A stretch of 64,000 nucleotides of DNA from Fibrobacter sp. (lineage in GTDB: Bacteria > Fibrobacterota > Fibrobacteria > Fibrobacterales > Fibrobacteraceae): contig NZ_JAFWOM010000175.1 of NCBI RefSeq assembly GCF_017545445.1, positions 1 through 64,000 of the forward strand, in the 5' to 3' direction. Every line of letters starts with the position of its first letter. The stretch's first letter is position 1. The notes below the pieces were generated by a model. It worked only from the letters and a program-made list of their open reading frames with translations, ran no database searches and had not been told where the DNA came from. Shown one piece after another: positions 1-64,000 of the stretch. The position numbers were made by a program, and so were the translations under genes.

Positions 1-642
1 CTTGCAAACGCCGTGGCTTCTATCATCGACGCTGATCCGGATTGCAAGGGCAAGCTCAAGATGGTGTTCCTCGAGAACTACCGCGTGTCCTTCGCCGAAA
101 AGATCATCCCGGCCGCAGACCTTTCCGAACAGATTTCTACCGCCGGTACCGAAGCTTCGGGTACGGGTAACATGAAGTTTGCTTTGAACGGCGCTCTCAC
201 GATTGGTACGCTCGACGGCGCTAACGTGGAAATGAAGGAAGAAATCGGTGACGACAACATCTTCATCTTCGGTCTCACCGTTGAAGAAGTGACGGACCTC
301 CTCGCTAAGGGTTACCGTCCGCGCGACTTCTACGAAAAAGATGATGATCTCCGCCGCGTGATCGACCTCATCGCTTCTGGCTTCTTCAGCCCGGATCATC
401 CGGAAACCTTCAAGCACATTGCAGAAAAGCTCTTGTCGCATGACCCGTACATGCTCTGCGCAGACTTCCGCAGCTATGTGGATATGCAGAAGAAGGTTGC
501 CGATGCTTACCAGGACAAGAAGCACTGGGCAGAAATGGCAATCCTCAACGTCGCTCGCATGGGCAAGTTCAGTTCTGACCGTACCATCAAGCAGTACGCC
601 GAAGAAATCTGGAACGCCAAGCCGTGCAGCATTGAGCTGTAA
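1..642 (+). CDS. glgP: Glycogen/starch phosphorylase, C-terminal part (5' end outside window)
   Basis: The reading frame is open from base 1, so only the last 213 residues are present. The enzyme phosphorolyses alpha-1,4-glucan to glucose-1-phosphate in the cytoplasm. The pyridoxal-phosphate signature [14 protein letters not shown] is intact, with its lysine in GNMKF, and is preceded by the family-typical [20 protein letters not shown]. The C-terminal helical part ([12 protein letters not shown], then [14 protein letters not shown]) ends as in known phosphorylases, so the 3' end is complete. A terminator hairpin follows 80 bases downstream. Storage-glycogen metabolism fits a cellulolytic anaerobe. 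Confidence 0.96.
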
Positions 643-721
643 GCTTAGACGAAAGAACGGACCTGCGGTCCTACAGACGAAAGACGAAAGTAGCCGCAGG
701 TTAAAACGTTATTACAGAAGA

Positions 722-749
722 GTTCGCGATGAAAGTCGCGGACTTTTTT
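722..749 (+). terminator. Rho-independent terminator after glgP
   Basis: An 8-bp stem (GTTCGCGA pairing with TCGCGGAC, one G-U) with a short loop is followed directly by six T. It lies 80 bases after the glgP stop codon. Confidence 0.8.
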
Positions 750-860
750 GCATTTTCACTTTTTTGCATTTTCAATTGGGGCTGCGGTGTTGCCGCCCTA
801 TAACGGACGCACGAAGTGCGTGATTCTAATCCTAAAACCTACAACCTATAACCTAACACC

Positions 861-1865
861 TTAAAAAGTCGCGAGTTTTACGGCATCGGCGGAGCTTTGT
901 GCGGCACGGCGGCCCCATTCCGCACAGGCGTGGAGCATGAGCTTCAAAAAGAATTTGTGTTCGTTTTCAAGGGAGTCCGGGACATGCACGACATCGCCGT
1001 TTTCGTCATATTGGGCTAGGCTAACGGAGTAATCGTACGCAGGGCGATTTGCAGTACGGGCAAATTTTACAGACACTGTCCGAACGTCATTTTCGCTGTT
1101 TCGGTCAACAATAAAGTCCAGTACAGCTCCTGCAAAATCGCCTTTTGCAACATTTATCTGCATTTGAGCACGGTCGCCGTTTTTGTTCAGCAAGAACTTT
1201 GAAACCTTCAAATCCTCATAACGGAACATCGAAAGGCAAAGACTCAAATCGTGGACCATCAAATCCAAAGCGACATTCACATCGCGGCAACGCTCGGAAT
1301 AACGGTGCTCCCGGCGAAATTCAAGCTGCACCGGGACTTTCGCAACTTCCTTAGCAAATTCCGCAGCGGTATAATTCTGAGCATCCGCGACGTTCCCGAC
1401 AACGTTTGCATTTTCTGCAACTTTCGCAAATTCGCCCCGAGCCTTCATCGCATGGAGTTCCGCCATAAAATGCTTGCGGAAATTCAAGAACACTGGATTA
1501 AAACATTCCGACTGCGCGACAAACAAAACCACATCGTTGCGGATTGCCAAATCCACAAGCTCTTGAGCGTGTTCTCCCGTGACCGCCAGCGGCTTTTCAA
1601 CGAATACCGAAATTTTGCGTTCCAGACAAAGTTTTGCGTACTGGTAATGCGTTGTCGCCGGAGAAGCGATTACCGCAAAGTCGATTTTTTCACTCGATAA
1701 AAATTCATTCACTAAAGATTCGCGAAGCGACCCGTCATTTTGCAAATCGCTCAAATCGAAAATCTTCAAAAAACACACGCCAGATTTTTCAAAAAAAACA
1801 CGATGGCGTTCGCCCATAGTGCCATCGCCAAACAAGACAGCTTTATAAAATTTATTCAAAATCAT
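861..1865 (-). CDS. Gfo/Idh/MocA-family NAD(P)-dependent oxidoreductase
   Basis: A 334-aa predicted cytoplasmic sugar or sugar-derivative dehydrogenase. The N-terminal Rossmann fold has the dinucleotide loop GDGTMG (residues 13-18), here GxGxxG with Asp at position 2. VIASPATTHYQYA and the EKP motif (residues 90-92, FVEKPLAV), which carries the catalytic lysine of the family, follow. The C-terminal half is the alpha/beta substrate domain. ATG at 1865 is the natural start. The gene lies 21 nt downstream of the PAS-GGDEF gene on the same strand and is probably co-transcribed with it. The substrate cannot be told from sequence. Confidence 0.88.
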   Translation of the reverse strand: MILNKFYKAVLFGDGTMGERHRVFFEKSGVCFLKIFDLSDLQNDGSLRESLVNEFLSSEKIDFAVIASPATTHYQYAKLCLERKISVFVEKPLAVTGEHAQELVDLAIRNDVVLFVAQSECFNPVFLNFRKHFMAELHAMKARGEFAKVAENANVVGNVADAQNYTAAEFAKEVAKVPVQLEFRREHRYSERCRDVNVALDLMVHDLSLCLSMFRYEDLKVSKFLLNKNGDRAQMQINVAKGDFAGAVLDFIVDRNSENDVRTVSVKFARTANRPAYDYSVSLAQYDENGDVVHVPDSLENEHKFFLKLMLHACAEWGRRAAQSSADAVKLATF

Positions 1866-1886
1866 CCATCATCCAAAGAATTGCAA

Positions 1887-2756
1887 TCAACTATTGGGGT
1901 TCGCACGCTTTGTATCTTTATCCATATACATTCGTTTATCAGCAATTTCCATAGCATGCATAAAGCTGAGCGACGGAGACGTCACTTCACAAACGCCAAA
2001 CGATACACTTACAGATTTACCTTTCAGAACTAACGAACGAGAAGCTTCATTTATACAATCAATATATTTTTTGCACTCGTCTTGCGTTGTATTTGGCAGA
2101 ATGACAAGAAATTCGTCCCCGCCCATGCGGAACATCACAGCCTTTTCGGGCAGCTCAGTACGGAAAAGCGAAGCCGTAAGCCTTAAAAATTCATCACCAA
2201 CAACATTTCCATAAGAAGCATTGATATTTTTCAAGCCGTCATAATCCGCAGAAATAACGCACAAAGGATACATATCCGACTTCATGGAATTTGCAATCCA
2301 CTCATCCAAATAATCACGATTGTACAAGCCGGTCATCAAATCAATGTGCGCATACCTATCGAGCTTTTTTTCAAGCATCATTTTTTCAGAGACATCGTTG
2401 ATGAGACCGACAATGCCAATAATATTCCCGTCATTACTTCGCACCGGATTCTTTATCAATTCCAGAAACTCGGTCACACCATCTTGATCGATTTCTATGA
2501 CGTAGCTAGTACCTTTCCCGGTGCGCATGATTTCGCGGTCCTGTTCCATTGCAAGCATGGCATTGTCCTTGTCCTTGCGAATTTCCAGATCCGTTTTACC
2601 GGCAATATCCCATGACGGGTCTTCGGCTCCTTTAAGGTGGCGCCAATAATGAGTAGAAAAGACATACCGGCATTCCGCATCCTTGAAAAAGATATTCGAC
2701 GGAATCTCTTTCAAGATTCTCTTAAACAAGTCGTAATCTATCTTCATCAGTTCCAT
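1887..2756 (-). CDS. PAS-GGDEF diguanylate cyclase
   Basis: Soluble predicted diguanylate cyclase making c-di-GMP. An N-terminal PAS sensor domain (IPSNIFFKDAECRYVF to about residue 125) joins a GGDEF domain whose signature is canonical (RMGGDEFLVILP). No membrane segment is seen, so the signal is probably intracellular, bound by PAS. Two upstream in-frame starts exist (TTG 2786, ATG 2783). I prefer ATG 2756 because GAAGGG sits 6 nt upstream of it, giving a protein that starts MELMKIDYDLF. This is the only one of the window's three cyclases with a classical GGDEF. Confidence 0.87.
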   Translation of the reverse strand: MELMKIDYDLFKRILKEIPSNIFFKDAECRYVFSTHYWRHLKGAEDPSWDIAGKTDLEIRKDKDNAMLAMEQDREIMRTGKGTSYVIEIDQDGVTEFLELIKNPVRSNDGNIIGIVGLINDVSEKMMLEKKLDRYAHIDLMTGLYNRDYLDEWIANSMKSDMYPLCVISADYDGLKNINASYGNVVGDEFLRLTASLFRTELPEKAVMFRMGGDEFLVILPNTTQDECKKYIDCINEASRSLVLKGKSVSVSFGVCEVTSPSLSFMHAMEIADKRMYMDKDTKRANPNS

Positions 2757-2889
2757 GGAATGCCCTTCGTCACCTGAATACATCAATTCTAATTTAATTT
2801 AGCATTCATCACAACCAATTGCAACTCCACCCACAAAGATTTATATTTGAAATTGGAATAATCACGGGTAAGCCCCGCAAGAGGAATTT

Positions 2890-3393
2890 ATGGATATCAA
2901 AAAAACAAACGCCGCCCGCATCTTGGACCGCCAAAAAATTTCATACGAACTTATCCCCTACAAGGTCGATGAAAATGATCTTGGGGCACAGCATGTAGCC
3001 GATAGTCTAGGCGAAGACATCAATCAGGTTTTCAAGACAATTCTCGTCCATGGCGACAAAATCGGCTACCTCATTTGCGTAGTGCCCGGCAACCTCGAAG
3101 TGGATTTGAAGGGAGCCGCAAAAGTAAGTGGCAACAAGAAAATCGAAACCGTCCCGCTCAAGGATTTGACCCCGCTCACTGGTTACATTCGCGGCGGTTG
3201 CAGCCCGCTCGGCCTCAAGAAAAACTTTCCCATTTTCATCCACGAAACGGCCATGCAGTTCCCGTACATCTACGTAAGCGCAGGCGAACGCGGACTCCAG
3301 CTGAAAGTGGCCCCGGCAGATTTGGTCAAGGCAACACGAGCGACGGTTGGCGTAATTGCTCGCATCCACCCCGAAGAACCGGACGCAAAGTAA
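2890..3393 (+). CDS. ybaK: YbaK/EbsC-type Cys-tRNA(Pro) deacylase
   Basis: A 167-aa protein of the YbaK/ProX editing family, which hydrolyses Cys-tRNA(Pro) mischarged by prolyl-tRNA synthetase. Family features are the N-terminal NAARILDRQKISYELIPY, the central VFKTILVHGD and KVSGNKKIETV, and the loop LTGYIRGGCSPLGLKK that closes the active site. It starts at ATG 2890 behind AGAGGAA. It stands alone, divergent from the oxidoreductase genes and 24 nt ahead of the GH16 gene. Length matches the usual 155-165 aa. Confidence 0.92.
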   Translation: MDIKKTNAARILDRQKISYELIPYKVDENDLGAQHVADSLGEDINQVFKTILVHGDKIGYLICVVPGNLEVDLKGAAKVSGNKKIETVPLKDLTPLTGYIRGGCSPLGLKKNFPIFIHETAMQFPYIYVSAGERGLQLKVAPADLVKATRATVGVIARIHPEEPDAK

Positions 3394-3417
3394 TTTAGAA
3401 TAAAGGATGGTTTGGTC

Positions 3418-4581
3418 ATGTTTTTTAAGTTCAAAAAAATTCGTGCAGTAACAAGAATCGCTACGGCAAGTTTCATCGCCTGCTTTGCCGCATGTTCCGA
3501 CGATTCTTCGAACGCACTTGCTCCGGTGAGTACAGCGGAATCATCGTTCAGTTCGAATCATTCCGCTCCGGCCCCGGAATCCTCAAGTTCGAGTCATTCC
3601 ACACCCGCCCCGGAATCTTCGAGCTTCCAGAATGACAATTCTTCTTCAAGCGTGTCTTCGTCATCCATGAACGTTCCCACGTCGTCATCCACGATTCTTT
3701 ATACGATTTCGTCATCCTCGGAGCGAAGCGGAGGGGATCCATCCAGCAGCAGTAAGACAGATGGCGGCTCGGAGGCAGCCATGACGAGTAGCAGTAGCCG
3801 TCATTCCGCACCCGCCACGGAATCGTCTAGCAGTTCCCAAAGTAAAGAACCAGTCGAAACGTACCTCTGGAACGACGAATTCGACGGCGACGCAATCGAT
3901 ACAAGCAAATGGAGTTTCGAAATCGGCACGGGTGCAAGCGGCTGGGGAAACAACGAATGGGAATATTACACGGACCGCAAAGAAAACGCCTACATCAAGG
4001 ACGGTGTTTTGCATATTCGTGCGCAAAAAGAAGATTACAAGGGTTCCAAGTACACCTCCGCACGCATGATTACCAAGGGCAAGTTTGCTTTCACGTACGG
4101 CACCGTAGAAGCCCGCATCGCACTTCCGACCGGCAAGGGAATCTGGCCTGCTTTCTGGATGCTCGGTCAAAACATCGATGAAGTCAGCTGGCCCGCATGC
4201 GGCGAAATCGACATCATCGAAGCCATCAACAGCGAAAACATCGTCTATGGCACACATCACTGGCAATACAACGGCAACCACGCCAGCTACGGAAACAACA
4301 CCAAGGACTACTACGGCACAAGCAAGGAACTCGACATCACGCAGTTCCATACGTACAAGATGGTCTGGAACGAAAAGCTCATCGCCATGTACGTCGATGA
4401 CTTCAAGTATCAGGAAATCGATATCGAGAATGCGAAAGACGGAATCGAAGCTTTCCACAAGCCGCAATTCTTTATACTAAACGTTGCCGTCGCAGGCAGC
4501 TGGCCCGGTTTTGAAGTCGATGATACGCAATTTCCGAACGAAATGCTCGTGGATTATATTAGAGTAGGAAGTAGACAGTAG
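3418..4581 (+). CDS. Secreted lipoprotein GH16 endo-beta-glucanase (laminarinase/lichenase type)
   Basis: A 387-aa predicted lipoprotein hydrolysing beta-1,3 or mixed-linkage beta-glucan at the cell surface. The signal peptide ends with a lipobox (FAAC, Cys26). Residues 27-145 are a Ser/Pro-rich linker. The GH16 catalytic domain covers residues 150-387 and has the ExDxxE signature GEIDIIEA, with nucleophile Glu263, Asp265 and acid/base Glu268. WGNNEWEYYTDRKEN is typical of the laminarinase-like branch. ATG 3418 is 10 nt after AAGGA and is preferred over TTG 3412. The linker contains a copy of a dispersed intergenic repeat at 3710-3745. Confidence 0.93.
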   Translation: MFFKFKKIRAVTRIATASFIACFAACSDDSSNALAPVSTAESSFSSNHSAPAPESSSSSHSTPAPESSSFQNDNSSSSVSSSSMNVPTSSSTILYTISSSSERSGGDPSSSSKTDGGSEAAMTSSSSRHSAPATESSSSSQSKEPVETYLWNDEFDGDAIDTSKWSFEIGTGASGWGNNEWEYYTDRKENAYIKDGVLHIRAQKEDYKGSKYTSARMITKGKFAFTYGTVEARIALPTGKGIWPAFWMLGQNIDEVSWPACGEIDIIEAINSENIVYGTHHWQYNGNHASYGNNTKDYYGTSKELDITQFHTYKMVWNEKLIAMYVDDFKYQEIDIENAKDGIEAFHKPQFFILNVAVAGSWPGFEVDDTQFPNEMLVDYIRVGSRQ

Positions 4582-4607
4582 ACGGTAGGCAGTGGTTAGT
4601 AAGCAGC

Positions 4608-4663
4608 AGGTATGGGGTTTGGGCACGGGGCTCACGCCCCTTTGGGGTATGAGGTATGGGCGT
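4608..4663. repeat. Dispersed repeat (GGTATGGGG family), copy 1, with a hairpin
   Basis: The GGTATGGGG phrase stands on both sides of a GC-rich hairpin (GGGGC-TCAC-GCCCC followed by TTT), which may also end GH16 transcription. Related copies, with a different hairpin in the middle, occur at 22823-22859 and, inverted, at 61785-61832. Confidence 0.55.
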
Positions 4664-4738
4664 TTGTAATAGGAAACGTTCAAAGTCTCGCAAAGCGAAG
4701 CGTGCTCATAGCCGACACCTAGCCCACATTAGCTTCTC

Positions 4739-5431
4739 TCATAATAAAATGTTTAAATCAACACACCTTATTTCTTGCGGTGCGTTTTTGCCGTTATTCT
4801 TCATGCAATACGCATGACGATAGCCGTCGTGCAAATCGATTTCACGGAATGTGTATTCTAGCCGCATTCCGCCATGATCCAGCGAAATATTTTCGTAATC
4901 ATCGACATGCAAAGCGAATTTATCCGGCATGAGAGACATCCCGCGACCGGTCACTTTCATATAACATTCCTTGAGCGTCCACAACCTGTAAAAAGCCTCC
5001 GTCTGCATTTCGAGCGATTCAAAATGCTTAATCCATGCCGATTCTTCGGGCAAGAAAAAACGTTCGGCAAGACGTCCGCGGTTGCCTTTGATAATCTCGA
5101 CATCGCACCCCACTTCAAAAGGCGAAATCACGCACATCACGCGTTCGCCTGAATGGGATAAATTAAAATGGATTCCGGGGCAATCCGCCAAGAACGGCTT
5201 TTCGTTTTCGCCATACGCGATGCGTTCGTCAGCGCCGGCCAAGCCCGCCTCTTCGCACGCTTTGCGGAGCAAAAGTCCAACGCCCAGCGACTGCATTTTT
5301 CCCTTGGGAAACTTGAACGACATCACTTTCCTTTGGCGGTATCCGGGAACCGCTTTCAGCAATTTTTCAAAAACAGAGGAATCCTTCAATACAGAAATAT
5401 CGGCGATGTAAATTCGAGTCGTCTCTAGCAT
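4739..5431 (-). CDS. 4'-phosphopantetheinyl transferase (Sfp type)
   Basis: A 230-aa enzyme that transfers phosphopantetheine from CoA to a serine of acyl- or peptidyl-carrier proteins. Visible motifs are NLSHS (residues 90-94), the metal-binding GCDVE (108-112) and WTLKECYMK (151-159), the three conserved Sfp blocks. ATG 5431 is chosen. The open frame runs on upstream, but those codons (Ile/Phe-rich) lie in AT-rich intergenic DNA. No carrier-protein or synthase gene is adjacent, so it may serve fatty-acid synthesis or a distant pathway. It diverges from the rubredoxin gene. Confidence 0.9.
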   Translation of the reverse strand: MLETTRIYIADISVLKDSSVFEKLLKAVPGYRQRKVMSFKFPKGKMQSLGVGLLLRKACEEAGLAGADERIAYGENEKPFLADCPGIHFNLSHSGERVMCVISPFEVGCDVEIIKGNRGRLAERFFLPEESAWIKHFESLEMQTEAFYRLWTLKECYMKVTGRGMSLMPDKFALHVDDYENISLDHGGMRLEYTFREIDLHDGYRHAYCMKNNGKNAPQEIRCVDLNILL

Positions 5432-5508
5432 AAAAAAAATATAAAAACTGATTTTCTCATTTATAATTATATAGATTAAAAGCAACACCATTTAGCAAGG
5501 AGAAATAC

Positions 5509-5670
5509 ATGTCCAAATACAAATGCGAACCCTGCGGTTACATTTACGACCCTGCAGTCGGTGACCCTGACAACGGAATCGCACCCGGCACCGCCTTTGA
5601 AGATTTGCCGGAAGACTGGGTTTGCCCGGTTTGCGGAGTCGGCAAAGAAGAATTTGTCAAAGAAGCCTAA
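5509..5670 (+). CDS. Rubredoxin, 53 aa
   Basis: A small iron-sulfur electron carrier. The two Cys pairs that bind Fe are present: [11 protein letters not shown] near the N-terminus and VCPVCGVGK near the C-terminus. The typical core [20 protein letters not shown] lies between them. It starts at ATG 5509 behind a strong AAGGAGA and is followed by a terminator. It is a single-gene unit. In strict anaerobes such proteins commonly feed oxygen/superoxide detoxification or other redox enzymes, but no partner is adjacent. Confidence 0.97.
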
Positions 5671-5687
5671 CGTCATTCAATTTTTCG

Positions 5688-5714
5688 CCGGGGTCTATGA
5701 CACCCGGTTTTTTT
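5688..5714 (+). terminator. Terminator after rubredoxin
   Basis: CCGGGGT pairs with ACCCGG (one bulged G), followed by seven T, 18 nt after the rubredoxin stop. Confidence 0.75.
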
Positions 5715-5744
5715 ATAAATATCTCGAAAAAAGCATTTTAATCT

Positions 5745-5773
5745 TTGACAGAACCATAACGTTAACGTATCTT
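5745..5773 (+). promoter_or_regulatory. Sigma70-like promoter for the 902-aa lipoprotein gene
   Basis: Consensus TTGACA (5745-5750) is separated by exactly 17 bp from TATCTT (5768-5773). The start codon of the next gene is 30 nt further on. TAACGTTA is a palindrome within the spacer. Confidence 0.55.
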
Positions 5774-5802
5774 ATACTGTCAAAAAAGGGATTATAATTT
5801 TT

Positions 5803-8511
5803 ATGAAAAGGATTTTTGCAATACTTTGTGCAAGTTTTTTAGTGTACTGTTCTGACAACGGAACGTCATCGCAGTCTACACCGTATTTTTTTCTGCAAGA
5901 AGATTCAAAACATGCCGACATGATACTTGTATCCCCTAAAGATTCTACTGTAAAGCTAAATTCCAAGCTCACTGTTGAATTTACTTATAATTTTTCTATC
6001 GGCAAGCACGAAGTCACATGTGGGGAATACGCAAATTTTATAAAAAATACATCTTGCAAAGATCCCGAAATCCCTATAGCAGATATAACCTTCTATGACG
6101 CCATCCTTTTCGCCAACGAAAAAAGCAAAAGTGAAAATCTAGATACCGCATACACTTATACTAGCGCCGCCTTTGATTTCGAAGGGCACTGCACGGGCAT
6201 GGTGGGTTACGAATTCCATGCCGACCGTGACGCATACAGACTCCCCACAGAAGCAGAATGGACGTTAGTCGCATTACAAAGCTGGGCACCACAAAACGCC
6301 TGGACTGTCGAAAAATCGGGCTATACAATGCATCTCTCTTGCACCGCAGACACGCTTAACGGATTCTGCGATTTTGCAGGGAACGCCATGGAATGGGTCA
6401 ACGACTGGATGGGAGAATTTCAAGACACGGTCATTGCAAATTATGCAGGCGCGCCAGACGGAGGAAACATCGGCGAACGAGTCGTCAAAGGTGGAAGCAT
6501 CCGCAACGAAGCCTCCAAAATATCCCTCGACAACCGCAGCGACGTTTACACAGTCACCTCTTCAACAAGAACATATTACATCGGATTTAGACTTGCCTTC
6601 GGCAAAATTCCTAATGCAGTATGGATGAACACAAAAGGCAGCTTAACAACGCAGCCCATCAATGTTCTATCGACATCCGCACAATTAAAAAAATCCACAA
6701 AGACACACCTCAACAAGCTTGTTTTCCGCAACGATGAAACCGGCAATATAGCCTTTATCAATTTCGCAAACGGGAAACCCATTGTCAAGGATATCGAAAA
6801 TACGCCTAACGCTTACCACCCCACACTATCGCCGGACGGAAAATTTGTCGCATATTCAACAAAGTACGAAGGCATTCCCGGAACATCGGAAATTTACGTA
6901 CAAAGCGTTGATTCCGTTCATGCAAAAAAAATAAAACTCAATGTCAAAAGCGCTGCAATTCCGCGTTGGCGGGTCGTCGATGCCGACACCCAAATCGTTT
7001 ACGTCACAAGCGCAGACAACAACTCCGACGAAACCAATTGGAAAAAAGAATCCACATGGAGCGTCTCTTTTGCCAAAGGAAAATTCGGTACACCCAAAAA
7101 GATTTTTGAAGGCACATTCAATGGAGGCGTAAGTAAAGACGGCAAACACGCCGTTTCAGGAGCTCGCTTGCTCCGCGCAAACGTAAACGGCAAAAACAAA
7201 ACGTGGTACAACAAAGAACAAGCTTGCAACGCTTCGCTCTCGGAAATTACAAAGCAAACGCTATTCCTTGATTTTGCAAGCAAAACCGGAAAGGATTTCG
7301 CCGGCAGCAAATATTCAGTGCACGAGCAACTATTAATTGCGGACAGCACCGGAAAACTTGTAAAAATGATTCCGGCCCCCAAGGGCTACACATTCGACCA
7401 TACAGAATGGGTCCGCAACAGTTCTAACCTCGCCACAGCAACACTCCAAAACGCAGACGGCTACCACACCAAAATCGTACTCGTCAACACGAAGGATTCC
7501 AGCATCACGGAAATCGCAAGCGGAGCGGAACTGTGGCACCCGGAATTATGGACCGGCACACTGCAAAATTTCGAAACAACGCTGAACGTCGATAGCGCCG
7601 GCATGTACGAACTCAACTCCCCGTTCACAGGAGATTTAAGTCCCATGAAAACGCGCTACGATTTGGAAATGCTCTATAAATATCGCGATTCCATCAATGT
7701 TCTCGTATCCGGTTCTTCAAGATCATGGGCGGGAATAAGTCCACTTGTGTTAAACAAGAGAAAAGGAATTTTTTCCATCAACGCAGCAAATCCCGCTGTT
7801 GATTTATCAGTCGCAAAACGTCTTCTGCTAAATTACGGAGTCAATTTATTACCCAAATTAAAAGTCGTCGCCGTCTCACTTGACTTAGATATTATCTTCC
7901 AGCGGTATTACGACACGGCCAATTATTGGGATTACATTTGTCTAAAATCTACGGGATTTGTCTATGACGAAGCCCATGATTTTTGGAAAGACGGGTATCC
8001 CCAAGGCTTGTACGAACTGACTCACGATTCTTACGGTTCCGACGAGCAAAGCCGTCAAGACGAACAAGAAAGACTCGGCTACAAATACACGCCAGATGCA
8101 GGATGGCAAGGAAGCCCCGTAAATGTGGATTCCACGTACATGGACGGAATCTTGTCAAACCCAGAAGAAGCGCTAGTTAAAGAAATCGAGGATATCGTCA
8201 AGGAAGCCGAAAGCAAAAAAATTCACCTCATCGGAATCATCTTTCCGCAATCTCCGGACTATAAGGAAACAGGCGCTTTCGGACGCTACGGATTACGCCG
8301 TTCTGTAGCAGAGAAAATGATAAAGCGCATCAAAAAATACGAAGAAAAATACTCTCATTTTATACTGATGGACGAAAATAAAATGGGAAGCCATGACTAC
8401 GATGACGAAAAAGCATTCAACAGCGACCATCTTTCGTACAAAGGTGCAGAAAAACTGACAAAGCGTCTGGATTCATTGATCCAAACACTAGAAATCAATT
8501 GGGATAAATAG
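5803..8511 (+). CDS. Giant lipoprotein: FGE-like + beta-propeller + SGNH-like domains (TIGR02171-type)
   Basis: A 902-aa predicted lipoprotein (signal MKRIFAILCASFLVYC, Cys16). Three regions can be seen. About residues 60-270 resemble the formylglycine-generating-enzyme fold (IGKHEVTCGEYANFI, YRLPTEAEWT, FAGNAMEWVNDW, YYIGFRLAFG). About 300-620 look like TolB/PD40-type propeller blades (HPTLSPDGKFVAYS, SEIYVQS). The C-terminal third has SGNH-hydrolase-like blocks: VLVSGSSRSW as block I and SDHLSYKGAEKL as the terminal Asp-x-x-His block. The architecture agrees with the Fibrobacter paralogous family TIGR02171, of unknown function. The catalytic Cys pair of true FGE is not evident. Surface location is inferred. 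Confidence 0.82.
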   Translation: MKRIFAILCASFLVYCSDNGTSSQSTPYFFLQEDSKHADMILVSPKDSTVKLNSKLTVEFTYNFSIGKHEVTCGEYANFIKNTSCKDPEIPIADITFYDAILFANEKSKSENLDTAYTYTSAAFDFEGHCTGMVGYEFHADRDAYRLPTEAEWTLVALQSWAPQNAWTVEKSGYTMHLSCTADTLNGFCDFAGNAMEWVNDWMGEFQDTVIANYAGAPDGGNIGERVVKGGSIRNEASKISLDNRSDVYTVTSSTRTYYIGFRLAFGKIPNAVWMNTKGSLTTQPINVLSTSAQLKKSTKTHLNKLVFRNDETGNIAFINFANGKPIVKDIENTPNAYHPTLSPDGKFVAYSTKYEGIPGTSEIYVQSVDSVHAKKIKLNVKSAAIPRWRVVDADTQIVYVTSADNNSDETNWKKESTWSVSFAKGKFGTPKKIFEGTFNGGVSKDGKHAVSGARLLRANVNGKNKTWYNKEQACNASLSEITKQTLFLDFASKTGKDFAGSKYSVHEQLLIADSTGKLVKMIPAPKGYTFDHTEWVRNSSNLATATLQNADGYHTKIVLVNTKDSSITEIASGAELWHPELWTGTLQNFETTLNVDSAGMYELNSPFTGDLSPMKTRYDLEMLYKYRDSINVLVSGSSRSWAGISPLVLNKRKGIFSINAANPAVDLSVAKRLLLNYGVNLLPKLKVVAVSLDLDIIFQRYYDTANYWDYICLKSTGFVYDEAHDFWKDGYPQGLYELTHDSYGSDEQSRQDEQERLGYKYTPDAGWQGSPVNVDSTYMDGILSNPEEALVKEIEDIVKEAESKKIHLIGIIFPQSPDYKETGAFGRYGLRRSVAEKMIKRIKKYEEKYSHFILMDENKMGSHDYDDEKAFNSDHLSYKGAEKLTKRLDSLIQTLEINWDK

Positions 8512-8518
8512 AAGAAAT

Positions 8519-8539
8519 GCCGGTCAAGAACCGGCGTTT
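8519..8539 (+). terminator. Terminator after the 902-aa lipoprotein gene
   Basis: GCCGGT-CAAGA-ACCGGC stem-loop followed by GTTTT, 8 nt after the stop codon. It also sits between two convergent genes. Confidence 0.7.
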
Positions 8540-8552
8540 TCCATAAAAATAA

Positions 8553-9701
8553 TTATCGGTAATACCGTCTATCGTGTTGTGCCGACGAGTAAAAAGCTTT
8601 TTTATCGTCATACATTCTTTTGTCTATAATTTCAAGAATTTTGTCAAAGCTATTCTGTTTCAAGTCGAAAATTCCAATCCCAATCGATGCTGACAATTGA
8701 TACTTTTTAGTACCTTTCTCGTTAAAATCCGTTAAATTCTTTTTGATGCGTTCTCGACAAGATTCCGCAACTTCTTCGCGGTCCGTATTCAACACAATTA
8801 CAAATTCATCGCCCGCATAGCGAATCGCCGTTCCTAAAGACCCAACCGTCGATTGCAGTATTTCGGCCACAGTAAACAACGCGTCATCACCTTGGGAATG
8901 CCCCAGACTATCGTTGATTTCCTTAAATCCGTTCATGTCAAGCATCATAATCGCGATATTTTTTTTATGCCGCAATTCTCCAACAATTCTTTCCAAGTAA
9001 TAACGATTGTAGAGCCTCGTTAATTTATCGACAAAAATATTTTCATTCTGCAAAGCAAGCGTTATATTTGTAAAACCGACTGCAATTCCTACCCACACTG
9101 TCGAGATGCCATAGAAAAAATTTTGCAAACAAACGCAAATAACTACAGGCCACACAAATTGCCAAACCGGGAAAAACTTGACACCGCCGCTTTTCGCCCT
9201 TCCAATCCAATAGATGAGGACACTATCTATCAAGAAAGCCAATTCCATCAAATTATTCACCATGAACAAAGGTCCACGCGAATAGACATTGTTTTCGTCA
9301 ATTGCAAAGATGATGGGATAAAAGAAATTCAAAATCAGCAACAATAAAACAGAACCGGATATTCCAAGCACAAAAGCCCGTTGAAAACCGGAAAACTTTC
9401 CGTTGATATGGAAAGAAATCAATATAATCCAAAGCGGCCCAATCACCAAATTCGCAAAGAACAACACAAAGTTCGTTGCATAACTGAGAAACCTGTACAT
9501 TTCGCCCGGTCGCCCATCTACAGCAAAAGACGAGGAATCCGCAAGGCATGCCGAAACAATGACAATCATGATTCCGAGCAGCAACTTGTCTTCTTGATTT
9601 TTCTTCTGCAGTTTCCAAGCACCACTTAATACAGCGCCGAGTACCAAAAAGATACCCAGCATATCGGCCATGTATATTTCAAGCAAGCTGTATTCAAGCA
9701 T
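8553..9701 (-). CDS. Membrane diguanylate cyclase with AGDEF signature
   Basis: A 382-aa protein. The N-terminal ~220 residues hold about six hydrophobic segments (for example LGIFLVLGAVLSG, LLLGIMIVIVSA, GSVLLLLILNFFYPIIFAI). A GGDEF-type domain follows (LTRLYNRYYLE, IAIMMLDMNGFKEINDSLGH, AIRYAGDEFVIVLN). The signature reads AGDEF rather than GGDEF. Some AGDEF proteins are known to be active cyclases, so activity is possible but not assured. It is a clear paralogue of the gene at 27698-28855, with the same topology and the same AGDEF. ATG 9701 is the start. Confidence 0.86.
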   Translation of the reverse strand: MLEYSLLEIYMADMLGIFLVLGAVLSGAWKLQKKNQEDKLLLGIMIVIVSACLADSSSFAVDGRPGEMYRFLSYATNFVLFFANLVIGPLWIILISFHINGKFSGFQRAFVLGISGSVLLLLILNFFYPIIFAIDENNVYSRGPLFMVNNLMELAFLIDSVLIYWIGRAKSGGVKFFPVWQFVWPVVICVCLQNFFYGISTVWVGIAVGFTNITLALQNENIFVDKLTRLYNRYYLERIVGELRHKKNIAIMMLDMNGFKEINDSLGHSQGDDALFTVAEILQSTVGSLGTAIRYAGDEFVIVLNTDREEVAESCRERIKKNLTDFNEKGTKKYQLSASIGIGIFDLKQNSFDKILEIIDKRMYDDKKAFYSSAQHDRRYYR

Positions 9702-9752
9702 ACGGTGTTTTATAATGTTTATATATAAGAAAATTATAATAATTTTTTCACG

Positions 9753-10544
9753 TTAGCTCTGTGAAGGGAATTTTTTTACAAAACAACGGTGGATTTGCTT
9801 GTCTCTGTATTTATCTTCGTAAAAATATAGCTCTTCTGGTGTGTAGCCGCTGCGAAGATTCGTCAAAGTAATTTTTTTCAGTGGTTCATCGTAACAGAAA
9901 TCGATGCGGAACGTGCGATAGGCGAGTGTGCCTTCTTTGGCGTTTTCGTCTAGTGCAATGCGGCGTCGGGTGGTATCAAATGGTCCGCGTGCTAGCTGGA
10001 TTTCAACAAAGCTCAATATGTCAAATGGTGTATTCTCTCGAAGCCATTGGATGCGGTCGTCAAATGTCGGAGTTGTTTCGATCTTCCACAAATCGCCCTC
10101 TTGTTCTTCGACCCAGCCTGCTTTTGCGTCAGGGAACGAGTCGGCCATCGGGATGTAGGGTTTGATGTCAAGAATTGGCGTTTCGTTCAAGAGGTCTGCT
10201 TCATCGATGTATAACGTAAGTCCATCAATTTTTAACAAGCGAACGCAAGAAAGACCAATCGGATTCGGTCGGTAAGGACTGCGGCTCGCGAAAGTCCCTA
10301 CGCGGTCTTTGCCTTTCGGTGGCACTGGCGGGCGTGTTGTCGGTCGCCAACCCTTGTTTTCGTGAAACTGGAAAATTACCCAAAGGCGTTCAAAACCGTC
10401 GAGATCGCGGAGAGCTGTTTCGAAATTTTTCCCCGAATTTAGCACTATGCGACCGGGATGCCCGGCAAACAAGCGCCCCTGACGGGGAGCATCGTACTTG
10501 TAAACAGCATCGCCGAAAAATATACCGATGGGGGAGATTTCCAT
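9753..10544 (-). CDS. trmO: TrmO (TsaA/YaeB) tRNA t6A37 N6-methyltransferase
   Basis: A 263-aa beta-barrel SAM-dependent enzyme that methylates N6-threonylcarbamoyl-adenosine 37 of tRNA. Visible family blocks are the N-terminal ISPIGIFFGD, the central DGFERLWVIFQFHENKGW, the SAM-binding loop GTFASRSPYRPNPIGLSCV and DIKPYIPMADSFPDA. The C-terminal extension of about 100 residues is also typical. ATG 10544 is the start. It is convergent with nothing and lies downstream of the LamG-like gene, separated from it by a terminator. Confidence 0.93.
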   Translation of the reverse strand: MEISPIGIFFGDAVYKYDAPRQGRLFAGHPGRIVLNSGKNFETALRDLDGFERLWVIFQFHENKGWRPTTRPPVPPKGKDRVGTFASRSPYRPNPIGLSCVRLLKIDGLTLYIDEADLLNETPILDIKPYIPMADSFPDAKAGWVEEQEGDLWKIETTPTFDDRIQWLRENTPFDILSFVEIQLARGPFDTTRRRIALDENAKEGTLAYRTFRIDFCYDEPLKKITLTNLRSGYTPEELYFYEDKYRDKQIHRCFVKKFPSQS

Positions 10545-10554
10545 GCAAAAAAAT

Positions 10555-10583
10555 ATAGAAAAGCCGGCCCGAGAAGGACCGGC
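10555..10583 (-). terminator. Minus-strand terminator of the LamG-like lipoprotein gene
   Basis: Read on the minus strand, AGCCGGTCC-TTCT-GGGCCGGCT forms a strong stem, followed by TTTTCTATATTTTTTT. It separates this gene from trmO. Confidence 0.75.
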
Positions 10584-10612
10584 TCAGCAATTATTTCGAG
10601 AGGGGTTAGCCT

Positions 10613-11323
10613 TTAAATTTTTCCGTAACGGATATAGTCTATTTTACCGGTAAAGAAGCGGTTTTCGTACTGGTCTTGACGATGTGGATCGCAACCAATC
10701 CCCAAATCGTATTTCAATTCAGATGCCGTATTGTACAAAATCTCCGATACATATTTTTTCCCATCCAAAGTAATTTCAAGTTTGTAAGCTTCTACAGTTA
10801 AATTTTCGACTGATGTATAATTAAGCTTAACACGAAGAACGTGCCATTCGTTCATGGTAACCGTATCTACTGAAAAATCTTTCCAATCGCTGGAACCGCC
10901 ACGAATATGGAACGTCACCGTAGAATCTTCCATACGAATCATCCAGCCGTTAACTCCACTGCCTGGAGGATCTGCCGAAAAGATATTGCCCAATTTTGCT
11001 GGTTTTGTCGGCATGAAACGGGTTTCAATAACAAAGTTTTTATTTTTAAAATCACCACTCAAGGGAATGCGCAAACCGGAGGTACCATCAAGAACTAAGC
11101 TACCGTTTTTCACGATTACTGTAGGCATGTTCTGGTCCAAAATGGCATTATTTTTTCCGAAGTAGTCGAGGCCGACATTTGACGGATCGTCAAATTCATA
11201 GGCAACACTGTATTCCGCCAAAACATCTTCTTTGGAAGGTTCCGTAGAAGAGGCTTCACTACAAGCCATCATTCCGCATGACCACAAAAGAGATATCCCT
11301 GCAATTACTTTACCAAATTTCAT
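10613..11323 (-). CDS. Lipoprotein with LamG/concanavalin A-like fold
   Basis: A 236-aa predicted lipoprotein with a lipobox at MMAC (Cys21) followed by acidic residues and Ser/Thr. The rest looks like one LamG-type jelly-roll: YEFDDPSNVGLDYFGKNNA, GSLVLDGTSGLRIP, NFVIETRFMPT, WHVLRVKLNYT and KIDYIRYGKI follow the strand pattern of Laminin_G_3 domains. Such modules bind carbohydrate or protein. No catalytic residues are recognised. It may take part in substrate adhesion, which is inference only. Confidence 0.68.
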   Translation of the reverse strand: MKFGKVIAGISLLWSCGMMACSEASSTEPSKEDVLAEYSVAYEFDDPSNVGLDYFGKNNAILDQNMPTVIVKNGSLVLDGTSGLRIPLSGDFKNKNFVIETRFMPTKPAKLGNIFSADPPGSGVNGWMIRMEDSTVTFHIRGGSSDWKDFSVDTVTMNEWHVLRVKLNYTSVENLTVEAYKLEITLDGKKYVSEILYNTASELKYDLGIGCDPHRQDQYENRFFTGKIDYIRYGKI

Positions 11324-11404
11324 ATAATTTTTTCCTTTTTAATTTTACCTAGATATAATAAAAAATTTAAGCCCTTTAATACAATTTTTTGTAATTTTTT
11401 TTCT

Positions 11405-11719
11405 ATGGAAAACGAAATACCGGAAAATATAAATCAAGCACAAAATACTTCAAACGACCCGTCTATTGCAGAGCAATTTTTGGATTCAATTGCCGATAAT
11501 GCTCTTTACAAAGCCTTTGATTCTGCTGTTGACAAGATTGTCAATGCTACAAAACCTGCTGTAGAAGCAATAACGGATGTTACAGGAACAACGGCGAATA
11601 AAGTCGTCGAAGGTGTAGGTGAAGCCGTCGATAAAATTGATGTTTCAGACGCAGCAGGGGAAGCCGCAGGCGGAATTCTCGATGGGGTTCTAGGAAGCAT
11701 TCTCGATAATATTCTGTAA
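11405..11719 (+). CDS. Small acidic Ala/Gly-rich hypothetical protein
   Basis: I do not recognise this 104-aa protein. It has no signal peptide and no Cys. It is acidic, and residues 20-104 look like amphipathic helices rich in Ala, Val and Asp, ending in a Gly/Leu-rich stretch (AAGEAAGGILDGVLGSILDN). The start is preceded by AT-rich DNA without a clear ribosome-binding site. Regular composition and a full-length frame argue for a real gene, but support is moderate. Confidence 0.5.
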   Translation: MENEIPENINQAQNTSNDPSIAEQFLDSIADNALYKAFDSAVDKIVNATKPAVEAITDVTGTTANKVVEGVGEAVDKIDVSDAAGEAAGGILDGVLGSILDNIL

Positions 11720-11769
11720 TTGTCGTTCTTTCCAAACGCATTGAGTACGGCGCTACAAACGAAGCTAGA

Positions 11770-11794
11770 AATGCCCCGGCAAAACCGAGGCAAT
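11770..11794 (-). terminator. Terminator after the GNAT gene (possibly bidirectional)
   Basis: On the minus strand TTGCCTCGG-TTTT-GCCGGGGCA is followed by TTTCT. It sits between the convergent 104-aa and GNAT genes. Confidence 0.6.
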
Positions 11795-11803
11795 TCATTT
11801 AGT

Positions 11804-12361
11804 TTACGCAACCAGCTTCATCAAGTCAAAATACATCAGTCGCGTATGCGGGTCATCGTCTTCGGCGTTCATGAAGCGAAACCCATTCTTTTCGTAAAAA
11901 GGAATTGCGTCCAAATACGCATCGACTGTCAAAAAACGACACCCCGTTTTATTATCGAAAAAGAACATAGCCTTGATATAATTTAAAACGGTCGTTCCAA
12001 TTTGGCAGCCCTTCGCACTTTCATCAACACCAAGCCGGCACAATTTAACCGCAGGATAACTTTTCAAACGTTTTTCATTCGGAAAGCCCTGTTTTTTACG
12101 GAAACGGTTGAATTCGGTTTTGTCCTTAAAATCACCCATGGCAACCTTATCATTTGCAAGGCTGCAATAGGCCAGCATTTTACCTGTATCAGCATCCGCA
12201 CAAGCATAACTTACCGAAAGCAAGTGTTTCTGAAATACTGATGCCCGATTTCGAATGAAATCATCCAAATCAGGATCGCCGCAAGTAAAATCTTTGACAG
12301 AATAAGATGAACGAATCTTTATAAAACTAAGCTTTGATAGATTTATACCTTTTTGAACCAC
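11804..12361 (-). CDS. GNAT acetyltransferase, probable toxin of a TA pair
   Basis: A 185-aa GNAT-fold protein resembling TacT/AtaT-type toxins, which acetylate the amino group of charged tRNAs. The typical toxin N-terminus is visible (FTCGDPDLDDFIRNRA), then the central VKLCRLGVDESAKGCQIGT acetyl-CoA loop and the C-terminal IPFYEKNGFRFM. The frame starts at GTG 12361, inside the last codons of the upstream small gene (19-bp overlap), which indicates translational coupling. Genetic linkage to a short upstream gene supports the TA reading. Which tRNA it would target cannot be told. Confidence 0.78.
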   Translation of the reverse strand: MVQKGINLSKLSFIKIRSSYSVKDFTCGDPDLDDFIRNRASVFQKHLLSVSYACADADTGKMLAYCSLANDKVAMGDFKDKTEFNRFRKKQGFPNEKRLKSYPAVKLCRLGVDESAKGCQIGTTVLNYIKAMFFFDNKTGCRFLTVDAYLDAIPFYEKNGFRFMNAEDDDPHTRLMYFDLMKLVA

Positions 12362-12561
12362 GGATCAATACCTCCATTAGCCTCTTCACGGGCACGCTGA
12401 TCAGCCATACCACGTTCATAAGCCTTTTTCATGAGCTCGTAATCCCGCAAAATGCGAGCACGAACTTCAGGAGGTTCAGGTTGCACATTCTCCATCGCCT
12501 CTAAAAAACGACGGGCATCTTCACCAAAGAGAATCGGTGTTTCACGAATGGGTCTTGCCAT
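12343..12561 (-). CDS. Small antitoxin-like protein paired with the GNAT gene
   Basis: A 72-aa protein starting MARPIRETPILFGEDARRF. This N-terminus recurs in short proteins encoded just upstream of GNAT toxins in Bacteroidetes-type genomes, to my knowledge. The rest is charged helix (RILRDYELMKKAYERGMADQ). ATG 12561 is preferred over ATG 12567 because AAAGGA lies at proper distance from it. The gene overlaps the GNAT gene by 19 bp. The role as antitoxin is inferred from order and size. Confidence 0.68.
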   Translation of the reverse strand: MARPIRETPILFGEDARRFLEAMENVQPEPPEVRARILRDYELMKKAYERGMADQRAREEANGGIDPWFKKV

Positions 12562-13071
12562 AGTCATGTCCTTTATTTTTTCATATAAGTAACGATATAA
12601 TAACTATGGAGCATCACTAAACAGGTGAAACTCGGCAACACACTACTAAGGTGGTTTCTATAATATAAAATGTTCATTTTTCAAAAACAAGGGGTCGCGC
12701 TGCACGCCATTCATTTTGCAAACAAAAGCTAGCCACAACGATTAATTGTTCTGCAAACAGTTGGTGACATCATTCCAAAAACGACAATATTATCATACCT
12801 TTTCCTTCCTACTTTTTCTAAATGGCGCTCTTTCAAAGCGCTTTTAGTTCGGCTCAGCAATGTCAAAACAACAAGTTGTTTTGACGTCTACGACGTCCGT
12901 AGCTTCAGCTAGAAAATACAAAAACAAGTTTTTGCGCTTTCTAGCTTTGCACACTTTTGCCGCTGCGCTCGCCTTTGGCACTCTTCGAGTGCCTTTTGCT
13001 AGGCTCGGAAGTGGGCCTGTAAACAGCCCCGTTTCACTCGCCTTACGCAAAAGTTGCTAAATTTGGGCACG
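12562..13071. other. Gene-free 510-bp stretch upstream of prfA with several hairpins
   Basis: I see no supported gene here; two opposed open frames in its right half have no ribosome-binding site. It holds a near-perfect palindrome TCAAAACAAC-AA-GTTGTTTTGA (about 12867-12888) and GGCACTC-TTC-GAGTGCC plus TTTT (12977-12997, terminator-like). A copy of the dispersed GGCTCgg...TCGCCTTacGCA repeat ends about 15 bases before the prfA start. Confidence 0.6.
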
Positions 13072-14139
13072 ATGAAAGAAAAGGCAAAAAAACTCATTGA
13101 AAAGTACGAAGAACTGGAATCGGAACTCGGCAATCCGGATGTTCTCGGCGACCAGGCTCGTTACAACAAGATTCACAAGCAGTACAAGGGTATTGAAAAG
13201 GCTGTCTTGAAGGCTAAAGAATACCTGCAAATGATGGACGATCTTGACGAATACAAGGCCGCGCTCGGCGATTCCGACCCAGAAATGGTCGCGATGGCAA
13301 AAGCGGAAATTTCGGAAATCGAAAAGAAGCTCCCCGAAGTGACCGACGAACTGCAAATTTTGATGGTTCCAAAGGACCCGTGGGACTTCCGCAATGCGAC
13401 GCTTGAAATCCGTGGCGGCACGGGCGGTGACGAATCGGCTCTGTTTGCTGGCGACCTGTTCCGCATGTACCGTGGCTACTGCGACAAGATGGGCTGGAAG
13501 ATGACCATCCAGGACTTGAGCGAAGGCACGGTGGGCGGCTACAAGGAAATCCGCGTGTTCATCGAAGGCGATAGCGTCTATGGAACGCTCAAGTTCGAAA
13601 GCGGCGTTCACCGCGTGCAGCGTGTGCCGGAAACGGAAACGCAGGGCCGTGTGCATACATCTGCTGCGACGGTGGCGATTCTCCCGGAAGCTGAAGAAGT
13701 TGACGTGGAAATCCGCGAAGCGGACATCCACATGGACACATACCGTTCTTCGGGTGCTGGCGGTCAGTACATCAACAAGACGGACTCTGCCGTGCGTTTG
13801 ACGCATATCCCGACAGGTGTAGTGGTGAGTTGCCAGACCGAACGTAGCCAGCTGCAGAACAGACTCCACGCCATGGAAATGTTGCGCTCCAAGATCCTCG
13901 ACGCGGTTATCGCCAAGAAGGAAAAGGAAGAAGCGGCAAACCGCAAGGCCCTCGTGGGTACCGGTGACCGTTCTGCCAAGATCCGCACTTACAACTATCC
14001 ACAGAACCGCGTGACGGACCATCGCATTGGCCTCACCGTTTACAACCTGGACAAGGTCGTGACTGGCGAACTTGATGAAATCATCAATGGTCTCCAGATG
14101 GCGAACGCCCAGGAAAAGCTCGGAAAGTTCAACGCTTAA
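13072..14139 (+). CDS. prfA: Peptide chain release factor 1
   Basis: A 355-aa class I release factor recognising UAA and UAG. The peptidyl-hydrolysis motif GAGGQ is intact (YRSSGAGGQYINK), and the RF1-specific codon-recognition tripeptide P-E-T is seen in VQRVPETETQ, which separates it from RF2. ATG 13072 is chosen; the frame extends to TTG 13054, but those codons fall within a dispersed repeat. prmC, encoding the methyltransferase that modifies the GGQ glutamine, follows 71 nt downstream on the same strand, the usual functional pairing. Confidence 0.97.
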   Translation: MKEKAKKLIEKYEELESELGNPDVLGDQARYNKIHKQYKGIEKAVLKAKEYLQMMDDLDEYKAALGDSDPEMVAMAKAEISEIEKKLPEVTDELQILMVPKDPWDFRNATLEIRGGTGGDESALFAGDLFRMYRGYCDKMGWKMTIQDLSEGTVGGYKEIRVFIEGDSVYGTLKFESGVHRVQRVPETETQGRVHTSAATVAILPEAEEVDVEIREADIHMDTYRSSGAGGQYINKTDSAVRLTHIPTGVVVSCQTERSQLQNRLHAMEMLRSKILDAVIAKKEKEEAANRKALVGTGDRSAKIRTYNYPQNRVTDHRIGLTVYNLDKVVTGELDEIINGLQMANAQEKLGKFNA

Positions 14140-14143
14140 TAGA

Positions 14144-14175
14144 TTGCTTCGTCGCAGTACTCCTCGCAATGACGA
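14144..14175. repeat. Dispersed repeat fragment between prfA and prmC
   Basis: A short near-palindromic phrase (GATTGCTTCGTCGCAG then TCCTCGCAATGACGA), of a type that recurs as an intergenic element. The GSCFA-gene insertion at 50236-50330 uses a related TCATCGCGA phrase. Confidence 0.4.
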
Positions 14176-14210
14176 ACAACGAATAACGCCCCGTCCATAA
14201 GGAAAGTCCA

Positions 14211-15125
14211 ATGCCTCAGCCGCAGATGACAGTGCTAGAAATTTTGAACCGCACCAAGGTCTTCTTCGAAAAGAAGGGCATTCCAGACGCACGTCTCGAT
14301 GCCGAGTACATCATCAGCTACGGTCTCAAGATGAAAAACCGCATGGACTTGTACCTGAACTTCGAAAAGCCGCTCACGCCAGCGGAGCTGGACGTGCTTC
14401 GCACGATGGTTGCGCGCCGTGCAACGCGTGAGCCGCTGCAGCACATCATCGGCGACACGAGTTTCCGCGGGTTCATCATCAAGTGCGACCGCCGTGCGCT
14501 TATCCCGCGCCCGGAAACGGAATCGCTCGTAGATATGGCGGCAGAAAGCCTCAAGGGCGTCGAAAATCCGTTTATCGTTGAAGTTGGCACAGGCACGGGC
14601 GCCATTTCGATCGCTTGCGCCAAAGAAATCGCAGGCGTCAAGGTCTTGGCAACGGACATTTCCGAAGACGCACTTGCATTAGCACGAATAAACGCTGAAG
14701 CGAATGCAACTGGCGAAACTTTGCATTTTGTGCAGGGCGACTTGCTGAACGCAGTAACCTCGGAAGCAATCGCGAATGCCATCGGCGCTTCGGTGGATTC
14801 AGCGACTTTACCCAAAATAGATTGCCTTATCGCAAACCTTCCTTACATTCCCGATGGTGAAAAGGACAAGCTCCAGCCCGAAGTCGCTAAATACGACCCT
14901 GCACTAGCCTTGTTCGGCGGAGCGGACGGACTAGACCTTGTCCGCAAACTTTTACAGCAAACCGAAAGTAGCCTCAAGCCGGGTGCCGCAATCTTCCTTG
15001 AAATCGGTTCCGAACAAGGTGAAATGCTCAAGTCCGAAGCCGCAAATTATCCGTGGCTCGAATTTACGGGTATCCACAAAGATTTTTGCAACAACGTCCG
15101 TTTCGTAAGCTATAAAAAATTATAA
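14211..15125 (+). CDS. prmC: PrmC/HemK release-factor glutamine N5-methyltransferase
   Basis: A 304-aa SAM methyltransferase that methylates the glutamine of the GGQ motif in release factors. The N-terminal helical domain (MTVLEILNRTKVFFEKKGI, DARLDAEYII) is followed by YRA-type PRPETESLVD, motif I VEVGTGTGAISIA and the catalytic block. That block reads NLPYIP, whereas the family consensus is NPPY. The change may be tolerated, but the position is in the active site. It starts at ATG 14211 behind AAGGAAAG. Confidence 0.92.
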   Translation: MPQPQMTVLEILNRTKVFFEKKGIPDARLDAEYIISYGLKMKNRMDLYLNFEKPLTPAELDVLRTMVARRATREPLQHIIGDTSFRGFIIKCDRRALIPRPETESLVDMAAESLKGVENPFIVEVGTGTGAISIACAKEIAGVKVLATDISEDALALARINAEANATGETLHFVQGDLLNAVTSEAIANAIGASVDSATLPKIDCLIANLPYIPDGEKDKLQPEVAKYDPALALFGGADGLDLVRKLLQQTESSLKPGAAIFLEIGSEQGEMLKSEAANYPWLEFTGIHKDFCNNVRFVSYKKL

Positions 15126-15172
15126 ATTAAAAGCGATTAAACCCTTTGTCTAGAATAGCAAAAGAGGGCTAT

Positions 15173-15880
15173 ATGAAAAAGATTTTTCTCGCTTTATTTA
15201 TAGTAATGTTATGCGAAACATCGTTCGCACAAGATTCTCTTTCAACGGCAAACTTCGATTCTCCCAAGCCCAAAAGAAACAGTTTTTACCTCAACACGGG
15301 AATAGGCTTTGGTTATACAAGCATCTATTTCGATCATCGTTATGATTCTGACAAAATCAAATACGATGGAAGTGCGTTCGGTTTTGCTGGCGAACTAACC
15401 ATGGGACTTCTTATCAAGGGATTTGTGGCCGTCCACGGCTCCTTTGAATTTCTCTCCCTCGACGGAAAATACGACTTGGACAAAGTCAAGAAAAATTATG
15501 CCAGTGACGAAATCGACGACTTTGCTTTCCTTGGTGGAGTCGGCGCTACGGTGTATCCCTTCTTGTCGTCTTCAAAAAGTTTTTTTCAAGAAGTATTCTT
15601 TAGTGCAAAATTCGATTTAGGCCTTATACTCATAAATGATCCGTTTTCTGACTATTCAGGTCGTTCACTTAAACATAGCGACTATTTCGTTTTCGGTGTC
15701 GATCTAGAAACAGGAAAAGACTGGCAAATTTCCGAAAGGTTTTTTATCGGAGTCGGGTTAAAATGGCAGCTATTGTCCATCATCTCCAGCAATGAAGTGG
15801 ATGATGTAGATAGTAAAACTCCCGAGCACAAACATCTCGTAAATTCCATCCAGTTGATGCTACGCTTCAACCGAAAGTAG
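15173..15880 (+). CDS. Outer-membrane beta-barrel protein, function unknown
   Basis: A 235-aa protein with a cleavable signal peptide (MKKIFLALFIVMLCETSFAQ). Alternating hydrophobic/polar strands with aromatic girdles follow (SFYLNTGIGFGYTSIYFDH, FGFAGELTMGLLIKGFVAVH, and the C-terminal LVNSIQLMLRFNRK, which ends on a strand-like segment). This is typical of small outer-membrane barrels. ATG 15173 behind AGAGGG is used instead of TTG 15146. There is no known homologue I can name. Confidence 0.72.
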   Translation: MKKIFLALFIVMLCETSFAQDSLSTANFDSPKPKRNSFYLNTGIGFGYTSIYFDHRYDSDKIKYDGSAFGFAGELTMGLLIKGFVAVHGSFEFLSLDGKYDLDKVKKNYASDEIDDFAFLGGVGATVYPFLSSSKSFFQEVFFSAKFDLGLILINDPFSDYSGRSLKHSDYFVFGVDLETGKDWQISERFFIGVGLKWQLLSIISSNEVDDVDSKTPEHKHLVNSIQLMLRFNRK

Positions 15881-15918
15881 AGCCCACAAGCCGCAAAATC
15901 GAGGAAGACTTTGCAAGA

Positions 15919-16155
15919 TCAATATCCGGCGCAGCCGAGGGCCGAAAGTACAAACGTTTCGCTTTCTCCCATACGGTAGAACGGAATCAGGTCATCGTCG
16001 TCAATAGCGGAGTCGTCATTGCCGTTCAGCTGCATCAGTTCGCCAATGCGGCGTTTGAAGATGGAAAAGCCGGAATCCCACGGAGACGGCTCCCACTGGG
16101 ACTGTTCCGAAATTTCGACTACATGCTTATTTCTTTTTGTCATTTTGCAATTCAT
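15919..16155 (-). CDS. Small hypothetical protein, 78 aa
   Basis: Not recognised. It starts at ATG 16155, 5 nt after AAAGGT, which is a fair ribosome-binding site. It has a basic N-terminus, a central acidic run (NDDSAIDDDDL) and a short C-terminal tail rich in small residues with one Cys (SALGCAGY). A leader-plus-core precursor is conceivable, but no maturation enzyme is nearby, so it stays hypothetical. Confidence 0.5.
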   Translation of the reverse strand: MNCKMTKRNKHVVEISEQSQWEPSPWDSGFSIFKRRIGELMQLNGNDDSAIDDDDLIPFYRMGESETFVLSALGCAGY

Positions 16156-16352
16156 ATTTTACCTTTAGGACTATTAGTGTCTTTACGAGCACTAATATAG
16201 AATCGTTGGATGTCAAAAGCTGACATTTTGAGGAAATGGCAAAAAAAATTGTGAAAGGTGATCCCGGAATAAATCTGGGATGACAATGCCACAGGAACCG
16301 TGTAAGGAGATCCCGGCATGGTGGCTGGGACGACTGTGTGACTGCATGTTGT

Positions 16353-16781
16353 CTATTCGATTACGGTCGCGGTGACCTGCGCGTGTCCGGCTTTTTCTAG
16401 CCCAAGGGCTTTGCCTGCGGCTTCGCTTAAATCGAGTACACGCTTTTTCGAATACGGTCCGCGATCATTGACTCGCACAACGACAGAAGCCCCCGTCTTT
16501 TGACGTACGACTTTTAATTTCGTTCCAAATGGAAGCGTCCTGTGAGCACAAGTGAAGTCATCGCGGTCAAAAATTTCGCCGCTGGCTGTTTTTCTGCCGT
16601 CATAACCTTTGCCGTAAAAACTGGCATCTCCTGAGAACGTGTAACCCACTTTGACGTTTTCGACACGTGGCTTTGTTGAGGTCACACGAACGTAGCCTTT
16701 ACGGTGCGAACCCGAAGAACCGCACGCCGAACATGCAAACGACGCACACACAAGTAAAACAACAAATCTCCGGGGAAACAT
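16353..16781 (-). CDS. rlpA: RlpA-like lipoprotein (double-psi beta-barrel)
   Basis: A 142-aa predicted lipoprotein, the septal-ring/lytic-transglycosylase-like RlpA family. The double-psi barrel is seen from GYTFSGDASFYGKGYDGRKTA to the end, with family motifs FTCAHRTLPFGT and VVRVNDRGPYSKKRVLDLS, including the Asp of NDRGP. It has no SPOR domain, so it is a short form. A Cys of the signal region (ACSAC) can be the lipid site. It follows the TPR lipoprotein gene directly (GTG abuts its stop; ATG 16781 is chosen), so the two are probably one operon. Confidence 0.9.
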   Translation of the reverse strand: MFPRRFVVLLVCASFACSACGSSGSHRKGYVRVTSTKPRVENVKVGYTFSGDASFYGKGYDGRKTASGEIFDRDDFTCAHRTLPFGTKLKVVRQKTGASVVVRVNDRGPYSKKRVLDLSEAAGKALGLEKAGHAQVTATVIE

Positions 16782-16787
16782 AAGCAC

Positions 16788-18707
16788 CTACTCAAAATCG
16801 TACATGCTGTTGTATGTATTCTCAAGAATTTCGTCTTCCTTACTGATGATCTCGGATTTCTTCTCTTCGGGCGTTTCGTTCAGTTCGTTGTAATACTGCT
16901 TAGACTTTCTTTCAAGATTTTCGATGTTTTTGGCAGTACGAGTACGCAAACGAGCCAATTCATCATCCGTTATCGTCGCACGCGTATTCAGAAGATAAAC
17001 CGCTCGCTTGCCCCACGGAGTCTGGCTGTAGTTGTCTCGAAGATTACGATAGACGGCGACAGCGCTGTCAACGCGTTCAGGATTCATCTGGAAATAGATG
17101 GCCTTCATGTAAAGAGCTTGAATGCCCGACTGCGTATGCGGATATTCTCTGTATAAACTATCGAATGCAGCGAAAGCGGTCGCGTATGCAGAATCCACCA
17201 AATCCATCTTGCTGACTGGCATTTCAGAGGCGACCGTCCACAAACTTTCTGCGACCATGTAACGGTCACGAGCAACGTCTTCATTCGTTTTCATCGTAAC
17301 ATGCATGCCTAGGTTCGTCTGTGCTTGCTTTGCGTAGTCCGTATTCGGATATTTCTCGATGATTTCCTTGTACAATTCTTCGGCTGTATCAGGATCGTGC
17401 AAGAATTCATCATAGATAAACGCTCTTGCGTATGCGGCTCGCATGACGCTTGCTGAATCGTCAGATTTTTCAATCACGTTTGTGAGCCTGGCAATAGCAC
17501 TATCTGCTTCGGAAAGCTTGAGCAAGAATAGCTCCGCAATCATAAATTCCGTCTTGAAGAATGATTTCATGTTGGGAATGGAATCTTTATTCTTTTCCAA
17601 AATTTCTTCATTACGGTCTCGCATCGAAACAAGATTTCTTAACGCATTGCGGCGCTCACGGGATTTTATTCCATACTCACTGATAGACCTTGCGATATAG
17701 CTGCTATCGTAATAAGACATGGCTAGTTCATAATCCAATTTTTTTGTCTGCTCGAAATCGCCCATATTAAAGTAGCTACGGGCAGAAGATTCTGATTTCG
17801 GATATTCCGTATTGATTTTATTGAAAATTACAAAAGCGTCGGCATCTTTCCCGGCCAAAAGCGTACATTCCGCGATACGGACAAGATAGAAGGACCTTTG
17901 CTTTTCATAAGCTTCGACCTTGTAAAGAGCCTTGAATTCATCTGCCGCCTTGAGATATTCGGTCTTGTTCACAAGGCATTCTGCCGACTGCTCGCCAGCC
18001 GTCTGGCGTTCGCGATCGTTCAGATTTTCAATTTCCTTTGCATTGTAATGCTCGTGAGCCTTGTCCCAATTTTCCATTTTGAAATAAAGCCCGGCCAAAC
18101 GGAAATGAGCCTTGCCTTTCATGTACGGGGTTCCGCTCTTGTCCGCAAGCAATGCTTCTAAAGCGGCTATCGCCTGTTCTGGCACTTCTGATTTTTCATT
18201 CAAAAGCGAAAGCAGATTCAATCCTTGGAAGTAGTAAGGATGGTCCTTGGATGCAACTACTGGTTCCAATGCAAACCGGCTGATATTGTATTCTTGGTTG
18301 CGATAGAGGCAATAGGCTCGCTGGTATTCGACGGCACGCATGGAATCGTTATCGGCGAAGTAGCGTTCGTACTCATCGTACTTGGTGATGGCCTTGGGCC
18401 AGTCCGCCTTGTGTCTGTAAGATTCCGCAATGAGGAATACGGCTTCGGCAGTGCGTTTCTTGTTATCTGGGAAACGTTCTAGCACGCGGGAACCTTTTTC
18501 AATAATCTTTTCGTATTTTTGAGATTCCTCGTTGCCTGGATAAGACTGCGTTTCGTCGGGAACGCTATCGAGGCGTGCGGTCCGCAGTTCGGTCGCTTCT
18601 TCATAGAGCCGTTCCGCATTGAACATGTGGTTCAGATAGGCACAGCAAGTGCACCCGTCCAATAATGCGACGAACAAGAACAAAACTATTAAACGACCAA
18701 AAAACAT
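16788..18707 (-). CDS. TPR-repeat lipoprotein
   Basis: A 639-aa predicted lipoprotein (lipobox LDGC, Cys19) consisting largely of tetratricopeptide repeats. Examples are AEAVFLIAESYRHKADWPKA, KAHFRLAGLYFKMENWDKAHE and ARSYFNMGDFEQTKKLDYEL. The C-terminus has an Arg/Lys/Glu-rich coiled stretch. Such proteins scaffold envelope complexes. Its neighbours, RlpA on one side and a membrane-anchored TPR protein plus sigma factor on the other, suggest an envelope or cell-division role, but this is inference. Confidence 0.8.
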   Translation of the reverse strand: MFFGRLIVLFLFVALLDGCTCCAYLNHMFNAERLYEEATELRTARLDSVPDETQSYPGNEESQKYEKIIEKGSRVLERFPDNKKRTAEAVFLIAESYRHKADWPKAITKYDEYERYFADNDSMRAVEYQRAYCLYRNQEYNISRFALEPVVASKDHPYYFQGLNLLSLLNEKSEVPEQAIAALEALLADKSGTPYMKGKAHFRLAGLYFKMENWDKAHEHYNAKEIENLNDRERQTAGEQSAECLVNKTEYLKAADEFKALYKVEAYEKQRSFYLVRIAECTLLAGKDADAFVIFNKINTEYPKSESSARSYFNMGDFEQTKKLDYELAMSYYDSSYIARSISEYGIKSRERRNALRNLVSMRDRNEEILEKNKDSIPNMKSFFKTEFMIAELFLLKLSEADSAIARLTNVIEKSDDSASVMRAAYARAFIYDEFLHDPDTAEELYKEIIEKYPNTDYAKQAQTNLGMHVTMKTNEDVARDRYMVAESLWTVASEMPVSKMDLVDSAYATAFAAFDSLYREYPHTQSGIQALYMKAIYFQMNPERVDSAVAVYRNLRDNYSQTPWGKRAVYLLNTRATITDDELARLRTRTAKNIENLERKSKQYYNELNETPEEKKSEIISKEDEILENTYNSMYDFE

Positions 18708-18734
18708 ATAGTTACAAAATACAAATTTACAGTT

Positions 18735-20453
18735 TTAAAATTCCATGAGCATCGGCAGATAATCGCAAAGTTTCATGCCAGAAGGGGGCAACGTGCTGCG
18801 ATCCAAGCGCACCATACGCACTTCAGCGGGTTTTCCGACGATGCGGGCCAAAATTTCGAAGTTGTCGCGAGTTTCCCAGACTACGGCATCCATGACCAAG
18901 TCGTCTCGGCAAACAGTTTCTCCTGTGCTATTGCCGATTCCGGAAATTCTAGAATTTTGCTTCATCAGGCGGGTGAAAATTTCGGGAGCGACGCCCAAAT
19001 GATTCGAAGTCGAGGAAGAATCATAGACGGACACGTGAACTTCCCTAAAGCGGTTCAAAGAATCAAAGACGACCGTATAAGTGTGCATGTACGGAGATTC
19101 ATAAAAAGATTCCTGCCAAACGAATCGCCTAACTTGTTTGAAATTTGTAATGGAATATTTTTTAAAGAACTCCTGCGAGGATGCTCCGTAACGGACAAGG
19201 TAATGACCTAATTTGGTTGAAAAATCATGTTTTTGTTCGGGGGCCATTGATTCACGGAGACTATCGACTGCACGGGTCAAGTTTGCTGTTAGCCCGTTAT
19301 TGAATTCTTCGATGACAACCTGACGAGCCTGTTCCACTTCGTTCAATCGAGTCTTGATATCCGGGTATTCGGGGTCGTTTTTCACAATGTAGTTGAATTC
19401 TCGACGAGCCCTATCGAACATGTGGTTTTTCAGATAAGCAATTCCAAGAGCTTCGCGGAGCGGTAGATTTTCGGGGTAACGTTCTACTAACGGCGAGAGA
19501 ATATCACATGCAACTTGTGCACGGTCTCTTGCAGAACCGGCGTAACTTTCCTTTCCGGGAGCCGATTTTTCACCGATGGTCGCCATTGCCCGGCGGGCTT
19601 TTTCATAATCGGGGTGGAACGCTATTATGCGTTGGTACGTTTTTTCAGCCACGTCAAACTTGCCGTTGTATTCAGCAAGGTAGCCCCGCAAAAGCAGCAA
19701 TTCCGAAGAAAGCGGGAACTGCGTCAATGCGTAATCGACCACAATTGATGCACTATCCAGCACGCCGGCATCGTGATAAATTTTTGCTAAAAGTTCAAAC
19801 GCCCGCTGCGAGTCGCCCGACGAAAGACTAATGGCCGCACGGCATTCGTTTGTTGCCTCTCTCATGTTCGAGTTTTTGTGCAGGAGTTCGGCGTACCACA
19901 GGCGGATCTCGTAAATGGACGGTGAACGAGAACTCGCCATTTTCGCAAGTTCTGTTGCTACGGTCAAGTTCCCGGCCAAAAGCGATTTGCGGCTGTCCAG
20001 ATAGAAACTGATTCCCGTATTCGGGTAACGGTTCATGAGGCGGCCCATTAAAATTTCTGCACGGTCGCGCATGGTCTCTGTTACGGAATCCATGCCGAAC
20101 AAAGTATTGACCTCACCCCAGACGGCTGCATCGACGTTTGGATAAAGAAGGACTAACGCATCGTAAATTTCATAAGCGGCCTTGGATGCTCCACTGCGAG
20201 AGAGTTCGCCTGCTCGACGAAGCTCTGCTTGTGCCTGCACCGGAAGTCGTTGCACGTCAGCCTTGAAATTCGGGGCGTCGCCGTTTGGAATCGACATTCC
20301 GGCATCAAGACCGAAAGGCACCTCTTCTACAACTGTTTTTGAGGGACCGTATTTATTGTAAAGTTTGTATCCACCATAAGCGGCTAACGCACCGAAAAAA
20401 ACAATGAGGAAAAGGTAAGCCGCCGCACGAGACGCAGATGAAGAATTTGCCAT
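18735..20453 (-). CDS. Membrane-anchored TPR protein
   Basis: A 572-aa protein. One N-terminal transmembrane segment (AAAYLFLIVFFGALAAYGGY) is followed by TPR-like helix pairs across the first ~400 residues (SKAAYEIYDALVLLYPN, GKFDVAEKTYQRIIAFHPDY, MFDRARREFNYIVKNDPEY). A C-terminal ~150-residue region of mixed beta character follows. It lies 11 nt downstream of the sigma-factor gene and 27 nt upstream of the TPR lipoprotein gene, so sigma factor - TPR - TPR - RlpA can be one transcript. Confidence 0.78.
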   Translation of the reverse strand: MANSSSASRAAAYLFLIVFFGALAAYGGYKLYNKYGPSKTVVEEVPFGLDAGMSIPNGDAPNFKADVQRLPVQAQAELRRAGELSRSGASKAAYEIYDALVLLYPNVDAAVWGEVNTLFGMDSVTETMRDRAEILMGRLMNRYPNTGISFYLDSRKSLLAGNLTVATELAKMASSRSPSIYEIRLWYAELLHKNSNMREATNECRAAISLSSGDSQRAFELLAKIYHDAGVLDSASIVVDYALTQFPLSSELLLLRGYLAEYNGKFDVAEKTYQRIIAFHPDYEKARRAMATIGEKSAPGKESYAGSARDRAQVACDILSPLVERYPENLPLREALGIAYLKNHMFDRARREFNYIVKNDPEYPDIKTRLNEVEQARQVVIEEFNNGLTANLTRAVDSLRESMAPEQKHDFSTKLGHYLVRYGASSQEFFKKYSITNFKQVRRFVWQESFYESPYMHTYTVVFDSLNRFREVHVSVYDSSSTSNHLGVAPEIFTRLMKQNSRISGIGNSTGETVCRDDLVMDAVVWETRDNFEILARIVGKPAEVRMVRLDRSTLPPSGMKLCDYLPMLMEF

Positions 20454-20464
20454 CAGACTTCCAC

Positions 20465-21313
20465 TTAGAGTTCCAAAAAGTCGGCCAGTTTTTCTTTATG
20501 TTCCTTGCTCTTCTGCAATCGACGCAAGGTCTTGTTCTTGATTTGGCGGACTCGCTCACGGCTGAGCTTGAGGTCTTCACCAATGTCTTTGAGCGTCGTA
20601 TCTTCGACTGTATCGAGGCCGTAGAACATGCGGAGAATTTCTTCTTCGCGCTGCGGAAGGGACGATAGAGTCTCTTGAATGAGCTTGCGGCGTTCTTCGC
20701 GCTCCATATCCTCGTCTTGGTTGCCGTCGCTGCCAAGCACGTCCATAAGGGTACTCACGGAATCGGCACTCGAAACGCCGGCGTCGTCGCCAATGGGGGC
20801 GTCAAGCGAAATATCGACAATTTTTTCCATGACTTCGACGATGTCGCGTTCGTAAGCGGAAAATTCTTCCATCGAAATGGTCTTGTCGTAATCACCGCCG
20901 TTCTGCATCAACGCGCGCTTGAAGCGGTTCACCAGGGCAAGCTTGTTTGGCGGAATGCGGACCGCCCCCACTTGTTCAAACAAAGCCTTCTGGATGGACT
21001 GGCGGATCCACCACACGGCGTAGCTGATGAACTTCACGTCCTTGTCCATGTCAAAGCGTTTTGCCGCCTTGAAAAGGCCCAAGTTTCCTTCGTTTATCAA
21101 GTCCAAAAGCGAGAGACCACGTCCCTGATACTTGCGGGCGACACTCACCACAAATCGGAGGTTACCACGAATAAGGCGCTGCAAGGCAGACTTTCGAATT
21201 TCTTCGGTTTCACCGTTCTTGATAATTTTCAACAACGCCGATTCTTCCTGCGGAGTCAGCGTAGGATACCTATTCAAGTCACGAAAATAAAGAGCTTCGT
21301 TAAAATCACTCAT
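20465..21313 (-). CDS. Sigma-70 family RNA polymerase sigma factor, primary type without region 1.1
   Basis: A 282-aa sigma factor of the short primary type found in Bacteroidetes/Fibrobacteres. Region 1.2 is YFRDLNRYPTLTPQEE. Region 2 has RGNLRFVVSVARKYQGRG, LLDLINEGNLGLFKAA and the -10-recognition FISYAVWWIRQSI. Region 3 follows, and region 4 has LKDIGEDLKLSRERVRQI. ATG 21313 is chosen (MSDFNEALYF), with AAGGTG upstream. Whether it is the housekeeping RpoD or an alternative group-2 sigma cannot be decided from one window. Confidence 0.9.
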   Translation of the reverse strand: MSDFNEALYFRDLNRYPTLTPQEESALLKIIKNGETEEIRKSALQRLIRGNLRFVVSVARKYQGRGLSLLDLINEGNLGLFKAAKRFDMDKDVKFISYAVWWIRQSIQKALFEQVGAVRIPPNKLALVNRFKRALMQNGGDYDKTISMEEFSAYERDIVEVMEKIVDISLDAPIGDDAGVSSADSVSTLMDVLGSDGNQDEDMEREERRKLIQETLSSLPQREEEILRMFYGLDTVEDTTLKDIGEDLKLSRERVRQIKNKTLRRLQKSKEHKEKLADFLEL

Positions 21314-21370
21314 AAATACAACACCTTCTGTCGTGAGCAAAACCGCTCCAGACTTTTAAAATATGGCTTT

Positions 21371-21667
21371 TTATGCTGATTTCGTCAATTCCTTGAGTTT
21401 ATCGTATGGGTAAATTCCCGAACGATGACCATCGTTGAAGGAAAGTCCAACGGCATAGCGGCCAATCGACTGTACTTTTTCAAGTTTCACATCCAAGGGA
21501 ACAGTGGAATCGTCTAAAATTTTTTCGCCGGAATGTTCATCGACGCAGAGTGCGCACGGACAAGCTAAACGGAGCGAGCGAACATCACATGCGCCGCGAG
21601 TGCCGTCGTTCCATTCAAAGCCGAGCTTGCCCTCTTTTGTTCTGAAAATTTTCTTGGGTTGGATCAT
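21371..21667 (-). CDS. DUF971-family protein
   Basis: A 98-aa protein of the DUF971 (GBBH-like N-terminal) family, which is often next to or fused with Mrp-type Fe-S carriers. Seen features are KLGFEWNDGTRGACDVRSLR, the Cys pair in CPCALC, and IGRYAVGLSFNDGHRSGIYPYD. It overlaps the Mrp gene by 4 bp (ATGA), so the two are translationally coupled. A role in iron-sulfur cluster transfer is inferred from this pairing. Confidence 0.88.
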   Translation of the reverse strand: MIQPKKIFRTKEGKLGFEWNDGTRGACDVRSLRLACPCALCVDEHSGEKILDDSTVPLDVKLEKVQSIGRYAVGLSFNDGHRSGIYPYDKLKELTKSA

Positions 21668-22791
21668 ACTTCCTCCACGGGCAGCTGTTCGAAATCGTAA
21701 TTGAAGTTTTTGAGGATTCCATCACCCTCCGATTCAAATACCGCAAGCGTACGCACCATCTTTTCGGCTGCCTCCATAAAGACCTTCGCCGATTCGGAAT
21801 TCGGGTAGCGGAGCACGGCGGGCGTGCCTTCATCACCGCAACCGGCAACAGCGGGTTCCAGCGGAACTTTACCGATAAGCGGCACACCCCACTTTTCGGC
21901 AATCTTCTGACCGCCACCGGCAGGGAATATGTTGTGGTGCTTGCCACATTCATCACAAATGAAATAGCTCATGTTTTCGATGACGCCGATGACCGGGACT
22001 CCCACGTTATCAAACATGGCGATACCCTTGCGGCAGTCGGCGAGAGCCACCTCTTGCGGAGTCGTCACGACGACCGCGCCAGCCATCGGGCAGTTCTGCG
22101 TGAGCGTGAGCTGGATGTCACCCGTTCCTGGAGGAAAATCGACAAGGAGGTAATCTAGCTTGCCCCAGCGCACATGGTGGATGAAGTGCTGGATCATCTG
22201 CGAAACCATCGGTCCACGCCAGATGGTCGCCTTGTCGGAATCCGCGAACATGCACATCGAGACGATGCTGATGCCGCCCTTCGCTTCGACCGGTGCAATC
22301 GTATTGTCTTCAAAAACTTCAGGAGCTTTATCTATGCCGAACATGAGACCCATACTCGGGCCGTAAATGTCCGCGTCGAGGATGCCCACGCGAGCGCCAG
22401 AGAGGCTGAGCGCCATGGCGAGGTTCGCCGTCACCGTCGATTTACCCACACCGCCCTTGCCACTTGCCACAGCGACTACATGTTTGACATCGCCGATGTA
22501 AGAATTTTGCGGAGCCTTTGCCGCGGAATTGTCATCGCCCACGCGGCCCTGCGAAGAAGTCAGCGTCACTTCGACTTCGGTTGCGCCAAGGCTTTTCACG
22601 ATGGCGATGCACTGGTCCTTGAAACGGTCGCGAATCGGGCATGCCGGAGTCGTGAGGCGCAAATCAAAACTCACGGCGGTTCCTTCAATCTTTAAATTTT
22701 GAACAAAGTTCAGTTCTACGATATTCTTGTGCAAGTCCGGATCTTGGACCGCACGCAAGGCGCTTAAAATATTTTGTTCATTCAGTTGCAT
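21664..22791 (-). CDS. mrp: Mrp/ApbC-type iron-sulfur cluster carrier ATPase
   Basis: A 375-aa protein. The N-terminal DUF59/MIP18-like domain (QNILSALRAVQDPDL, TTPACPIRDRF) precedes a ParA-like P-loop domain with the deviant Walker A VASGKGGVGKSTV and then DADIYGPSMGLMFG. A CxxC, ICDECGKHHNIFPAGGG, binds the bridging cluster at the dimer interface. It loads 4Fe-4S clusters onto apo-proteins. ATG 22791 is taken as start (MQLNEQNIL); no good ribosome-binding site is visible. It heads the Mrp-DUF971 pair. Confidence 0.95.
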   Translation of the reverse strand: MQLNEQNILSALRAVQDPDLHKNIVELNFVQNLKIEGTAVSFDLRLTTPACPIRDRFKDQCIAIVKSLGATEVEVTLTSSQGRVGDDNSAAKAPQNSYIGDVKHVVAVASGKGGVGKSTVTANLAMALSLSGARVGILDADIYGPSMGLMFGIDKAPEVFEDNTIAPVEAKGGISIVSMCMFADSDKATIWRGPMVSQMIQHFIHHVRWGKLDYLLVDFPPGTGDIQLTLTQNCPMAGAVVVTTPQEVALADCRKGIAMFDNVGVPVIGVIENMSYFICDECGKHHNIFPAGGGQKIAEKWGVPLIGKVPLEPAVAGCGDEGTPAVLRYPNSESAKVFMEAAEKMVRTLAVFESEGDGILKNFNYDFEQLPVEEV

Positions 22792-22822
22792 GTTTACAGC
22801 TCGGCTCAACGAGCCTTTGGGC

Positions 22823-22859
22823 TATGGGGTCGCTCGCAAGCTCGCTTTGAGGTATGGGT
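22823..22859. repeat. Dispersed repeat (GGTATGGGG family), copy 2
   Basis: GCTATGGGGT, then a hairpin CTCGC-...-GCTCG, then TTTGAGGTATGGG. It has the same frame as copies at 4608-4663 and 61785-61832, but a different middle hairpin. The remaining 220 bases before the PfpI terminator show no gene. Confidence 0.5.
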
Positions 22860-23008
22860 AAAGAATTTTGCATTAATTTAACAAATCGCAGGCGGTCAAG
22901 CTCATGAAATATCACCTCGGACACTGTTCCTGGGCCAGCATTTAAAGCAACGCTAGAATCCTTTTGGTGACTAGATTTTTTTCATCCTATTAAAGGGTCC
23001 TGAATGAC

Positions 23009-23043
23009 GAAAAAAAGACAGATACCGAAGTATATGTCTTTTT
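23009..23043 (-). terminator. Terminator after the DJ-1/PfpI gene
   Basis: On the minus strand AAAGACA.ATAC-TTCG-GTAT.TGTCTTT is followed by a run of T, about 40-70 nt after the stop codon. Confidence 0.65.
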
Positions 23044-23079
23044 GAAGATAGCTTTTTTTGCGTCTTGGAAACGCGAAAA

Positions 23080-23667
23080 TTAAATCTTGATTTTTGCACC
23101 CATGAGCTTCACGAATTCGCGGACAATCGCTGTATCGCCAGGCCATGCCGGAGCAGTCACCAAGTTGCGATCTACGACGGCTTCATCAACGTTCACGGCC
23201 ACATACGTACCGCCAGCAAGAGTAATGTCTGGACCAACAGCAGGGTATGCCGTTGCCTTGTAGCCTTTCAGCACGCCTGCAGCAGCAAGCACTTGCGGAC
23301 CATGACAGATGGCTGCCACAGGCTTTTTAGCCTTGAAAAATTCTTTTACGATTTTGAGCACGCGTTCGTTCAAGCGAATGTATTCCGGAGCGCGGCCACC
23401 TGTAATGAACAAGCCTTCATAATTACTTACCTCTACCGCATCAAAGTCTGCCGTAAGGGCAAAGTTGTGACCACGGGATTCGGCGTAAGTTTGCTCGCCC
23501 AAGAAATCGTGAATTGCAGTAGCGACCGTTTCTCCCGCTTTCTTGTCGGGGCACACGGCATCTACCTGATAGCCCAACATGGACATGGACTGGAACGGAA
23601 CCATGGTTTCATAATCTTCGGTGAAATCGCCACAGAGAAGCAAAACCTTTTTTGCTTTTTTTGCCAT
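23080..23667 (-). CDS. DJ-1/PfpI-family protein
   Basis: A 195-aa class I glutamine-amidotransferase-like protein. The nucleophile elbow [14 protein letters not shown] carries the conserved Cys-His. The conserved Glu is in [11 protein letters not shown], and the loop [13 protein letters not shown] is typical of the PfpI/YhbO branch linked to glyoxal/methylglyoxal removal or deglycation. ATG 23667 lies behind AGGAG. It is a single gene with its own terminator. Confidence 0.9.
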
Positions 23668-23829
23668 TATACACTCCTGATAGATATAACTTGTTTTCTT
23701 TTTTACAACTAACCTAAGTTAGACTGTAAATAAAATACATCAAACTTTATCGAAGAGTATGTACATTTACTTTTTTTAACAAAGTGATTGTCTATTAGTT
23801 TTTAGTCATTGGTCAATAGTCAAGACTCT

Positions 23830-24198
23830 TTACCGATTGTAACCCATGAGGTAAATTCCAGCGGCACAGGCTGCAACTCCAAGGACAAAACTAGCAAGCG
23901 CGTATGCCGCGAACATCCCGATTTTTCCGCTTTGCAGGAGTGCAAGGTTTTCGTTTGCAAATGTGCTGAACGTCGTAAAGCCGCCGCAAAAGCCTGTTAC
24001 CAAGAACAACTTGAGGTTTGGCGATAGCGTCCCGCACTTGAGGAAAAGTCCTGAAAATATCCCGATGCAAAGGCAACCGAGAACATTTGCGACAAACGTA
24101 GGCCACGGGAATCCTGCGGCCTTCGGAATCACAAGCGAAAGGAAGTAGCGCAGCACGCTACCGAGAGCACCACCAAGAGCAACGAAGAGATAGGACAT
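23830..24198 (-). CDS. crcB: CrcB/Fluc fluoride channel
   Basis: A 122-aa, four-helix membrane protein exporting fluoride as an antiparallel dimer. Conserved features are GALGSVLRYFLS, FVANVLGCLCIG and the signature GFCGGFTTFSTFANE, with the Phe-box and the TM3 break. ATG 24198 is the start. No Shine-Dalgarno is seen, because a GTGGTTA heptamer array lies immediately upstream of the start codon. I could not recognise a fluoride riboswitch. Confidence 0.95.
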   Translation of the reverse strand: MSYLFVALGGALGSVLRYFLSLVIPKAAGFPWPTFVANVLGCLCIGIFSGLFLKCGTLSPNLKLFLVTGFCGGFTTFSTFANENLALLQSGKIGMFAAYALASFVLGVAACAAGIYLMGYNR

Positions 24199-24203
24199 AA
24201 GGA

Positions 24204-24259
24204 GTGGTTAGTGGTTAGTGGTTAGTGGTTAGTGGTTAGTGGTTAGTGGTTAGTGATTA
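24204..24259. repeat. Heptamer tandem array (GTGGTTA)7, directly upstream of crcB
   Basis: Seven perfect copies of GTGGTTA (24204-24252) and one variant GTGATTA. The array ends five bases from the crcB start codon, so it forms the gene's 5' leader or promoter. The same heptamer, inverted, forms an array at 61847-61881. Confidence 0.9.
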
Positions 24260-24592
24260 GACGAAAGACCGCTGCGCTGGTAGACAAAAGAGGCGAATGT
24301 TGCGAAAGCAAGTTTACTTGATTTCATAACTGAGCCGACTAGTCTTGGCTTGAAGAGCTAAGACGAGAGAGAAATTAACTCAAATCTTTCGTCTTTGGAC
24401 AAGTCCCAAATGCTTGGCTCAGTTATAGGTCTGCGAGCAGCCCTGCAACATTCGCCTTTTGCATTTGTCGTCTATAGCCCGCCGCAGCGGGCGTTCTTTG
24501 TTCATTCACTACATTCAAGAACCAAATGCTAGGCTCAGAAATAGGCTTGCAAGCAATCCTGCTTCATTCGCCTTACGCATTTGTCGTCTATA
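24260..24592. other. Gene-free stretch with two copies of a dispersed GGCTCA repeat
   Basis: I see no supported gene. Two related ~60-bp elements begin near 24413 and 24531 (GGCTCAG..ATAGG, then CATTCGCCTT..GCATTTGTCG). They resemble the element ahead of prfA (13009) and one at 49722. Between them are phrases built from GACGAGA/GACGAAAG. Confidence 0.6.
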
Positions 24593-26008
24593 CTACAGCG
24601 AGAATTTCGGCATTCTCAGGAGGTGCGTCATGCAGGGTGGCCATTCCTCTTCGTAGTGGCTTACCAAGATGATTGTCGTCTCCGTCGAAAGCAGTTGCAA
24701 CAAGTGAAACAACTTTTCGCGATACTCGCCTTTGAGACCTTGCGTCGGTTCGTCAAGCAACAACACCTTTGGCGGGCGGATTGCAGCTCGCGCCATCAGC
24801 ACCAAGCGTTTGTCAATCGGCGAAATTTTGCGAATCGAAATTGAAGTATCTTCGAAGCCCAAATAGTTAAGCCATTCGCGAGCCTTTGCACGCTCTTCCC
24901 ACGTGATGTTTTCGGCACGGCAGAGGTTCGGCGTAAATCCTGTACAAAGTACTTCTAATAAGCTTAAGTCTTCGCGGTACTGGAGTGCCATTTCTGGCGA
25001 GAAGAATCCGAGTTTTGCCTTGTGGTCCCAAATGTTGAGACCATGCCCCGGACGTTCGCCGAGGAGCGTAATGTCGTTGTTGTAAATCTGCGGATGGTCT
25101 GCTGTTAGCATTCCAAGAAGCGTGCTTTTGCCGGCTCCATTTTCACCCATTACTGCCCAATGTTCACCCTTGCGAACGGTCCAGTTCAAATCCTTAAGCA
25201 CATCAGTATCACCAAAGCGAACGTTTACGTGTTTCAAATCGAAGAGGATTTCTGAATCAGACGAGAGACGAGAGACGAGAGACGAGAGATGAATGGAATC
25301 ACAGTTCTCTCGTCTAAGATCAACGATCTCATAATCTTTCAACTCTGCTTTCTTGAACTTCGGAGTAGCGGCAGCCTTCGGAAGTTCGCCAGCATATTGT
25401 GTGAACGTCTTGTTCGCATAAACGAATGCTGGAATTTCCGGGAGCAGTTCGTCTTCACGAGCGAGGCGCACCACCACATTCAAATCCGGACGTTTTGCAA
25501 GATCTGCAACAGAGCGTGCTAAATGCGCACGGTACTCCGGATCAAGCCCGCCAAACAAGTCGTTGAAATAAACCCATTTGGGCTTTTCCATCCACATGCG
25601 GGCAAGTAACACGCGACGCAGTTCACCGTTTGAAAGGCTCAAAAGCGTGCGTTCCAGAACACCGGTAGGCAAGTCGGCTATTTTCAATGCTTCTTCTAAT
25701 TTCGAAGAATCTGTTTCCGGCCATGCCATATCGTCTATGTAGCGGTCCGTTTGCAAAAAGAACTTTTTGTCCAAAAGCAAGTTGCGCACCAACGGGGCTT
25801 CTGCATCATGCAAACTGATGAAGCGCTGCTGGAAAAACGGGGCCAACGCCTGCTGGATTTTACGTTGTACTGCCTCCGACATCGTGGAGACATTTTCACG
25901 TTGATTCAAAAAATGAGTAATGACTCGGTCAAGATCATCGCCCTCGGTGCTGAAAATCTGCACCTGCGGAAACATCTCGATCAGAGCTTCAAAGCGCTTG
26001 AATTCCAT
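24593..26008 (-). CDS. ModF-like tandem ABC ATPase with one degenerate site
   Basis: A 471-aa soluble protein with two ABC domains and overall similarity to ModF. The first domain has no Walker A but a good signature, SLSNGE (residues 124-129), and a weak Walker B (WVYFNDLFGGLD). The second has a perfect Walker A GENGAGKST (288-296) and Walker B VLLLDEPTQGL (415-425), but its signature is replaced by ISPIDK (395-400). Head-to-tail pairing would thus give one complete and one dead ATP site. Between the domains, a (GACGAGA)4 repeat encodes about residues 241-250. No permease gene is nearby. Confidence 0.85.
   Translation of the reverse strand: MEFKRFEALIEMFPQVQIFSTEGDDLDRVITHFLNQRENVSTMSEAVQRKIQQALAPFFQQRFISLHDAEAPLVRNLLLDKKFFLQTDRYIDDMAWPETDSSKLEEALKIADLPTGVLERTLLSLSNGELRRVLLARMWMEKPKWVYFNDLFGGLDPEYRAHLARSVADLAKRPDLNVVVRLAREDELLPEIPAFVYANKTFTQYAGELPKAAATPKFKKAELKDYEIVDLRRENCDSIHLSSLVSRLSSDSEILFDLKHVNVRFGDTDVLKDLNWTVRKGEHWAVMGENGAGKSTLLGMLTADHPQIYNNDITLLGERPGHGLNIWDHKAKLGFFSPEMALQYREDLSLLEVLCTGFTPNLCRAENITWEERAKAREWLNYLGFEDTSISIRKISPIDKRLVLMARAAIRPPKVLLLDEPTQGLKGEYREKLFHLLQLLSTETTIILVSHYEEEWPPCMTHLLRMPKFSL
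25260..25287. repeat. Heptamer microsatellite (GACGAGA)4 inside the ABC gene
   Basis: Four exact tandem copies of a 7-bp unit lie within the coding sequence of the ModF-like protein, in the inter-domain linker. Seven is not a multiple of three, so each gain or loss of a unit shifts the frame. Confidence 0.92.
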
Positions 26009-26170
26009 GTGCCCAAAGATAGAAAAAGGGCAAAAAAATGGCTCTTCGATTTTTTAGACCTGTTTTATTGTCCTTGCTATGTTGCAAATTTTTGGGGAAA
26101 TACAATTTCTAAGTATAAAGAATGTTGCTAAATTTTTTTTCTAGCGTTCGTTTTGTTAGGAGCCTCTACG

Positions 26171-27604
26171 ATGGTCGATTTTCTGAATACCGTTGACAAT
26201 ATTCTTTATTATCCCATATTGATTGTGGTCCTTGCGGCTGCGGGAATTTATTTCAGTATCCGCACGCGGTTCGTTCAAGTTCGGCTTTTTGTGGAGGCGA
26301 TTCGTACGCTCGCTGAAAAACCTCAGGAAATGGGCGGCGTATCTTCGCTGGAGGCGTTGTTCGTTTCGACGGCATCCCGCGTGGGAACGGGAAACATCAT
26401 CGGCGTATCTACCGCGATTTGTCTGGGCGGGCCGGGGGCTGCGTTCTGGATGTGGGTGCTTGCGATTATCGGTGCGTCTTCTGCGTTTGTCGAGAGTACG
26501 CTTGCGCAGGTCTATAAGCGTCGTGACCGTCACACCGGCGAATGTTATGGCGGACCGGCGTACTATATCGAGACTGCGTTGCATAGCCGCTGGCTCGGTG
26601 TCGTTTTTGCGGTGTTCTTGATTTTGACATACGCATTCGGCTTTAATTTGCTTTGTTCGTACAATCTGCAATCGACGTTCGAGACCTACAGTTTCTACAA
26701 TCCGTCGGTGACTCCTTGGATTATCGGCGTGATTCTTGCGTTGCTTGTGGGCTTTTGCTTGTTCGGTGGCGGCAAGCGTATTGTTAAATTGACTAGCGTG
26801 CTGGTGCCGTTCATGGGGCTTTTCTATGTATTCCTTGTGTATATTATTTTGGTTGTAAATTACGATATGATTCCTTCGGTTATTACGGCTATAATGCGTG
26901 ACGCGTTTGACTTCGAAGCGATTGGCGGAGGTATAGCAGGTTCTTGCCTGATGTATGGCATCAAGCGCGGACTTTATTCGAACGAAGCTGGCGTGGGGTC
27001 TGCGCCGAACGCGGCTGCTGCGGCTCATGTCTCGCATCCGGTAAAGCAAGGGCTTGCGCAAGTGATTTCGGTGTATATCGATACGCTTTTCCTCTGCACG
27101 GCGACGGCCATGATGTGTCTTGTTTCTGGCGTGCCGGGAACTGCGGAAAATGCCGGGGCGATGTACGTGCAGCAGGCGGTCTCGAAGACGTTTGATGCGG
27201 CTGGACCTATCTTTATCACGGTGGCGATGGCATTGTTCGCTTTCACGACGCTGCTTGGCAACCTTTTCTATGTGCATAATGCAATCGCCTTCATCAATAA
27301 CAAGAAAATGCCGAGCAAAAAAGTGATGACGGTGATTCATATTGCGTGCTGCTTGGTGGTGCTTTTCGGCGCGGTGACTCCGATGGATGCCTGCTGGGCT
27401 TTGGCTGATATTACGATGGGCGGCATGGCGTTGATTAACTTGCCTGCATGCGTCATTTTGGGCAACGTCGCTTTCATGGCTCTTCGCGATTATGAACGCC
27501 AACGCAGACGCGGGCGGAACCCGGCGTTTATCGCAAGGTATATCAAGCTGGACCCTCTAGGATTGGATTATTGGAGGCACAAGGAAAGAGACTCCAAAGT
27601 TTAG
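26171..27604 (+). CDS. AGCS-family amino acid (alanine/glycine):cation symporter
   Basis: A 477-aa membrane protein with about 11 hydrophobic segments. Family motifs are VSSLEALFVSTASRVGTGNI, the GGPGAAFWMWVLAIIGASS region, ECYGGPAYYIE, and GIKRGLYSNEAGVGSAPNAAAAA, the most conserved block. It imports alanine or glycine with Na+ or H+. ATG 26171 has TAGGAG upstream and is preferred over the TTG at 26153. It is a single gene between the ABC gene (divergent) and a cyclase. Confidence 0.94.
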   Translation: MVDFLNTVDNILYYPILIVVLAAAGIYFSIRTRFVQVRLFVEAIRTLAEKPQEMGGVSSLEALFVSTASRVGTGNIIGVSTAICLGGPGAAFWMWVLAIIGASSAFVESTLAQVYKRRDRHTGECYGGPAYYIETALHSRWLGVVFAVFLILTYAFGFNLLCSYNLQSTFETYSFYNPSVTPWIIGVILALLVGFCLFGGGKRIVKLTSVLVPFMGLFYVFLVYIILVVNYDMIPSVITAIMRDAFDFEAIGGGIAGSCLMYGIKRGLYSNEAGVGSAPNAAAAAHVSHPVKQGLAQVISVYIDTLFLCTATAMMCLVSGVPGTAENAGAMYVQQAVSKTFDAAGPIFITVAMALFAFTTLLGNLFYVHNAIAFINNKKMPSKKVMTVIHIACCLVVLFGAVTPMDACWALADITMGGMALINLPACVILGNVAFMALRDYERQRRRGRNPAFIARYIKLDPLGLDYWRHKERDSKV

Positions 27605-27697
27605 TTCGCTTTTTTGTGCGAAATTCTTTTTCACTTTCCCTTCTTTGCCTTGCAGTATGAAAAATAAAATGTATAATTGCAGGAGAAGGAAAAAGGA

Positions 27698-28855
27698 ATG
27701 GAGCCGCTTTTCAATCTAGAAAGCATTTATGTTGCAAACGTAATCGGGATTGTTCTGATTGGCGTTTTGATAGTATGCAATTTGTGGCGTTTCCAAAGTA
27801 AGAGCCGTGCCAACAGGAACCTGTTGTTGATGATGTTCCTTGCTTTGACCAGTTGCATTGCCGACCCGATTTCTTATACCATGAAGGGTGTGCCGGGCTT
27901 GTTCCCCAAGATAGCGGTCTATGCGGCGAGTACGTGGCTTTTTGCGGCGAATATGCTTGCGGTCAATTTTTGGGTGCGGTTCCTCGCGTACCATTTAAAT
28001 GGAGGAATGTCACGGCGTTCTAGGATTGCCCTGAATTCGGTCGTCGTTGTCAGTCTTTTTTTGCTTGTTGTCAATTTATTTGAGCCGATAGTGTTCACTA
28101 TTGACGAAAACAACCTTTATTCAAGAACTTATCTGTATTTTTATTACGTGGTGGTTGACTATATGCTGGTGATCAACAGCCTTGTGACTTACTTTAAGAG
28201 CAAAGCCAAGGGCGGGTTCCTCAAGTTTTTCCCGATTTGGGTCTATATTGTGCCAATTCTCATCGGGGGGGTGTTGCAGTCGGTGTTTTACGGAATTTCT
28301 GTGATACCTACAAGTATCGCGATTTCGATTGCGGGCGTACTTGCTAGCCTTCAAAACGAGATGATTTATCAAGATCCTCTTACGGGTCTTTTCAACCGCT
28401 CTTATATGCATTACTTGCTAAAAAAGTACATCAAGATGCCGAAACTCAATATTACAGGAATCATGATTGACTTAAACGGGTTCAAGCATATAAACGATGA
28501 ATTTGGCCATGCGGTGGGTGATGAGGCTCTGCTGATTGCATCGCGTATTTTAAAATTGGCCGTTGGCGATGCCGGTTGCGTTATCCGTTATGCAGGGGAT
28601 GAATTTATTATTTTACTTAATACGCAAGATGATACAAAAGCGAAAAATTGTATTGCAAAAATTCGCCATCTTTTTGACAAATTTAATAATAACAAGTCGA
28701 AACCTTATATGTTGTCTGCGTCTATCGGGGCACATAAACTCGATATGAAAACCGAAAGTATCGATACTTTTATTAATATCATTGACGCACGCATGTACGA
28801 AGACAAGAAATTTTTTTACGCAACTCATGCTGGGATGGATCGCAGGAAGGGGTAG
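27698..28855 (+). CDS. Membrane diguanylate cyclase with AGDEF signature (paralogue of 8553-9701)
   Basis: A 385-aa protein. The N-terminal ~215 residues carry about six membrane helices (IVLIGVLIVCNLWRF, VVVVSLFLLVVNLFEPIVF). A GGDEF-type domain follows (LTGLFNRSYMHYLL, GIMIDLNGFKHINDEFGHAV, VIRYAGDEFIILLN). As in its paralogue, the signature is AGDEF. Even the periplasmic loop is shared (FTIDENNLYSR versus FAIDENNVYSR), pointing to duplication. ATG 27698 lies behind AAAAAGGA and is preferred to the TTG-type start 21 nt earlier. Confidence 0.86.
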   Translation: MEPLFNLESIYVANVIGIVLIGVLIVCNLWRFQSKSRANRNLLLMMFLALTSCIADPISYTMKGVPGLFPKIAVYAASTWLFAANMLAVNFWVRFLAYHLNGGMSRRSRIALNSVVVVSLFLLVVNLFEPIVFTIDENNLYSRTYLYFYYVVVDYMLVINSLVTYFKSKAKGGFLKFFPIWVYIVPILIGGVLQSVFYGISVIPTSIAISIAGVLASLQNEMIYQDPLTGLFNRSYMHYLLKKYIKMPKLNITGIMIDLNGFKHINDEFGHAVGDEALLIASRILKLAVGDAGCVIRYAGDEFIILLNTQDDTKAKNCIAKIRHLFDKFNNNKSKPYMLSASIGAHKLDMKTESIDTFINIIDARMYEDKKFFYATHAGMDRRKG

Positions 28856-28939
28856 TTTGTCGGAAAAATACACGGCGCGAATACAACATAAATATTATAT
28901 TGTGTATTCACTAAAGCACCCTTCAGGCAGGAGATTCCT

Positions 28940-30586
28940 ATGCTCAGAAAATTTGGTTTCGGGTTGGCCCTTGTGGTTGCCTTCGGCCTAGTGGCTTGCG
29001 GCGATGACGACAGCGATTTCGCACAAAGGTCCCAGAACGACGAAGAGGAATCCTCTTCTAGCATGGAAAAATTCAGAAGTTCCTCCAGCAAAGGCAAAGT
29101 GTCTGCCAAGAGTTCTTCGAGTTCCCGTAAAGGTGTATCGAGCAGTTCCGCCAAATCAAGTAGCTCCGCTAAATCGAGCAGTTCCGCTAAATCAAGCAGC
29201 AGCGGGCGGTGTCCCGATATTCCCGCAGGCATTGGCCGTTCCGCCCCGAGAGATACGAATTGGGTTCCGGAAAACGTGGACGCGGGCTCTGTTTACGACT
29301 CCGTGGCACACACCCTGACGGACCTTCGCGATGGACAAGTTTATAGGACTGTAACTATGGGACGTCAGGTGTGGATGGCCGAAAACCTCAACTATGCCTA
29401 CCTAAGGCCCACCGCCGATTTGGATTCGACAAGTATCTGCCCGTGTAACATCTCCGATTCTTGTGCTAGATACGGGCGTTACTATACGAAATGGGCAACC
29501 AATGACCAATATTCCGTATTTGGCAAAACGAAATCCGGTTATGATTACATTGATTACGATACCGAATTTCCTGCAGGGTTTGTGCGCGGCGTATGCCCCA
29601 AGGGGTGGCATGTTCCCTCGGTCAGAGAGATGAATCGTCTATTCGATTTTGTTGAGGATGAAGCGGGAAGACTTTTGTCTAAGGAAACTCCAAATGCGAC
29701 CGATGATTACGGATTTACGTTGCATACCTCGGGGGCAATCGATTCTCCCGTTAAACCCGTCGTGGAGCATGGCTCTTTCGTTTTTTTCTGGATTGCACAT
29801 GAAAGCTATTCTGATGTAATGTATATTGAAGATGAGGATGTTGGCAAGGAGTACATCGACAGGGGCGTGAGTTCGCTTTATAGTAGAAGTATAGATATTT
29901 CCTTTACGCTCCGGTGTCTGATGGACCCCGTTGTTGCGGATACGGCTAAATTCGTAGATGCATCGGCTGTTGTGAAGGATTCCATGACGGACTTGCGAGA
30001 CGGGCAGGTGTACCCTACCGTAAAAATCGGGACGCAGAAATGGATGGCAAAGAACTTGAACTACGCTTATGGAGATGATGCCGATAGCCTGAGTCTTTGT
30101 TATGAGAATGATGTGGAATTTTGTACAAAGTATGGGCGCTTATATACGTGGGCTGCCGCAATGGATTCCGTTGCATTGTTTAGCGACGATGGCAAGGGTT
30201 GTGGCTATGGGGTCACGTGCAAGGCTGATGGAGTCAAGAGGGTGCGGGGTGTTTGTCCTGACGGGTGGCACTTGCCTTCCTTGGAAGAATGGCGTACCTT
30301 TGGTTTCGCCTTAGGGCATGCCCCTGCTGCAGCAAAAGACACAGCATGGAAAGCTACAAGTATCAACGCCCGCACTGGCACAAATACCTATGGGTTTTCT
30401 GCACTCCCCGGTGGAGATAAGTACGAAGAGCATTTCTATGGGGAGGGGGAGCACTCTTTGTGGTGGGCTGCAGAAGAAGACGGGCCATATTCTGCCAACA
30501 ATTGGTATATCGGAACCATTGAGATGATGGTGAAGTCGAAACTCAAGTACAATATGGCAAGTTACGTGCGCTGCGTTGAAGATTGA
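28940..30586 (+). CDS. Lipoprotein with two Fibrobacter major paralogous (TIGR02145) domains
   Basis: A 548-aa predicted lipoprotein (lipobox LVAC, Cys20). A Ser-rich linker with SSSAK repeats (to residue ~92) precedes two copies of the TIGR02145/PF09603-type domain. Each has the opening DLRDGQVY..V..G.Q.WMA(E/K)NLNYAY and a later RGVCP.GWH.PS block. The domain is a surface module of unknown function, greatly expanded in Fibrobacter. ATG 28940 lies behind AGGAG. Unlike the three later lipoproteins, it has no DUF4423 partner gene. Confidence 0.85.
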   Translation: MLRKFGFGLALVVAFGLVACGDDDSDFAQRSQNDEEESSSSMEKFRSSSSKGKVSAKSSSSSRKGVSSSSAKSSSSAKSSSSAKSSSSGRCPDIPAGIGRSAPRDTNWVPENVDAGSVYDSVAHTLTDLRDGQVYRTVTMGRQVWMAENLNYAYLRPTADLDSTSICPCNISDSCARYGRYYTKWATNDQYSVFGKTKSGYDYIDYDTEFPAGFVRGVCPKGWHVPSVREMNRLFDFVEDEAGRLLSKETPNATDDYGFTLHTSGAIDSPVKPVVEHGSFVFFWIAHESYSDVMYIEDEDVGKEYIDRGVSSLYSRSIDISFTLRCLMDPVVADTAKFVDASAVVKDSMTDLRDGQVYPTVKIGTQKWMAKNLNYAYGDDADSLSLCYENDVEFCTKYGRLYTWAAAMDSVALFSDDGKGCGYGVTCKADGVKRVRGVCPDGWHLPSLEEWRTFGFALGHAPAAAKDTAWKATSINARTGTNTYGFSALPGGDKYEEHFYGEGEHSLWWAAEEDGPYSANNWYIGTIEMMVKSKLKYNMASYVRCVED

Positions 30587-30667
30587 TAGGAAAAATGCCG
30601 TTATTAGCTTGAAATTGCAGATTTTTATAATGGTTGCTTTTTAGTATGAAAAATACTACGAAAAATC

Positions 30668-30696
30668 TTGTATTTTAAAATAGAATTGTTTATATT
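30668..30696 (+). promoter_or_regulatory. Promoter of the type I RM island, likely giving a leaderless mRNA
   Basis: TTGTAT (30668-30673), a 17-bp spacer and TATATT (30691-30696). A transcription start about 7 nt downstream would fall on the ATG at 30703. Confidence 0.55.
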
Positions 30697-30702
30697 TAGG
30701 GC

Positions 30703-31323
30703 ATGGACTTGGAAAATGTGTCGAAGAATGCCCTTGGAGTGCCGAATTCGTATACGGTATTGCTGCGCGATGTTGCTTGGCTTTCGGTTGGCTACCCTTT
30801 TCGTAATACATGTATTCCCGGCGATTCGGGAATGTTGTCGTGTTTCTTGCGTGATGTTGACAACTCGGGCGAATTGCAATTGCAAAACTTAAAACGAGTA
30901 GAAGATGCGTCTCCTAACGATTCGCATTTAGCCACTCAGGGCGATGTCGTATTCCGCTCTCGTGGAACGCCGTTTATGGCGGCGGTTGTTCCCGAAATTA
31001 CTGAAAAGCTGTTGGTTGTCGCTCCGATGATCCGTATCCGTGTGAATCGCGAATTGGTTTCGCCCGATTACTTGGCGTGGTATATAAACGGGGCGTATGG
31101 TGCGGTCTATTTTAAGGAGTTTGCGACGGGCTCCGGCATTCCGCTGGTGAGCAAGGGTGTTTTGGAGCAGATGCCTGTCAAGTTGCCCAGTTTAAAGGCG
31201 CAGCAGGCTATTGCCGACCTTGTAAAACTTGGCCGAAAAGAACAAGAAATCTTGACACAAATTGTCAAGCAAAAGAATTTAATTTTAGAAACGGAAATTT
31301 CAAAATATTTGGAGTCGCTATGA
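30703..31323 (+). CDS. hsdS: Half-size type I restriction specificity (S) subunit
   Basis: A 206-aa HsdS-like protein with one target-recognition domain (residues 1-~165) and one C-terminal helical segment (LPSLKAQQAIADLVKLGRKEQEIL, then ILETEISKYL). Full HsdS proteins have two of each, so this would act as a homodimer or be a remnant. Its stop overlaps the hsdM start by 4 bp (ATGA), so it is coupled to HsdM. The ATG at 30703 has no well-placed Shine-Dalgarno, consistent with a leaderless start. A second, full-length HsdS lies at 37087. Confidence 0.8.
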   Translation: MDLENVSKNALGVPNSYTVLLRDVAWLSVGYPFRNTCIPGDSGMLSCFLRDVDNSGELQLQNLKRVEDASPNDSHLATQGDVVFRSRGTPFMAAVVPEITEKLLVVAPMIRIRVNRELVSPDYLAWYINGAYGAVYFKEFATGSGIPLVSKGVLEQMPVKLPSLKAQQAIADLVKLGRKEQEILTQIVKQKNLILETEISKYLESL

Positions 31324-32888
31324 GTGAAGTAAAAAGCGAAAAAATCGAGCAAGATGCCATCAATGCTGCCGCTTGGGCCGCATGTGATACTTTCCGCGGG
31401 GCGGTTGATCCGGCGCAGTACAAGGACTACATTCTGGTGATGCTGTTCCTGAAGTATATGTCGGATGTGTGGCACGACCATTACGACGCTTATGGCAAAC
31501 AGTATGGCGGCGACGAGGCGCGAATCCTCCGCAAGCTGGAACGCGAACGTTTTGTGCTTCCGAAGGTAGAAATCAAGAATGACAAGGGCAAGGTCATCGA
31601 CTCTTTTGTTGCAGACTATTACAGCCTTTACGAACGCCGCACGGCTGATAACATCGGCGACTTGATCAACATCGTTCTTGATAAGATTGAAACGCAGAAC
31701 AGGCTCAAGCTCGAAGGCGTTTTCCGCAATATTGACTTCAATTCCGAACCGAATTTGGGCAAGACGAAGGACCGCAACCGTCGCCTGCGTACGCTGCTCG
31801 AAGACTTCCACAAAGAAGAACTGGACATGTCGCCGAGCCGCGTTTCTGAAGATATCATCGGCAATACTTATATGTATCTGTTGGAACGTTTCGGTGCCGA
31901 AGCGGGCAAGAAGGCGGGTGAATTCTTTACGCCGTTCGATGTGACGGAACTCGTGGCGAAACTTGCCGCTCCGAAAGATGGCGATAAAATTTGTGACCCG
32001 ACATGCGGTGCGGGCGGCTTGTTGATTCAGGGCGCAAAGCAGGTGCCGAGCGGAAATTACGCTCTGTTTGGTCAGGAATCTAACGGCAGTACGTGGGCTC
32101 TTTGCCGTATGAACATGTTCTTGCACAGCACCGATAGCGCTCGCATTGAATGGGGCGATACGCTCAACAGCCCGATGCTTGTTGAAAAGGATAAGCTGAT
32201 GAAATTCAATGTTGTCGTCGCTAATCCACCGTTTAGCCTTGACAAATGGGGTGCCGAAAATGCTGCAAGCGACCCTTACAAGAGATTCTTCCGTGGCGTT
32301 CCGCCCAAGAGCAAGGGCGACTGGGCCTTCATCACGCACATGGTCGAGACGAGCCTCGCTGGCGAAGGTCGCATCGTTGTCGTGGTGCCGCACGGTGTGC
32401 TGTTCCGCAGTTCGACTGAAGGCAAAATTCGCGAGGCGATGATTCGCGAAAACCTGTTGGATGCGGTGATTGGACTCCCGGAAAATCTTTTCCCGACCAC
32501 GAGCATTCCCGTGGCGATTCTGGTATTCGACCGCAGTCGTGAAATCGGCGGCAAGAATGCAAAACGCAAGGACGTACTGTTCATTGACGCAAGCCGTGAA
32601 TTCGTGCAGGGCAAAAAGCAGAATTCGCTCTCCGAAGAGAATATCTCGAAGATCGTGAATACCTACAAGAAGCGTAAGAATGTGGACAAGTACGCCCATA
32701 TTGCCACCTTCGACGAAATTGAAGGTAACGAATTCAATCTGAACATCCCGCGCTACGTGGATACCTTCGAAGAAGAGGCTCCTATTGATGTGGATGCGGT
32801 GCAGAAGGATATCGACCGCCTTGAAAAGGAACTAGCCGAAGTCCGCAAGCAGATGGCGCAAAAGCTGAAGGAGATTAAGCGGGGGTAA
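31320..32888 (+). CDS. hsdM: Type I restriction-modification DNA adenine methyltransferase (M subunit)
   Basis: A 522-aa N6-adenine methyltransferase. An N-terminal helical domain (YILVMLFLKYMSDVW) precedes the catalytic domain with EFFTP (residues 201-205), SAM-binding DPTCGAGG (226-233) and catalytic NPPF (302-305). The C-terminus ends in a coiled coil (DIDRLEKELAEVRKQMAQKL) that packs with the S subunit. It modifies the target together with HsdS and protects host DNA from HsdR. GC content is like the host genome, unlike the genes that follow. Confidence 0.96.
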   Translation: MSEVKSEKIEQDAINAAAWAACDTFRGAVDPAQYKDYILVMLFLKYMSDVWHDHYDAYGKQYGGDEARILRKLERERFVLPKVEIKNDKGKVIDSFVADYYSLYERRTADNIGDLINIVLDKIETQNRLKLEGVFRNIDFNSEPNLGKTKDRNRRLRTLLEDFHKEELDMSPSRVSEDIIGNTYMYLLERFGAEAGKKAGEFFTPFDVTELVAKLAAPKDGDKICDPTCGAGGLLIQGAKQVPSGNYALFGQESNGSTWALCRMNMFLHSTDSARIEWGDTLNSPMLVEKDKLMKFNVVVANPPFSLDKWGAENAASDPYKRFFRGVPPKSKGDWAFITHMVETSLAGEGRIVVVVPHGVLFRSSTEGKIREAMIRENLLDAVIGLPENLFPTTSIPVAILVFDRSREIGGKNAKRKDVLFIDASREFVQGKKQNSLSEENISKIVNTYKKRKNVDKYAHIATFDEIEGNEFNLNIPRYVDTFEEEAPIDVDAVQKDIDRLEKELAEVRKQMAQKLKEIKRG

Positions 32889-32937
32889 AGAACCATGTCG
32901 CTCGCATGGGCGAGATGGTCGAATAAAGGATGATTTG

Positions 32938-34170
32938 ATGACACAGGAAGAACTCAAAAAACTGATTTCCAAAGACGAGACGAAGAATGTCGAGTTAAAG
33001 AAATCTACCGGAGAACTTCGCGAAGGCATGCATACGGCATGTGCCTTTTTGAATTCCGATGGCGGAGTTCTCGTTTTCGGTGTCACACCCTCTTTGAACA
33101 TTGTCGGTCAGATTGTTTCGGAATCCACCCGACGCGATATCGCGCAGGCCCTAGCGGGGATTGAGCCCGCAGTTTCGCCCGTCATTGAATATGTAGATAT
33201 TCCCGGCAAGCCGAACCTCCAGGTAATTGTGTTGAGGTTTAACCCGTGGGTCTATGGACAAAAGCCATATACATTCCACGGGAAACCGTATTATAGGTTG
33301 GAAAGCGTCACCAAGGTGATGCCTAGGGATATGTACGACGAAAGACTGCGGCAGAATTTCCCACACCAATTTTCGTGGGAAATGCGTGTAGCAGATAAGA
33401 TCACTATAGGCGATTTGGATGAAAAGAAAATTCGCGGCTTGGTTCGCCTCGGAGTCGAAGAGCGGAGAATCTCAGAGGAATCACTTTCCGAACCAATTGA
33501 AGTCGTTTTGGAAAAATGGGGCTCGGGTGTCAAGCGGATTATTGATGTTTGTAAGGAAGAAGGATCTCCAGAACCTTTTTGGACTGAAGAGGCCGGCTAT
33601 ACTGTGGTAACGTTCCCGCTGGCTAGATTAAATGGCAGGAATGTCACTCAAAATGTCACCCAAAATGTCGCTCAAAAAGATGATGACGTACCTAGAAGGC
33701 AGAAGGTGGAACAGGTCATTTCTGCAAACTCCATAATATCGACAGATGCTTTAGCAACAATGTTTGGAGTAACGAAAAGAACTATTTTGCGCGATTTGAA
33801 AGACCTTGGATATGTTTGGGAAGGAGCCGCTAAAAACGGACACTGGAAAACCCGAAATGTCGCTCAAAATGTAACCCAAAATGTCACCCAAAATGTCATC
33901 CAAAATGTCACTCAAGACATAGAAGACGGCCCTAGAGTGCAGAAGGTTGAACAGATTATCTTAGTAGATTCGATGAAAACAAAAGAGTATTTGGCGAAGA
34001 TGTTTGGAGTAAGTACTAGGACAATTTTACGTGACCTCAAGAAGCTTGGCTACGCTTGGGAAGGGGCATCAAAAAATGGGCACTGGGTGCGCGAGAAAGG
34101 ACGTTTTGTTGACGCCAACAAGACATCGGTTAATAAGATTGAAAAGGAAATGAAGAGGATTGGGAAGTAA
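32938..34170 (+). CDS. AlbA/Schlafen-type DNA-binding protein with duplicated HTH and missing central part
   Basis: A 410-aa protein starting at ATG 32938 (AAGGA upstream). Residues 1-~130 form an AlbA_2/Schlafen domain (NVELKKSTGELREGMHTACA, GGVLVFGVTP). The C-terminal end of the usual HATPase_c_4 region follows at once (KWGSGVKRIIDVCKEEGSPEP), so the central ~150-200 residues normal in this family are absent. Two copies of a module follow: NVTQ repeats (three, then five units), then a DeoR-like HTH (TDALATMFGVTKRTILRDLK and KEYLAKMFGVSTRTILRDLK), then GHW. It probably regulates the island. Confidence 0.8.
   Translation: MTQEELKKLISKDETKNVELKKSTGELREGMHTACAFLNSDGGVLVFGVTPSLNIVGQIVSESTRRDIAQALAGIEPAVSPVIEYVDIPGKPNLQVIVLRFNPWVYGQKPYTFHGKPYYRLESVTKVMPRDMYDERLRQNFPHQFSWEMRVADKITIGDLDEKKIRGLVRLGVEERRISEESLSEPIEVVLEKWGSGVKRIIDVCKEEGSPEPFWTEEAGYTVVTFPLARLNGRNVTQNVTQNVAQKDDDVPRRQKVEQVISANSIISTDALATMFGVTKRTILRDLKDLGYVWEGAAKNGHWKTRNVAQNVTQNVTQNVIQNVTQDIEDGPRVQKVEQIILVDSMKTKEYLAKMFGVSTRTILRDLKKLGYAWEGASKNGHWVREKGRFVDANKTSVNKIEKEMKRIGK
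33639..33672 (+). repeat. 12-bp in-frame tandem repeat encoding NVTQ, block 1
   Basis: About three tandem units of AATGTCACTCAA-like sequence in the AlbA/Schlafen-type gene, before its first HTH. Confidence 0.85.
33858..33915 (+). repeat. 12-bp in-frame tandem repeat encoding NVTQ, block 2
   Basis: Five tandem units (NVAQ, NVTQ, NVTQ, NVIQ, NVTQ) before the second HTH. The repeat unit keeps frame, so unit number can vary without truncation. Confidence 0.85.
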
Positions 34171-34252
34171 ACCATTTTCGTGAGGTCACGTAAAAGCTTA
34201 CAATAGAGAATAATAGTATGTATTTGCACACGGTTAGAAAAAGAGACTTTTG

Positions 34253-34290
34253 CATTTTTAAACGTAGCGGATTCGATACGTTTAAAAATG
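34253..34290. promoter_or_regulatory. Perfect 14-bp inverted repeat upstream of the orphan toxin gene
   Basis: CATTTTTAAACGTA (34253-34266) and its exact complement TACGTTTAAAAATG (34277-34290), with a 10-nt centre. It lies 20 nt before the TTG start of the next gene. No T-run follows, so an operator or mRNA hairpin is likelier than a terminator. Confidence 0.7.
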
Positions 34291-34309
34291 TTGGCAATCG
34301 GAGATCGTA

Positions 34310-34846
34310 TTGGTAAAGAAGCCGAAGACAAAAAGGAGCTCGCAGGAACGCAGAATGGCGAAGTTGGACGCTTCGCTTAAGTCGGCCTACGAACTTGCCG
34401 CAAAAAATTTGGCTTTGATGAAATTCCCTGAAGAGGCTTGGATATGCGTAAATGGAGTGCAACTTTCGGAAACACGAAAAATACAATCTGAAAAGAGCAA
34501 GAATGCGAAGGACGTACTTGAAAAAGAAATGGAAATTGCATCGATGTTAGTTGCTGCGGGGCATTTTGTTTGGATGCTGCCAGAAAACAGGGCTAATGCC
34601 AAGAACCCTGACGCAATTATAGATGGACTGATATATGATTTTAAACAAGTTAAACTTTCAAAAGTGGAACAACGCTTTGTAGAGGCTCTTAAGCAAGCGG
34701 ACAATGTGGTTCCGAGATTGCTCGACGAAAAGAATGTTTCTCGTGTATTGGGCAAATTGAAAAAACATGCTAAAAGCAAGAAAAACGGAACCCTTTTCGT
34801 GATTGTTGGCTCGGATGTAAGGAGGTTTGATTTTGACGAGATATAA
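34310..34846 (+). CDS. Orphan CdiA-CT-like (PD-(D/E)xK-type) toxin domain protein
   Basis: A 178-aa protein from TTG 34310, or 163 aa from ATG 34355, which has AGGA 7 nt upstream. After a basic N-terminus comes EKEMEIASMLVAAGHFVWML, then NPDAIIDGLIYDFKQVKLS, and the end is GTLFVIVGSDVRRFDF. The layout Glu...Pro-Asp-Ala...Asp-Phe-Lys matches the nuclease core of C-terminal tRNase domains of CdiA-like toxins (PF18451-type), here without any secretion part. It lies within the RM island. Function as a toxin or as a house-keeping nuclease is inferred. Confidence 0.62.
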   Translation: MVKKPKTKRSSQERRMAKLDASLKSAYELAAKNLALMKFPEEAWICVNGVQLSETRKIQSEKSKNAKDVLEKEMEIASMLVAAGHFVWMLPENRANAKNPDAIIDGLIYDFKQVKLSKVEQRFVEALKQADNVVPRLLDEKNVSRVLGKLKKHAKSKKNGTLFVIVGSDVRRFDFDEI

Positions 34847-35084
34847 AAAAATCCACGTTTTTTTGGCACAAAAACGTGGAAAACCCTGGCTGCCCGAGCA
34901 TATAGCCCCGGCAAAGTTCATTGCTGAACTTAGTTATAATATACAATATTTTTTTGCGGAAGTCAATGGCTTTATTAGGACATTGCTTGAAATACGGAAA
35001 TATGGCGAAAAAAGAAAAATTCAACCCTGTTCACTAGAATGTCGTTAGAGTGATAAACTACATTGAATTACATGAGGACGAAAT
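34847..35084. other. Spacer between toxin-like gene and KAP gene, with a 10-bp hairpin
   Basis: CCACGTTTTT (34853-34862) pairs perfectly with AAAAACGTGG (34870-34879). A 71-73-aa open frame (TTG 34827 or 34833 to 35048) starts just after AAGGAGG and overlaps the toxin-like gene's end. It could be an immunity gene, but its start codon is weak and its composition unremarkable, so it is not called. Confidence 0.5.
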
Positions 35085-37100
35085 ATGTCAAACAGCAACA
35101 AGCACATTGAAGAATTCCTGGACTACTACCTGAATGTGGAGCAGTCTCCCGATTATGCTGTGTTGATTACAGGCTGTTGGGGCTCTGGCAAGACATATTT
35201 TATTAGACAGTATCTAGAAGGCAGGGGTGCTGCCGGAAAGGATGTAGTCAAAACATTTGACTGGTTGACCGATTGCGAAAAATATGCAGTTGTATATGTT
35301 AGCCTATTCGGTGCTAAAAGTCGCGAAGAAATGGACAAGCGAGTTCTTGAAAAACTGCATCCAATATTAAATTCAGATTATCTAAAAAGCATACCGACTG
35401 CCGTATCGACAATTGCCAAATTGCTAAAAGAGTATTCTGTTAATCCCGCTTTAAAAGCTACGGGTGCAGTAGCCGAAATCGCGACTCCTTTTTTAGCGGA
35501 AGTCTTGCCGAATATTATAAAAGGTGAAGGAGAGAAATTAAAAGGCGCTGTTGTCGTTTTTGATGATGTTGAGCGTGCTGACATGCTACTTCCTGAATTG
35601 TTGGGATATTTGAACGAATATGTGGAACACCTGCATGTTCCCTGCATTTTGCTTGCGGATAAGGAAAAATGGGAAGAAGCACAAAAGTGTCAAGAAGACA
35701 AATCAACTCTTCATCATTTGTCTAGTACCAAGGAAAAAGTCATTGGTAAGGAATTCCAGATACAAACATCTTTTGATGAAGTTTGGAATTTATGGTTTAA
35801 TAAAGAAAAGCATCTTCTTGGTGATAAAGCATGGCGTTTATTGAAAGATTGTCATGATATAATCGCTCAAGTATTTGAATTGTCAAATGCCTCAAATTAT
35901 CGTTCTTTAAGGCATACTTTTTTTGATTTTCAACTGTTCATAGAAAATATACAGGATGAGTATTTGATCAATCCTGAATTTAATTCACTATTTATCGCTG
36001 ATTTCTTTGCACATCAATATGCTTATTATTTAGGTTGGTTTAAAGCGTCTGAATATGCGGAAAGTAATGCTATCCAAAGAGGTTGCGCGAAGGCCTCTGT
36101 CGAAAATAGAAATCACCGATTAGCTCAAGATGAGTCTGTTGATGAAGAATTGTATAAAAAATACCCAAAACTTCCGTATGAAAAATTCGAAGAAATATTT
36201 GACAAGGTCAAACGCTTAAGTTCATATGCTTTTTTAGATGACTATTATGCAAAATGGCGGCAGATTTGGCAAGAATGGTTTTCAAAAAATTATGTTGAAG
36301 CTGAACACCTCAATAATGTTATCAAAAATTCAATATGGTATGATAAAAAAGATGATTATTACCTAAATAAAATGTATGAATGGTTTAGAGAGGACGATGA
36401 TTCTGGCCCAAAGGCTATGGCTGCGCTTGAAAAAGCGCTGCGAGAAAAGAAACTGACTAGTCCTATATCAATTATGTGCTTGTTCAGCAAACTTTATTGG
36501 CTTGCGCAAAGAAGAGTTTTTGTTGAGGACTATAATGCATTTTGTAAGAAAATAGAAGACTATGTTGTTGCGTGCAAGGGTATTTTGGAGTATGAAGATG
36601 TAGATAAATGGACACAACACACAATGTTGGATTCATCTTATAGTGATGTCAAAAAAGAATTAGATCATCTACAAGAACTCCTTAAGGAAATCTTGGCAGA
36701 AAAAGCGGCATCATTCAAACAGAACAAAATGGATGAGTTTTTTGAAAATCTTGGAAATGAAAATCCAGTTGTTTCCGAGCAAACTTGTGGTACGATTATA
36801 AATGGCTATCTGGATGAAAAAAAATTTGTATTTGGTGATTTGAATGCGGAACGTTTCTGTGAAGCCTATAGAAAAATGCCCTCGCGAGTTAAAACGAATT
36901 GTTTTAATGCGTTGAAGTCTAGATATCAATATCATCCTGAACAGATTGAAAGGGAAAAGAATTTTTTGGAAAAACTTTTGAAAAATGCTCAAAAGATATA
37001 TAATGATGCAAAACGTCCGTTGTTGCCAAGTGTGTTTGCGTTTGATTATTTAATTAGAACTTTGGAAAAAATTTTGGGAGAAAAGAATGATGCTACCTAA
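35085..37100 (+). CDS. KAP-type P-loop NTPase
   Basis: A 671-aa predicted ATPase. Walker A is GCWGSGKT (residues 30-37), Walker B is VVVFDDVER (156-164), and the C-terminal ~450 residues are helical and poorly conserved. The combination of an early P-loop and a D-D-[VIL]-E-R Walker B is typical of KAP NTPases, which often sit in phage-defence loci. No membrane segment is obvious, unlike many KAP proteins. It is AT-rich compared with hsdM and hsdR and overlaps the following hsdS by 14 bp. ATG 35085 lies behind GAGGA. Confidence 0.82.
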   Translation: MSNSNKHIEEFLDYYLNVEQSPDYAVLITGCWGSGKTYFIRQYLEGRGAAGKDVVKTFDWLTDCEKYAVVYVSLFGAKSREEMDKRVLEKLHPILNSDYLKSIPTAVSTIAKLLKEYSVNPALKATGAVAEIATPFLAEVLPNIIKGEGEKLKGAVVVFDDVERADMLLPELLGYLNEYVEHLHVPCILLADKEKWEEAQKCQEDKSTLHHLSSTKEKVIGKEFQIQTSFDEVWNLWFNKEKHLLGDKAWRLLKDCHDIIAQVFELSNASNYRSLRHTFFDFQLFIENIQDEYLINPEFNSLFIADFFAHQYAYYLGWFKASEYAESNAIQRGCAKASVENRNHRLAQDESVDEELYKKYPKLPYEKFEEIFDKVKRLSSYAFLDDYYAKWRQIWQEWFSKNYVEAEHLNNVIKNSIWYDKKDDYYLNKMYEWFREDDDSGPKAMAALEKALREKKLTSPISIMCLFSKLYWLAQRRVFVEDYNAFCKKIEDYVVACKGILEYEDVDKWTQHTMLDSSYSDVKKELDHLQELLKEILAEKAASFKQNKMDEFFENLGNENPVVSEQTCGTIINGYLDEKKFVFGDLNAERFCEAYRKMPSRVKTNCFNALKSRYQYHPEQIEREKNFLEKLLKNAQKIYNDAKRPLLPSVFAFDYLIRTLEKILGEKNDAT

Positions 37101-38322
37101 TGGATGGAAAAAAGTAAAGATAAAAGATATTGAATCCGTGGACATTCAAAACGGATATTCTCCTTTGTGTGTTGATTATGAAACAAATCGAAAAACGTTG
37201 AGCCTTGGTGCTTTGACTGGTTTTTCGTTAGATGTGAGCCAACAAAAAAATATATCAGAAAATGCTGTGATGCCGATTCATTCCTTATTAAAGAGAAATG
37301 ATATATTGGTTAGCCGATCAAATACAAAAGATAAAGTTGGCCGTGCCGCTGTAGTATTTGATGATTTAAAGGGAATCTATTATCCAGATTTAATGATGCG
37401 TTTTCAAGTGAATGAAAAAATTGCTGATTGTCAATTTGTTGTGTTATGTTTGCAGTCTCCTGCAGGACGCCGTTATTTTGAATCATGTGCTGCTGGAACA
37501 AGCACAAGTATGGTGAAAATTAATAAAAATGTACTAGAATCTTTTCCGATAATGTTGCCCCCGCTAGAAGAGCAGAAGAAGATTGCGGCGACGCTTTCGG
37601 TCTGGGACTCCGCCATCGAAAAAATGGAAAAACTCATCGAAGCGAAGGAAGATCAGAAGAAATCTTTGATATGGAAATTGATTGAAAGTAATGACAACAG
37701 AAAAATTAAACTAGGTAAAGTTGTTGTAGATAAAAATAAGTGGAGAAAAAGCAAACTATCTGATGTAGCTTCGGGTTTTGATTATGGAATGAATGCTGCA
37801 GCAAAGGAATATGACGGGAAAAATAAATATATTCGAATAACAGATATTGATGATGTATCTCATAAGTTTAATTCTATAGATTTAGTCTCGCCAAATGCGG
37901 AACTAGAAGACAAATATCGGGTGAATGAAGGAGATATTCTTTTTGCTAGAACAGGTGCTAGCACGGGAAAATCGTATTTATATGATAAAAATGATGGCAT
38001 TTTATATTTTGCCGGATTTTTGATTCGAGTCCATGTATTAAAAGATAACCCTTTCTTTATTTACATTCAAACTCTTTCGTCAAAATATCAAAACTGGTTA
38101 AAAAAGATGTCGATGAGATCGGGGCAGCCTGGTGTTAATGCGGAAGAATATAAAAACTTGCCAGTTTTAGTTCCGACTCTTCCAGAGCAAAACGCAATTA
38201 CTGAAGTTCTTTCCGCTGCCGAAAAAGAACTCTCTCTACTCAAACAACAACTTGAAAATTATAAAAAGCAGAAACAAGGCTTGATGCAAAAACTCCTCAC
38301 CGGTGAGTGGCGAGTAAAATAA
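37087..38322 (+). CDS. hsdS: Type I restriction specificity subunit, full length
   Basis: A 411-aa HsdS with two target-recognition domains and two conserved helical spacers. The first TRD runs to about residue 145, ending in KINKNVLESFPIMLPPLEEQ. The first spacer is KKIAATLSVWDSAIEKME. The second TRD spans about 215-365 (SDVASGFDYGMNAAAKEY to LPVLVPTLPEQNAI). The terminal spacer is SAAEKELSLLKQQLENYKKQ with the usual LMQKLLTGEWRV ending. It directs HsdM/HsdR to a bipartite sequence. The TRDs are AT-rich and the spacers less so, as expected for domain shuffling. ATG 37087 or 37090. Confidence 0.94.
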   Translation: MMLPNGWKKVKIKDIESVDIQNGYSPLCVDYETNRKTLSLGALTGFSLDVSQQKNISENAVMPIHSLLKRNDILVSRSNTKDKVGRAAVVFDDLKGIYYPDLMMRFQVNEKIADCQFVVLCLQSPAGRRYFESCAAGTSTSMVKINKNVLESFPIMLPPLEEQKKIAATLSVWDSAIEKMEKLIEAKEDQKKSLIWKLIESNDNRKIKLGKVVVDKNKWRKSKLSDVASGFDYGMNAAAKEYDGKNKYIRITDIDDVSHKFNSIDLVSPNAELEDKYRVNEGDILFARTGASTGKSYLYDKNDGILYFAGFLIRVHVLKDNPFFIYIQTLSSKYQNWLKKMSMRSGQPGVNAEEYKNLPVLVPTLPEQNAITEVLSAAEKELSLLKQQLENYKKQKQGLMQKLLTGEWRVK

Positions 38323-38334
38323 AGGGAGGAAAAT

Positions 38335-40215
38335 ATGAAGATTACTCAGATTGAAATTGGTCGTTTAGATGAAAATGATCGCTTGAATTTGAATGAAAAA
38401 GTGAGAATGAACAATTTAAACAGCATTGTTGTTCTTGTTGGGGAGAATGGAGCGGGAAAGACTCGTCTTTTGCGAACCATTCTTAGCATTCAGGAAAAGC
38501 AGAATGAATATCGTAAAAAAAGAGATGCTCTATTAAAGGAAATAGATGAAAAGATAGGAAATTATTTTCTTACTTATGACGAGGAAGAGAATAAAGAGAT
38601 AAAAGAAATGGAAAATGAAACGGAGTGGATTGGTCATTTAAAATTAGATGGTTTAGACAAGAGTAATTATCCTAATATAATTTCATTTGTTCCATCAACA
38701 TCAAAGTTGAAAGATTGGAGAGATTTTTCAAAAAAAGCATGGATGAAAAAAGCAGTAGAGTGCGAACGTTTGAATATAGATGCACTTGCAGAAGGAACAA
38801 CTTCGTTTATTCAAAAATTATCAGATCAATCTCGGGAAGCCGAATTTCACTTAATGCAAAAAAAAGAAAAAGAAGATTCTACTAAAATAAATGAGTATAA
38901 CAAGCGAAAAGGCCTTTATACAAAATTTTCCAAATTGGTGAAAGATAATTTGAAATTAACACTAGACCGCAATGAAAATGGCGATGCTGTGCTGCTTGAT
39001 GAAAAAGGAAATGGCGATGTAATTGCTGAAGCAAAGTTATCCGAAGGTCAACAATTGTTGTTGCAAATGTGCGTTCAATTATATGCTAAAGACGCTCAGT
39101 CTGATGATTATATTTTGTTATTAGATGAACCTGAAGTACATCTTCATCCGTCTGCAGTTATTCAATTTGTTGAAGATGTGAAAAGAAAAAATAAAAATGG
39201 GCAAATATGGATTGCAACACATTCTTTGGCTTTGGCTTCGCATTTTGATCCTGATGATATATGGTATGTCTCTGGAGGTGAAGTTGAAAAAGCTGGAAGA
39301 AAGTCAGAGAGAATATTGAAAGGGCTTATAGGAAATGAAGAAGATATAGAAAAATTGAGGCAATTCACAGATTTGCCTTTTCAATTTGGAGTTACAAGAT
39401 TTTCGACGCAATGTTTGTTGCCTCCCACTGTTGTTGAAACAGGAGCTAAAGATCCTCAGTTTCAACAAATAAAAGAAATCTTTAAAATTCAGCAATCACA
39501 GGGAGGAAAAATCAAGCTTCTTGATTATGGCGCAGGTAAGGGACGGTTGATATCGTCTTTTGCCGAGGATGGATCTAATTCAAAAGAAATATTAGATTAT
39601 TACGCTTATGATAAGTCTGTTGAAAACAAAGAATGTTGTATTGGTAATATAAAGAAATTTCATAATGAAGATGCAGAATTAAGATATTATAGCGAAATAT
39701 CAAGTTTGGATAAAAATTCATTTGACATTGTTTTAATGTGTAATGTATTGCATGAAATAGATTGCAAATATTGGAAAAGTATTTTTGAAGATATCAGTAA
39801 AATTTTAAAAAAAGATGGATTTTTATTGTTTGTCGAAGACAATATTATTCCAATCGGTGAACTGCCAAATAGGATTGGCTTTCTTGTTTTGAATACACTG
39901 CAATTGAATGAACTCTTTCAAACAAAAATATTATTGGACGATATAAGAGATTATCATGATTACGATATGAGTAACCGGTATAAAAAAGGGCGATTAATGG
40001 CTCATTTGATTTCTGCAAATGTATTGAAAAATGTTACGGAAACATCAATAAAGAATGCTATAAAATCTTTAAAAGAAATGTCTAAAGTAAAATTGTATGA
40101 ATGTAGGGATCATGCAATAAGTGAAAGTGATGACAGTACATGTAAAGATGGCTTAGAATATGGTTTCTGGTTAAATCAATATGCAAATGCCTCCCTTTGT
40201 TTAGATAATTTGTGA
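38335..40215 (+). CDS. Fusion of an ABC/OLD-like ATPase with a C-terminal SAM-dependent methyltransferase
   Basis: A 626-aa protein in two parts. Residues 1-~345 form an AAA_21/OLD-like ATPase: Walker A GENGAGKT (36-43), an insert with coiled coil, signature LSEGQ (235-239), Walker B LLLDEPEVHLHP (261-272) and H-loop ATHS (294-297). Residues ~370-626 form a class I methyltransferase: motif I LLDYGAGKG (395-403), acidic motif II YAYDKS (423-428), FDIVLMCNVLHEI (463-475) and DGFLLFVEDN (494-503). In OLD proteins a TOPRIM nuclease occupies this position. The gene lies 12 nt after hsdS and is AT-rich. Function unknown; defence is likely from context. Confidence 0.85.
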   Translation: MKITQIEIGRLDENDRLNLNEKVRMNNLNSIVVLVGENGAGKTRLLRTILSIQEKQNEYRKKRDALLKEIDEKIGNYFLTYDEEENKEIKEMENETEWIGHLKLDGLDKSNYPNIISFVPSTSKLKDWRDFSKKAWMKKAVECERLNIDALAEGTTSFIQKLSDQSREAEFHLMQKKEKEDSTKINEYNKRKGLYTKFSKLVKDNLKLTLDRNENGDAVLLDEKGNGDVIAEAKLSEGQQLLLQMCVQLYAKDAQSDDYILLLDEPEVHLHPSAVIQFVEDVKRKNKNGQIWIATHSLALASHFDPDDIWYVSGGEVEKAGRKSERILKGLIGNEEDIEKLRQFTDLPFQFGVTRFSTQCLLPPTVVETGAKDPQFQQIKEIFKIQQSQGGKIKLLDYGAGKGRLISSFAEDGSNSKEILDYYAYDKSVENKECCIGNIKKFHNEDAELRYYSEISSLDKNSFDIVLMCNVLHEIDCKYWKSIFEDISKILKKDGFLLFVEDNIIPIGELPNRIGFLVLNTLQLNELFQTKILLDDIRDYHDYDMSNRYKKGRLMAHLISANVLKNVTETSIKNAIKSLKEMSKVKLYECRDHAISESDDSTCKDGLEYGFWLNQYANASLCLDNL

Positions 40216-40256
40216 TAATAAAAATATCTAAGGTCATAAGAGTTTGAGGTGATTTT

Positions 40257-40361
40257 ATGTCAAAGTCCCGAAAGGTAACCCCAGTTTCCATTCGCAGTTC
40301 GGCTGCGGAGAGTTCAGTTATTAAGAAATACTTAATAGTTCAAAAAATTTTTGCTACCTAA
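40257..40361 (+). pseudogene. 5' remnant of a RhuM/Fic-associated gene
   Basis: A 34-codon frame with a good ribosome-binding site (GAGGTG, 6 nt before ATG). It starts MSKSRKVTPVSIRSSAAE, which matches the usual beginning of RhuM-type virulence proteins (T-P-x-x-I-R-S-S-A-A-E-Y-L). The match then stops and the frame ends after 16 unrelated codons. RhuM genes are frequent neighbours of type I RM genes, which supports the reading. I recognise it by memory of the family, not by alignment. Confidence 0.45.
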
Positions 40362-40378
40362 AAAAGGATAGAGCTGAT

Positions 40379-40680
40379 ATGGATGAAAAAGAGTTACGGA
40401 AAATTATTCGTCAGGGCAAAATGTGGGGACAATTTGTCATCCCCCTTTACGTCGCAACGGCTGGAGAAAATCAAATGTATAAATTTCCAATTTTGCTCCG
40501 GTCACAAAATGAGACCGGTTTTACATACTGAATTTTTCAGGATCACAAAGGTGATAAAAATGGCGGATTAAATGGCAGATTATTTGGCTGATTATTTGGC
40601 ACGTTAAAAGGCACATTAAGCGACACATTAAATGGCAGATTAAAATACTTTGAGGTAATTTATGAGCAACGAACAACAGC
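40379..40680 (+). pseudogene. Collapsed AlbA/Schlafen-type gene remnant with NGRL repeats
   Basis: ATG 40379 follows AAAAGGATAG. The first codons, MDEKELRKIIRQG, resemble the start of AlbA_2 proteins. The frame stops at 40531. In the same frame further on, after the first stop, the 12-bp repeat region (40559-40642) would encode NGGLNGRLFG-stop-LFGTLKGTLSDTLNGRL. That is the repeat tail typical of Schlafen-like ATP-binding proteins, with a second stop inside. Start and tail in one frame without a core suggest a large internal deletion plus nonsense mutations. It runs into the hsdR start. Confidence 0.42.
40559..40642. repeat. Seven imperfect 12-bp tandem repeats just upstream of hsdR
   Basis: Units resemble AATGGCAGATTA (84 bp in total). 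They occupy the space before the hsdR ribosome-binding site (TTTGAGGTAA) and look like the coding remnant of an NGRL tail. Confidence 0.85.
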
Positions 40681-43600
40681 CTGATTACAGAGAAATTCCG
40701 ACATCGCAGATTCCGGCGATGCGGTTATTGGCGAATCTCGGGTTTAAGCCGCTTACACCCGAAGAGGTGATGCTGGAGCGCAAGGGTAAGCTTGCCAACG
40801 TGTTGCTCGAAGATATTCTGCTTTCGCAGTTGCGTAAACTGAACTCGTTTACGCACAAGGGGACCAAGTGTGATTTTAGCGAAGAAAGCTTGCGTGGTGC
40901 TGTATTAAAACTGAAGAACATGCAGTATGATGGCTTGGTGCGTACGAATTACAAGATTTACGACTTGCTCACGCTCCCGCAATCCGAAGAAGAGTCGGTT
41001 GAGGGCGACAAGCGCAGTTACGACATCCGCTATGTTGATTGGCAAGAACCGGCGAACAATGTGTTCCATGCTGTTGCCGAATTCGATGTGGAGTGTGCGA
41101 AATCTAATGCCCGCATCATTCCAGATATTGTGCTGTTTGTGAACGGGATTCCATTTGCGGTTATTGAAAATAAATCGCCCGAAGAAGGTGTCAAACAAGG
41201 TATTTCGCAGATGATTCGCAACCAAGGGGATGATTATATTCCTCGGTTGTTTACTTTTTGCCAAATGCTTTTGTCTGTCAGCATGAATGATGCGACTTAT
41301 GCCACTGTTGGGACTCCCGAAAAGTTCTGGAGCCTTTGGCACGAGCTAGAAATCAAGGACAAGGAAATCGAAGCTGCGATTAACAAAAAGGTTCCGGCTG
41401 AAGATGAAGACCGAATATTCTCGGTGCCGAAATTCAAGTCGTTCCGCAAGGATAATCCGCAGACAAAGCGTGTGGTGACGGAACAGGATAGATTGATTTA
41501 TTGCCTGTGCAAGCCGGAGCGATTGCTTGAAATGGCTTATCGTTTTATTCTGTTTGATGAAGGTATAAAGAAAATAGCTCGTTATCAGCAGTTCTTTGTG
41601 GTCCATTCGGCGTTGAAACGCATTCGGAACATTGATAACGAAGGCAAGCGTAAAGGTGGACTTGTGTGGCATACGCAGGGGTCGGGCAAGTCGCTTTCGA
41701 TGGTGATGCTTGCTCGCGGAATTGCTCTGGATTCAAAGTATGATCCCGATTGCAATATTGATAATGCGCGTATCGTTCTTGTCACAGACCGCAAGGATTT
41801 GGATACGCAGATTCATGATACGTTCAAACATTGCGGAATGGAAGTCATCAAGGCAACTTCAGGTGAAAACCTGCTTAATCTTATGGCTTCTGATACTCCA
41901 GCCGTCATCACGACTGTTATTAACAAGTTCGACAAGGCTTTGAATAAGCGGCAATATGTTGAAAAATCCAACAATATCTTTTTGCTTGTCGATGAGGCAC
42001 ACCGCACGCAGTATAAAAATCTGCATGCACGCATGAAACAGATGCTCCCGAATGCCTGCTATATCGGCTTTACGGGAACGCCGCTGATGAAAAAAGAGAA
42101 GAATAGCTTCGGTAAGTTCGGCGGGATGATTAAGCCTTGCTATACAATTCAGCAAGCAAATGAAGATGGTGCCGTGGTTCCCTTGCTCTATGAGGGTCGT
42201 CATGCAGAACTCAAGCAGGACAAGGCGGCGATAGATCTTTGGTTTGATCGTTTTACTGCGGGGCTTTCGAACAAGCAGAAAGCTGACCTTAAGAAAAAAT
42301 ATGCCCGAGCCGAGATGCTGAACAAGGCAGAACGCGTCGTTTATATGCGTGCGTTTGATATTAGCGAGCATTTCCGTACAAACTGGCAGGGGACTCCGTT
42401 CAAGGCACAACTTGTCGCACCGAGCAAGGAAACTGCTATTCTGTACCATGAATTCTTGGATGAAATTGGTTCCGTGAGTTCGGAGGTTATTATTTCGGGC
42501 CCCGATGAGCGCGAAGGTTATTCGGAAGTGGGTGAAGAACCGAGCGACCGCGTGACGAAATTCTGGAAAAAAATGATGGATCACTATGGTGATGAGGAGG
42601 AATACAATAGGTCTATTATTGAAAGTTTCAAGGGTTCGGGTAAACCGGAAATCTTGATTGTATGTGATAAGTTGCTGACGGGCTTTGATGCTGAACGCAA
42701 CACTGTTCTGTACCTTTGCCGCACGCTCAAGGAACATACGTTGTTGCAGGCGATTGCCCGTGTGAACCGTTTGTTCGAGGAAAATGGCAAGAAAAAAGAT
42801 TTCGGCTATATCGTAGATTACGCTAACGTTCGCGACAACCTAGATACGGCGCTTGTGATGTACAAGGCACTGGAAGGCTTTGACCCCGAAGATTTGGAAG
42901 GCTTGCTGACCGATGTGTCGGAACTAGTGGGCAAGTTGCCGCAGTTGCGCTCTAATTTGTGGGATGTTTTCAGGGGTGTCAAGAACAAGGCTGACCCCGA
43001 ACAGATGGAACGCCACTTGGCCGATGAAAAACGCCGTAACGATTTCTACAAGGCCCTGCGAGATTTCGGAAAGTGCCTGAGTATCGCGATGTCATCGCAG
43101 AAGTTCCTGGAAAAGACTCCTGCCGAAGATATGATGCGGCTCCGCAGGGAGTTCAAGATGTTCTCGGATATGCGTGTGTCTGTAAAGCACCGCTACGCTG
43201 ACGATGTGGACTACAGCGAGTACGAACCGAAAATCAAGAAGTTGCTCGATACGCACATCCAGTCGGATAATGTGGTACAGACTGTGGCTCCTGTGAATAT
43301 TTTGGATCCGAAGTTTACGAAGAAACTGAGTGATGACAAGCGTGGTTACGATGCTCGTGGTAAGGCGGCGAGTGCGGATTCGATTGCGCATGCTCTCAAG
43401 AAAACCGTGACGGAAAAGATGGAAGAAGACCCGGCATTCTACGAGAAATTCTCGAAGATGATTCAGGATGTCATTGATAGTTTCCAGGCGGGTAAAATTT
43501 CTGAGGACGAATATTATTCCAAGGTTCAGAACTTGCAAGAAAAATTCAAAAGCAAGCGACGTGACGATGTGCCCGAGGAAATTAGCGAGAATGAGGATGC

Positions 43601-43895
43601 CGCAGCTTTTTATGGTGTCGCTTTATCTGCCTTTGTGTATTGCGGAAAATGCGATGCGGCGGAAGCTAGGCGAATCGCCGCAAAAATGGCTTTGTTTACG
43701 GTTGAGTCGTTTGAGAAACATCGTAAAATTCAGTTCTGGAATGATACGGATGCACAGAATCGTGTAAAGAACGAACTGGATGACTTTTTGTTTGATGAAA
43801 TTCAGGTGCGGGAACGCTTTGAATGGTCAAATAATGATATTGATACGCTTGAAGATAAGATTATGAATGTGGCAAGGCGGCGTTCGCATGAATGA
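40662..43895 (+). CDS. hsdR: Type I restriction endonuclease R subunit
   Basis: A 1077-aa ATP-dependent translocase and nuclease. The N-terminal PD-(D/E)xK nuclease has Pro-Asp (154-155) in PDIVLFVNG and E-N-K (169-171). The helicase motor has Walker A HTQGSGKS (337-344), the DEAH box LLVDEAHRTQY (DEAH 444-447), YIGFTGTPL and AIARVNRLFE. A C-terminal helical domain binds HsdM. ATG 40662 lies behind GAGGTAA. The gene is intact, so the restriction system could be active. Its 3' end overlaps the metallopeptidase gene by 8 bp. Confidence 0.96.
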   Translation: MSNEQQPDYREIPTSQIPAMRLLANLGFKPLTPEEVMLERKGKLANVLLEDILLSQLRKLNSFTHKGTKCDFSEESLRGAVLKLKNMQYDGLVRTNYKIYDLLTLPQSEEESVEGDKRSYDIRYVDWQEPANNVFHAVAEFDVECAKSNARIIPDIVLFVNGIPFAVIENKSPEEGVKQGISQMIRNQGDDYIPRLFTFCQMLLSVSMNDATYATVGTPEKFWSLWHELEIKDKEIEAAINKKVPAEDEDRIFSVPKFKSFRKDNPQTKRVVTEQDRLIYCLCKPERLLEMAYRFILFDEGIKKIARYQQFFVVHSALKRIRNIDNEGKRKGGLVWHTQGSGKSLSMVMLARGIALDSKYDPDCNIDNARIVLVTDRKDLDTQIHDTFKHCGMEVIKATSGENLLNLMASDTPAVITTVINKFDKALNKRQYVEKSNNIFLLVDEAHRTQYKNLHARMKQMLPNACYIGFTGTPLMKKEKNSFGKFGGMIKPCYTIQQANEDGAVVPLLYEGRHAELKQDKAAIDLWFDRFTAGLSNKQKADLKKKYARAEMLNKAERVVYMRAFDISEHFRTNWQGTPFKAQLVAPSKETAILYHEFLDEIGSVSSEVIISGPDEREGYSEVGEEPSDRVTKFWKKMMDHYGDEEEYNRSIIESFKGSGKPEILIVCDKLLTGFDAERNTVLYLCRTLKEHTLLQAIARVNRLFEENGKKKDFGYIVDYANVRDNLDTALVMYKALEGFDPEDLEGLLTDVSELVGKLPQLRSNLWDVFRGVKNKADPEQMERHLADEKRRNDFYKALRDFGKCLSIAMSSQKFLEKTPAEDMMRLRREFKMFSDMRVSVKHRYADDVDYSEYEPKIKKLLDTHIQSDNVVQTVAPVNILDPKFTKKLSDDKRGYDARGKAASADSIAHALKKTVTEKMEEDPAFYEKFSKMIQDVIDSFQAGKISEDEYYSKVQNLQEKFKSKRRDDVPEEISENEDAAAFYGVALSAFVYCGKCDAAEARRIAAKMALFTVESFEKHRKIQFWNDTDAQNRVKNELDDFLFDEIQVRERFEWSNNDIDTLEDKIMNVARRRSHE

Positions 43896-44592
43896 GTTGG
43901 GCGTTGTTAAATATGGAGACCGCGAGATTGCATACGCGGTTGAATTTTGCTGCCGCAAAACGCTGGAAATTTCTGTAATGCCGGATAGTGCCGTGCAGGT
44001 GCGGGCTCCGCAAGGGGCAACGCTCGAAGCGATTGCGCAGAAGGTGCAAAAGAAAGCTCCTTGGATTGTTGAAAAGCAGGACTGGTTTGCGAGATTCCCT
44101 AAAGCGCCACCTCCAAGGCAATATCTTGGTGGCGAAACGCATTTGTATATGGGGCGGCGTTACCGCTTGAAAATTGAAAAAGGTACAGAACGCTTGGTGA
44201 AAATCGATGGCGGGTTCATTAGAGTTGTTTCTGCGGATGTTCGCCCCGCAACTGTGAAGAAGTTTCTTGACGAATGGTTGCGTGAACGAGCTAAGGTGCA
44301 GTTTGAAAAAATATTTGATGCGTGTATCGCCAAGTTTTCTTTGCCGTCATCTTCACTTCGGTTGCAAATCCGCAATATGCAGACGCGCTGGGGTTCACTC
44401 TCTAAAGGTGGCATATTGACCTTGAACATAAAACTGATTGCTGTCCCGAAGGAATGTATCGAGTATGTCGTGGTACATGAACTGTGTCACCTGAAATACC
44501 CGAATCATGATAAAAGGTTCTATCGACTGTTAGAAACACGATTGCCTGATTGGGAAAAGCGAAAATTGAAACTGGAGAACTTGCAGATGTAG
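43888..44592 (+). CDS. YgjP/SprT-like zinc metallopeptidase (DUF45)
   Basis: A 234-aa protein of the YgjP-type M48-like metallopeptidase family. The zinc motif is VVHELCHLKYPNHDKRFY (HExxH plus a downstream His). The block SLRLQIRNMQTRWGSLSKGG is the usual family signature. ATG 43888 overlaps the hsdR stop by 8 bp (ATGAATGA), so the gene is the last one of the hsd transcript. Such genes are frequent companions of type I RM genes; their role there is not established. Confidence 0.9.
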   Translation: MNELGVVKYGDREIAYAVEFCCRKTLEISVMPDSAVQVRAPQGATLEAIAQKVQKKAPWIVEKQDWFARFPKAPPPRQYLGGETHLYMGRRYRLKIEKGTERLVKIDGGFIRVVSADVRPATVKKFLDEWLRERAKVQFEKIFDACIAKFSLPSSSLRLQIRNMQTRWGSLSKGGILTLNIKLIAVPKECIEYVVVHELCHLKYPNHDKRFYRLLETRLPDWEKRKLKLENLQM

Positions 44593-44618
44593 ATATTTCT
44601 TTTTCTATCTTTGGCACT

Positions 44619-46172
44619 ATGAAATTTGAAGAACTTCCCTTGGCGAATCCGTTGCAGCGAGCCGTTCGCGCTATTGGCTACGAAACGCCGACCCCGATTC
44701 AAGAACGTTCCATCCCGAGCTTGCTCGAAGGCAAGGACTTGTTGGGAATTGCACAGACGGGTACTGGGAAGACGGCGGCGTTCGCACTCCCGATTTTGCA
44801 GCGTTTACTGGATTCCGGGAAGTTTCGTTCGCCGAAGACTTGCCGTGCGTTGATTCTTTTGCCGACGCGAGAACTTGCGATTCAGGTGGAGGATTGCTTC
44901 AAGGCGTATGCGCAGTTCACGGCGATTTCGACGGCGTGCATATTTGGCGGTGTGGGCGATGGACCGCAAAAGAATAAACTGATTCGCGGTGTCGATGTGC
45001 TTGTGGCGACTCCTGGGCGATTGCTCGACTTGATTGGACAGAAGGCGGTGTCGCTCAAGAAACTGGAATTCTTTGTGCTTGACGAAGCGGACCGCATGCT
45101 CGACATGGGATTTATCCATGATATCCGCAAGGTCGTGGCGATGTTGCCGCCTAACAGACAGAATTTGTTCTTTAGCGCGACGATGCCCGATGAAATTTCG
45201 AAACTCGCTGCGACGATTCTGCGTCCGAACCCGGTGCGTGTGGAAGTCGCTCCGCAGAGCACGCCGATTGAACGCATCCGTCAGGAACTGTACCGCATCG
45301 ACAAGCGTCGCAAGGGGGCGCTCCTCAAGGAACTTTTAGCGGAACATCCCGAGATGAAAAAGGTACTTGTGTTCTGCCGCACCAAGCATGGTGCGGATAA
45401 AATAGTACGTGTGCTTGAAAAGGCGGGCGTCAAGTGTGCTGCCATTCACGGAAACAAGAGCCAGAATCGCCGTCAAGAAGCGCTTGGAAACTTCAAGTGT
45501 GAACAAATTCGAGTGCTTGTCGCGACGGATATTGCAGCTCGCGGCATTGACGTGGATGATGTGAGTCATGTGTTCAATTACGATTTGCCGAATGAACATG
45601 AAACGTTCGTGCACCGCATTGGCCGTACAGCCCGAGCGGGGAAGGAGGGCGTTGCAATTTCGTTCTGCTCGCCGGACGAAGAATCCGATTTGCGCGGTAT
45701 CGAAAAACTGACCCGCGTGAAAATCCCGGAAGGTGACCAGAGCATTTATGACAAATTGCCACCTCCGCAAAAAGAAACCGTCGAAAGCATGATGCGCAAT
45801 TCTCGTGGTCGCATGTCCCGCGAAGATGCTCAGGCCCGTGCTGCGGAAACCCGCAACAATCGCGGTCGCAAGGACAATCGCGGAAAGCAGAATTCTGATA
45901 AAGTGATGATGGATGGAACTGCGCAAAGTGCAAACACTGAAAATGTGCAGCTCCATGCGAATGAATCGCCGCGCAATCAAAAGCATGGTCATGGCAAACC
46001 GCATCCGCAAAATGCGCCACGCAATCTTGAACTGAATTCTCGCAATCCCGCTCAAAACGTTCCGACCGGCAACTCCCCGAACCCGCAAAACGGTGGTCGC
46101 CATCATCGCCGCAACCGTCCCGGCTCCCGTGCCCGCCGCCGCATGCGCGAATCGCAAAACCAACAACAGTAA
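44619..46172 (+). CDS. rhlE: RhlE-like DEAD-box RNA helicase
   Basis: A 517-aa ATP-dependent RNA helicase. Motifs in order: Q motif (YETPTPIQERSIP), I AQTGTGKT, Ia PTRELAIQ, Ib TPGRLLD, II VLDEADRMLDMGF, III SATMP, IV VLVFCRTK, V ATDIAARGIDVDD and VI HRIGRTARAG. Residues ~390-517 are a basic Asn/Arg-rich tail typical of the RhlE group, which helps RNA binding. ATG 44619 starts the helicase; the frame is open upstream into the previous gene. It acts in rRNA or mRNA remodelling. Confidence 0.95.
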   Translation: MKFEELPLANPLQRAVRAIGYETPTPIQERSIPSLLEGKDLLGIAQTGTGKTAAFALPILQRLLDSGKFRSPKTCRALILLPTRELAIQVEDCFKAYAQFTAISTACIFGGVGDGPQKNKLIRGVDVLVATPGRLLDLIGQKAVSLKKLEFFVLDEADRMLDMGFIHDIRKVVAMLPPNRQNLFFSATMPDEISKLAATILRPNPVRVEVAPQSTPIERIRQELYRIDKRRKGALLKELLAEHPEMKKVLVFCRTKHGADKIVRVLEKAGVKCAAIHGNKSQNRRQEALGNFKCEQIRVLVATDIAARGIDVDDVSHVFNYDLPNEHETFVHRIGRTARAGKEGVAISFCSPDEESDLRGIEKLTRVKIPEGDQSIYDKLPPPQKETVESMMRNSRGRMSREDAQARAAETRNNRGRKDNRGKQNSDKVMMDGTAQSANTENVQLHANESPRNQKHGHGKPHPQNAPRNLELNSRNPAQNVPTGNSPNPQNGGRHHRRNRPGSRARRRMRESQNQQQ

Positions 46173-46382
46173 GTGCGCGTAAAGCCCGCGCATCTTGTCA
46201 TCCTCGCATCTCGTCATCCAGAGGGCATAAGCCCGAAGACAACCACAAAAGGCGAGAGTCGCAGTTCGTCATCCTCGACCGTTAGGGAGGGGATCCAGTG
46301 ATGTTTTGATTTGCATCGTCATCATGGCCTTAGGTCCCTGAGCTCGGTTGGTGAGCCTGCCGAACCATGCCGAAGGGCCGGG
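46173..46382. other. Intergenic stretch with dispersed hairpin-repeat fragments
   Basis: It contains several GTCATCCTCG/GTCATCCAGAG phrases and a GGGGATCCAGTGA phrase, which recur at 49797-49880, 61645-61690 and inside the GH16 linker. No supported gene is seen. Confidence 0.5.
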
Positions 46383-46579
46383 GCCGCCTTACACGGCACT
46401 AATCGCAGATACTGCACTCATTGCTGTCATCCCGGACTCCGTTCCGGGGTCGCCTTACACGGCACTAATCGCAGATACTGCACTCATTGCTGTCATCCCG
46501 GACTCATTCCGGGGCCGCCTTACACGGCACTAATCGCAGATACTGCACTCATTGCTGTCATCCCGGACTCCGTTCCGGG
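46383..46579. repeat. Three tandem copies of a ~66-bp repeat
   Basis: Units of 66, 65 and 66 bp (46383-46448, 46449-46513, 46514-46579). Each begins with CGCCTTACACGGCACTAATC and ends in an inverted repeat CCCGGACTC-(CG)TT-CCGGG. A diverged relative lies at 61695-61790. An open frame through the repeats has no ribosome-binding site and is not a gene. Confidence 0.9.
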
Positions 46580-46609
46580 ATCGGCATTCTCGTTTCTACA
46601 ATACTCTTG

Positions 46610-46724
46610 TGTTGTGAAAATTGCTTAAAATTTTTCAATAATTTATAAAATTATCTAAATTTTTGTAAAAATTGATATTTTGTGTTGTATGACTATTGCG
46701 TTTTTGAAAATTTTGATGTATATT
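46610..46724 (+). promoter_or_regulatory. Cassette 1 control region: two direct repeats and sigma70-like promoter
   Basis: TGTTGTGAAAA (46610-46620) and TGTTGTATGAC (46683-46693) are 73 bp apart. TTGCGT (46696-46701), a 17-bp spacer and TATATT (46719-46724) follow. The 5' leader of about 80 nt can form a hairpin AACGAATCGG/CCGaaATTCGTT, and the Shine-Dalgarno is AAGGAGGA. Confidence 0.65.
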
Positions 46725-46813
46725 TGATTTCAGGAACGAATCGGGCGCATAAACCGAAATTCGTTTTAACTGGCGGCCACGACAAAAAATAGAGGTCGCA
46801 GTAAGGAGGAAAA

Positions 46814-47644
46814 GTGAAAGAAATTTTGGAATATACGAGCTATCGTCAGTATATTGCAGATTACTACGCCGATAAAAAGGCGAAATCTGCATTTACTTGG
46901 CAAGAGTTCGCAAACGAAGCTGGTTTTTCTTCGCGTGTTTATCTGAAATACGTGAGCGAAGGCCGCTTTAACTTGAGCGAAACGGCGACTGCTCGCGTCG
47001 CTGATGCCATGCGCCTGGCCGATTACGAAAAAGAATATTTCGCAGAAATGGTCCGGTTTGACCATGCGAAAACGGATGCTGAAAAGAAGGCAGCCTTCAA
47101 CAAAATGCTTGCCATTGCCGATGCGCACAAGGCTAAAATTTTGGAAGGCGATTCATTCCGTTTTTTTGAAAGCTGGAAAAATCCAGTCATTCGTGAACTA
47201 GCCCCTTCAATGCCTGGAGCAAAACCGCTTGCTCTTGCCCATGCCTGCCGCCCGGAAATCACCGCCGCCGAAGTCAGCGATGTACTGAACTTCCTTGTTA
47301 AAGGCGGATTCCTTGAAAAAAATGAAGAAGGCAATTACGTTCAAACAGAAAAATCCTTGACGACGGGGCCGATGAGCGTGACTCCGTTGGCTGTCCGCAG
47401 CATGCACCGCCAAATGGGCGAACTTGCGCTTGAGGCGATTGAAAGTGTAACTCAGGATAAACGAAATTTTTCTGGTGTCACATTCGGCATTACGAAAGAA
47501 GGCTATGACGAAATTGTGCAAGAAATTGCCGATTGTCGTAAACGAGTTGTCGCCATTGCTCGGAAAAATGCCGCAACGGATGAAGTCTATCGTCTGAATA
47601 TGCAACTTTTCCCGCTGACGCAAAAACAAGATTTAAAAAAATAG
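46814..47644 (+). CDS. DUF4423/TIGR02147-family putative regulator, cassette 1
   Basis: A 276-aa protein starting at GTG 46814 behind AAGGAGGA. Residues 1-25 (EILEYTSYRQYIADYYADKK) and a helix-turn-helix-like stretch (about 28-70; TWQEFANEAGFSSRVYLKYV) match the N-terminus of the Fibrobacter paralogous family TIGR02147. The C-terminal ~120 residues (MGELALEAIESVTQDKRNF, FGITKEGYDEIVQEIADCR) are the DUF4423 part. DNA binding is inferred from the XRE-like helices; the family has no established function. The lipoprotein gene follows 14 nt downstream. About three quarters of residues look identical to the other two cassette copies. Confidence 0.85.
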   Translation: MKEILEYTSYRQYIADYYADKKAKSAFTWQEFANEAGFSSRVYLKYVSEGRFNLSETATARVADAMRLADYEKEYFAEMVRFDHAKTDAEKKAAFNKMLAIADAHKAKILEGDSFRFFESWKNPVIRELAPSMPGAKPLALAHACRPEITAAEVSDVLNFLVKGGFLEKNEEGNYVQTEKSLTTGPMSVTPLAVRSMHRQMGELALEAIESVTQDKRNFSGVTFGITKEGYDEIVQEIADCRKRVVAIARKNAATDEVYRLNMQLFPLTQKQDLKK

Positions 47645-47658
47645 AGTTGGAGGAAATT

Positions 47659-49509
47659 ATGAAGTACTCAAAAATAAACAAAAATTTTGTATGCAAAATG
47701 GCTATGCTGCTTGCCTTTGTATTCGCAGCGTGCTCGGAAAACAATGTCTCTGTTGCAGGAGGCACTGTTGAAGAAACGGGCGTCTATGCTTTGGCGGGGC
47801 AAGTGGGTGCTGTTGCTAAAATGAGTGTCATGCCGGATTCTTTGAATTCTTCGAATGTCTTATCTGTAATGCCTGGAACTGTTGTTAAGGTTTTTGAATT
47901 GGATTCGATTTCGTTGGATACGACGGGACGTATTTTTGTCGATACAATTTTAGATAGTAACGGCCATTTTGATTTTAAGAATCTTTCGCTCAATAGCCCG
48001 TATGTTCGGATAAGCGTGCTTGATCCTTATAATCATTTGTTCTGCCAATCATGGGTTGCTGCTTTTGAGGGGCGCGAAACCTGCGCTGACGGTCTTACAG
48101 ATGTTTATGTTCCTGAATTAACTTCAATTGTAGATTTACGGGTGTCTAAAAATATCGAGTTAAATATTTTGACGCTTATGAAGGCTCCTATTTTGTACGA
48201 TTATTTTGTTGCCGGAATGTCTTTTGCTGAGGCGGGAGAAAAGGCTGAACGTGATATACTTGAAAGTCATGGAATATATAAGAATTTTGTCCCTTTTGAA
48301 ACTCCGCAAAATGAGTGCGATGCTGAGTTTATGCGTGTTAAAGAGTTTATATCTACGATTCATGAAGACGTCAATATGTATTTTATGGGGGATACCAATA
48401 CTATTCTTTTGGCATTTGAAGAAAGTATTGATTTTTATGCACAAATTCCTCGTGCAGCTTTTTCTTCTAGTAAAGAAAATGAGTCGTTGTATGAGAGGAA
48501 TATGTCATATCAGGAATTGAAAGTTGGCTTTATTGCTAAGCGCCAAGGCTTGGAACAATGTACAGACTCGCGTGAAGGTGAAACAGCTCCCTATGGGGAA
48601 CGTGAACTTGCTTGCCGTTCTGGAAAATGGGAATTGCAGTATAAAAGGATTGAATTTACGAGTGGAACCATGGTCGATGATCGTGATGGAAAATCCTATA
48701 AAACGGTGACGTACAACATTAACGGTAAACCGCAAACTTGGATGGCGGAAAATCTGAATTTTGACGGATCGGTTATGCCGAATGGTGATACGCTGAAGTC
48801 TGATTTACGTGAAAGCGCGGGCTGTCTTGCTGGCGATGAATTTGCCTGCGAAGTAAATGGCCGCTTGTATGAATGGCAGGCTGCGATGAACATGGATAGA
48901 AACTCGATGAAGGTGTTTCTTGCGCTTCCTGAGAGCGATACGGTTTTCTTGGATGATAAGTGTAAATCTATGATTGAAGATTTAAATAAGTGCAATTCAA
49001 TTGAAACTTCTAATTGCGGAGAAAAGCGTAGGGAAAGCGGAAAATATTGTAAAACTCTTTATCCTGAAGGCATATTGACGATGCTTGGCGAAGGTGATGC
49101 ACTTTGGAAATGGAATTATGCGGATTATTTATCCCAGTCTAATATAATGAATTATCAAGGCATATGTCCTGACGGATGGCGTCTCCCGAATCAAAGGGAT
49201 TGGAGTTCTTTATATGAATACTTTACTAGTCAAGGAGTGACTGTTGCAGCGCTTGCTGATGAAGTTGCTACGGGTTTTAATATGAAAAGTTTGGTTTTGA
49301 TAAGGAGTGATGAAGATTGGCTAAAGAGGGGACCAAATTTTGTGGCAGTTCCTGATATTGAAAAAGGGTATAATCAATCGGGGTATAGTTCGGCTGTTGG
49401 TTGGGACAATGGTTGTTCTATGAAAGTGAATGGCGAATGTCTTGTTTCTGCGCGCTATCGCTATGACTTTGCTTCGACATTTTATTCAGTTCGTTGCATC
49501 AAGAATTAA
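47659..49509 (+). CDS. TIGR02145-domain lipoprotein, cassette 1
   Basis: A 616-aa predicted lipoprotein (lipobox FAAC, Cys22; ATG 47659 behind TTGGAGGAAA). A short N-terminal beta domain (VKVFELDSISLDTTGRIFVD, NGHFDFKNLSLNSPYVRI) and a helical middle (MSFAEAGEKAERDILESHGI) follow. After a Cys-containing junction (CTDSREGE, LACRSGKWEL) comes the Fibrobacter major paralogous domain: VDDRDGKSYKTVTYN, QTWMAENLNF and ICPDGWRLPNQRDW. A cell-surface place is inferred. The middle region is the part that differs most from the paralogues at 52454 and 55581. Confidence 0.85.
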   Translation: MKYSKINKNFVCKMAMLLAFVFAACSENNVSVAGGTVEETGVYALAGQVGAVAKMSVMPDSLNSSNVLSVMPGTVVKVFELDSISLDTTGRIFVDTILDSNGHFDFKNLSLNSPYVRISVLDPYNHLFCQSWVAAFEGRETCADGLTDVYVPELTSIVDLRVSKNIELNILTLMKAPILYDYFVAGMSFAEAGEKAERDILESHGIYKNFVPFETPQNECDAEFMRVKEFISTIHEDVNMYFMGDTNTILLAFEESIDFYAQIPRAAFSSSKENESLYERNMSYQELKVGFIAKRQGLEQCTDSREGETAPYGERELACRSGKWELQYKRIEFTSGTMVDDRDGKSYKTVTYNINGKPQTWMAENLNFDGSVMPNGDTLKSDLRESAGCLAGDEFACEVNGRLYEWQAAMNMDRNSMKVFLALPESDTVFLDDKCKSMIEDLNKCNSIETSNCGEKRRESGKYCKTLYPEGILTMLGEGDALWKWNYADYLSQSNIMNYQGICPDGWRLPNQRDWSSLYEYFTSQGVTVAALADEVATGFNMKSLVLIRSDEDWLKRGPNFVAVPDIEKGYNQSGYSSAVGWDNGCSMKVNGECLVSARYRYDFASTFYSVRCIKN

Positions 49510-49592
49510 GGAATTGGAGGCTGCAGTGATTGGATCGTCATCGGAAGAAACAAGTGTCATTGCTTAAGAAACCTAAAAAGGGTAGAAAAAAG

Positions 49593-49619
49593 AAGGCGGG
49601 CTTCGGCCTGCCTTTTTTT
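49593..49619 (+). terminator. Terminator of cassette 1
   Basis: AAGGCGGGC-TTCG-GCCTGCCTT with a T-run. An open frame crossing it (49530-49853) is not a gene. Confidence 0.85.
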
Positions 49620-49883
49620 ATACGGATTCTTACGCGTGTATCTTGCTATCCTATTATGCTCATGTGTCTCGTCGTCCTCAATGCTGTCACCCCGGATTTG
49701 TACAAGTACAAAGCACTTCGGCTCAGTTATGAAAATGCAAGCATTTTCGCAACATTCGCCTTGGTTGCTTTTATTCCGGGGTTGCCTTACACGCATCTCG
49801 TCATCCTGAGGGCGTTAGCCCGATATATGAAACTAGGCTCTTTAGAGCCTTAGTTGAATTAGGTTCGTAGGAGCAGGATCCAG
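49620..49883. other. Intergenic stretch with dispersed repeats
   Basis: It contains a GGCTCAGTTATG element (about 49722-49770) with an ATGCAAGCAT palindrome inside. CGTCATCCTGAGGGCG... and ...GGATCCAGT phrases of the dispersed family follow (49797-49885). No gene is supported. Confidence 0.5.
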
Positions 49884-51050
49884 TTATTTTTCAAACTTGT
49901 GCTTTTCGTTATCAAGGTTCAGCCCCGCGATTTGACTTTCGAGTCTTGTTGCTTCTGCGTGTAGCTTTTGAAGAAATGTTGCGGTGGCGGGGGAGTCCGC
50001 ATCTTGTATGCGGTGGTTTGCGCTTTTCAGGAATTTTTCGACTTGCTTGATGTTGTCGCGTGTTTTCTTGTCGCAGTAGGTTTCTACCATGCGTTCGAAA
50101 ATGTATTCTTCAGCGGTTTTGGACAAGTGAATCATGTCGTTGTCGTAAAAGCGGTAGTCGCGTAGCTCGTCCATCACGATTTCGTAGCTAGGAAAATAAC
50201 TGACTGTCGTTGTAGATTCCTCTGCAATTCCAGCCATGTCATCGCGAGATTCCGCCGCGAATCCGGCCTTGTCATCGCGAGATTCCGTCGCGAATCCGGC
50301 CTTGTCATCGCGAGACTCCGTAGGAGTCGTGGCGATCTCTCTTATAAACTTCTCTATCGCAAGTTGCAGTGTCGCTTTCGAAAGCGTGTTCTCGTGCGCA
50401 CCGTCGCTCAAGTGCCGGAGTGGCGAAACCGTGAAAACAATCCGCATATCGCTTTTTATCTTCCGCAAGTCTTGCACGATGCATTCCAACGCTTTTACAA
50501 CGTGCTCTACGTAAATCATTTTACGTATGAATAAATTAGGATTTTGACGATGACAGTTCGAAACGGCGACCGCGTACCCTTTCAAAAAATACACGAATGC
50601 AGTCCCGAGCGTGATGAATACGGCGTCGGCTTTTTGCAAAAATTCCCGTGCGTTGGTTACGGCATTGTCCAGCTTTGCAATGCACTCTTCGCGAGTTGCC
50701 GCGGAAAGCGAACTGTGTGCATCCCAGCAATGCCATGGTGCGTCGCTATGCTTGCCGCTATTCTTCGGTTTGCCGAGAGATTCTAACCATTCCTTTTCGC
50801 TAATCGACCGCATGTCCTGAAAAACTTCTGGCTCTCCAAATTTTTTCTCGTTTGCAATCGCATGGATTTGTGCTGCTATCGAAAGCGGATTATAGACAGT
50901 CCCGAACGGATTGACGAGAACCTTGAATTTGCGTGCCGCAAACTGTGCAGAAATGTTATCCGCGAAGCACGACCCGAAAAATGCAATGTGCGAATTGTAG
51001 TCAATTTGCCATTTGGCCGCCGGAATGTCGATTTTAGTGAAGAAATTCAT
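49884..51050 (-). CDS. GSCFA-domain protein with an in-frame repeat insertion
   Basis: A 388-aa protein with the GSCFA signature IAFFGSCFADNISAQF near the N-terminus and the family blocks NPFGTVYNPLSI, FITLGTAFVY, RIVFTVSPLRHLSDG and YFPSYEIVMDELRDYRFY. GSCFA proteins are SGNH-like putative hydrolases. Between the conserved RHLSDG and YFPSYEI blocks, three units of about 11 residues (TESRDDKAGFA type) are inserted. They are encoded by copies of a dispersed intergenic repeat at 50236-50330, and the frame is kept. ATG 51050 is the start. It lies opposite to the flanking cassettes. Confidence 0.88.
   Translation of the reverse strand: MNFFTKIDIPAAKWQIDYNSHIAFFGSCFADNISAQFAARKFKVLVNPFGTVYNPLSIAAQIHAIANEKKFGEPEVFQDMRSISEKEWLESLGKPKNSGKHSDAPWHCWDAHSSLSAATREECIAKLDNAVTNAREFLQKADAVFITLGTAFVYFLKGYAVAVSNCHRQNPNLFIRKMIYVEHVVKALECIVQDLRKIKSDMRIVFTVSPLRHLSDGAHENTLSKATLQLAIEKFIREIATTPTESRDDKAGFATESRDDKAGFAAESRDDMAGIAEESTTTVSYFPSYEIVMDELRDYRFYDNDMIHLSKTAEEYIFERMVETYCDKKTRDNIKQVEKFLKSANHRIQDADSPATATFLQKLHAEATRLESQIAGLNLDNEKHKFEK
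50236..50330. repeat. Three copies of a 33-bp repeat inside the GSCFA gene
   Basis: Each unit contains TCATCGCGAGA(T/C)TCCG and CGCGAATCCGGCC. The unit length is divisible by three, so the protein frame survives. Its wording matches the dispersed intergenic family (compare 14144-14175). Confidence 0.88.
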
Positions 51051-51094
51051 GGAAAAAATATAAAAACATTTTTTTGTGTATGACCAAGCTTGAT

Positions 51095-51334
51095 TTTACA
51101 TACTAAAACGCCTGTTTTTTCTTTTTAGTATGTAAATGATGTTTTGTTACTTTGTGTGCTTACATACTAAAATTACTTTTGTGGCTTTTAGTATGTAATT
51201 TTTGCGGCAAAAGTCTGCTTTGAAGTCGAATTTGAAGAGAAAATGTCGAAAAATCGAGTTGTGTGGCTCTTTTGAAGCATTTTCCTGCCGAATTTTACAT
51301 ACTAAGAAGTCGAATTTCCTTTTTTAGTATGTAA
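51095..51334. repeat. Three consecutive hairpins with the same TTACATACTAAAA arm
   Basis: IR1: 51095-51108 with 51123-51136 (14-bp arms). IR2: 51160-51172 with 51186-51198 (13-bp arms). IR3: 51295-51305 with 51324-51334 (11-bp arms). All arms are perfect and share TTACATACTAA. Loops differ in sequence. The array lies between the GSCFA start and cassette 2; no gene is seen in 51051-51610. Confidence 0.92.
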
Positions 51335-51420
51335 TTGAAGTAAAGTGATTGACTTTTCCCGTGCGGATAATTGCGTCAGACCTTCCGACACCGGCGGTGT
51401 AATTCAAACTTAAAAATTCA

Positions 51421-51533
51421 TATTGTAAAATTTGATAATTTTCTAAATTTCTATAAAAATCTTTAAAATTTTAAATAAAAATAAAATTTTATATTGTGAA
51501 ACTATTGATTTTTGAAAATTAATGAACTATATT
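51421..51533 (+). promoter_or_regulatory. Cassette 2 control region: two direct repeats and sigma70-like promoter
   Basis: TATTGTAAAA (51421-51430) and TATTGTGAAAC (51492-51502) are 71 bp apart. TTGATT (51505-51510), a 17-bp spacer and TATATT (51528-51533) follow. The leader is about 70 nt. Confidence 0.68.
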
Positions 51534-51610
51534 TGGAATATCAACAGTCGGTCCGCTAGCGAAACCGTTCAAAAAAGTTCCTAGAAGAGACCGTTTTGTA
51601 AGGAGGATAA

Positions 51611-52444
51611 ATGAAAGATATACTTGAATACAGGGACTACCGCCAGTATATCGCAGACTACTACGCCGATCGTAAGGCGAAGTCCGCGTTTTCTTGGCAG
51701 GAGTTCGCCAAAGCGGCGGGTTTCTCGTCGCCAGTTTACCTTAAATACGTGAGCGAAGGCCGCTTCAACCTGAGTGAAGAAGCCGCTGGGCGCACGGCGA
51801 AGGCCATGCATCTTGCGGATTTCGAATGCGAGTTCTTTGTCGAGATGGTCAAGTTTGACCATGCGAAGAGCGATGATGAAAAGCGTGCGGCGTTCAGCAA
51901 AATGATTTCGATTGCGGATGCGAATAAGGCGAAAATCCTAGAAGGCGAATCGTTCCGCTTTTTCGAAGACTGGAAAAATCCGGTACTCCGCGAACTTGCT
52001 CCCGCCATGCCTGGCGCAAAGCCTTTGGCACTCGCTCATGCCTGCCGCCCAGAAATCTCTGCTGCCGAAGTCAGCGAATCGCTGAACTTTTTGGTCAAGG
52101 CGGATTTGCTCAAGAAAGACAAAGACGGCAATTATTCCCAAACAGAAAAAACGGTGACGACCGGCCCGATGGATGTTACGCCGCTTGCGGTTCGCGGAAT
52201 GCATCGCCAGATGGGCGAGTTCGCGCTCGACGCTATCGAGGGCGTGCCGCAGGGCGAACGCCATTTTTCGGGCCTTACGCTTGGCATTACACGCGAAGCG
52301 TACGAGGAAATTGTGCGGAAAATTGCCGAATTCCGCAAGGACATCATCGCGATTGCGACACGTGAATCTGCGACAGACGAAGTCTATCGCTTGAACGTGC
52401 AGTTCTTCCCGATGACAAACAAAAGTTTAAATAAAAAGGACTAG
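51611..52444 (+). CDS. DUF4423/TIGR02147-family putative regulator, cassette 2
   Basis: A 277-aa paralogue of 46814-47644, starting ATG 51611 behind AAGGAGGA. The same blocks are present: DYRQYIADYYADRKAKSAF, the HTH-like WQEFAKAAGFSSPVYLKYV, MPGAKPLALAHACRPEISAA, RQMGEFALDAIEG and LTLGITREAYEEIV. It is GC-richer than cassette 1, which suggests separate histories after duplication. It lies 9 nt before its lipoprotein partner, whose Shine-Dalgarno (AGGAGG) starts right at its stop codon. Confidence 0.86.
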   Translation: MKDILEYRDYRQYIADYYADRKAKSAFSWQEFAKAAGFSSPVYLKYVSEGRFNLSEEAAGRTAKAMHLADFECEFFVEMVKFDHAKSDDEKRAAFSKMISIADANKAKILEGESFRFFEDWKNPVLRELAPAMPGAKPLALAHACRPEISAAEVSESLNFLVKADLLKKDKDGNYSQTEKTVTTGPMDVTPLAVRGMHRQMGEFALDAIEGVPQGERHFSGLTLGITREAYEEIVRKIAEFRKDIIAIATRESATDEVYRLNVQFFPMTNKSLNKKD

Positions 52445-52453
52445 GAGGAAACC

Positions 52454-54352
52454 ATGAAAAACTTAATTCGTAACACGCTTGTGCGTGATTTTATCGGGGT
52501 TGCGTTCTGCTTGATGATGTCGCTTGCACTGCTCATGATGTATTCGGGTTGTTCCGAAGACAATTCTCCGATAAACGGCGCTCATGGCGGTGCCGCCGAA
52601 GAACAAGGTGTGTATGCTTTGGTGGGGCAAGCTGGCGATGTGTATCCCCGATTGCTGAAATCGGCGGAAGAAGAGGGGAAGGATTCTTTGAAGAACGAAG
52701 GGTCTGTGTTCGCTTCAAAGGGGACGATTGTCTCTGTTTATGAACTGGATTCTTTGACTCTTGATACGACGGGCCGCTTCTTTGTGGATGCTGTAAATAA
52801 TGATAGCGGCTACTTTAAGTTTGATAGCCTTGATTTGAATAGCCCGTATGTGCTGATTGTGATGCAAGAATCTTGCTATACGGAAGATTGCCGAGATCGA
52901 GGCTTGCGTTATGCGTATAATGATGAATTTGTTAAAAATGAAAATTCGCATAAGTACAAACAAACACTGAGTGCTATGGTGTGTCTGCGAGACATTGAAA
53001 AGGTCCGTGTCAATTCGTTGACGATGGCGAAAATACCTCTTTTGCGGGCGTACATGGCCGAAGGCAAAACTTTTGCAGAAGCAAATGAATTGGCAGAACG
53101 GGAAATTCTTGAAAATTTGGGAATATATGATAATTTGGGGACGTTCGAAGATCTTTCTCGCGATGATTCGGAATTGTTCTATGTGAATGAACTGTTCCGG
53201 CTAGATTCTGCTGATATCCGCTTTCAAATGGGCCGGTTGAATATACCTCTTTATTTTGCTCCTGTCGAAGCCTTCTCTGTATTGGGCAAATCTTTGGAAG
53301 AGTACTATTTGAATTCTGTGAAAATGATTGAATATGAAATTGGCTATTTGGCTCGTCAAGATGGTTTGGGACGTTGTTCTGAAGCACGCGAAAATGAGAC
53401 AGGAGCGGTGAAGGATGCGCTTGGGAATGATATTGCTGTTGTGTGCCGTTCTGGAAAGTGGACTATCGGATTTAAAAAAATTGACCATAGCAAGGGTTCT
53501 GTGACGGATAAGCGCGATGGGAAAATTTATAAGACGGTAACGTATAATTTTGGCGGAAACTCGCAAACTTGGATGGCCGAAAATCTCGATTTTGCAGATG
53601 CTGCTTCTTGTTATCATCCTGAAGTTCATGGCGAAGGTTGCGGAGCTTATGGTCGTGAGTATCAATGGCATGACGCGATGAAAATCGAGGACGATAGTAT
53701 AAAATCGTATTCGGTCGGTGCACAAGGCGATACCATCCTTTTGAGCAAGAGGTGTGTAGATGCGTATCTTAATGATTCAATGTTTTTGGCTTCTGTGAAG
53801 GCTGTTGTTGATTCTTGTGATACGGTGTTGTATGGAAGTGAAAATCAGGAGAAAGGGCGTATTGCAAGATCTTGGGCTTGGAATTACATGGATTATGTTA
53901 CTCCAACGAACCAGAACTCTTATCAAGGTATTTGCCCTGATGGGTGGCGTATCCCGTCGTTAGATGATTGGATGACTTTGTTGCGAAATTTGGGCGAACA
54001 GTATGGCGTTGATTATAGTTCCGTAGTGCCGGTGTTGTATGACGGTGAAGCGACAGGATTTGGTTTGAAAAGCTATATCTATGCCTTGGGCGGTGGCGAT
54101 GGGGCTGAGTATTTTAGGGTGCTCATTCGCAGGATGGGGTTCTACAATTATTTTGTTATGGCTGATGTGCTTTTCTATGTAATGGATTTCTTTAACACGT
54201 GGAAAGTGCATGAAGGATTTGATTTGAATTTCCCTTCCGAAATGCACATGACTATTTATAAGAATGAAAATAAGGAGCAGGTTTCTGAATTGCTTCAAGG
54301 CGCCTTGAGTGATCCGTATCAAAAAGCCGCTGTCCGCTGCATCAAAAATTAA
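52454..54352 (+). CDS. TIGR02145-domain lipoprotein, cassette 2
   Basis: A 632-aa predicted lipoprotein. Its long signal region (IGVAFCLMMSLALLMMYSGC) is nearly the same as in cassette 3 and ends in the lipobox SGC. The order of parts is as in cassette 1: beta domain (VYELDSLTLDTTGRFFVD), helical middle (KTFAEANELAEREILENLGI), Cys junction (RCSEARENE, AVVCRSGKWTI), then the major paralogous domain (VTDKRDGKIYKTVTYN, QTWMAENLDF, ICPDGWRIPSLDDW). The ligand or role is unknown. The last residues, AAVRCIKN, are shared by the family. Confidence 0.85.
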   Translation: MKNLIRNTLVRDFIGVAFCLMMSLALLMMYSGCSEDNSPINGAHGGAAEEQGVYALVGQAGDVYPRLLKSAEEEGKDSLKNEGSVFASKGTIVSVYELDSLTLDTTGRFFVDAVNNDSGYFKFDSLDLNSPYVLIVMQESCYTEDCRDRGLRYAYNDEFVKNENSHKYKQTLSAMVCLRDIEKVRVNSLTMAKIPLLRAYMAEGKTFAEANELAEREILENLGIYDNLGTFEDLSRDDSELFYVNELFRLDSADIRFQMGRLNIPLYFAPVEAFSVLGKSLEEYYLNSVKMIEYEIGYLARQDGLGRCSEARENETGAVKDALGNDIAVVCRSGKWTIGFKKIDHSKGSVTDKRDGKIYKTVTYNFGGNSQTWMAENLDFADAASCYHPEVHGEGCGAYGREYQWHDAMKIEDDSIKSYSVGAQGDTILLSKRCVDAYLNDSMFLASVKAVVDSCDTVLYGSENQEKGRIARSWAWNYMDYVTPTNQNSYQGICPDGWRIPSLDDWMTLLRNLGEQYGVDYSSVVPVLYDGEATGFGLKSYIYALGGGDGAEYFRVLIRRMGFYNYFVMADVLFYVMDFFNTWKVHEGFDLNFPSEMHMTIYKNENKEQVSELLQGALSDPYQKAAVRCIKN

Positions 54353-54385
54353 TCTCTCTCTCTCCCTTTTGTGTAAGGAGGAACG

Positions 54386-54415
54386 GAAGACGGGGTTCGC
54401 CCCGCCTTCTTTTTT
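54386..54415 (+). terminator. Terminator of cassette 2
   Basis: GAAGACGGGG-TTCG-CCCCGCCTTC (one mismatch) and a T-run. It is preceded by a (TC)n stretch and by GTAAGGAGGAACG, a copy of the cassette ribosome-binding site without a start codon. Confidence 0.85.
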
Positions 54416-54419
54416 GCAT

Positions 54420-54530
54420 TCTCCATCAGCCTTGGGTACTGTCATTCCCGACTCGATCGGGAATCTCTTTTTCGTTGTTGTCACCCCGGCCGTTGTGCCG
54501 GGGACGGTTTTTAACCATTAACCATTGACC
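54420..54530. repeat. Dispersed inverted-repeat elements after cassette 2
   Basis: Two hairpins of the dispersed family: TGTCATTCCCGACTCGATCG followed by GGAATC, and CACCCCGGCC-GTTGT-GCCGGGG. TTAACCATTAACCATTGACC, related to the heptamer arrays, follows. Confidence 0.6.
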
Positions 54531-54552
54531 AATGGCTATTGTCTATTTTCTA

Positions 54553-54668
54553 TATTGTGAAAAATGCTTGATTTTTTATTAAAATTTTGTAAAAATGCTA
54601 AAATTTGATAAAAAACTAAATTTTATATTGTAAAAACTATTGACTTTTTTGAAATTTGATAGTATATT
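54553..54668 (+). promoter_or_regulatory. Cassette 3 control region: two direct repeats and sigma70-like promoter
   Basis: TATTGTGAAAA (54553-54563) and TATTGTAAAAAC (54625-54636) are 72 bp apart. TTGACT (54640-54645), a 17-bp spacer and TATATT (54663-54668) follow. This is the best -35 of the three. Confidence 0.7.
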
Positions 54669-54737
54669 TGAATCATGAAACAGCTCGACGCTTTTTTGCA
54701 ATGCGTGAAATGATGATGCCGTTTGTAAGGAGGAACA

Positions 54738-55571
54738 ATGAAAGATGTGCTAGAATACACTGGCTATCGGCAGTACATTGCGGACTACTATGCCGATAAA
54801 AAAGCCAAGTCCGCATTTACTTGGCAGATGTTCGCTGAAAAGGCGGGCTTTTCTTCGCCTGTTTATCTTAAGTACGTGAGCGAAGGTCGCTTCAACTTGA
54901 GCGAAGAGGCTGCGCTCCGTGTGGCTGCTGCAATGTCCCTTGTGGAATACGAGCGCGACTATTTCTGTGAAATGGTCCGCTTTGACCATGCCAAGACGGA
55001 TGATGAAAAAAAAGTCTTTTTCAACAAGATGCTTGCGATTGCCGATGCGCACAAGGTAAAGGTTATAGAGGCCGATTCGTACCGTTTTTTCGAAGACTGG
55101 AAGAACCCGGTGCTCCGTGAACTTGCCCCTTCGATGCCGGGTGCGAAACCGCTTGCGCTTGCACGTGCTTGCCGCCCAGAAATTACTGCCGCCGAAGTGA
55201 CGGAGTCGCTGAGCTTTTTGGTCAAGGCGAATTTATTGCAAAAGGACAAAGACGGAAATTACGTACAGACGGAAAAATCCGTGACGACGGGTCCCATGAA
55301 GGCTACTCCGGTAGCGGTCCGTACGCTGCACCGCCAGATGGGCGAGTTTGCGCTTGAGGCTATCGAGGGCGTGTCTCAGGATGAACGCCATTTCTCGGGA
55401 CTTACGCTTGGCATCACGCGGCAGGCCTATGAAAAAATCGTTCAGGAAATTGCAGAGTGCCGCAAGCGCATCATCGCGATTGCAAGAGAAGATGATGCGA
55501 CGGAAGAAGTGTATCGCTTGAATATGCAGTTCTTTCCGATGACGAATAAACGTTTAAATAAAAAGGGTTAG
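54738..55571 (+). CDS. DUF4423/TIGR02147-family putative regulator, cassette 3
   Basis: A 277-aa paralogue of the two preceding regulators, starting ATG 54738 behind AAGGAGGA. The HTH-like region is WQMFAEKAGFSSPVYLKYV; the conserved centre is MPGAKPLALARACRPEITAA; the C-terminal part is RQMGEFALEAIEGVSQDERH and LTLGITRQAYEKIVQEIAEC. It ends NKRLNKKG, nearly the same as cassette 2 (NKSLNKKD). Its partner lipoprotein follows 9 nt downstream. The regulatory role is inferred. Confidence 0.86.
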   Translation: MKDVLEYTGYRQYIADYYADKKAKSAFTWQMFAEKAGFSSPVYLKYVSEGRFNLSEEAALRVAAAMSLVEYERDYFCEMVRFDHAKTDDEKKVFFNKMLAIADAHKVKVIEADSYRFFEDWKNPVLRELAPSMPGAKPLALARACRPEITAAEVTESLSFLVKANLLQKDKDGNYVQTEKSVTTGPMKATPVAVRTLHRQMGEFALEAIEGVSQDERHFSGLTLGITRQAYEKIVQEIAECRKRIIAIAREDDATEEVYRLNMQFFPMTNKRLNKKG

Positions 55572-55580
55572 GAGGATATC

Positions 55581-57584
55581 ATGAAAAAATTAAATCGAAA
55601 CACGATAGTGGCCGATTTTATCGGTGCGGCGTTCTGCTTGATTATGGCTTTTGCGCTTCTCATGATGTGTTCGGGTTGTTCCGAAGACAATTCTCTAAAT
55701 GGTGCTCATGGCGGTACCGAAGAAGAACAGGGGTTCGCCTTGGTTGGTCTAGCTAGCGATGTTTATCCGAAATTGCTGGATTTGCATACTGGTGAGAATG
55801 GTTCAACGGATGCCTCTCTAAATGGCGATAAGTATATAAAAGCTGCAGAAGGGACTGTTGTAGTTGTTTATGAACTGGATTCGTTGACTCTTGATACGAC
55901 GGGTCGCTTTCTCGTTGATTCGGTAGATAATGCTAACGGTCACTTTGCGTTTAAAGAAATTGATTTTAACAGTCCGTATGTGCTTGTGGATGTACGTGAT
56001 TCTTGCATGAGCTATAACTGTATTGGGATGATTCCTGGCTTTTCGGCTGATTCCGTGATTGTAGGAAAAAAATATCGACTTCCTTTAAGTGCAATCGTAG
56101 ATGTGCGTAAATATTCCAAAATAAGTGTTAATACGTTGTCTGATATGAAAATCCCGTTGGTAAAAAAATACTTTGCGGAAGGTATGCCTTTTGATTCGGC
56201 ATGTAAAAGAGCGGAACTTGATGTTCTTGATCGTTTTGGGGTTTATGAGGACTTGGGCGATTTTGAAAGCTTGGAAAGTGTAAATGGTGAATTGTCTTAT
56301 GTGTTACGGATAATGCGTATTGCAATGGACTCGGTTTTTATTTGCAGTGCATCTCTTCCGATTAGTATAGAAGCTTTTTATTTTGTGCCACCTAAAATTG
56401 TTGCTGCATTGGACGAAAAAGCAAAACAGGTATATGAAAATACGATTAAGTTTATTAATTATAAAATAGGTAGCTATGCCCGTAATACAGATATAGGACG
56501 TTGTACGGAATCTCGAGAAAATGAAGCCCAAAGGATTATAGGCGGTAATTCTATTGGTTACGAATCGATAGTTTGTCACTCCAATAAATGGGTACCGGGA
56601 TGGAAAAAGATTGAATACACGAATGGAACGATGGTCGATAATCGTGACGGTAAAACGTACAAAACGGTCACGTATAATTGGGGCGGTGTTACGCAGACGT
56701 GGATGGCTGAAAATCTGAACTATGCAGATACGACATCTTCGAATGCCGATAGCGTGTTGAAAAATAATTTGCTCGAAAGTACAAAATGCTGGGACGGTGA
56801 TCCCTCTTGCGAAAAGTTGGGCCGTTATTATACGTGGAAGGCGGCGATGAATCTAGATTGGTCTGATATCGGCTTGACGGATATTGTAAGGAATGAAGTA
56901 TATGATGCGGTACGTAATGTTTATGTCGAGTCTTATGATACTGTGGTTGTAGAAGATAGATGCAAGACCCTTAAATACAATCCATTTGAGTATCATGAAG
57001 AAGCTTTTAAAAATGGTCCGGATGCTATAGAGTATTGTTCGATAAAAACGATGAATGGGGAATGCGAATTTCTTGATACCGCTGTAAATTTATACGAATA
57101 TTGCGAAGAACGGTATGGCCGCTGTCGTTTGGATATATCTCGGGTTGTTCCTGAATCAAAGCCTGTCATTTATCAAGGCGTATGTCCTGATGGGTGGAGA
57201 CTCCCCAATAAAAACGATTGGGTTATTTTGCAAGAAAATATGCGTACTCAAGGAGGTTCACTTAGGGATGCTGACGGTAGCGGTTTCGGATTTACGGAAA
57301 TGATGACCGTGGATTATGATGCGAAAATTCCTTCGCTGAGTATTAAAAATAGGGTGTATAGCCGTAGCGTTAGATTTGTCGCAGTTCCTGAAAAGGGCAA
57401 CAGTTCGTATTCTAATTTCTTTAACTGGTTGTTTTATGAAAAGTATCAGCTTGAAATGGACGTTGTTGCTTTCCCTTATAACAATGATTCTTTGCTATGG
57501 GATTATGATCGTTATCAAGCATATGGTGATGCTTATGTCGGATTGTTCAATGAGGAGGCTCCGGTCCGCTGCATCAAAAAATAA
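55581..57584 (+). CDS. TIGR02145-domain lipoprotein, cassette 3
   Basis: A 667-aa predicted lipoprotein, ATG 55581 behind AGGAGG. The signal region (IGAAFCLIMAFALLMMCSGC) and SEDNSLNGAHGG are close to cassette 2. Beta domain (VYELDSLTLDTTGRFLVD), helical middle (FDSACKRAELDVLDRFGVYE), Cys junction (RCTESRENE, SIVCHSNKWV) and major paralogous domain (VDNRDGKTYKTVTYN, QTWMAENLNYAD, VCPDGWRLPNKNDW) follow. A Cys/Glu-rich insert (EYCSIKTMNGECEF) within the last domain makes it the longest copy. Divergence is concentrated outside the signal and WMAENL/CPDGWR blocks. Confidence 0.85.
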   Translation: MKKLNRNTIVADFIGAAFCLIMAFALLMMCSGCSEDNSLNGAHGGTEEEQGFALVGLASDVYPKLLDLHTGENGSTDASLNGDKYIKAAEGTVVVVYELDSLTLDTTGRFLVDSVDNANGHFAFKEIDFNSPYVLVDVRDSCMSYNCIGMIPGFSADSVIVGKKYRLPLSAIVDVRKYSKISVNTLSDMKIPLVKKYFAEGMPFDSACKRAELDVLDRFGVYEDLGDFESLESVNGELSYVLRIMRIAMDSVFICSASLPISIEAFYFVPPKIVAALDEKAKQVYENTIKFINYKIGSYARNTDIGRCTESRENEAQRIIGGNSIGYESIVCHSNKWVPGWKKIEYTNGTMVDNRDGKTYKTVTYNWGGVTQTWMAENLNYADTTSSNADSVLKNNLLESTKCWDGDPSCEKLGRYYTWKAAMNLDWSDIGLTDIVRNEVYDAVRNVYVESYDTVVVEDRCKTLKYNPFEYHEEAFKNGPDAIEYCSIKTMNGECEFLDTAVNLYEYCEERYGRCRLDISRVVPESKPVIYQGVCPDGWRLPNKNDWVILQENMRTQGGSLRDADGSGFGFTEMMTVDYDAKIPSLSIKNRVYSRSVRFVAVPEKGNSSYSNFFNWLFYEKYQLEMDVVAFPYNNDSLLWDYDRYQAYGDAYVGLFNEEAPVRCIKK

Positions 57585-57624
57585 TCTCTCTCTCTCTATC
57601 TCTCTCTTTTGGTAAGGAGGAACG

Positions 57625-57648
57625 GAAGGCGGGCTTCGGCCCGCCTTC
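57625..57648 (+). terminator. Terminator of cassette 3
   Basis: A perfect 10-bp stem GAAGGCGGGC-TTCG-GCCCGCCTTC, although only a weak T-run follows. It is again preceded by (TC)n and GGTAAGGAGGAACG. Confidence 0.8.
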
Positions 57649-57755
57649 TATTGATAAATTGACAAAAGAACTTTAATTTCCGCACATCCTTTCTCATTTC
57701 GCAAAGATTACTTTTGTAATCGGGTTAGTAGAACAATTTAAAACGGGATGTTGCT

Positions 57756-59414
57756 ATGAACATGTTAAGAGTTCTTGGTTTAGCTTTTCTTCTTTGCGCA
57801 AATTCGTTCGCCGTCACGAGCCAGTTCCGTGGTGTGAACTGGGCGGACAAGCGTGACAACTTCGTCTCGGATGTGCTGGTGCTTTCGGGCATGAGCCTTT
57901 CGGACAATCACGAATCGGCTTATGCTATCGCAGACCGCATTGTCGGGCAGTTCCAGGAAGTGCTTGGCACAAACAGCGTGCGCATGCCGGTGAACGAACC
58001 GACAATCCTCAAAGCGTTCGATATGTATTCCGGTGCATTAGACGCCGCACTTGAACATGGGCGTGTCGCAATGGGCTATTGGGGCCCCGCTCAACCTGCA
58101 GGCCCGAAGAATATGGACGATTGGTGGAAAATGTGGGCGAAACTTGTCGAAAAGTACGGCGACCATCCGAATGCCTATTTTGAAATTTTCAACGAACCGC
58201 ACATGTACAGCAAAGACGAACTCCGTAACCTGTACGCGAAATGGCTCGAAAAGTTCCCGAACGTTCCCCGTGACCACATCTTGCTCGATGGTTCCGGCCT
58301 CGCTTGGAATGTCCCGGACATTGCCGATGACCCCCGTTTCGAGGGCTGCCTTTTTGCCGTTCACGAATACACCTTCTGGAACATGAGCATTACCACCGAA
58401 CAAGGCTGGAAAAACAGCTTTAAGGGCAAGGTGGGCAAGTACATTGATCGCACGGTTTGCACGGAATGGGGTGGCGCTATGGGTCCTGGCGAAAAGAACG
58501 GTGTCCATTACGATTACATGGATTATAATCAACCACCTAACAATTATTTTACGGCTTACATCCGTGGCATGTCCGATCAGCTCCGCGAATGGGAAATGGG
58601 GAGTTTCTATTGGCCGGGGCTTCGCGATGGGGACTGGTACAGCATGACCAAGCGTTCGGGAGAAGGTGCGAACATCAAGCTTGAAATTGTGAACCAGTCC
58701 GGTGTCGATCGCATGCAGATGGCTTGGGCCGATACTGTTGAAACGAATCCGCCTGTTCAGGAACCGTTTGGCGGTTTTGATGCGGACGGAAAAACGGTTG
58801 CAGGGAAGGCCGCTACAGTTCCTGGCAAAATTGAAGCAGAAAATTACGACCTCGGCGGTAGCCGCGTCTCGTTCTATGATAAGTCCTCCGACAACGAGGG
58901 CGGCTTCTACCGCAAAGATGCCGTGGATATCGTCGCTTTGGATTCTGCGGATCTTTCGAAAGGCTACGCTATCGGATTCACCAATGAAGGCGAATGGCTC
59001 GAATACACCGTCAATGTCGCAAAAACGGCGGCTTACTCCGTCGAGATCCAGATGGCAACCGCTTCCGAAAAGGCTGGAGTGCAGATTTTTATCGATAACA
59101 AGGCTGTTTCGGACACGATTTTTGCAACGCAGGGTGAAAATTGGTCGAATTATAGCGGCATTCAATCCAAATTAGGTGAAATTGCAGAGGGTGAACATGT
59201 TGTCAAAATGCAAATTGTTGGCAATTACGTCAATATCGACTGGCTCCGTTTCTGCGAAGGTGAAAAATGCGAAGAAACATCTAGCATTCGCTCTCTCATG
59301 CATTCGCATGCACTTGAAAAATCCACTTCTCCACGCCTCCGCGTCCAAAACAACAAACTCTTCATTGAAAAGAACGGCAAACGCTTTGATTTGACAGGCC
59401 ACCGCATCAAATAA
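57756..59414 (+). CDS. Secreted GH5 glycoside hydrolase with CBM6-like module
   Basis: A 552-aa predicted endoglucanase-type enzyme. Signal peptide MNMLRVLGLAFLLCANSFA. GH5 catalytic domain about residues 23-330, with acid/base Glu147 in FEIFNEPHM and nucleophile Glu237 in VCTEWGG. Residues ~365-505 form a CBM6-like beta-sandwich (GKIEAENYDLGG, NEGEWLEYTVNVAKT, VNIDWLRFCEG). A short C-terminal basic tail (LFIEKNGKRFDLTGHRIK) may be a sorting signal. It attacks beta-glucan or related wall polymers outside the cell. ATG 57756 has GGGATG upstream. It is the first of three plant-wall genes in a row. Confidence 0.92.
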   Translation: MNMLRVLGLAFLLCANSFAVTSQFRGVNWADKRDNFVSDVLVLSGMSLSDNHESAYAIADRIVGQFQEVLGTNSVRMPVNEPTILKAFDMYSGALDAALEHGRVAMGYWGPAQPAGPKNMDDWWKMWAKLVEKYGDHPNAYFEIFNEPHMYSKDELRNLYAKWLEKFPNVPRDHILLDGSGLAWNVPDIADDPRFEGCLFAVHEYTFWNMSITTEQGWKNSFKGKVGKYIDRTVCTEWGGAMGPGEKNGVHYDYMDYNQPPNNYFTAYIRGMSDQLREWEMGSFYWPGLRDGDWYSMTKRSGEGANIKLEIVNQSGVDRMQMAWADTVETNPPVQEPFGGFDADGKTVAGKAATVPGKIEAENYDLGGSRVSFYDKSSDNEGGFYRKDAVDIVALDSADLSKGYAIGFTNEGEWLEYTVNVAKTAAYSVEIQMATASEKAGVQIFIDNKAVSDTIFATQGENWSNYSGIQSKLGEIAEGEHVVKMQIVGNYVNIDWLRFCEGEKCEETSSIRSLMHSHALEKSTSPRLRVQNNKLFIEKNGKRFDLTGHRIK

Positions 59415-59423
59415 GTTTGGTTG

Positions 59424-59502
59424 TCATGCCGGACTCCGTTCCGGCATCAGTATTATAAGACGAAAGCCGACCCCGGAACAAGTCCGGGGTGACAGATTGG
59501 GC
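59424..59502. repeat. Dispersed inverted-repeat elements after the GH5 gene
   Basis: Two hairpins: GCCGGACTC-CGTT-CCGGC and ACCCCGGA-ACAAG-TCCGGGGT. They belong to the GTCAT(C/G)CCGG family and may end GH5 transcription. Confidence 0.65.
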
Positions 59503-59525
59503 ATCTCCATTTGCGAATATTCTTT

Positions 59526-59633
59526 CATGGACTTTTTATCAATGATAAGTATTTGCGTTATTGGAGCACTTTTCAAAAAAGAGGATATGTTTAGAATGGT
59601 TATGGGTATTAACCGTGTATGAGGATTAGGTAT
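59526..59633 (+). promoter_or_regulatory. Conserved leader of xylanase 1
   Basis: Segments ATGGAC..TTTTTATCAA-GATAA, TATGTTTA.A.TGGTT, TATGGGTATT and TATGAGGAT also occur in the same order before the next xylanase gene (61933-62040), with almost the same distance to the start codon (107 versus 106 nt). Confidence 0.6.
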
Positions 59634-61505
59634 ATGAGAAAACTTTCTCTCTCTTTGGCTGCAGTAGCCATCGCTAGTTTTGTTTCCGTAGCTAACGCCG
59701 CTCTCGCTGATGGTGGCGCCAAGTTCGTCGGTAACATCACCACGGGTGGCCAGATTCGCAGCGACTTTGCTCAATACTGGAACCAGATTACTCCCGAAAA
59801 CGGCTGTAAGTGGGGCTCCATCCATTCCCTTTCTAACGGCAACAGCGGTACAAGCAAGTTCGCCTGGGACAACTTCGACAAGTGCGAAAGCGCCTACAAG
59901 TGGGCCAAGGAAAAACCGGGCGAACGCCACTTCAAGTTCCACGCTCTCGTTTGGGGCTCGCAGTACCCGAACTTCCTCTGCAAAAAGAAGAATCCGGGCA
60001 TTACCGTAGAACTCACCAAGCAGTACATTACGGAATGGTTTGATGCCGTTGCGGCTAAGTTCCCGGACCTCGAATACATCGATGTGGTGAACGAGGCGAT
60101 TTGGGCGGGTAACAACTACCACTCTGGTTACGGCAAGCCTGCTGCAGGTGCCGAAGGGCACAGCACCGACGATACCGAATGCGGCGGCTCCTACATTATC
60201 GAAGCCCTCGGCGGTGACCGTGTGGTGAATGGCAAGCACCAGTATGACTTTATCACGACTGCCTTCAAGATGGCCCGCGAACGCTGGCCGAAGGCCGTGC
60301 TTATCTATAACGACTACAATACGCTTTCCTGGCAGATCAACGAAGGTATTGAACTCATTCAAACGATTGTCAAGAATGGCGCTCCGGTCGATGCGTACGG
60401 CCAGCAGGCTCACGACTGCAAGGGCATGAGCAAGTCCGATTTCGAAAGCAAGATGACCCGCATCCATAACGAGACGGGCCTTCCGCTTCTCGTTTCGGAA
60501 TACGATATCGGCGAAGCGGACGATACCAAACAGAAAAACGATTACGCAAACCAGATTCCGTTCATGTGGGAAACTCCCTGGGTCGCGGGTATCACCATCT
60601 GGGGCTATATCAACGGCTCTACTTGGGTCGCAAACACGGGCCTTATCGAAAAGGACGGCCGCAAGCGCGCTTCCATGAACTGGCTCGAAGAATATTTTGC
60701 GAACAACTTAAGCAAGGGTAAAAACGACGTGACCTTCACGCCCATCGAGCCCGAACCGCAAGTTCCGTTCAAGGGCAAGCCGCTCGACATTCCAGGCAAG
60801 ATTGAAGTTGAAGATTTCGACGTTCCGGGCAAGGGTGTCAACGACGATGGCACGAGCAATGCGTCTTACGGCGATGATTCTGAAAACCATGGCGATTCCG
60901 ACTACCGTAAGGATGACGCTCCGGCTGTGGACCTCTACAAGAAGGCTACTGGTGTCGTCTCTGGCTACAATGCCGAAGGTGACTGGCTTGAATGGACGGT
61001 GAACGTGAAGAAGGCTGGGGATTATACCGTGTTCGCTTCTGTCGCAACGGAAAATTCGACTTCTAGCTTCTCGCTTTCTGTTGACGGCAAGACTGTTGTA
61101 GAAAAGGTTGAACTTTCTGGAACAAGCTTTGACGATTTCACTAAGGTAAAAGCCAACGTGACGCTCCCGGAAGGCAAGCACATCCTCCGTATGGACGTGA
61201 CGGGCGCCTGGTTCGATATCGACTTCTTCAATTTTGCCGAAGGCAAGGACGCAAAAGATCCTGATGATATCGACAAGCCGGGTCCGAACGATGCCATCCA
61301 CTCGAACGTTCGCATGGCGACTCCTGAACTTGCCGATTACGATGTCTTTGACATGAACGGTGTCCGCCTCGGTCGCATGAGTGCTTATTCCATGAGCGAA
61401 GCCGTTTCGATGCTCAAGAGCACGAAGGCCATCAAGATTCAGGGCATTTACATGCTCCGCGGTGTCAAGAACGGTGCCGTCAAGACGGTTCGCGTTACGC
61501 GCTAA
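59634..61505 (+). CDS. Secreted GH10 endo-beta-1,4-xylanase with CBM6, copy 1
   Basis: A 623-aa predicted xylanase. Signal peptide MRKLSLSLAAVAIASFVSVANA. GH10 barrel about residues 25-365: TPENGCKWGSI, HALVWGSQYP, acid/base Glu154 in DVVNEAIW, YNDYNT, and nucleophile Glu289 in VSEYDIGEA. A CBM6-like domain (about 385-530; GKIEVEDFDVPGKG, GDWLEWTVNVKKAG) and a C-terminal domain (about 545-623; YDVFDMNGVRLGRM, IKIQGIYMLRGVKNGAV) follow. ATG 59634 with GAGGATTAGG upstream is preferred to ATG 59619. F. succinogenes is known to have contiguous xyn10 genes; I infer but cannot prove identity with them. Confidence 0.94.
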   Translation: MRKLSLSLAAVAIASFVSVANAALADGGAKFVGNITTGGQIRSDFAQYWNQITPENGCKWGSIHSLSNGNSGTSKFAWDNFDKCESAYKWAKEKPGERHFKFHALVWGSQYPNFLCKKKNPGITVELTKQYITEWFDAVAAKFPDLEYIDVVNEAIWAGNNYHSGYGKPAAGAEGHSTDDTECGGSYIIEALGGDRVVNGKHQYDFITTAFKMARERWPKAVLIYNDYNTLSWQINEGIELIQTIVKNGAPVDAYGQQAHDCKGMSKSDFESKMTRIHNETGLPLLVSEYDIGEADDTKQKNDYANQIPFMWETPWVAGITIWGYINGSTWVANTGLIEKDGRKRASMNWLEEYFANNLSKGKNDVTFTPIEPEPQVPFKGKPLDIPGKIEVEDFDVPGKGVNDDGTSNASYGDDSENHGDSDYRKDDAPAVDLYKKATGVVSGYNAEGDWLEWTVNVKKAGDYTVFASVATENSTSSFSLSVDGKTVVEKVELSGTSFDDFTKVKANVTLPEGKHILRMDVTGAWFDIDFFNFAEGKDAKDPDDIDKPGPNDAIHSNVRMATPELADYDVFDMNGVRLGRMSAYSMSEAVSMLKSTKAIKIQGIYMLRGVKNGAVKTVRVTR

Positions 61506-61555
61506 AAAGTTCCTAATCCATAGCTCCCCCCAAGGGAGCCTTAAATACCCAAGGG

Positions 61556-61586
61556 CCTTCGAGGTAACACTCGGAGGTCTTTTTTG
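61556..61586 (+). terminator. Terminator of xylanase 1
   Basis: CCTTCGAG-GTAACA-CTCGGAGG with a T-run. The preceding ~45 bp, including CTCCCCCAAGGGAG, are shared with the end of xylanase 2. Confidence 0.85.
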
Positions 61587-61932
61587 TTAGGTAGTAGGTT
61601 GTAGGGATTAGGTATTAGGTGATAAATCGCGGCTTCGCCGCCGAAACTGTCATCCTGGAGCCAAAGGCGATAGGATCCATACAGCTCTAATCACTTACAC
61701 GGTACTTTTCGCATTGTCATCCCGGCCTCAGTGCCGGGATCTCCTTACACAGTTCTCATCACAGATACGGAACTTATTGCAATCGCCCATACCCCAAAGC
61801 CCACGGTAGTGGGCGACCCCATACCTCATTCCCCCTTGCATATCCCTAATCACTAACCACTAACCACTAACCACTAATCACTTCCTACCGCCTACTTCCA
61901 ACTTCCTACTTCTCTTTTTCGTAAATATTCCG
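61587..61932. repeat. Repeat-rich spacer between the xylanase genes
   Basis: No gene is seen. It contains a TCATCCTGGAG...GGATCCA element (about 61650-61680), a diverged copy of the TTACACGG...CCCGG tandem unit (61695-61790) and an inverted copy of the GGTATGGGG element (61785-61832). A TAACCAC heptamer array (three exact and two variant units) lies at 61847-61881. Confidence 0.7.
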
Positions 61933-62040
61933 TTATGGACAATTTGTCAACGATAAATGTATGCGGTTTCTGTAAATTAGAAAAAACCAAGAATATGTTT
62001 ATAGTGGTTGTATGGGTATTTTACTTATGAGGATGTGGAA
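61933..62040 (+). promoter_or_regulatory. Conserved leader of xylanase 2
   Basis: It shares ordered blocks with 59526-59633 (see that entry), ending TTATGAGGATGTGGAA before the ATG. Confidence 0.6.
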
Positions 62041-63897
62041 ATGAAATCAAAATTCTTAAAAGGATTATTGTCTGCAGCGCTTTTGGGTGGTGCAGTTAAC
62101 GCTGTTGCTGGTCCCGGCTTGGCTGATGGTGCGGCTAAGTTTGTCGGTAACATTACGACTCGCGGTCAAGTCCGTAGTGACTTTACGGAACTGTGGAACC
62201 AGATCACTGCTGAAAACGAATGTAAGTGGGGTTCTATCAACACTGGCCGTGGTCAGTTCAACTGGAGCGGTTGCGATGCCGCTTATAACTGGGCAAAAAA
62301 AAACGGTGGCCACTTCAAGTTCCACGCTTTGGTGTGGGGTTCCCAGTATCCGAACTGGATCAAGGGCAAGAGTGCTTCCGAAACTAAGCAAATCATTGAA
62401 GAATGGTTTGACGCCGTTGCCAAGCATTACCCCGATCTTGAAATGATCGACGTGGTGAACGAAGCTATCCGCACGGGCAATAACAGCTACCATTCCGACT
62501 ATCCGAGCACCAATATTATCGCGGCTCTCGGTGGCGATAACGGCAACTACGAATTCGTGGCAGAAGCCTTCAGAATGGCCCGTAAACGTTGGCCGAATGC
62601 AATCTTGATTTATAACGACTACAATACCGTCCAGTGGCAGAAAAACGAAGGTATTGACCTTATCCAGAAGCTGAAGAAAGCCGGTGCTCCGGTGGATGCC
62701 TACGGCTTGCAGGCTCACGACATGCAGGTTTCCGGTGGTCAGCAAGGTGGCCAGGGCGGTGGCGGTTCCTGCTTGAACATCAATACGCTCAAGAGCGCCA
62801 TCGAAGAAATCTGGAACAAGACGCAGATTCCGCTGTTCATTTCTGAATACGATATCGCTTCGAATGACGACAATGACCAGAAGAATTGCTACTCGCAGCA
62901 GATTTCCTACTTCATGGAAAACGAGCACATTGCGGGTATCACCATTTGGGGTTATATCTACGGTGCAACTTGGACATCCGGCGGTAACTCCGGCATTATC
63001 AGGGATGGCAAGGACCGTCCGGCCATGACTTGGCTCAAGGAATACCTCTCCAAGAACAAGGGTGCCAATACCACAGGACTTGCTACGGGTGACGTAGCTC
63101 CGGTGGAGCCTGTTCCGCAGGAACCGTTCAAGGGTTCTCCGATTGCCATTCCGGGCAAGGTCGAAGTGGAAGACTTCGATAAGCCGGGCCAGGGCAAGAA
63201 CGACGATGGTACAAGCAACGCTTCTTACAGCGACGACACTGAGAACCACGGCGACTCCGATTACCGCAAGGACACGGGTGCAGACTTGTACAAGAAGGCC
63301 TCTGGAGTTGTGCTCGGCTATAACCAAGAAGGTGATTGGTACGAATGGACCGTTGATGTGAAGAAAGCTGGTGACTATACCGTATTCGCTTCTGTCGCCA
63401 CGGAAAATTCGACTTCTAGCTTCTCGCTTTCTGTCGATGGCAAGGTCGCTGTCGAAAAGGTCGCGCTTTCTGGTTCAAGCTTTGACGATTTCAGCAATGT
63501 CAAGGCGAACATCTCGCTCCCGGCTGGCAAGCATGTCCTCCGCATGGATGTGACCGGCTCCTGGTTCGATATTGACTACTTCAACTTTGTCGAAGGCAAG
63601 GATGCAAAGGATCCTGCTGAAGGTGGCAGCGAAGGCGGTAAAGAAGGTGGAAACGGTGGCGAAGGCGGTGACAAGCCGGGCGAAGCTATCCGTACGACCA
63701 TCCACATGGAAACCCCGGTGCTCAGTGCCTATGATGTCTTTGACGTGAACGGTGTCCGTCTCGGTCGCATGAGAGCCTACTCCATGGGCGAAGCTGTGGA
63801 AATTCTTAAGAGCACAAGCGACATCAAGGTTCAGGGCATCTACTTGCTCCGCTCCGTGAAGAATGGTGCCGTGAAGTCCGTCCGCGTCGCTCGCTAA
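62041..63897 (+). CDS. Secreted GH10 endo-beta-1,4-xylanase with CBM6, copy 2
   Basis: A 618-aa paralogue of the preceding xylanase. Signal peptide MKSKFLKGLLSAALLGGAVNAVA. GH10 acid/base Glu141 (DVVNEAIR) and nucleophile Glu269 (FISEYDIA). A Gly/Gln-rich insertion (SGGQQGGQGGGGS, about 231-243) lies in a barrel loop. The CBM6-like domain and C-terminal domain (YDVFDVNGVRLGRM) follow, with a Gly/Glu-rich linker (EGGSEGGKEGGNGGEGG) between them that copy 1 lacks. The CBM DNA is almost identical to copy 1, the catalytic part much less so. ATG 62041 is preferred to the upstream frame extension. Confidence 0.94.
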   Translation: MKSKFLKGLLSAALLGGAVNAVAGPGLADGAAKFVGNITTRGQVRSDFTELWNQITAENECKWGSINTGRGQFNWSGCDAAYNWAKKNGGHFKFHALVWGSQYPNWIKGKSASETKQIIEEWFDAVAKHYPDLEMIDVVNEAIRTGNNSYHSDYPSTNIIAALGGDNGNYEFVAEAFRMARKRWPNAILIYNDYNTVQWQKNEGIDLIQKLKKAGAPVDAYGLQAHDMQVSGGQQGGQGGGGSCLNINTLKSAIEEIWNKTQIPLFISEYDIASNDDNDQKNCYSQQISYFMENEHIAGITIWGYIYGATWTSGGNSGIIRDGKDRPAMTWLKEYLSKNKGANTTGLATGDVAPVEPVPQEPFKGSPIAIPGKVEVEDFDKPGQGKNDDGTSNASYSDDTENHGDSDYRKDTGADLYKKASGVVLGYNQEGDWYEWTVDVKKAGDYTVFASVATENSTSSFSLSVDGKVAVEKVALSGSSFDDFSNVKANISLPAGKHVLRMDVTGSWFDIDYFNFVEGKDAKDPAEGGSEGGKEGGNGGEGGDKPGEAIRTTIHMETPVLSAYDVFDVNGVRLGRMRAYSMGEAVEILKSTSDIKVQGIYLLRSVKNGAVKSVRVAR

Positions 63898-63945
63898 AAA
63901 TTCCTAATCCATAACTCCCCCAAGGGAGCCTTAAATACCCAAAGG

Positions 63946-63973
63946 CCTTCGAGGTAACACTCGAAGGTTCTTT
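63946..63973 (+). terminator. Terminator of xylanase 2
   Basis: A perfect stem CCTTCGAG-GTAACA-CTCGAAGG followed by TTCTTTG. It is homologous to the terminator at 61556. Confidence 0.8.
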
Positions 63974-64000
63974 GTTTGTAATTAGGTTTTAGGTGATAGG

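What the first reader, a model, noticed from the sequence alone, without database searches (positions are those of the whole stretch)
38335..40215. ABC/OLD-like ATPase fused to a SAM methyltransferase inside a type I RM operon
One 626-aa frame has a full ABC-type ATPase (Walker A GENGAGKT, LSEGQ, LLLDEPEVHLHP, ATHS) followed by a complete-looking class I methyltransferase (LLDYGAGKG, YAYDKS, FDIVLMCNVLHEI). In OLD-type defence ATPases a TOPRIM nuclease sits at this place. A modifying instead of a cutting effector, encoded 12 nt after hsdS, suggests an ATPase-gated modification of DNA, RNA, protein or a small molecule as anti-phage response. I know no described system with this architecture.
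Basis: partly seen in the sequence, partly recalled or inferred. Interest (0 to 1): 0.85.

Follow-up and report, generated by a model that had tools for sequence, protein, structure and literature searches.

The report
ATPase-methyltransferase fusion, a probable phage defence
A bacterial gene in a swappable defence slot of a DNA-restriction operon joins a phage-defence-type ATPase to a methyltransferase; the same fusion is conserved in at least seven bacterial phyla and in prophages, so it probably defends against phages by modifying a target rather than cutting it, which is untested.

Summary
Window 38335-40215 is one intact 626-aa frame, 12 nt after hsdS and before hsdR. Residues 1-335 are an OLD/PtuA-like ABC ATPase (closest solved folds: Septu and retron PtuA, Z about 17). 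Residues about 360-565 are a class I SAM methyltransferase fold (Z about 13-14), with C-terminal helices.

It is not a one-off. All 34 clear relatives from one genome scan carry both halves in one frame. They span Bacteroidota, Pseudomonadota, Myxococcota, Bacillota, Planctomycetota and Verrucomicrobiota. ATPase and methyltransferase motifs are invariant or nearly so across 32 aligned proteins.

The restriction operon is not its obligate partner: most copies are solo genes, some beside phage tail genes. In Fibrobacter the gap between hsdS and hsdR is an exchangeable cargo slot: sister operons with up to 95% identical HsdR carry PARIS (AriAB), YhcG nuclease, RhuM or Schlafen/AlbA genes there.

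Best reading: a single-gene, ATPase-gated methyltransferase effector of anti-phage defence, probably acting on RNA, protein or a small molecule (no DNA-methyltransferase signature). Defence is inferred; the substrate is unknown. New variant of a known kind (OLD-ABC ATPase plus effector), with a modifying rather than nuclease effector.

The parts
38335..40215 (+). ATPase-methyltransferase fusion gene, 626 aa
   Evidence: Open frame, Pfam, conservation, structure
38335..39339 (+). OLD/PtuA-like ABC ATPase half (residues 1-335)
   Evidence: AAA_21 E 3e-18; PtuA Z 17.5
38440..38463 (+). Walker A GENGAGKT (residues 36-43)
   Evidence: G36, N38, G39, G41, K42 invariant in 32 members
38515..38934 (+). 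Least conserved part of the ATPase (residues 61-200), candidate sensor region
   Evidence: Conservation profile; sensing is inferred
39037..39051 (+). ABC signature LSEGQ (residues 235-239)
   Evidence: L235, S236, G238 invariant
39115..39150 (+). Walker B LLLDEPEVHLHP (residues 261-272)
   Evidence: D264, E265, E267, H269, H271 invariant
39214..39225 (+). ATHS switch (residues 294-297)
   Evidence: T295, H296, S297 invariant
39355..39474 (+). Conserved linker between the halves (residues 341-380)
   Evidence: As conserved as the domains
39412..40029 (+). Class I SAM methyltransferase fold (residues about 360-565)
   Evidence: Pfam, AlphaFold2 and fold matches
39517..39546 (+). Methyltransferase motif I LLDYGAGKGR (residues 395-404)
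   Evidence: A400, G401, R404 invariant
39742..39759 (+). NVLHEI (residues 470-475), position of motif IV; not a DNA-methyltransferase DPPY motif
39832..39861 (+). VEDNIIPIGE (residues 500-509), near-invariant block after strand 5
   Evidence: E501, D502, G508, E509 invariant
40030..40212 (+). C-terminal helices (residues 566-626)
   Evidence: Secondary structure of the model; N618 invariant
37087..38322 (+). hsdS, 12 nt upstream
   Evidence: Methylase_S E 2e-29
40662..43895 (+). hsdR, downstream border of the cargo slot
   Evidence: HSDR_N, SWI2_SNF2; 89-95% identical in sister genomes with other cargo
31320..32888 (+). hsdM
   Evidence: N6_Mtase E 1e-98
32935..34170 (+). Schlafen/AlbA_2 plus HTH gene, cargo of the hsdM-hsdS slot
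35085..37100 (+). KAP NTPase (PADLOC PDC-S49), cargo of the hsdM-hsdS slot

Best explanation
It is a single-gene, probably anti-phage, sensor-effector protein. A PtuA-like OLD/ABC ATPase (shown by fold and motifs) likely oligomerises and senses infection, most plausibly through its variable region at residues 61-200 (inferred). ATP binding or hydrolysis then switches on the C-terminal SAM methyltransferase (inferred). The methyltransferase modifies a target that is probably RNA (such as tRNA), a protein or a small molecule rather than DNA bases, stopping phage growth or the cell's own growth (inferred). In this genome it is cargo in an exchangeable slot of a type I RM operon, where it may serve as a back-up when phages block restriction, as PARIS does (inferred from slot sharing). 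In most other genomes it works alone.
For: Both halves always occur in one frame: 34 of 34 clear relatives from the genome scan; three of these lack the N-terminus at contig ends but keep the Walker B region. Invariant ATPase and methyltransferase residues and a conserved linker. The halves co-diverge: r 0.79, none of 2000 permutations reached it. PtuA is the best fold match of the ATPase; the best PADLOC profiles are AriA and PtuA. The C-terminal half is a class I methyltransferase. The hsdS-hsdR slot carries fused AriAB (PARIS) in four sister operons and YhcG/PDC-S02, RhuM/PDC-S05 or AlbA_2 genes in others, although HsdR is 89-95% identical in the nearest. Prophage positions beside tail genes in L021/L063 and L040; L062 has a tail protein on its contig. 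A second RM linkage in a Bacillota genome, L056. dN/dS 0.30 against L023, synonymous sites near saturation.
Against: No phage or biochemical data exist. Many solo copies sit among ordinary genes (GlnRS, Hsp70, H+-PPase, TonB receptors). Only scattered neighbours of the solo copies match defence profiles, and no control set of loci was run. The relative orientation of the two domains is not resolved (pTM 0.54), so gating is not modelled. No relatives in the plasmid or named-phage collections. An OLD-family protein with a non-defence role is known (Cran1, PMC12796447).
Confidence: 0.6

Rival explanations
1. The methyltransferase fold is a SAM sensor or self-modifying switch rather than the effector: it watches SAM (which restriction needs and some phages destroy) or methylates its own ATPase, and the ATPase does the harm or recruits another protein.
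For: SAM-binding motif conserved in all members; type I RM neighbours need SAM. Other ABC-type defence ATPases need partner effectors.
Against: Residues beyond SAM binding (NVLHE, W480, E501-D502, G508-E509, R553) are also invariant, as expected for a substrate pocket. Most copies have no RM neighbour and no recurring partner.
Confidence: 0.13
2. A non-defence function: a mobile or accessory enzyme that modifies a metabolite or takes part in the cell cycle, with the ATPase as a structural or regulatory part.
For: Many solo copies lie among housekeeping genes; Cran1 shows that OLD-family ATPases can have cell-cycle roles (PMC12796447); fold matches include many small-molecule methyltransferases.
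Against: Patchy distribution (2 of 101 related genomes), prophage positions, and the place of PARIS and other defence genes taken in RM operons.
Confidence: 0.17
3. A third modification arm of the RM system: the fusion methylates DNA bases, of host or phage, together with HsdM/HsdS.
For: Placed 12 nt after hsdS in the window and likewise in G050.
Against: No [DNS]PP[YFW] or PC catalytic motif in 32 members; most copies are not near hsd genes; sister operons lack it while keeping hsdM, hsdS and hsdR.
Confidence: 0.06

Closest known systems
Septu PtuA/PtuB and PtuA of retrons Ec78, Ec83, Eco7
   Same: Nearest solved ATPase folds (Foldseek top hits; Z 16-17.5); PADLOC PtuA E 4e-20.
   Different: The effector is a covalently fused methyltransferase, not a separate HNH nuclease PtuB; single gene. 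NCBIfam PtuA score 44 against a cut-off of 500.
PARIS (AriA/AriB, including fused AriAB)
   Same: OLD-ABC ATPase with a C-terminal effector in one chain; fused AriAB takes the same operon slot in four sister genomes.
   Different: DUF4435/TOPRIM nuclease replaced by a methyltransferase; ATPase fold less close (Z 14.5).
OLD nucleases and GajA (Gabija)
   Same: OLD-type ABC ATPase in the N-terminal half, effector in the C-terminal half.
   Different: No TOPRIM domain; Pfam and fold show a methyltransferase instead.
Defence genes embedded in RM and other immune operons (Payne et al. 2024, cited in PMC11411939; TgvAB inside a type I RM operon, PMC11411939)
   Same: Accessory gene placed between type I RM core genes and exchangeable between relatives.
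   Different: No PADLOC family among the 25 listed matches covers both domains; most copies are not embedded.
OLD-ABC ATPases paired with TOPRIM, HNH, PD-(D/E)XK or PIN nucleases around BREX (PMC12839542)
   Same: OLD-ABC ATPase with interchangeable effectors, read there as a back-up layer.
   Different: All pairings listed there are nucleases; here the effector is a methyltransferase.

Membership tests
Septu | PtuA-like ATPase fold | tested here: met
   Z 17.5, rmsd 3.7 over 282 residues to Ec83 PtuA; by sequence the NCBIfam PtuA equivalog cut-off is not reached
Septu | PtuB HNH nuclease partner gene | tested here: not met
   In the window the flanking genes are hsdS and hsdR; in relatives no neighbour of any kind recurs
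OLD nuclease / Gabija GajA | C-terminal TOPRIM nuclease domain | tested here: not met
   C-terminal half is a class I methyltransferase by Pfam and fold
PARIS | AriB DUF4435/TOPRIM effector, fused or adjacent | tested here: not met
   No such domain or neighbour in the window; true AriAB found in sister operons
Class I SAM methyltransferase | Rossmann methyltransferase fold with motif I | tested here: met
Class I SAM methyltransferase | SAM binding and methyl transfer | not testable with these tools
   Needs purified protein
DNA methyltransferase of RM systems | Catalytic [DNS]PP[YFW] or PC motif | tested here: not met
   0 of 32 members
Embedded accessory gene of a type I RM operon | Located between hsd genes and replaced by other genes in close relatives | tested here: met
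Anti-phage defence system | Protects cells from phages | not testable with these tools

The most novel reading that the evidence does not exclude
A distinct family of single-gene bacterial immune proteins in which an OLD/PtuA-type ATPase gates methylation of a cellular or phage target (tRNA, translation factor or metabolite), giving a first non-nucleolytic effector of the OLD-ABC defence class, with sensor and effector halves that can recombine.
Probability: 0.5. Interest if true: 0.82.

Novelty: new variant of a known kind. Interest (0 to 1): 0.7.

Why it matters
The OLD-ABC defence ATPases described in the literature I could read act through nucleases, several of which cut tRNA or DNA. A conserved family with a methyltransferase in the same place suggests that methylation can also serve as an immune effector. 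It gives ready test genes, many of them solo and small enough for a plasmid. The RM slot comparison also shows how one restriction operon exchanges second-line defence modules between close relatives.

Tried and rejected
A first genome-contig scan used uninformative peptide patterns and found nothing; it was repeated with a core methyltransferase alignment. Plasmid and named-phage collections gave no match with four different queries. The viral structure library gave no convincing full-length fusion among the 50 matches listed, mostly single domains. A conserved partner gene: rejected, neighbours are diverse. tRNA-gene integration sites: tRNA genes in only five of 29 loci, no consistent pattern. 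L022, L057-L060, L064 and L065 are short free-standing methyltransferases with marginal similarity, not members. Literature: no paper found in the held library that describes this architecture. The main survey of ABC ATPases in conflict systems (Krishnan et al. 2020) is not held, and no bioRxiv library is held for the Payne preprint, so prior mention there cannot be excluded. The whole genome was not available as a file.

Full report
WHAT IS THERE. Window 38335-40215 (+) is one open frame of 626 aa, 12 nt after hsdS (37087-38322) and 446 nt before hsdR (40662-43895). Pfam places AAA_21 (E 3e-18), AAA_15 and ABC_tran in the N-terminal half and Methyltransf_23/11/12/31/25 at residues 390-502. 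HsdM, HsdS and HsdR are bona fide, so the operon is type I RM.

IT IS A FAMILY. Within 101 related genomes, one other (G050) has the whole fusion at 44% identity, again between hsdS and hsdR. A scan of viral contigs gave a full-length member on a phage contig. A genome-contig scan with a three-sequence alignment of the methyltransferase core gave 38 relatives. L023-L056 (34) all carry the ATPase in the same frame; three are cut at their 5' end by the contig but keep the Walker B region. The other four are short, weakly similar methyltransferases. Members lie in Bacteroidota, Pseudomonadota, Myxococcota, Bacillota, Planctomycetota and Verrucomicrobiota (titles; tree), besides the window's own phylum. 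Pattern scans miss divergent members, so counts are lower bounds.

CONSERVATION. In 32 full-length proteins, Walker A, the LSxGQ signature, Walker B, the ATHS switch, methyltransferase motif I, NVLHE, W480, E501-D502, G508-E509, R553 and N618 are invariant or nearly so. The linker at residues 341-380 is as conserved as the domains, while residues 61-200 of the ATPase are the least conserved. Distances of the two halves correlate (r 0.79; none of 2000 permutations reached it), consistent with long joint descent. dN/dS between window and L023 is 0.30 (ATPase 0.40, methyltransferase 0.22), with synonymous sites near saturation; the difference between halves must be read with the mosaic described below.

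STRUCTURE. The C-terminal half alone is modelled at pLDDT 85, pTM 0.83. It matches many class I methyltransferases at Z 13-14 over 150-190 residues, among them METTL6, polyketide C-methyltransferases and small-molecule enzymes, so the substrate cannot be read from the fold. The full-length model has pLDDT 82 but pTM 0.54: the domains are sound, their arrangement is not. Its ATPase matches PtuA of Septu and retrons best (Z 17.5), then AriA (14.5), then SMC heads (about 13). No member carries a DNA aminomethyltransferase [DNS]PP[YFW] or a PC motif.

CONTEXT. The gene is solo in most genomes: no neighbour family recurs, and neighbours range from housekeeping genes to defence-type genes such as nSTAND3 (L051), YhcG/PDC-S02 (L025), and PD-T4-6/mad6-like and dCTPase-like proteins (L042). 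No control set was run, so enrichment near defence genes is not claimed. L021/L063 and L040 sit just after phage tail genes, and L062 has a tail protein on its contig. L056, from a Bacillota genome, lies directly after an hsdM-like, a RhuM-like, an HsdS-like and an hsdR-like gene and has C-terminal TPR-like repeats, as has L055 (the RhuM, HsdS and TPR labels of these two loci are my reading of the sequence).

THE SLOT. HsdR relatives at 89-95% identity were found in seven sister genomes, plus one partial copy at 90%, and at 42-76% in others. Thirteen operons were compared. The order short HsdS - HsdM - cargo - HsdS - cargo - HsdR - YgjP is kept wherever the contig or stretch covers it. Cargo between hsdS and hsdR changes: fused AriAB (PARIS) in L088, L090, L091 and L096; YhcG/PDC-S02 in L089 and L092; RhuM/PDC-S05 in L092 and, by similarity, L097; AlbA_2-type genes in L086, L087, L093 and L098; nothing in L095; the fusion in the window and L098. 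Between hsdM and hsdS lie PsyrTA, KAP/PDC-S49 and AlbA genes. The fusion therefore takes the place of a proven class of defence ATPase-effector protein. PARIS responds to Ocr, an inhibitor of restriction (as summarised in PMC12839542), which makes a back-up role for the slot plausible.

MOSAIC. L023, a short rumen contig, joins an ATPase nearer to G050 (48%, against 40% to the window; 65% against 38% over the first 50 residues) to a methyltransferase nearer to the window (68% against 47%; 72-85% in the 50-residue steps from 321 to 515). The change lies near residue 320, the domain boundary. Its AlbA gene is 94% identical in DNA to that of G050 and its hsdR start 93% to that of the window. Recombination between slots, here at the domain border, is the simplest reading; it rests on one contig.

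INTERPRETATION. Shown: fusion, fold of both halves, conservation, wide distribution, slot exchange, some prophage positions. Inferred: defence, sensing by the ATPase, gating of the methyltransferase, non-DNA substrate. Most likely the ATPase detects infection and switches on methylation of an RNA, protein or metabolite target. The main rivals are a SAM-sensing role for the methyltransferase fold and a non-defence function. The RM operon is carrier, not obligate partner.

NOVELTY. OLD-ABC ATPases paired with TOPRIM, HNH, PD-(D/E)XK or PIN nucleases are described (PMC12839542), and accessory genes embedded in RM operons are known (PMC11411939, citing Payne et al. 2024). I found no description of a methyltransferase effector, but two key sources could not be read (Tried and rejected). 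Hence: new variant of a known kind.

Noticed in passing
window 30703-44592 and L086-L098: Fibrobacter-type type I RM operon with two cargo slots that exchange defence modules (fused PARIS, PsyrTA, YhcG, RhuM, AlbA_2, KAP NTPase) between close relatives.
   Followed up: partly
window 30703-31323: A 206-aa HsdS-like half protein overlaps hsdM by 4 nt and is kept in the sister operons wherever the stretch covers that end; its role (half-subunit, regulator) is unknown.
   Followed up: no
window 43867-44592: A YgjP-like metallopeptidase gene overlaps the end of hsdR by 29 nt and follows hsdR in all 13 operons compared.
   Followed up: no
L023 188-3118: Mosaic contig: ATPase half nearer to G050, methyltransferase half nearer to the window, breakpoint near the domain boundary. 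The record calls it an alphaproteobacterium, but the flanking genes look Fibrobacter-like, so it is probably misbinned.
   Followed up: partly
L055 8996-11521 and L056 9053-11071: Divergent fusions with C-terminal TPR-like repeats in Defluviitaleaceae (Bacillota); L056 lies directly after a type I RM operon with a RhuM-like gene.
   Followed up: partly
L097 5819-8108: A PtuA/AriA-like ATPase gene followed by a small DUF4145-like protein gene in the hsdM-hsdS slot; possibly another two-gene ATPase system.
   Followed up: partly
window 34171-35084: A 914-nt stretch between the AlbA_2 gene and the KAP gene without a clear gene (only short or TTG-start frames).
   Followed up: no
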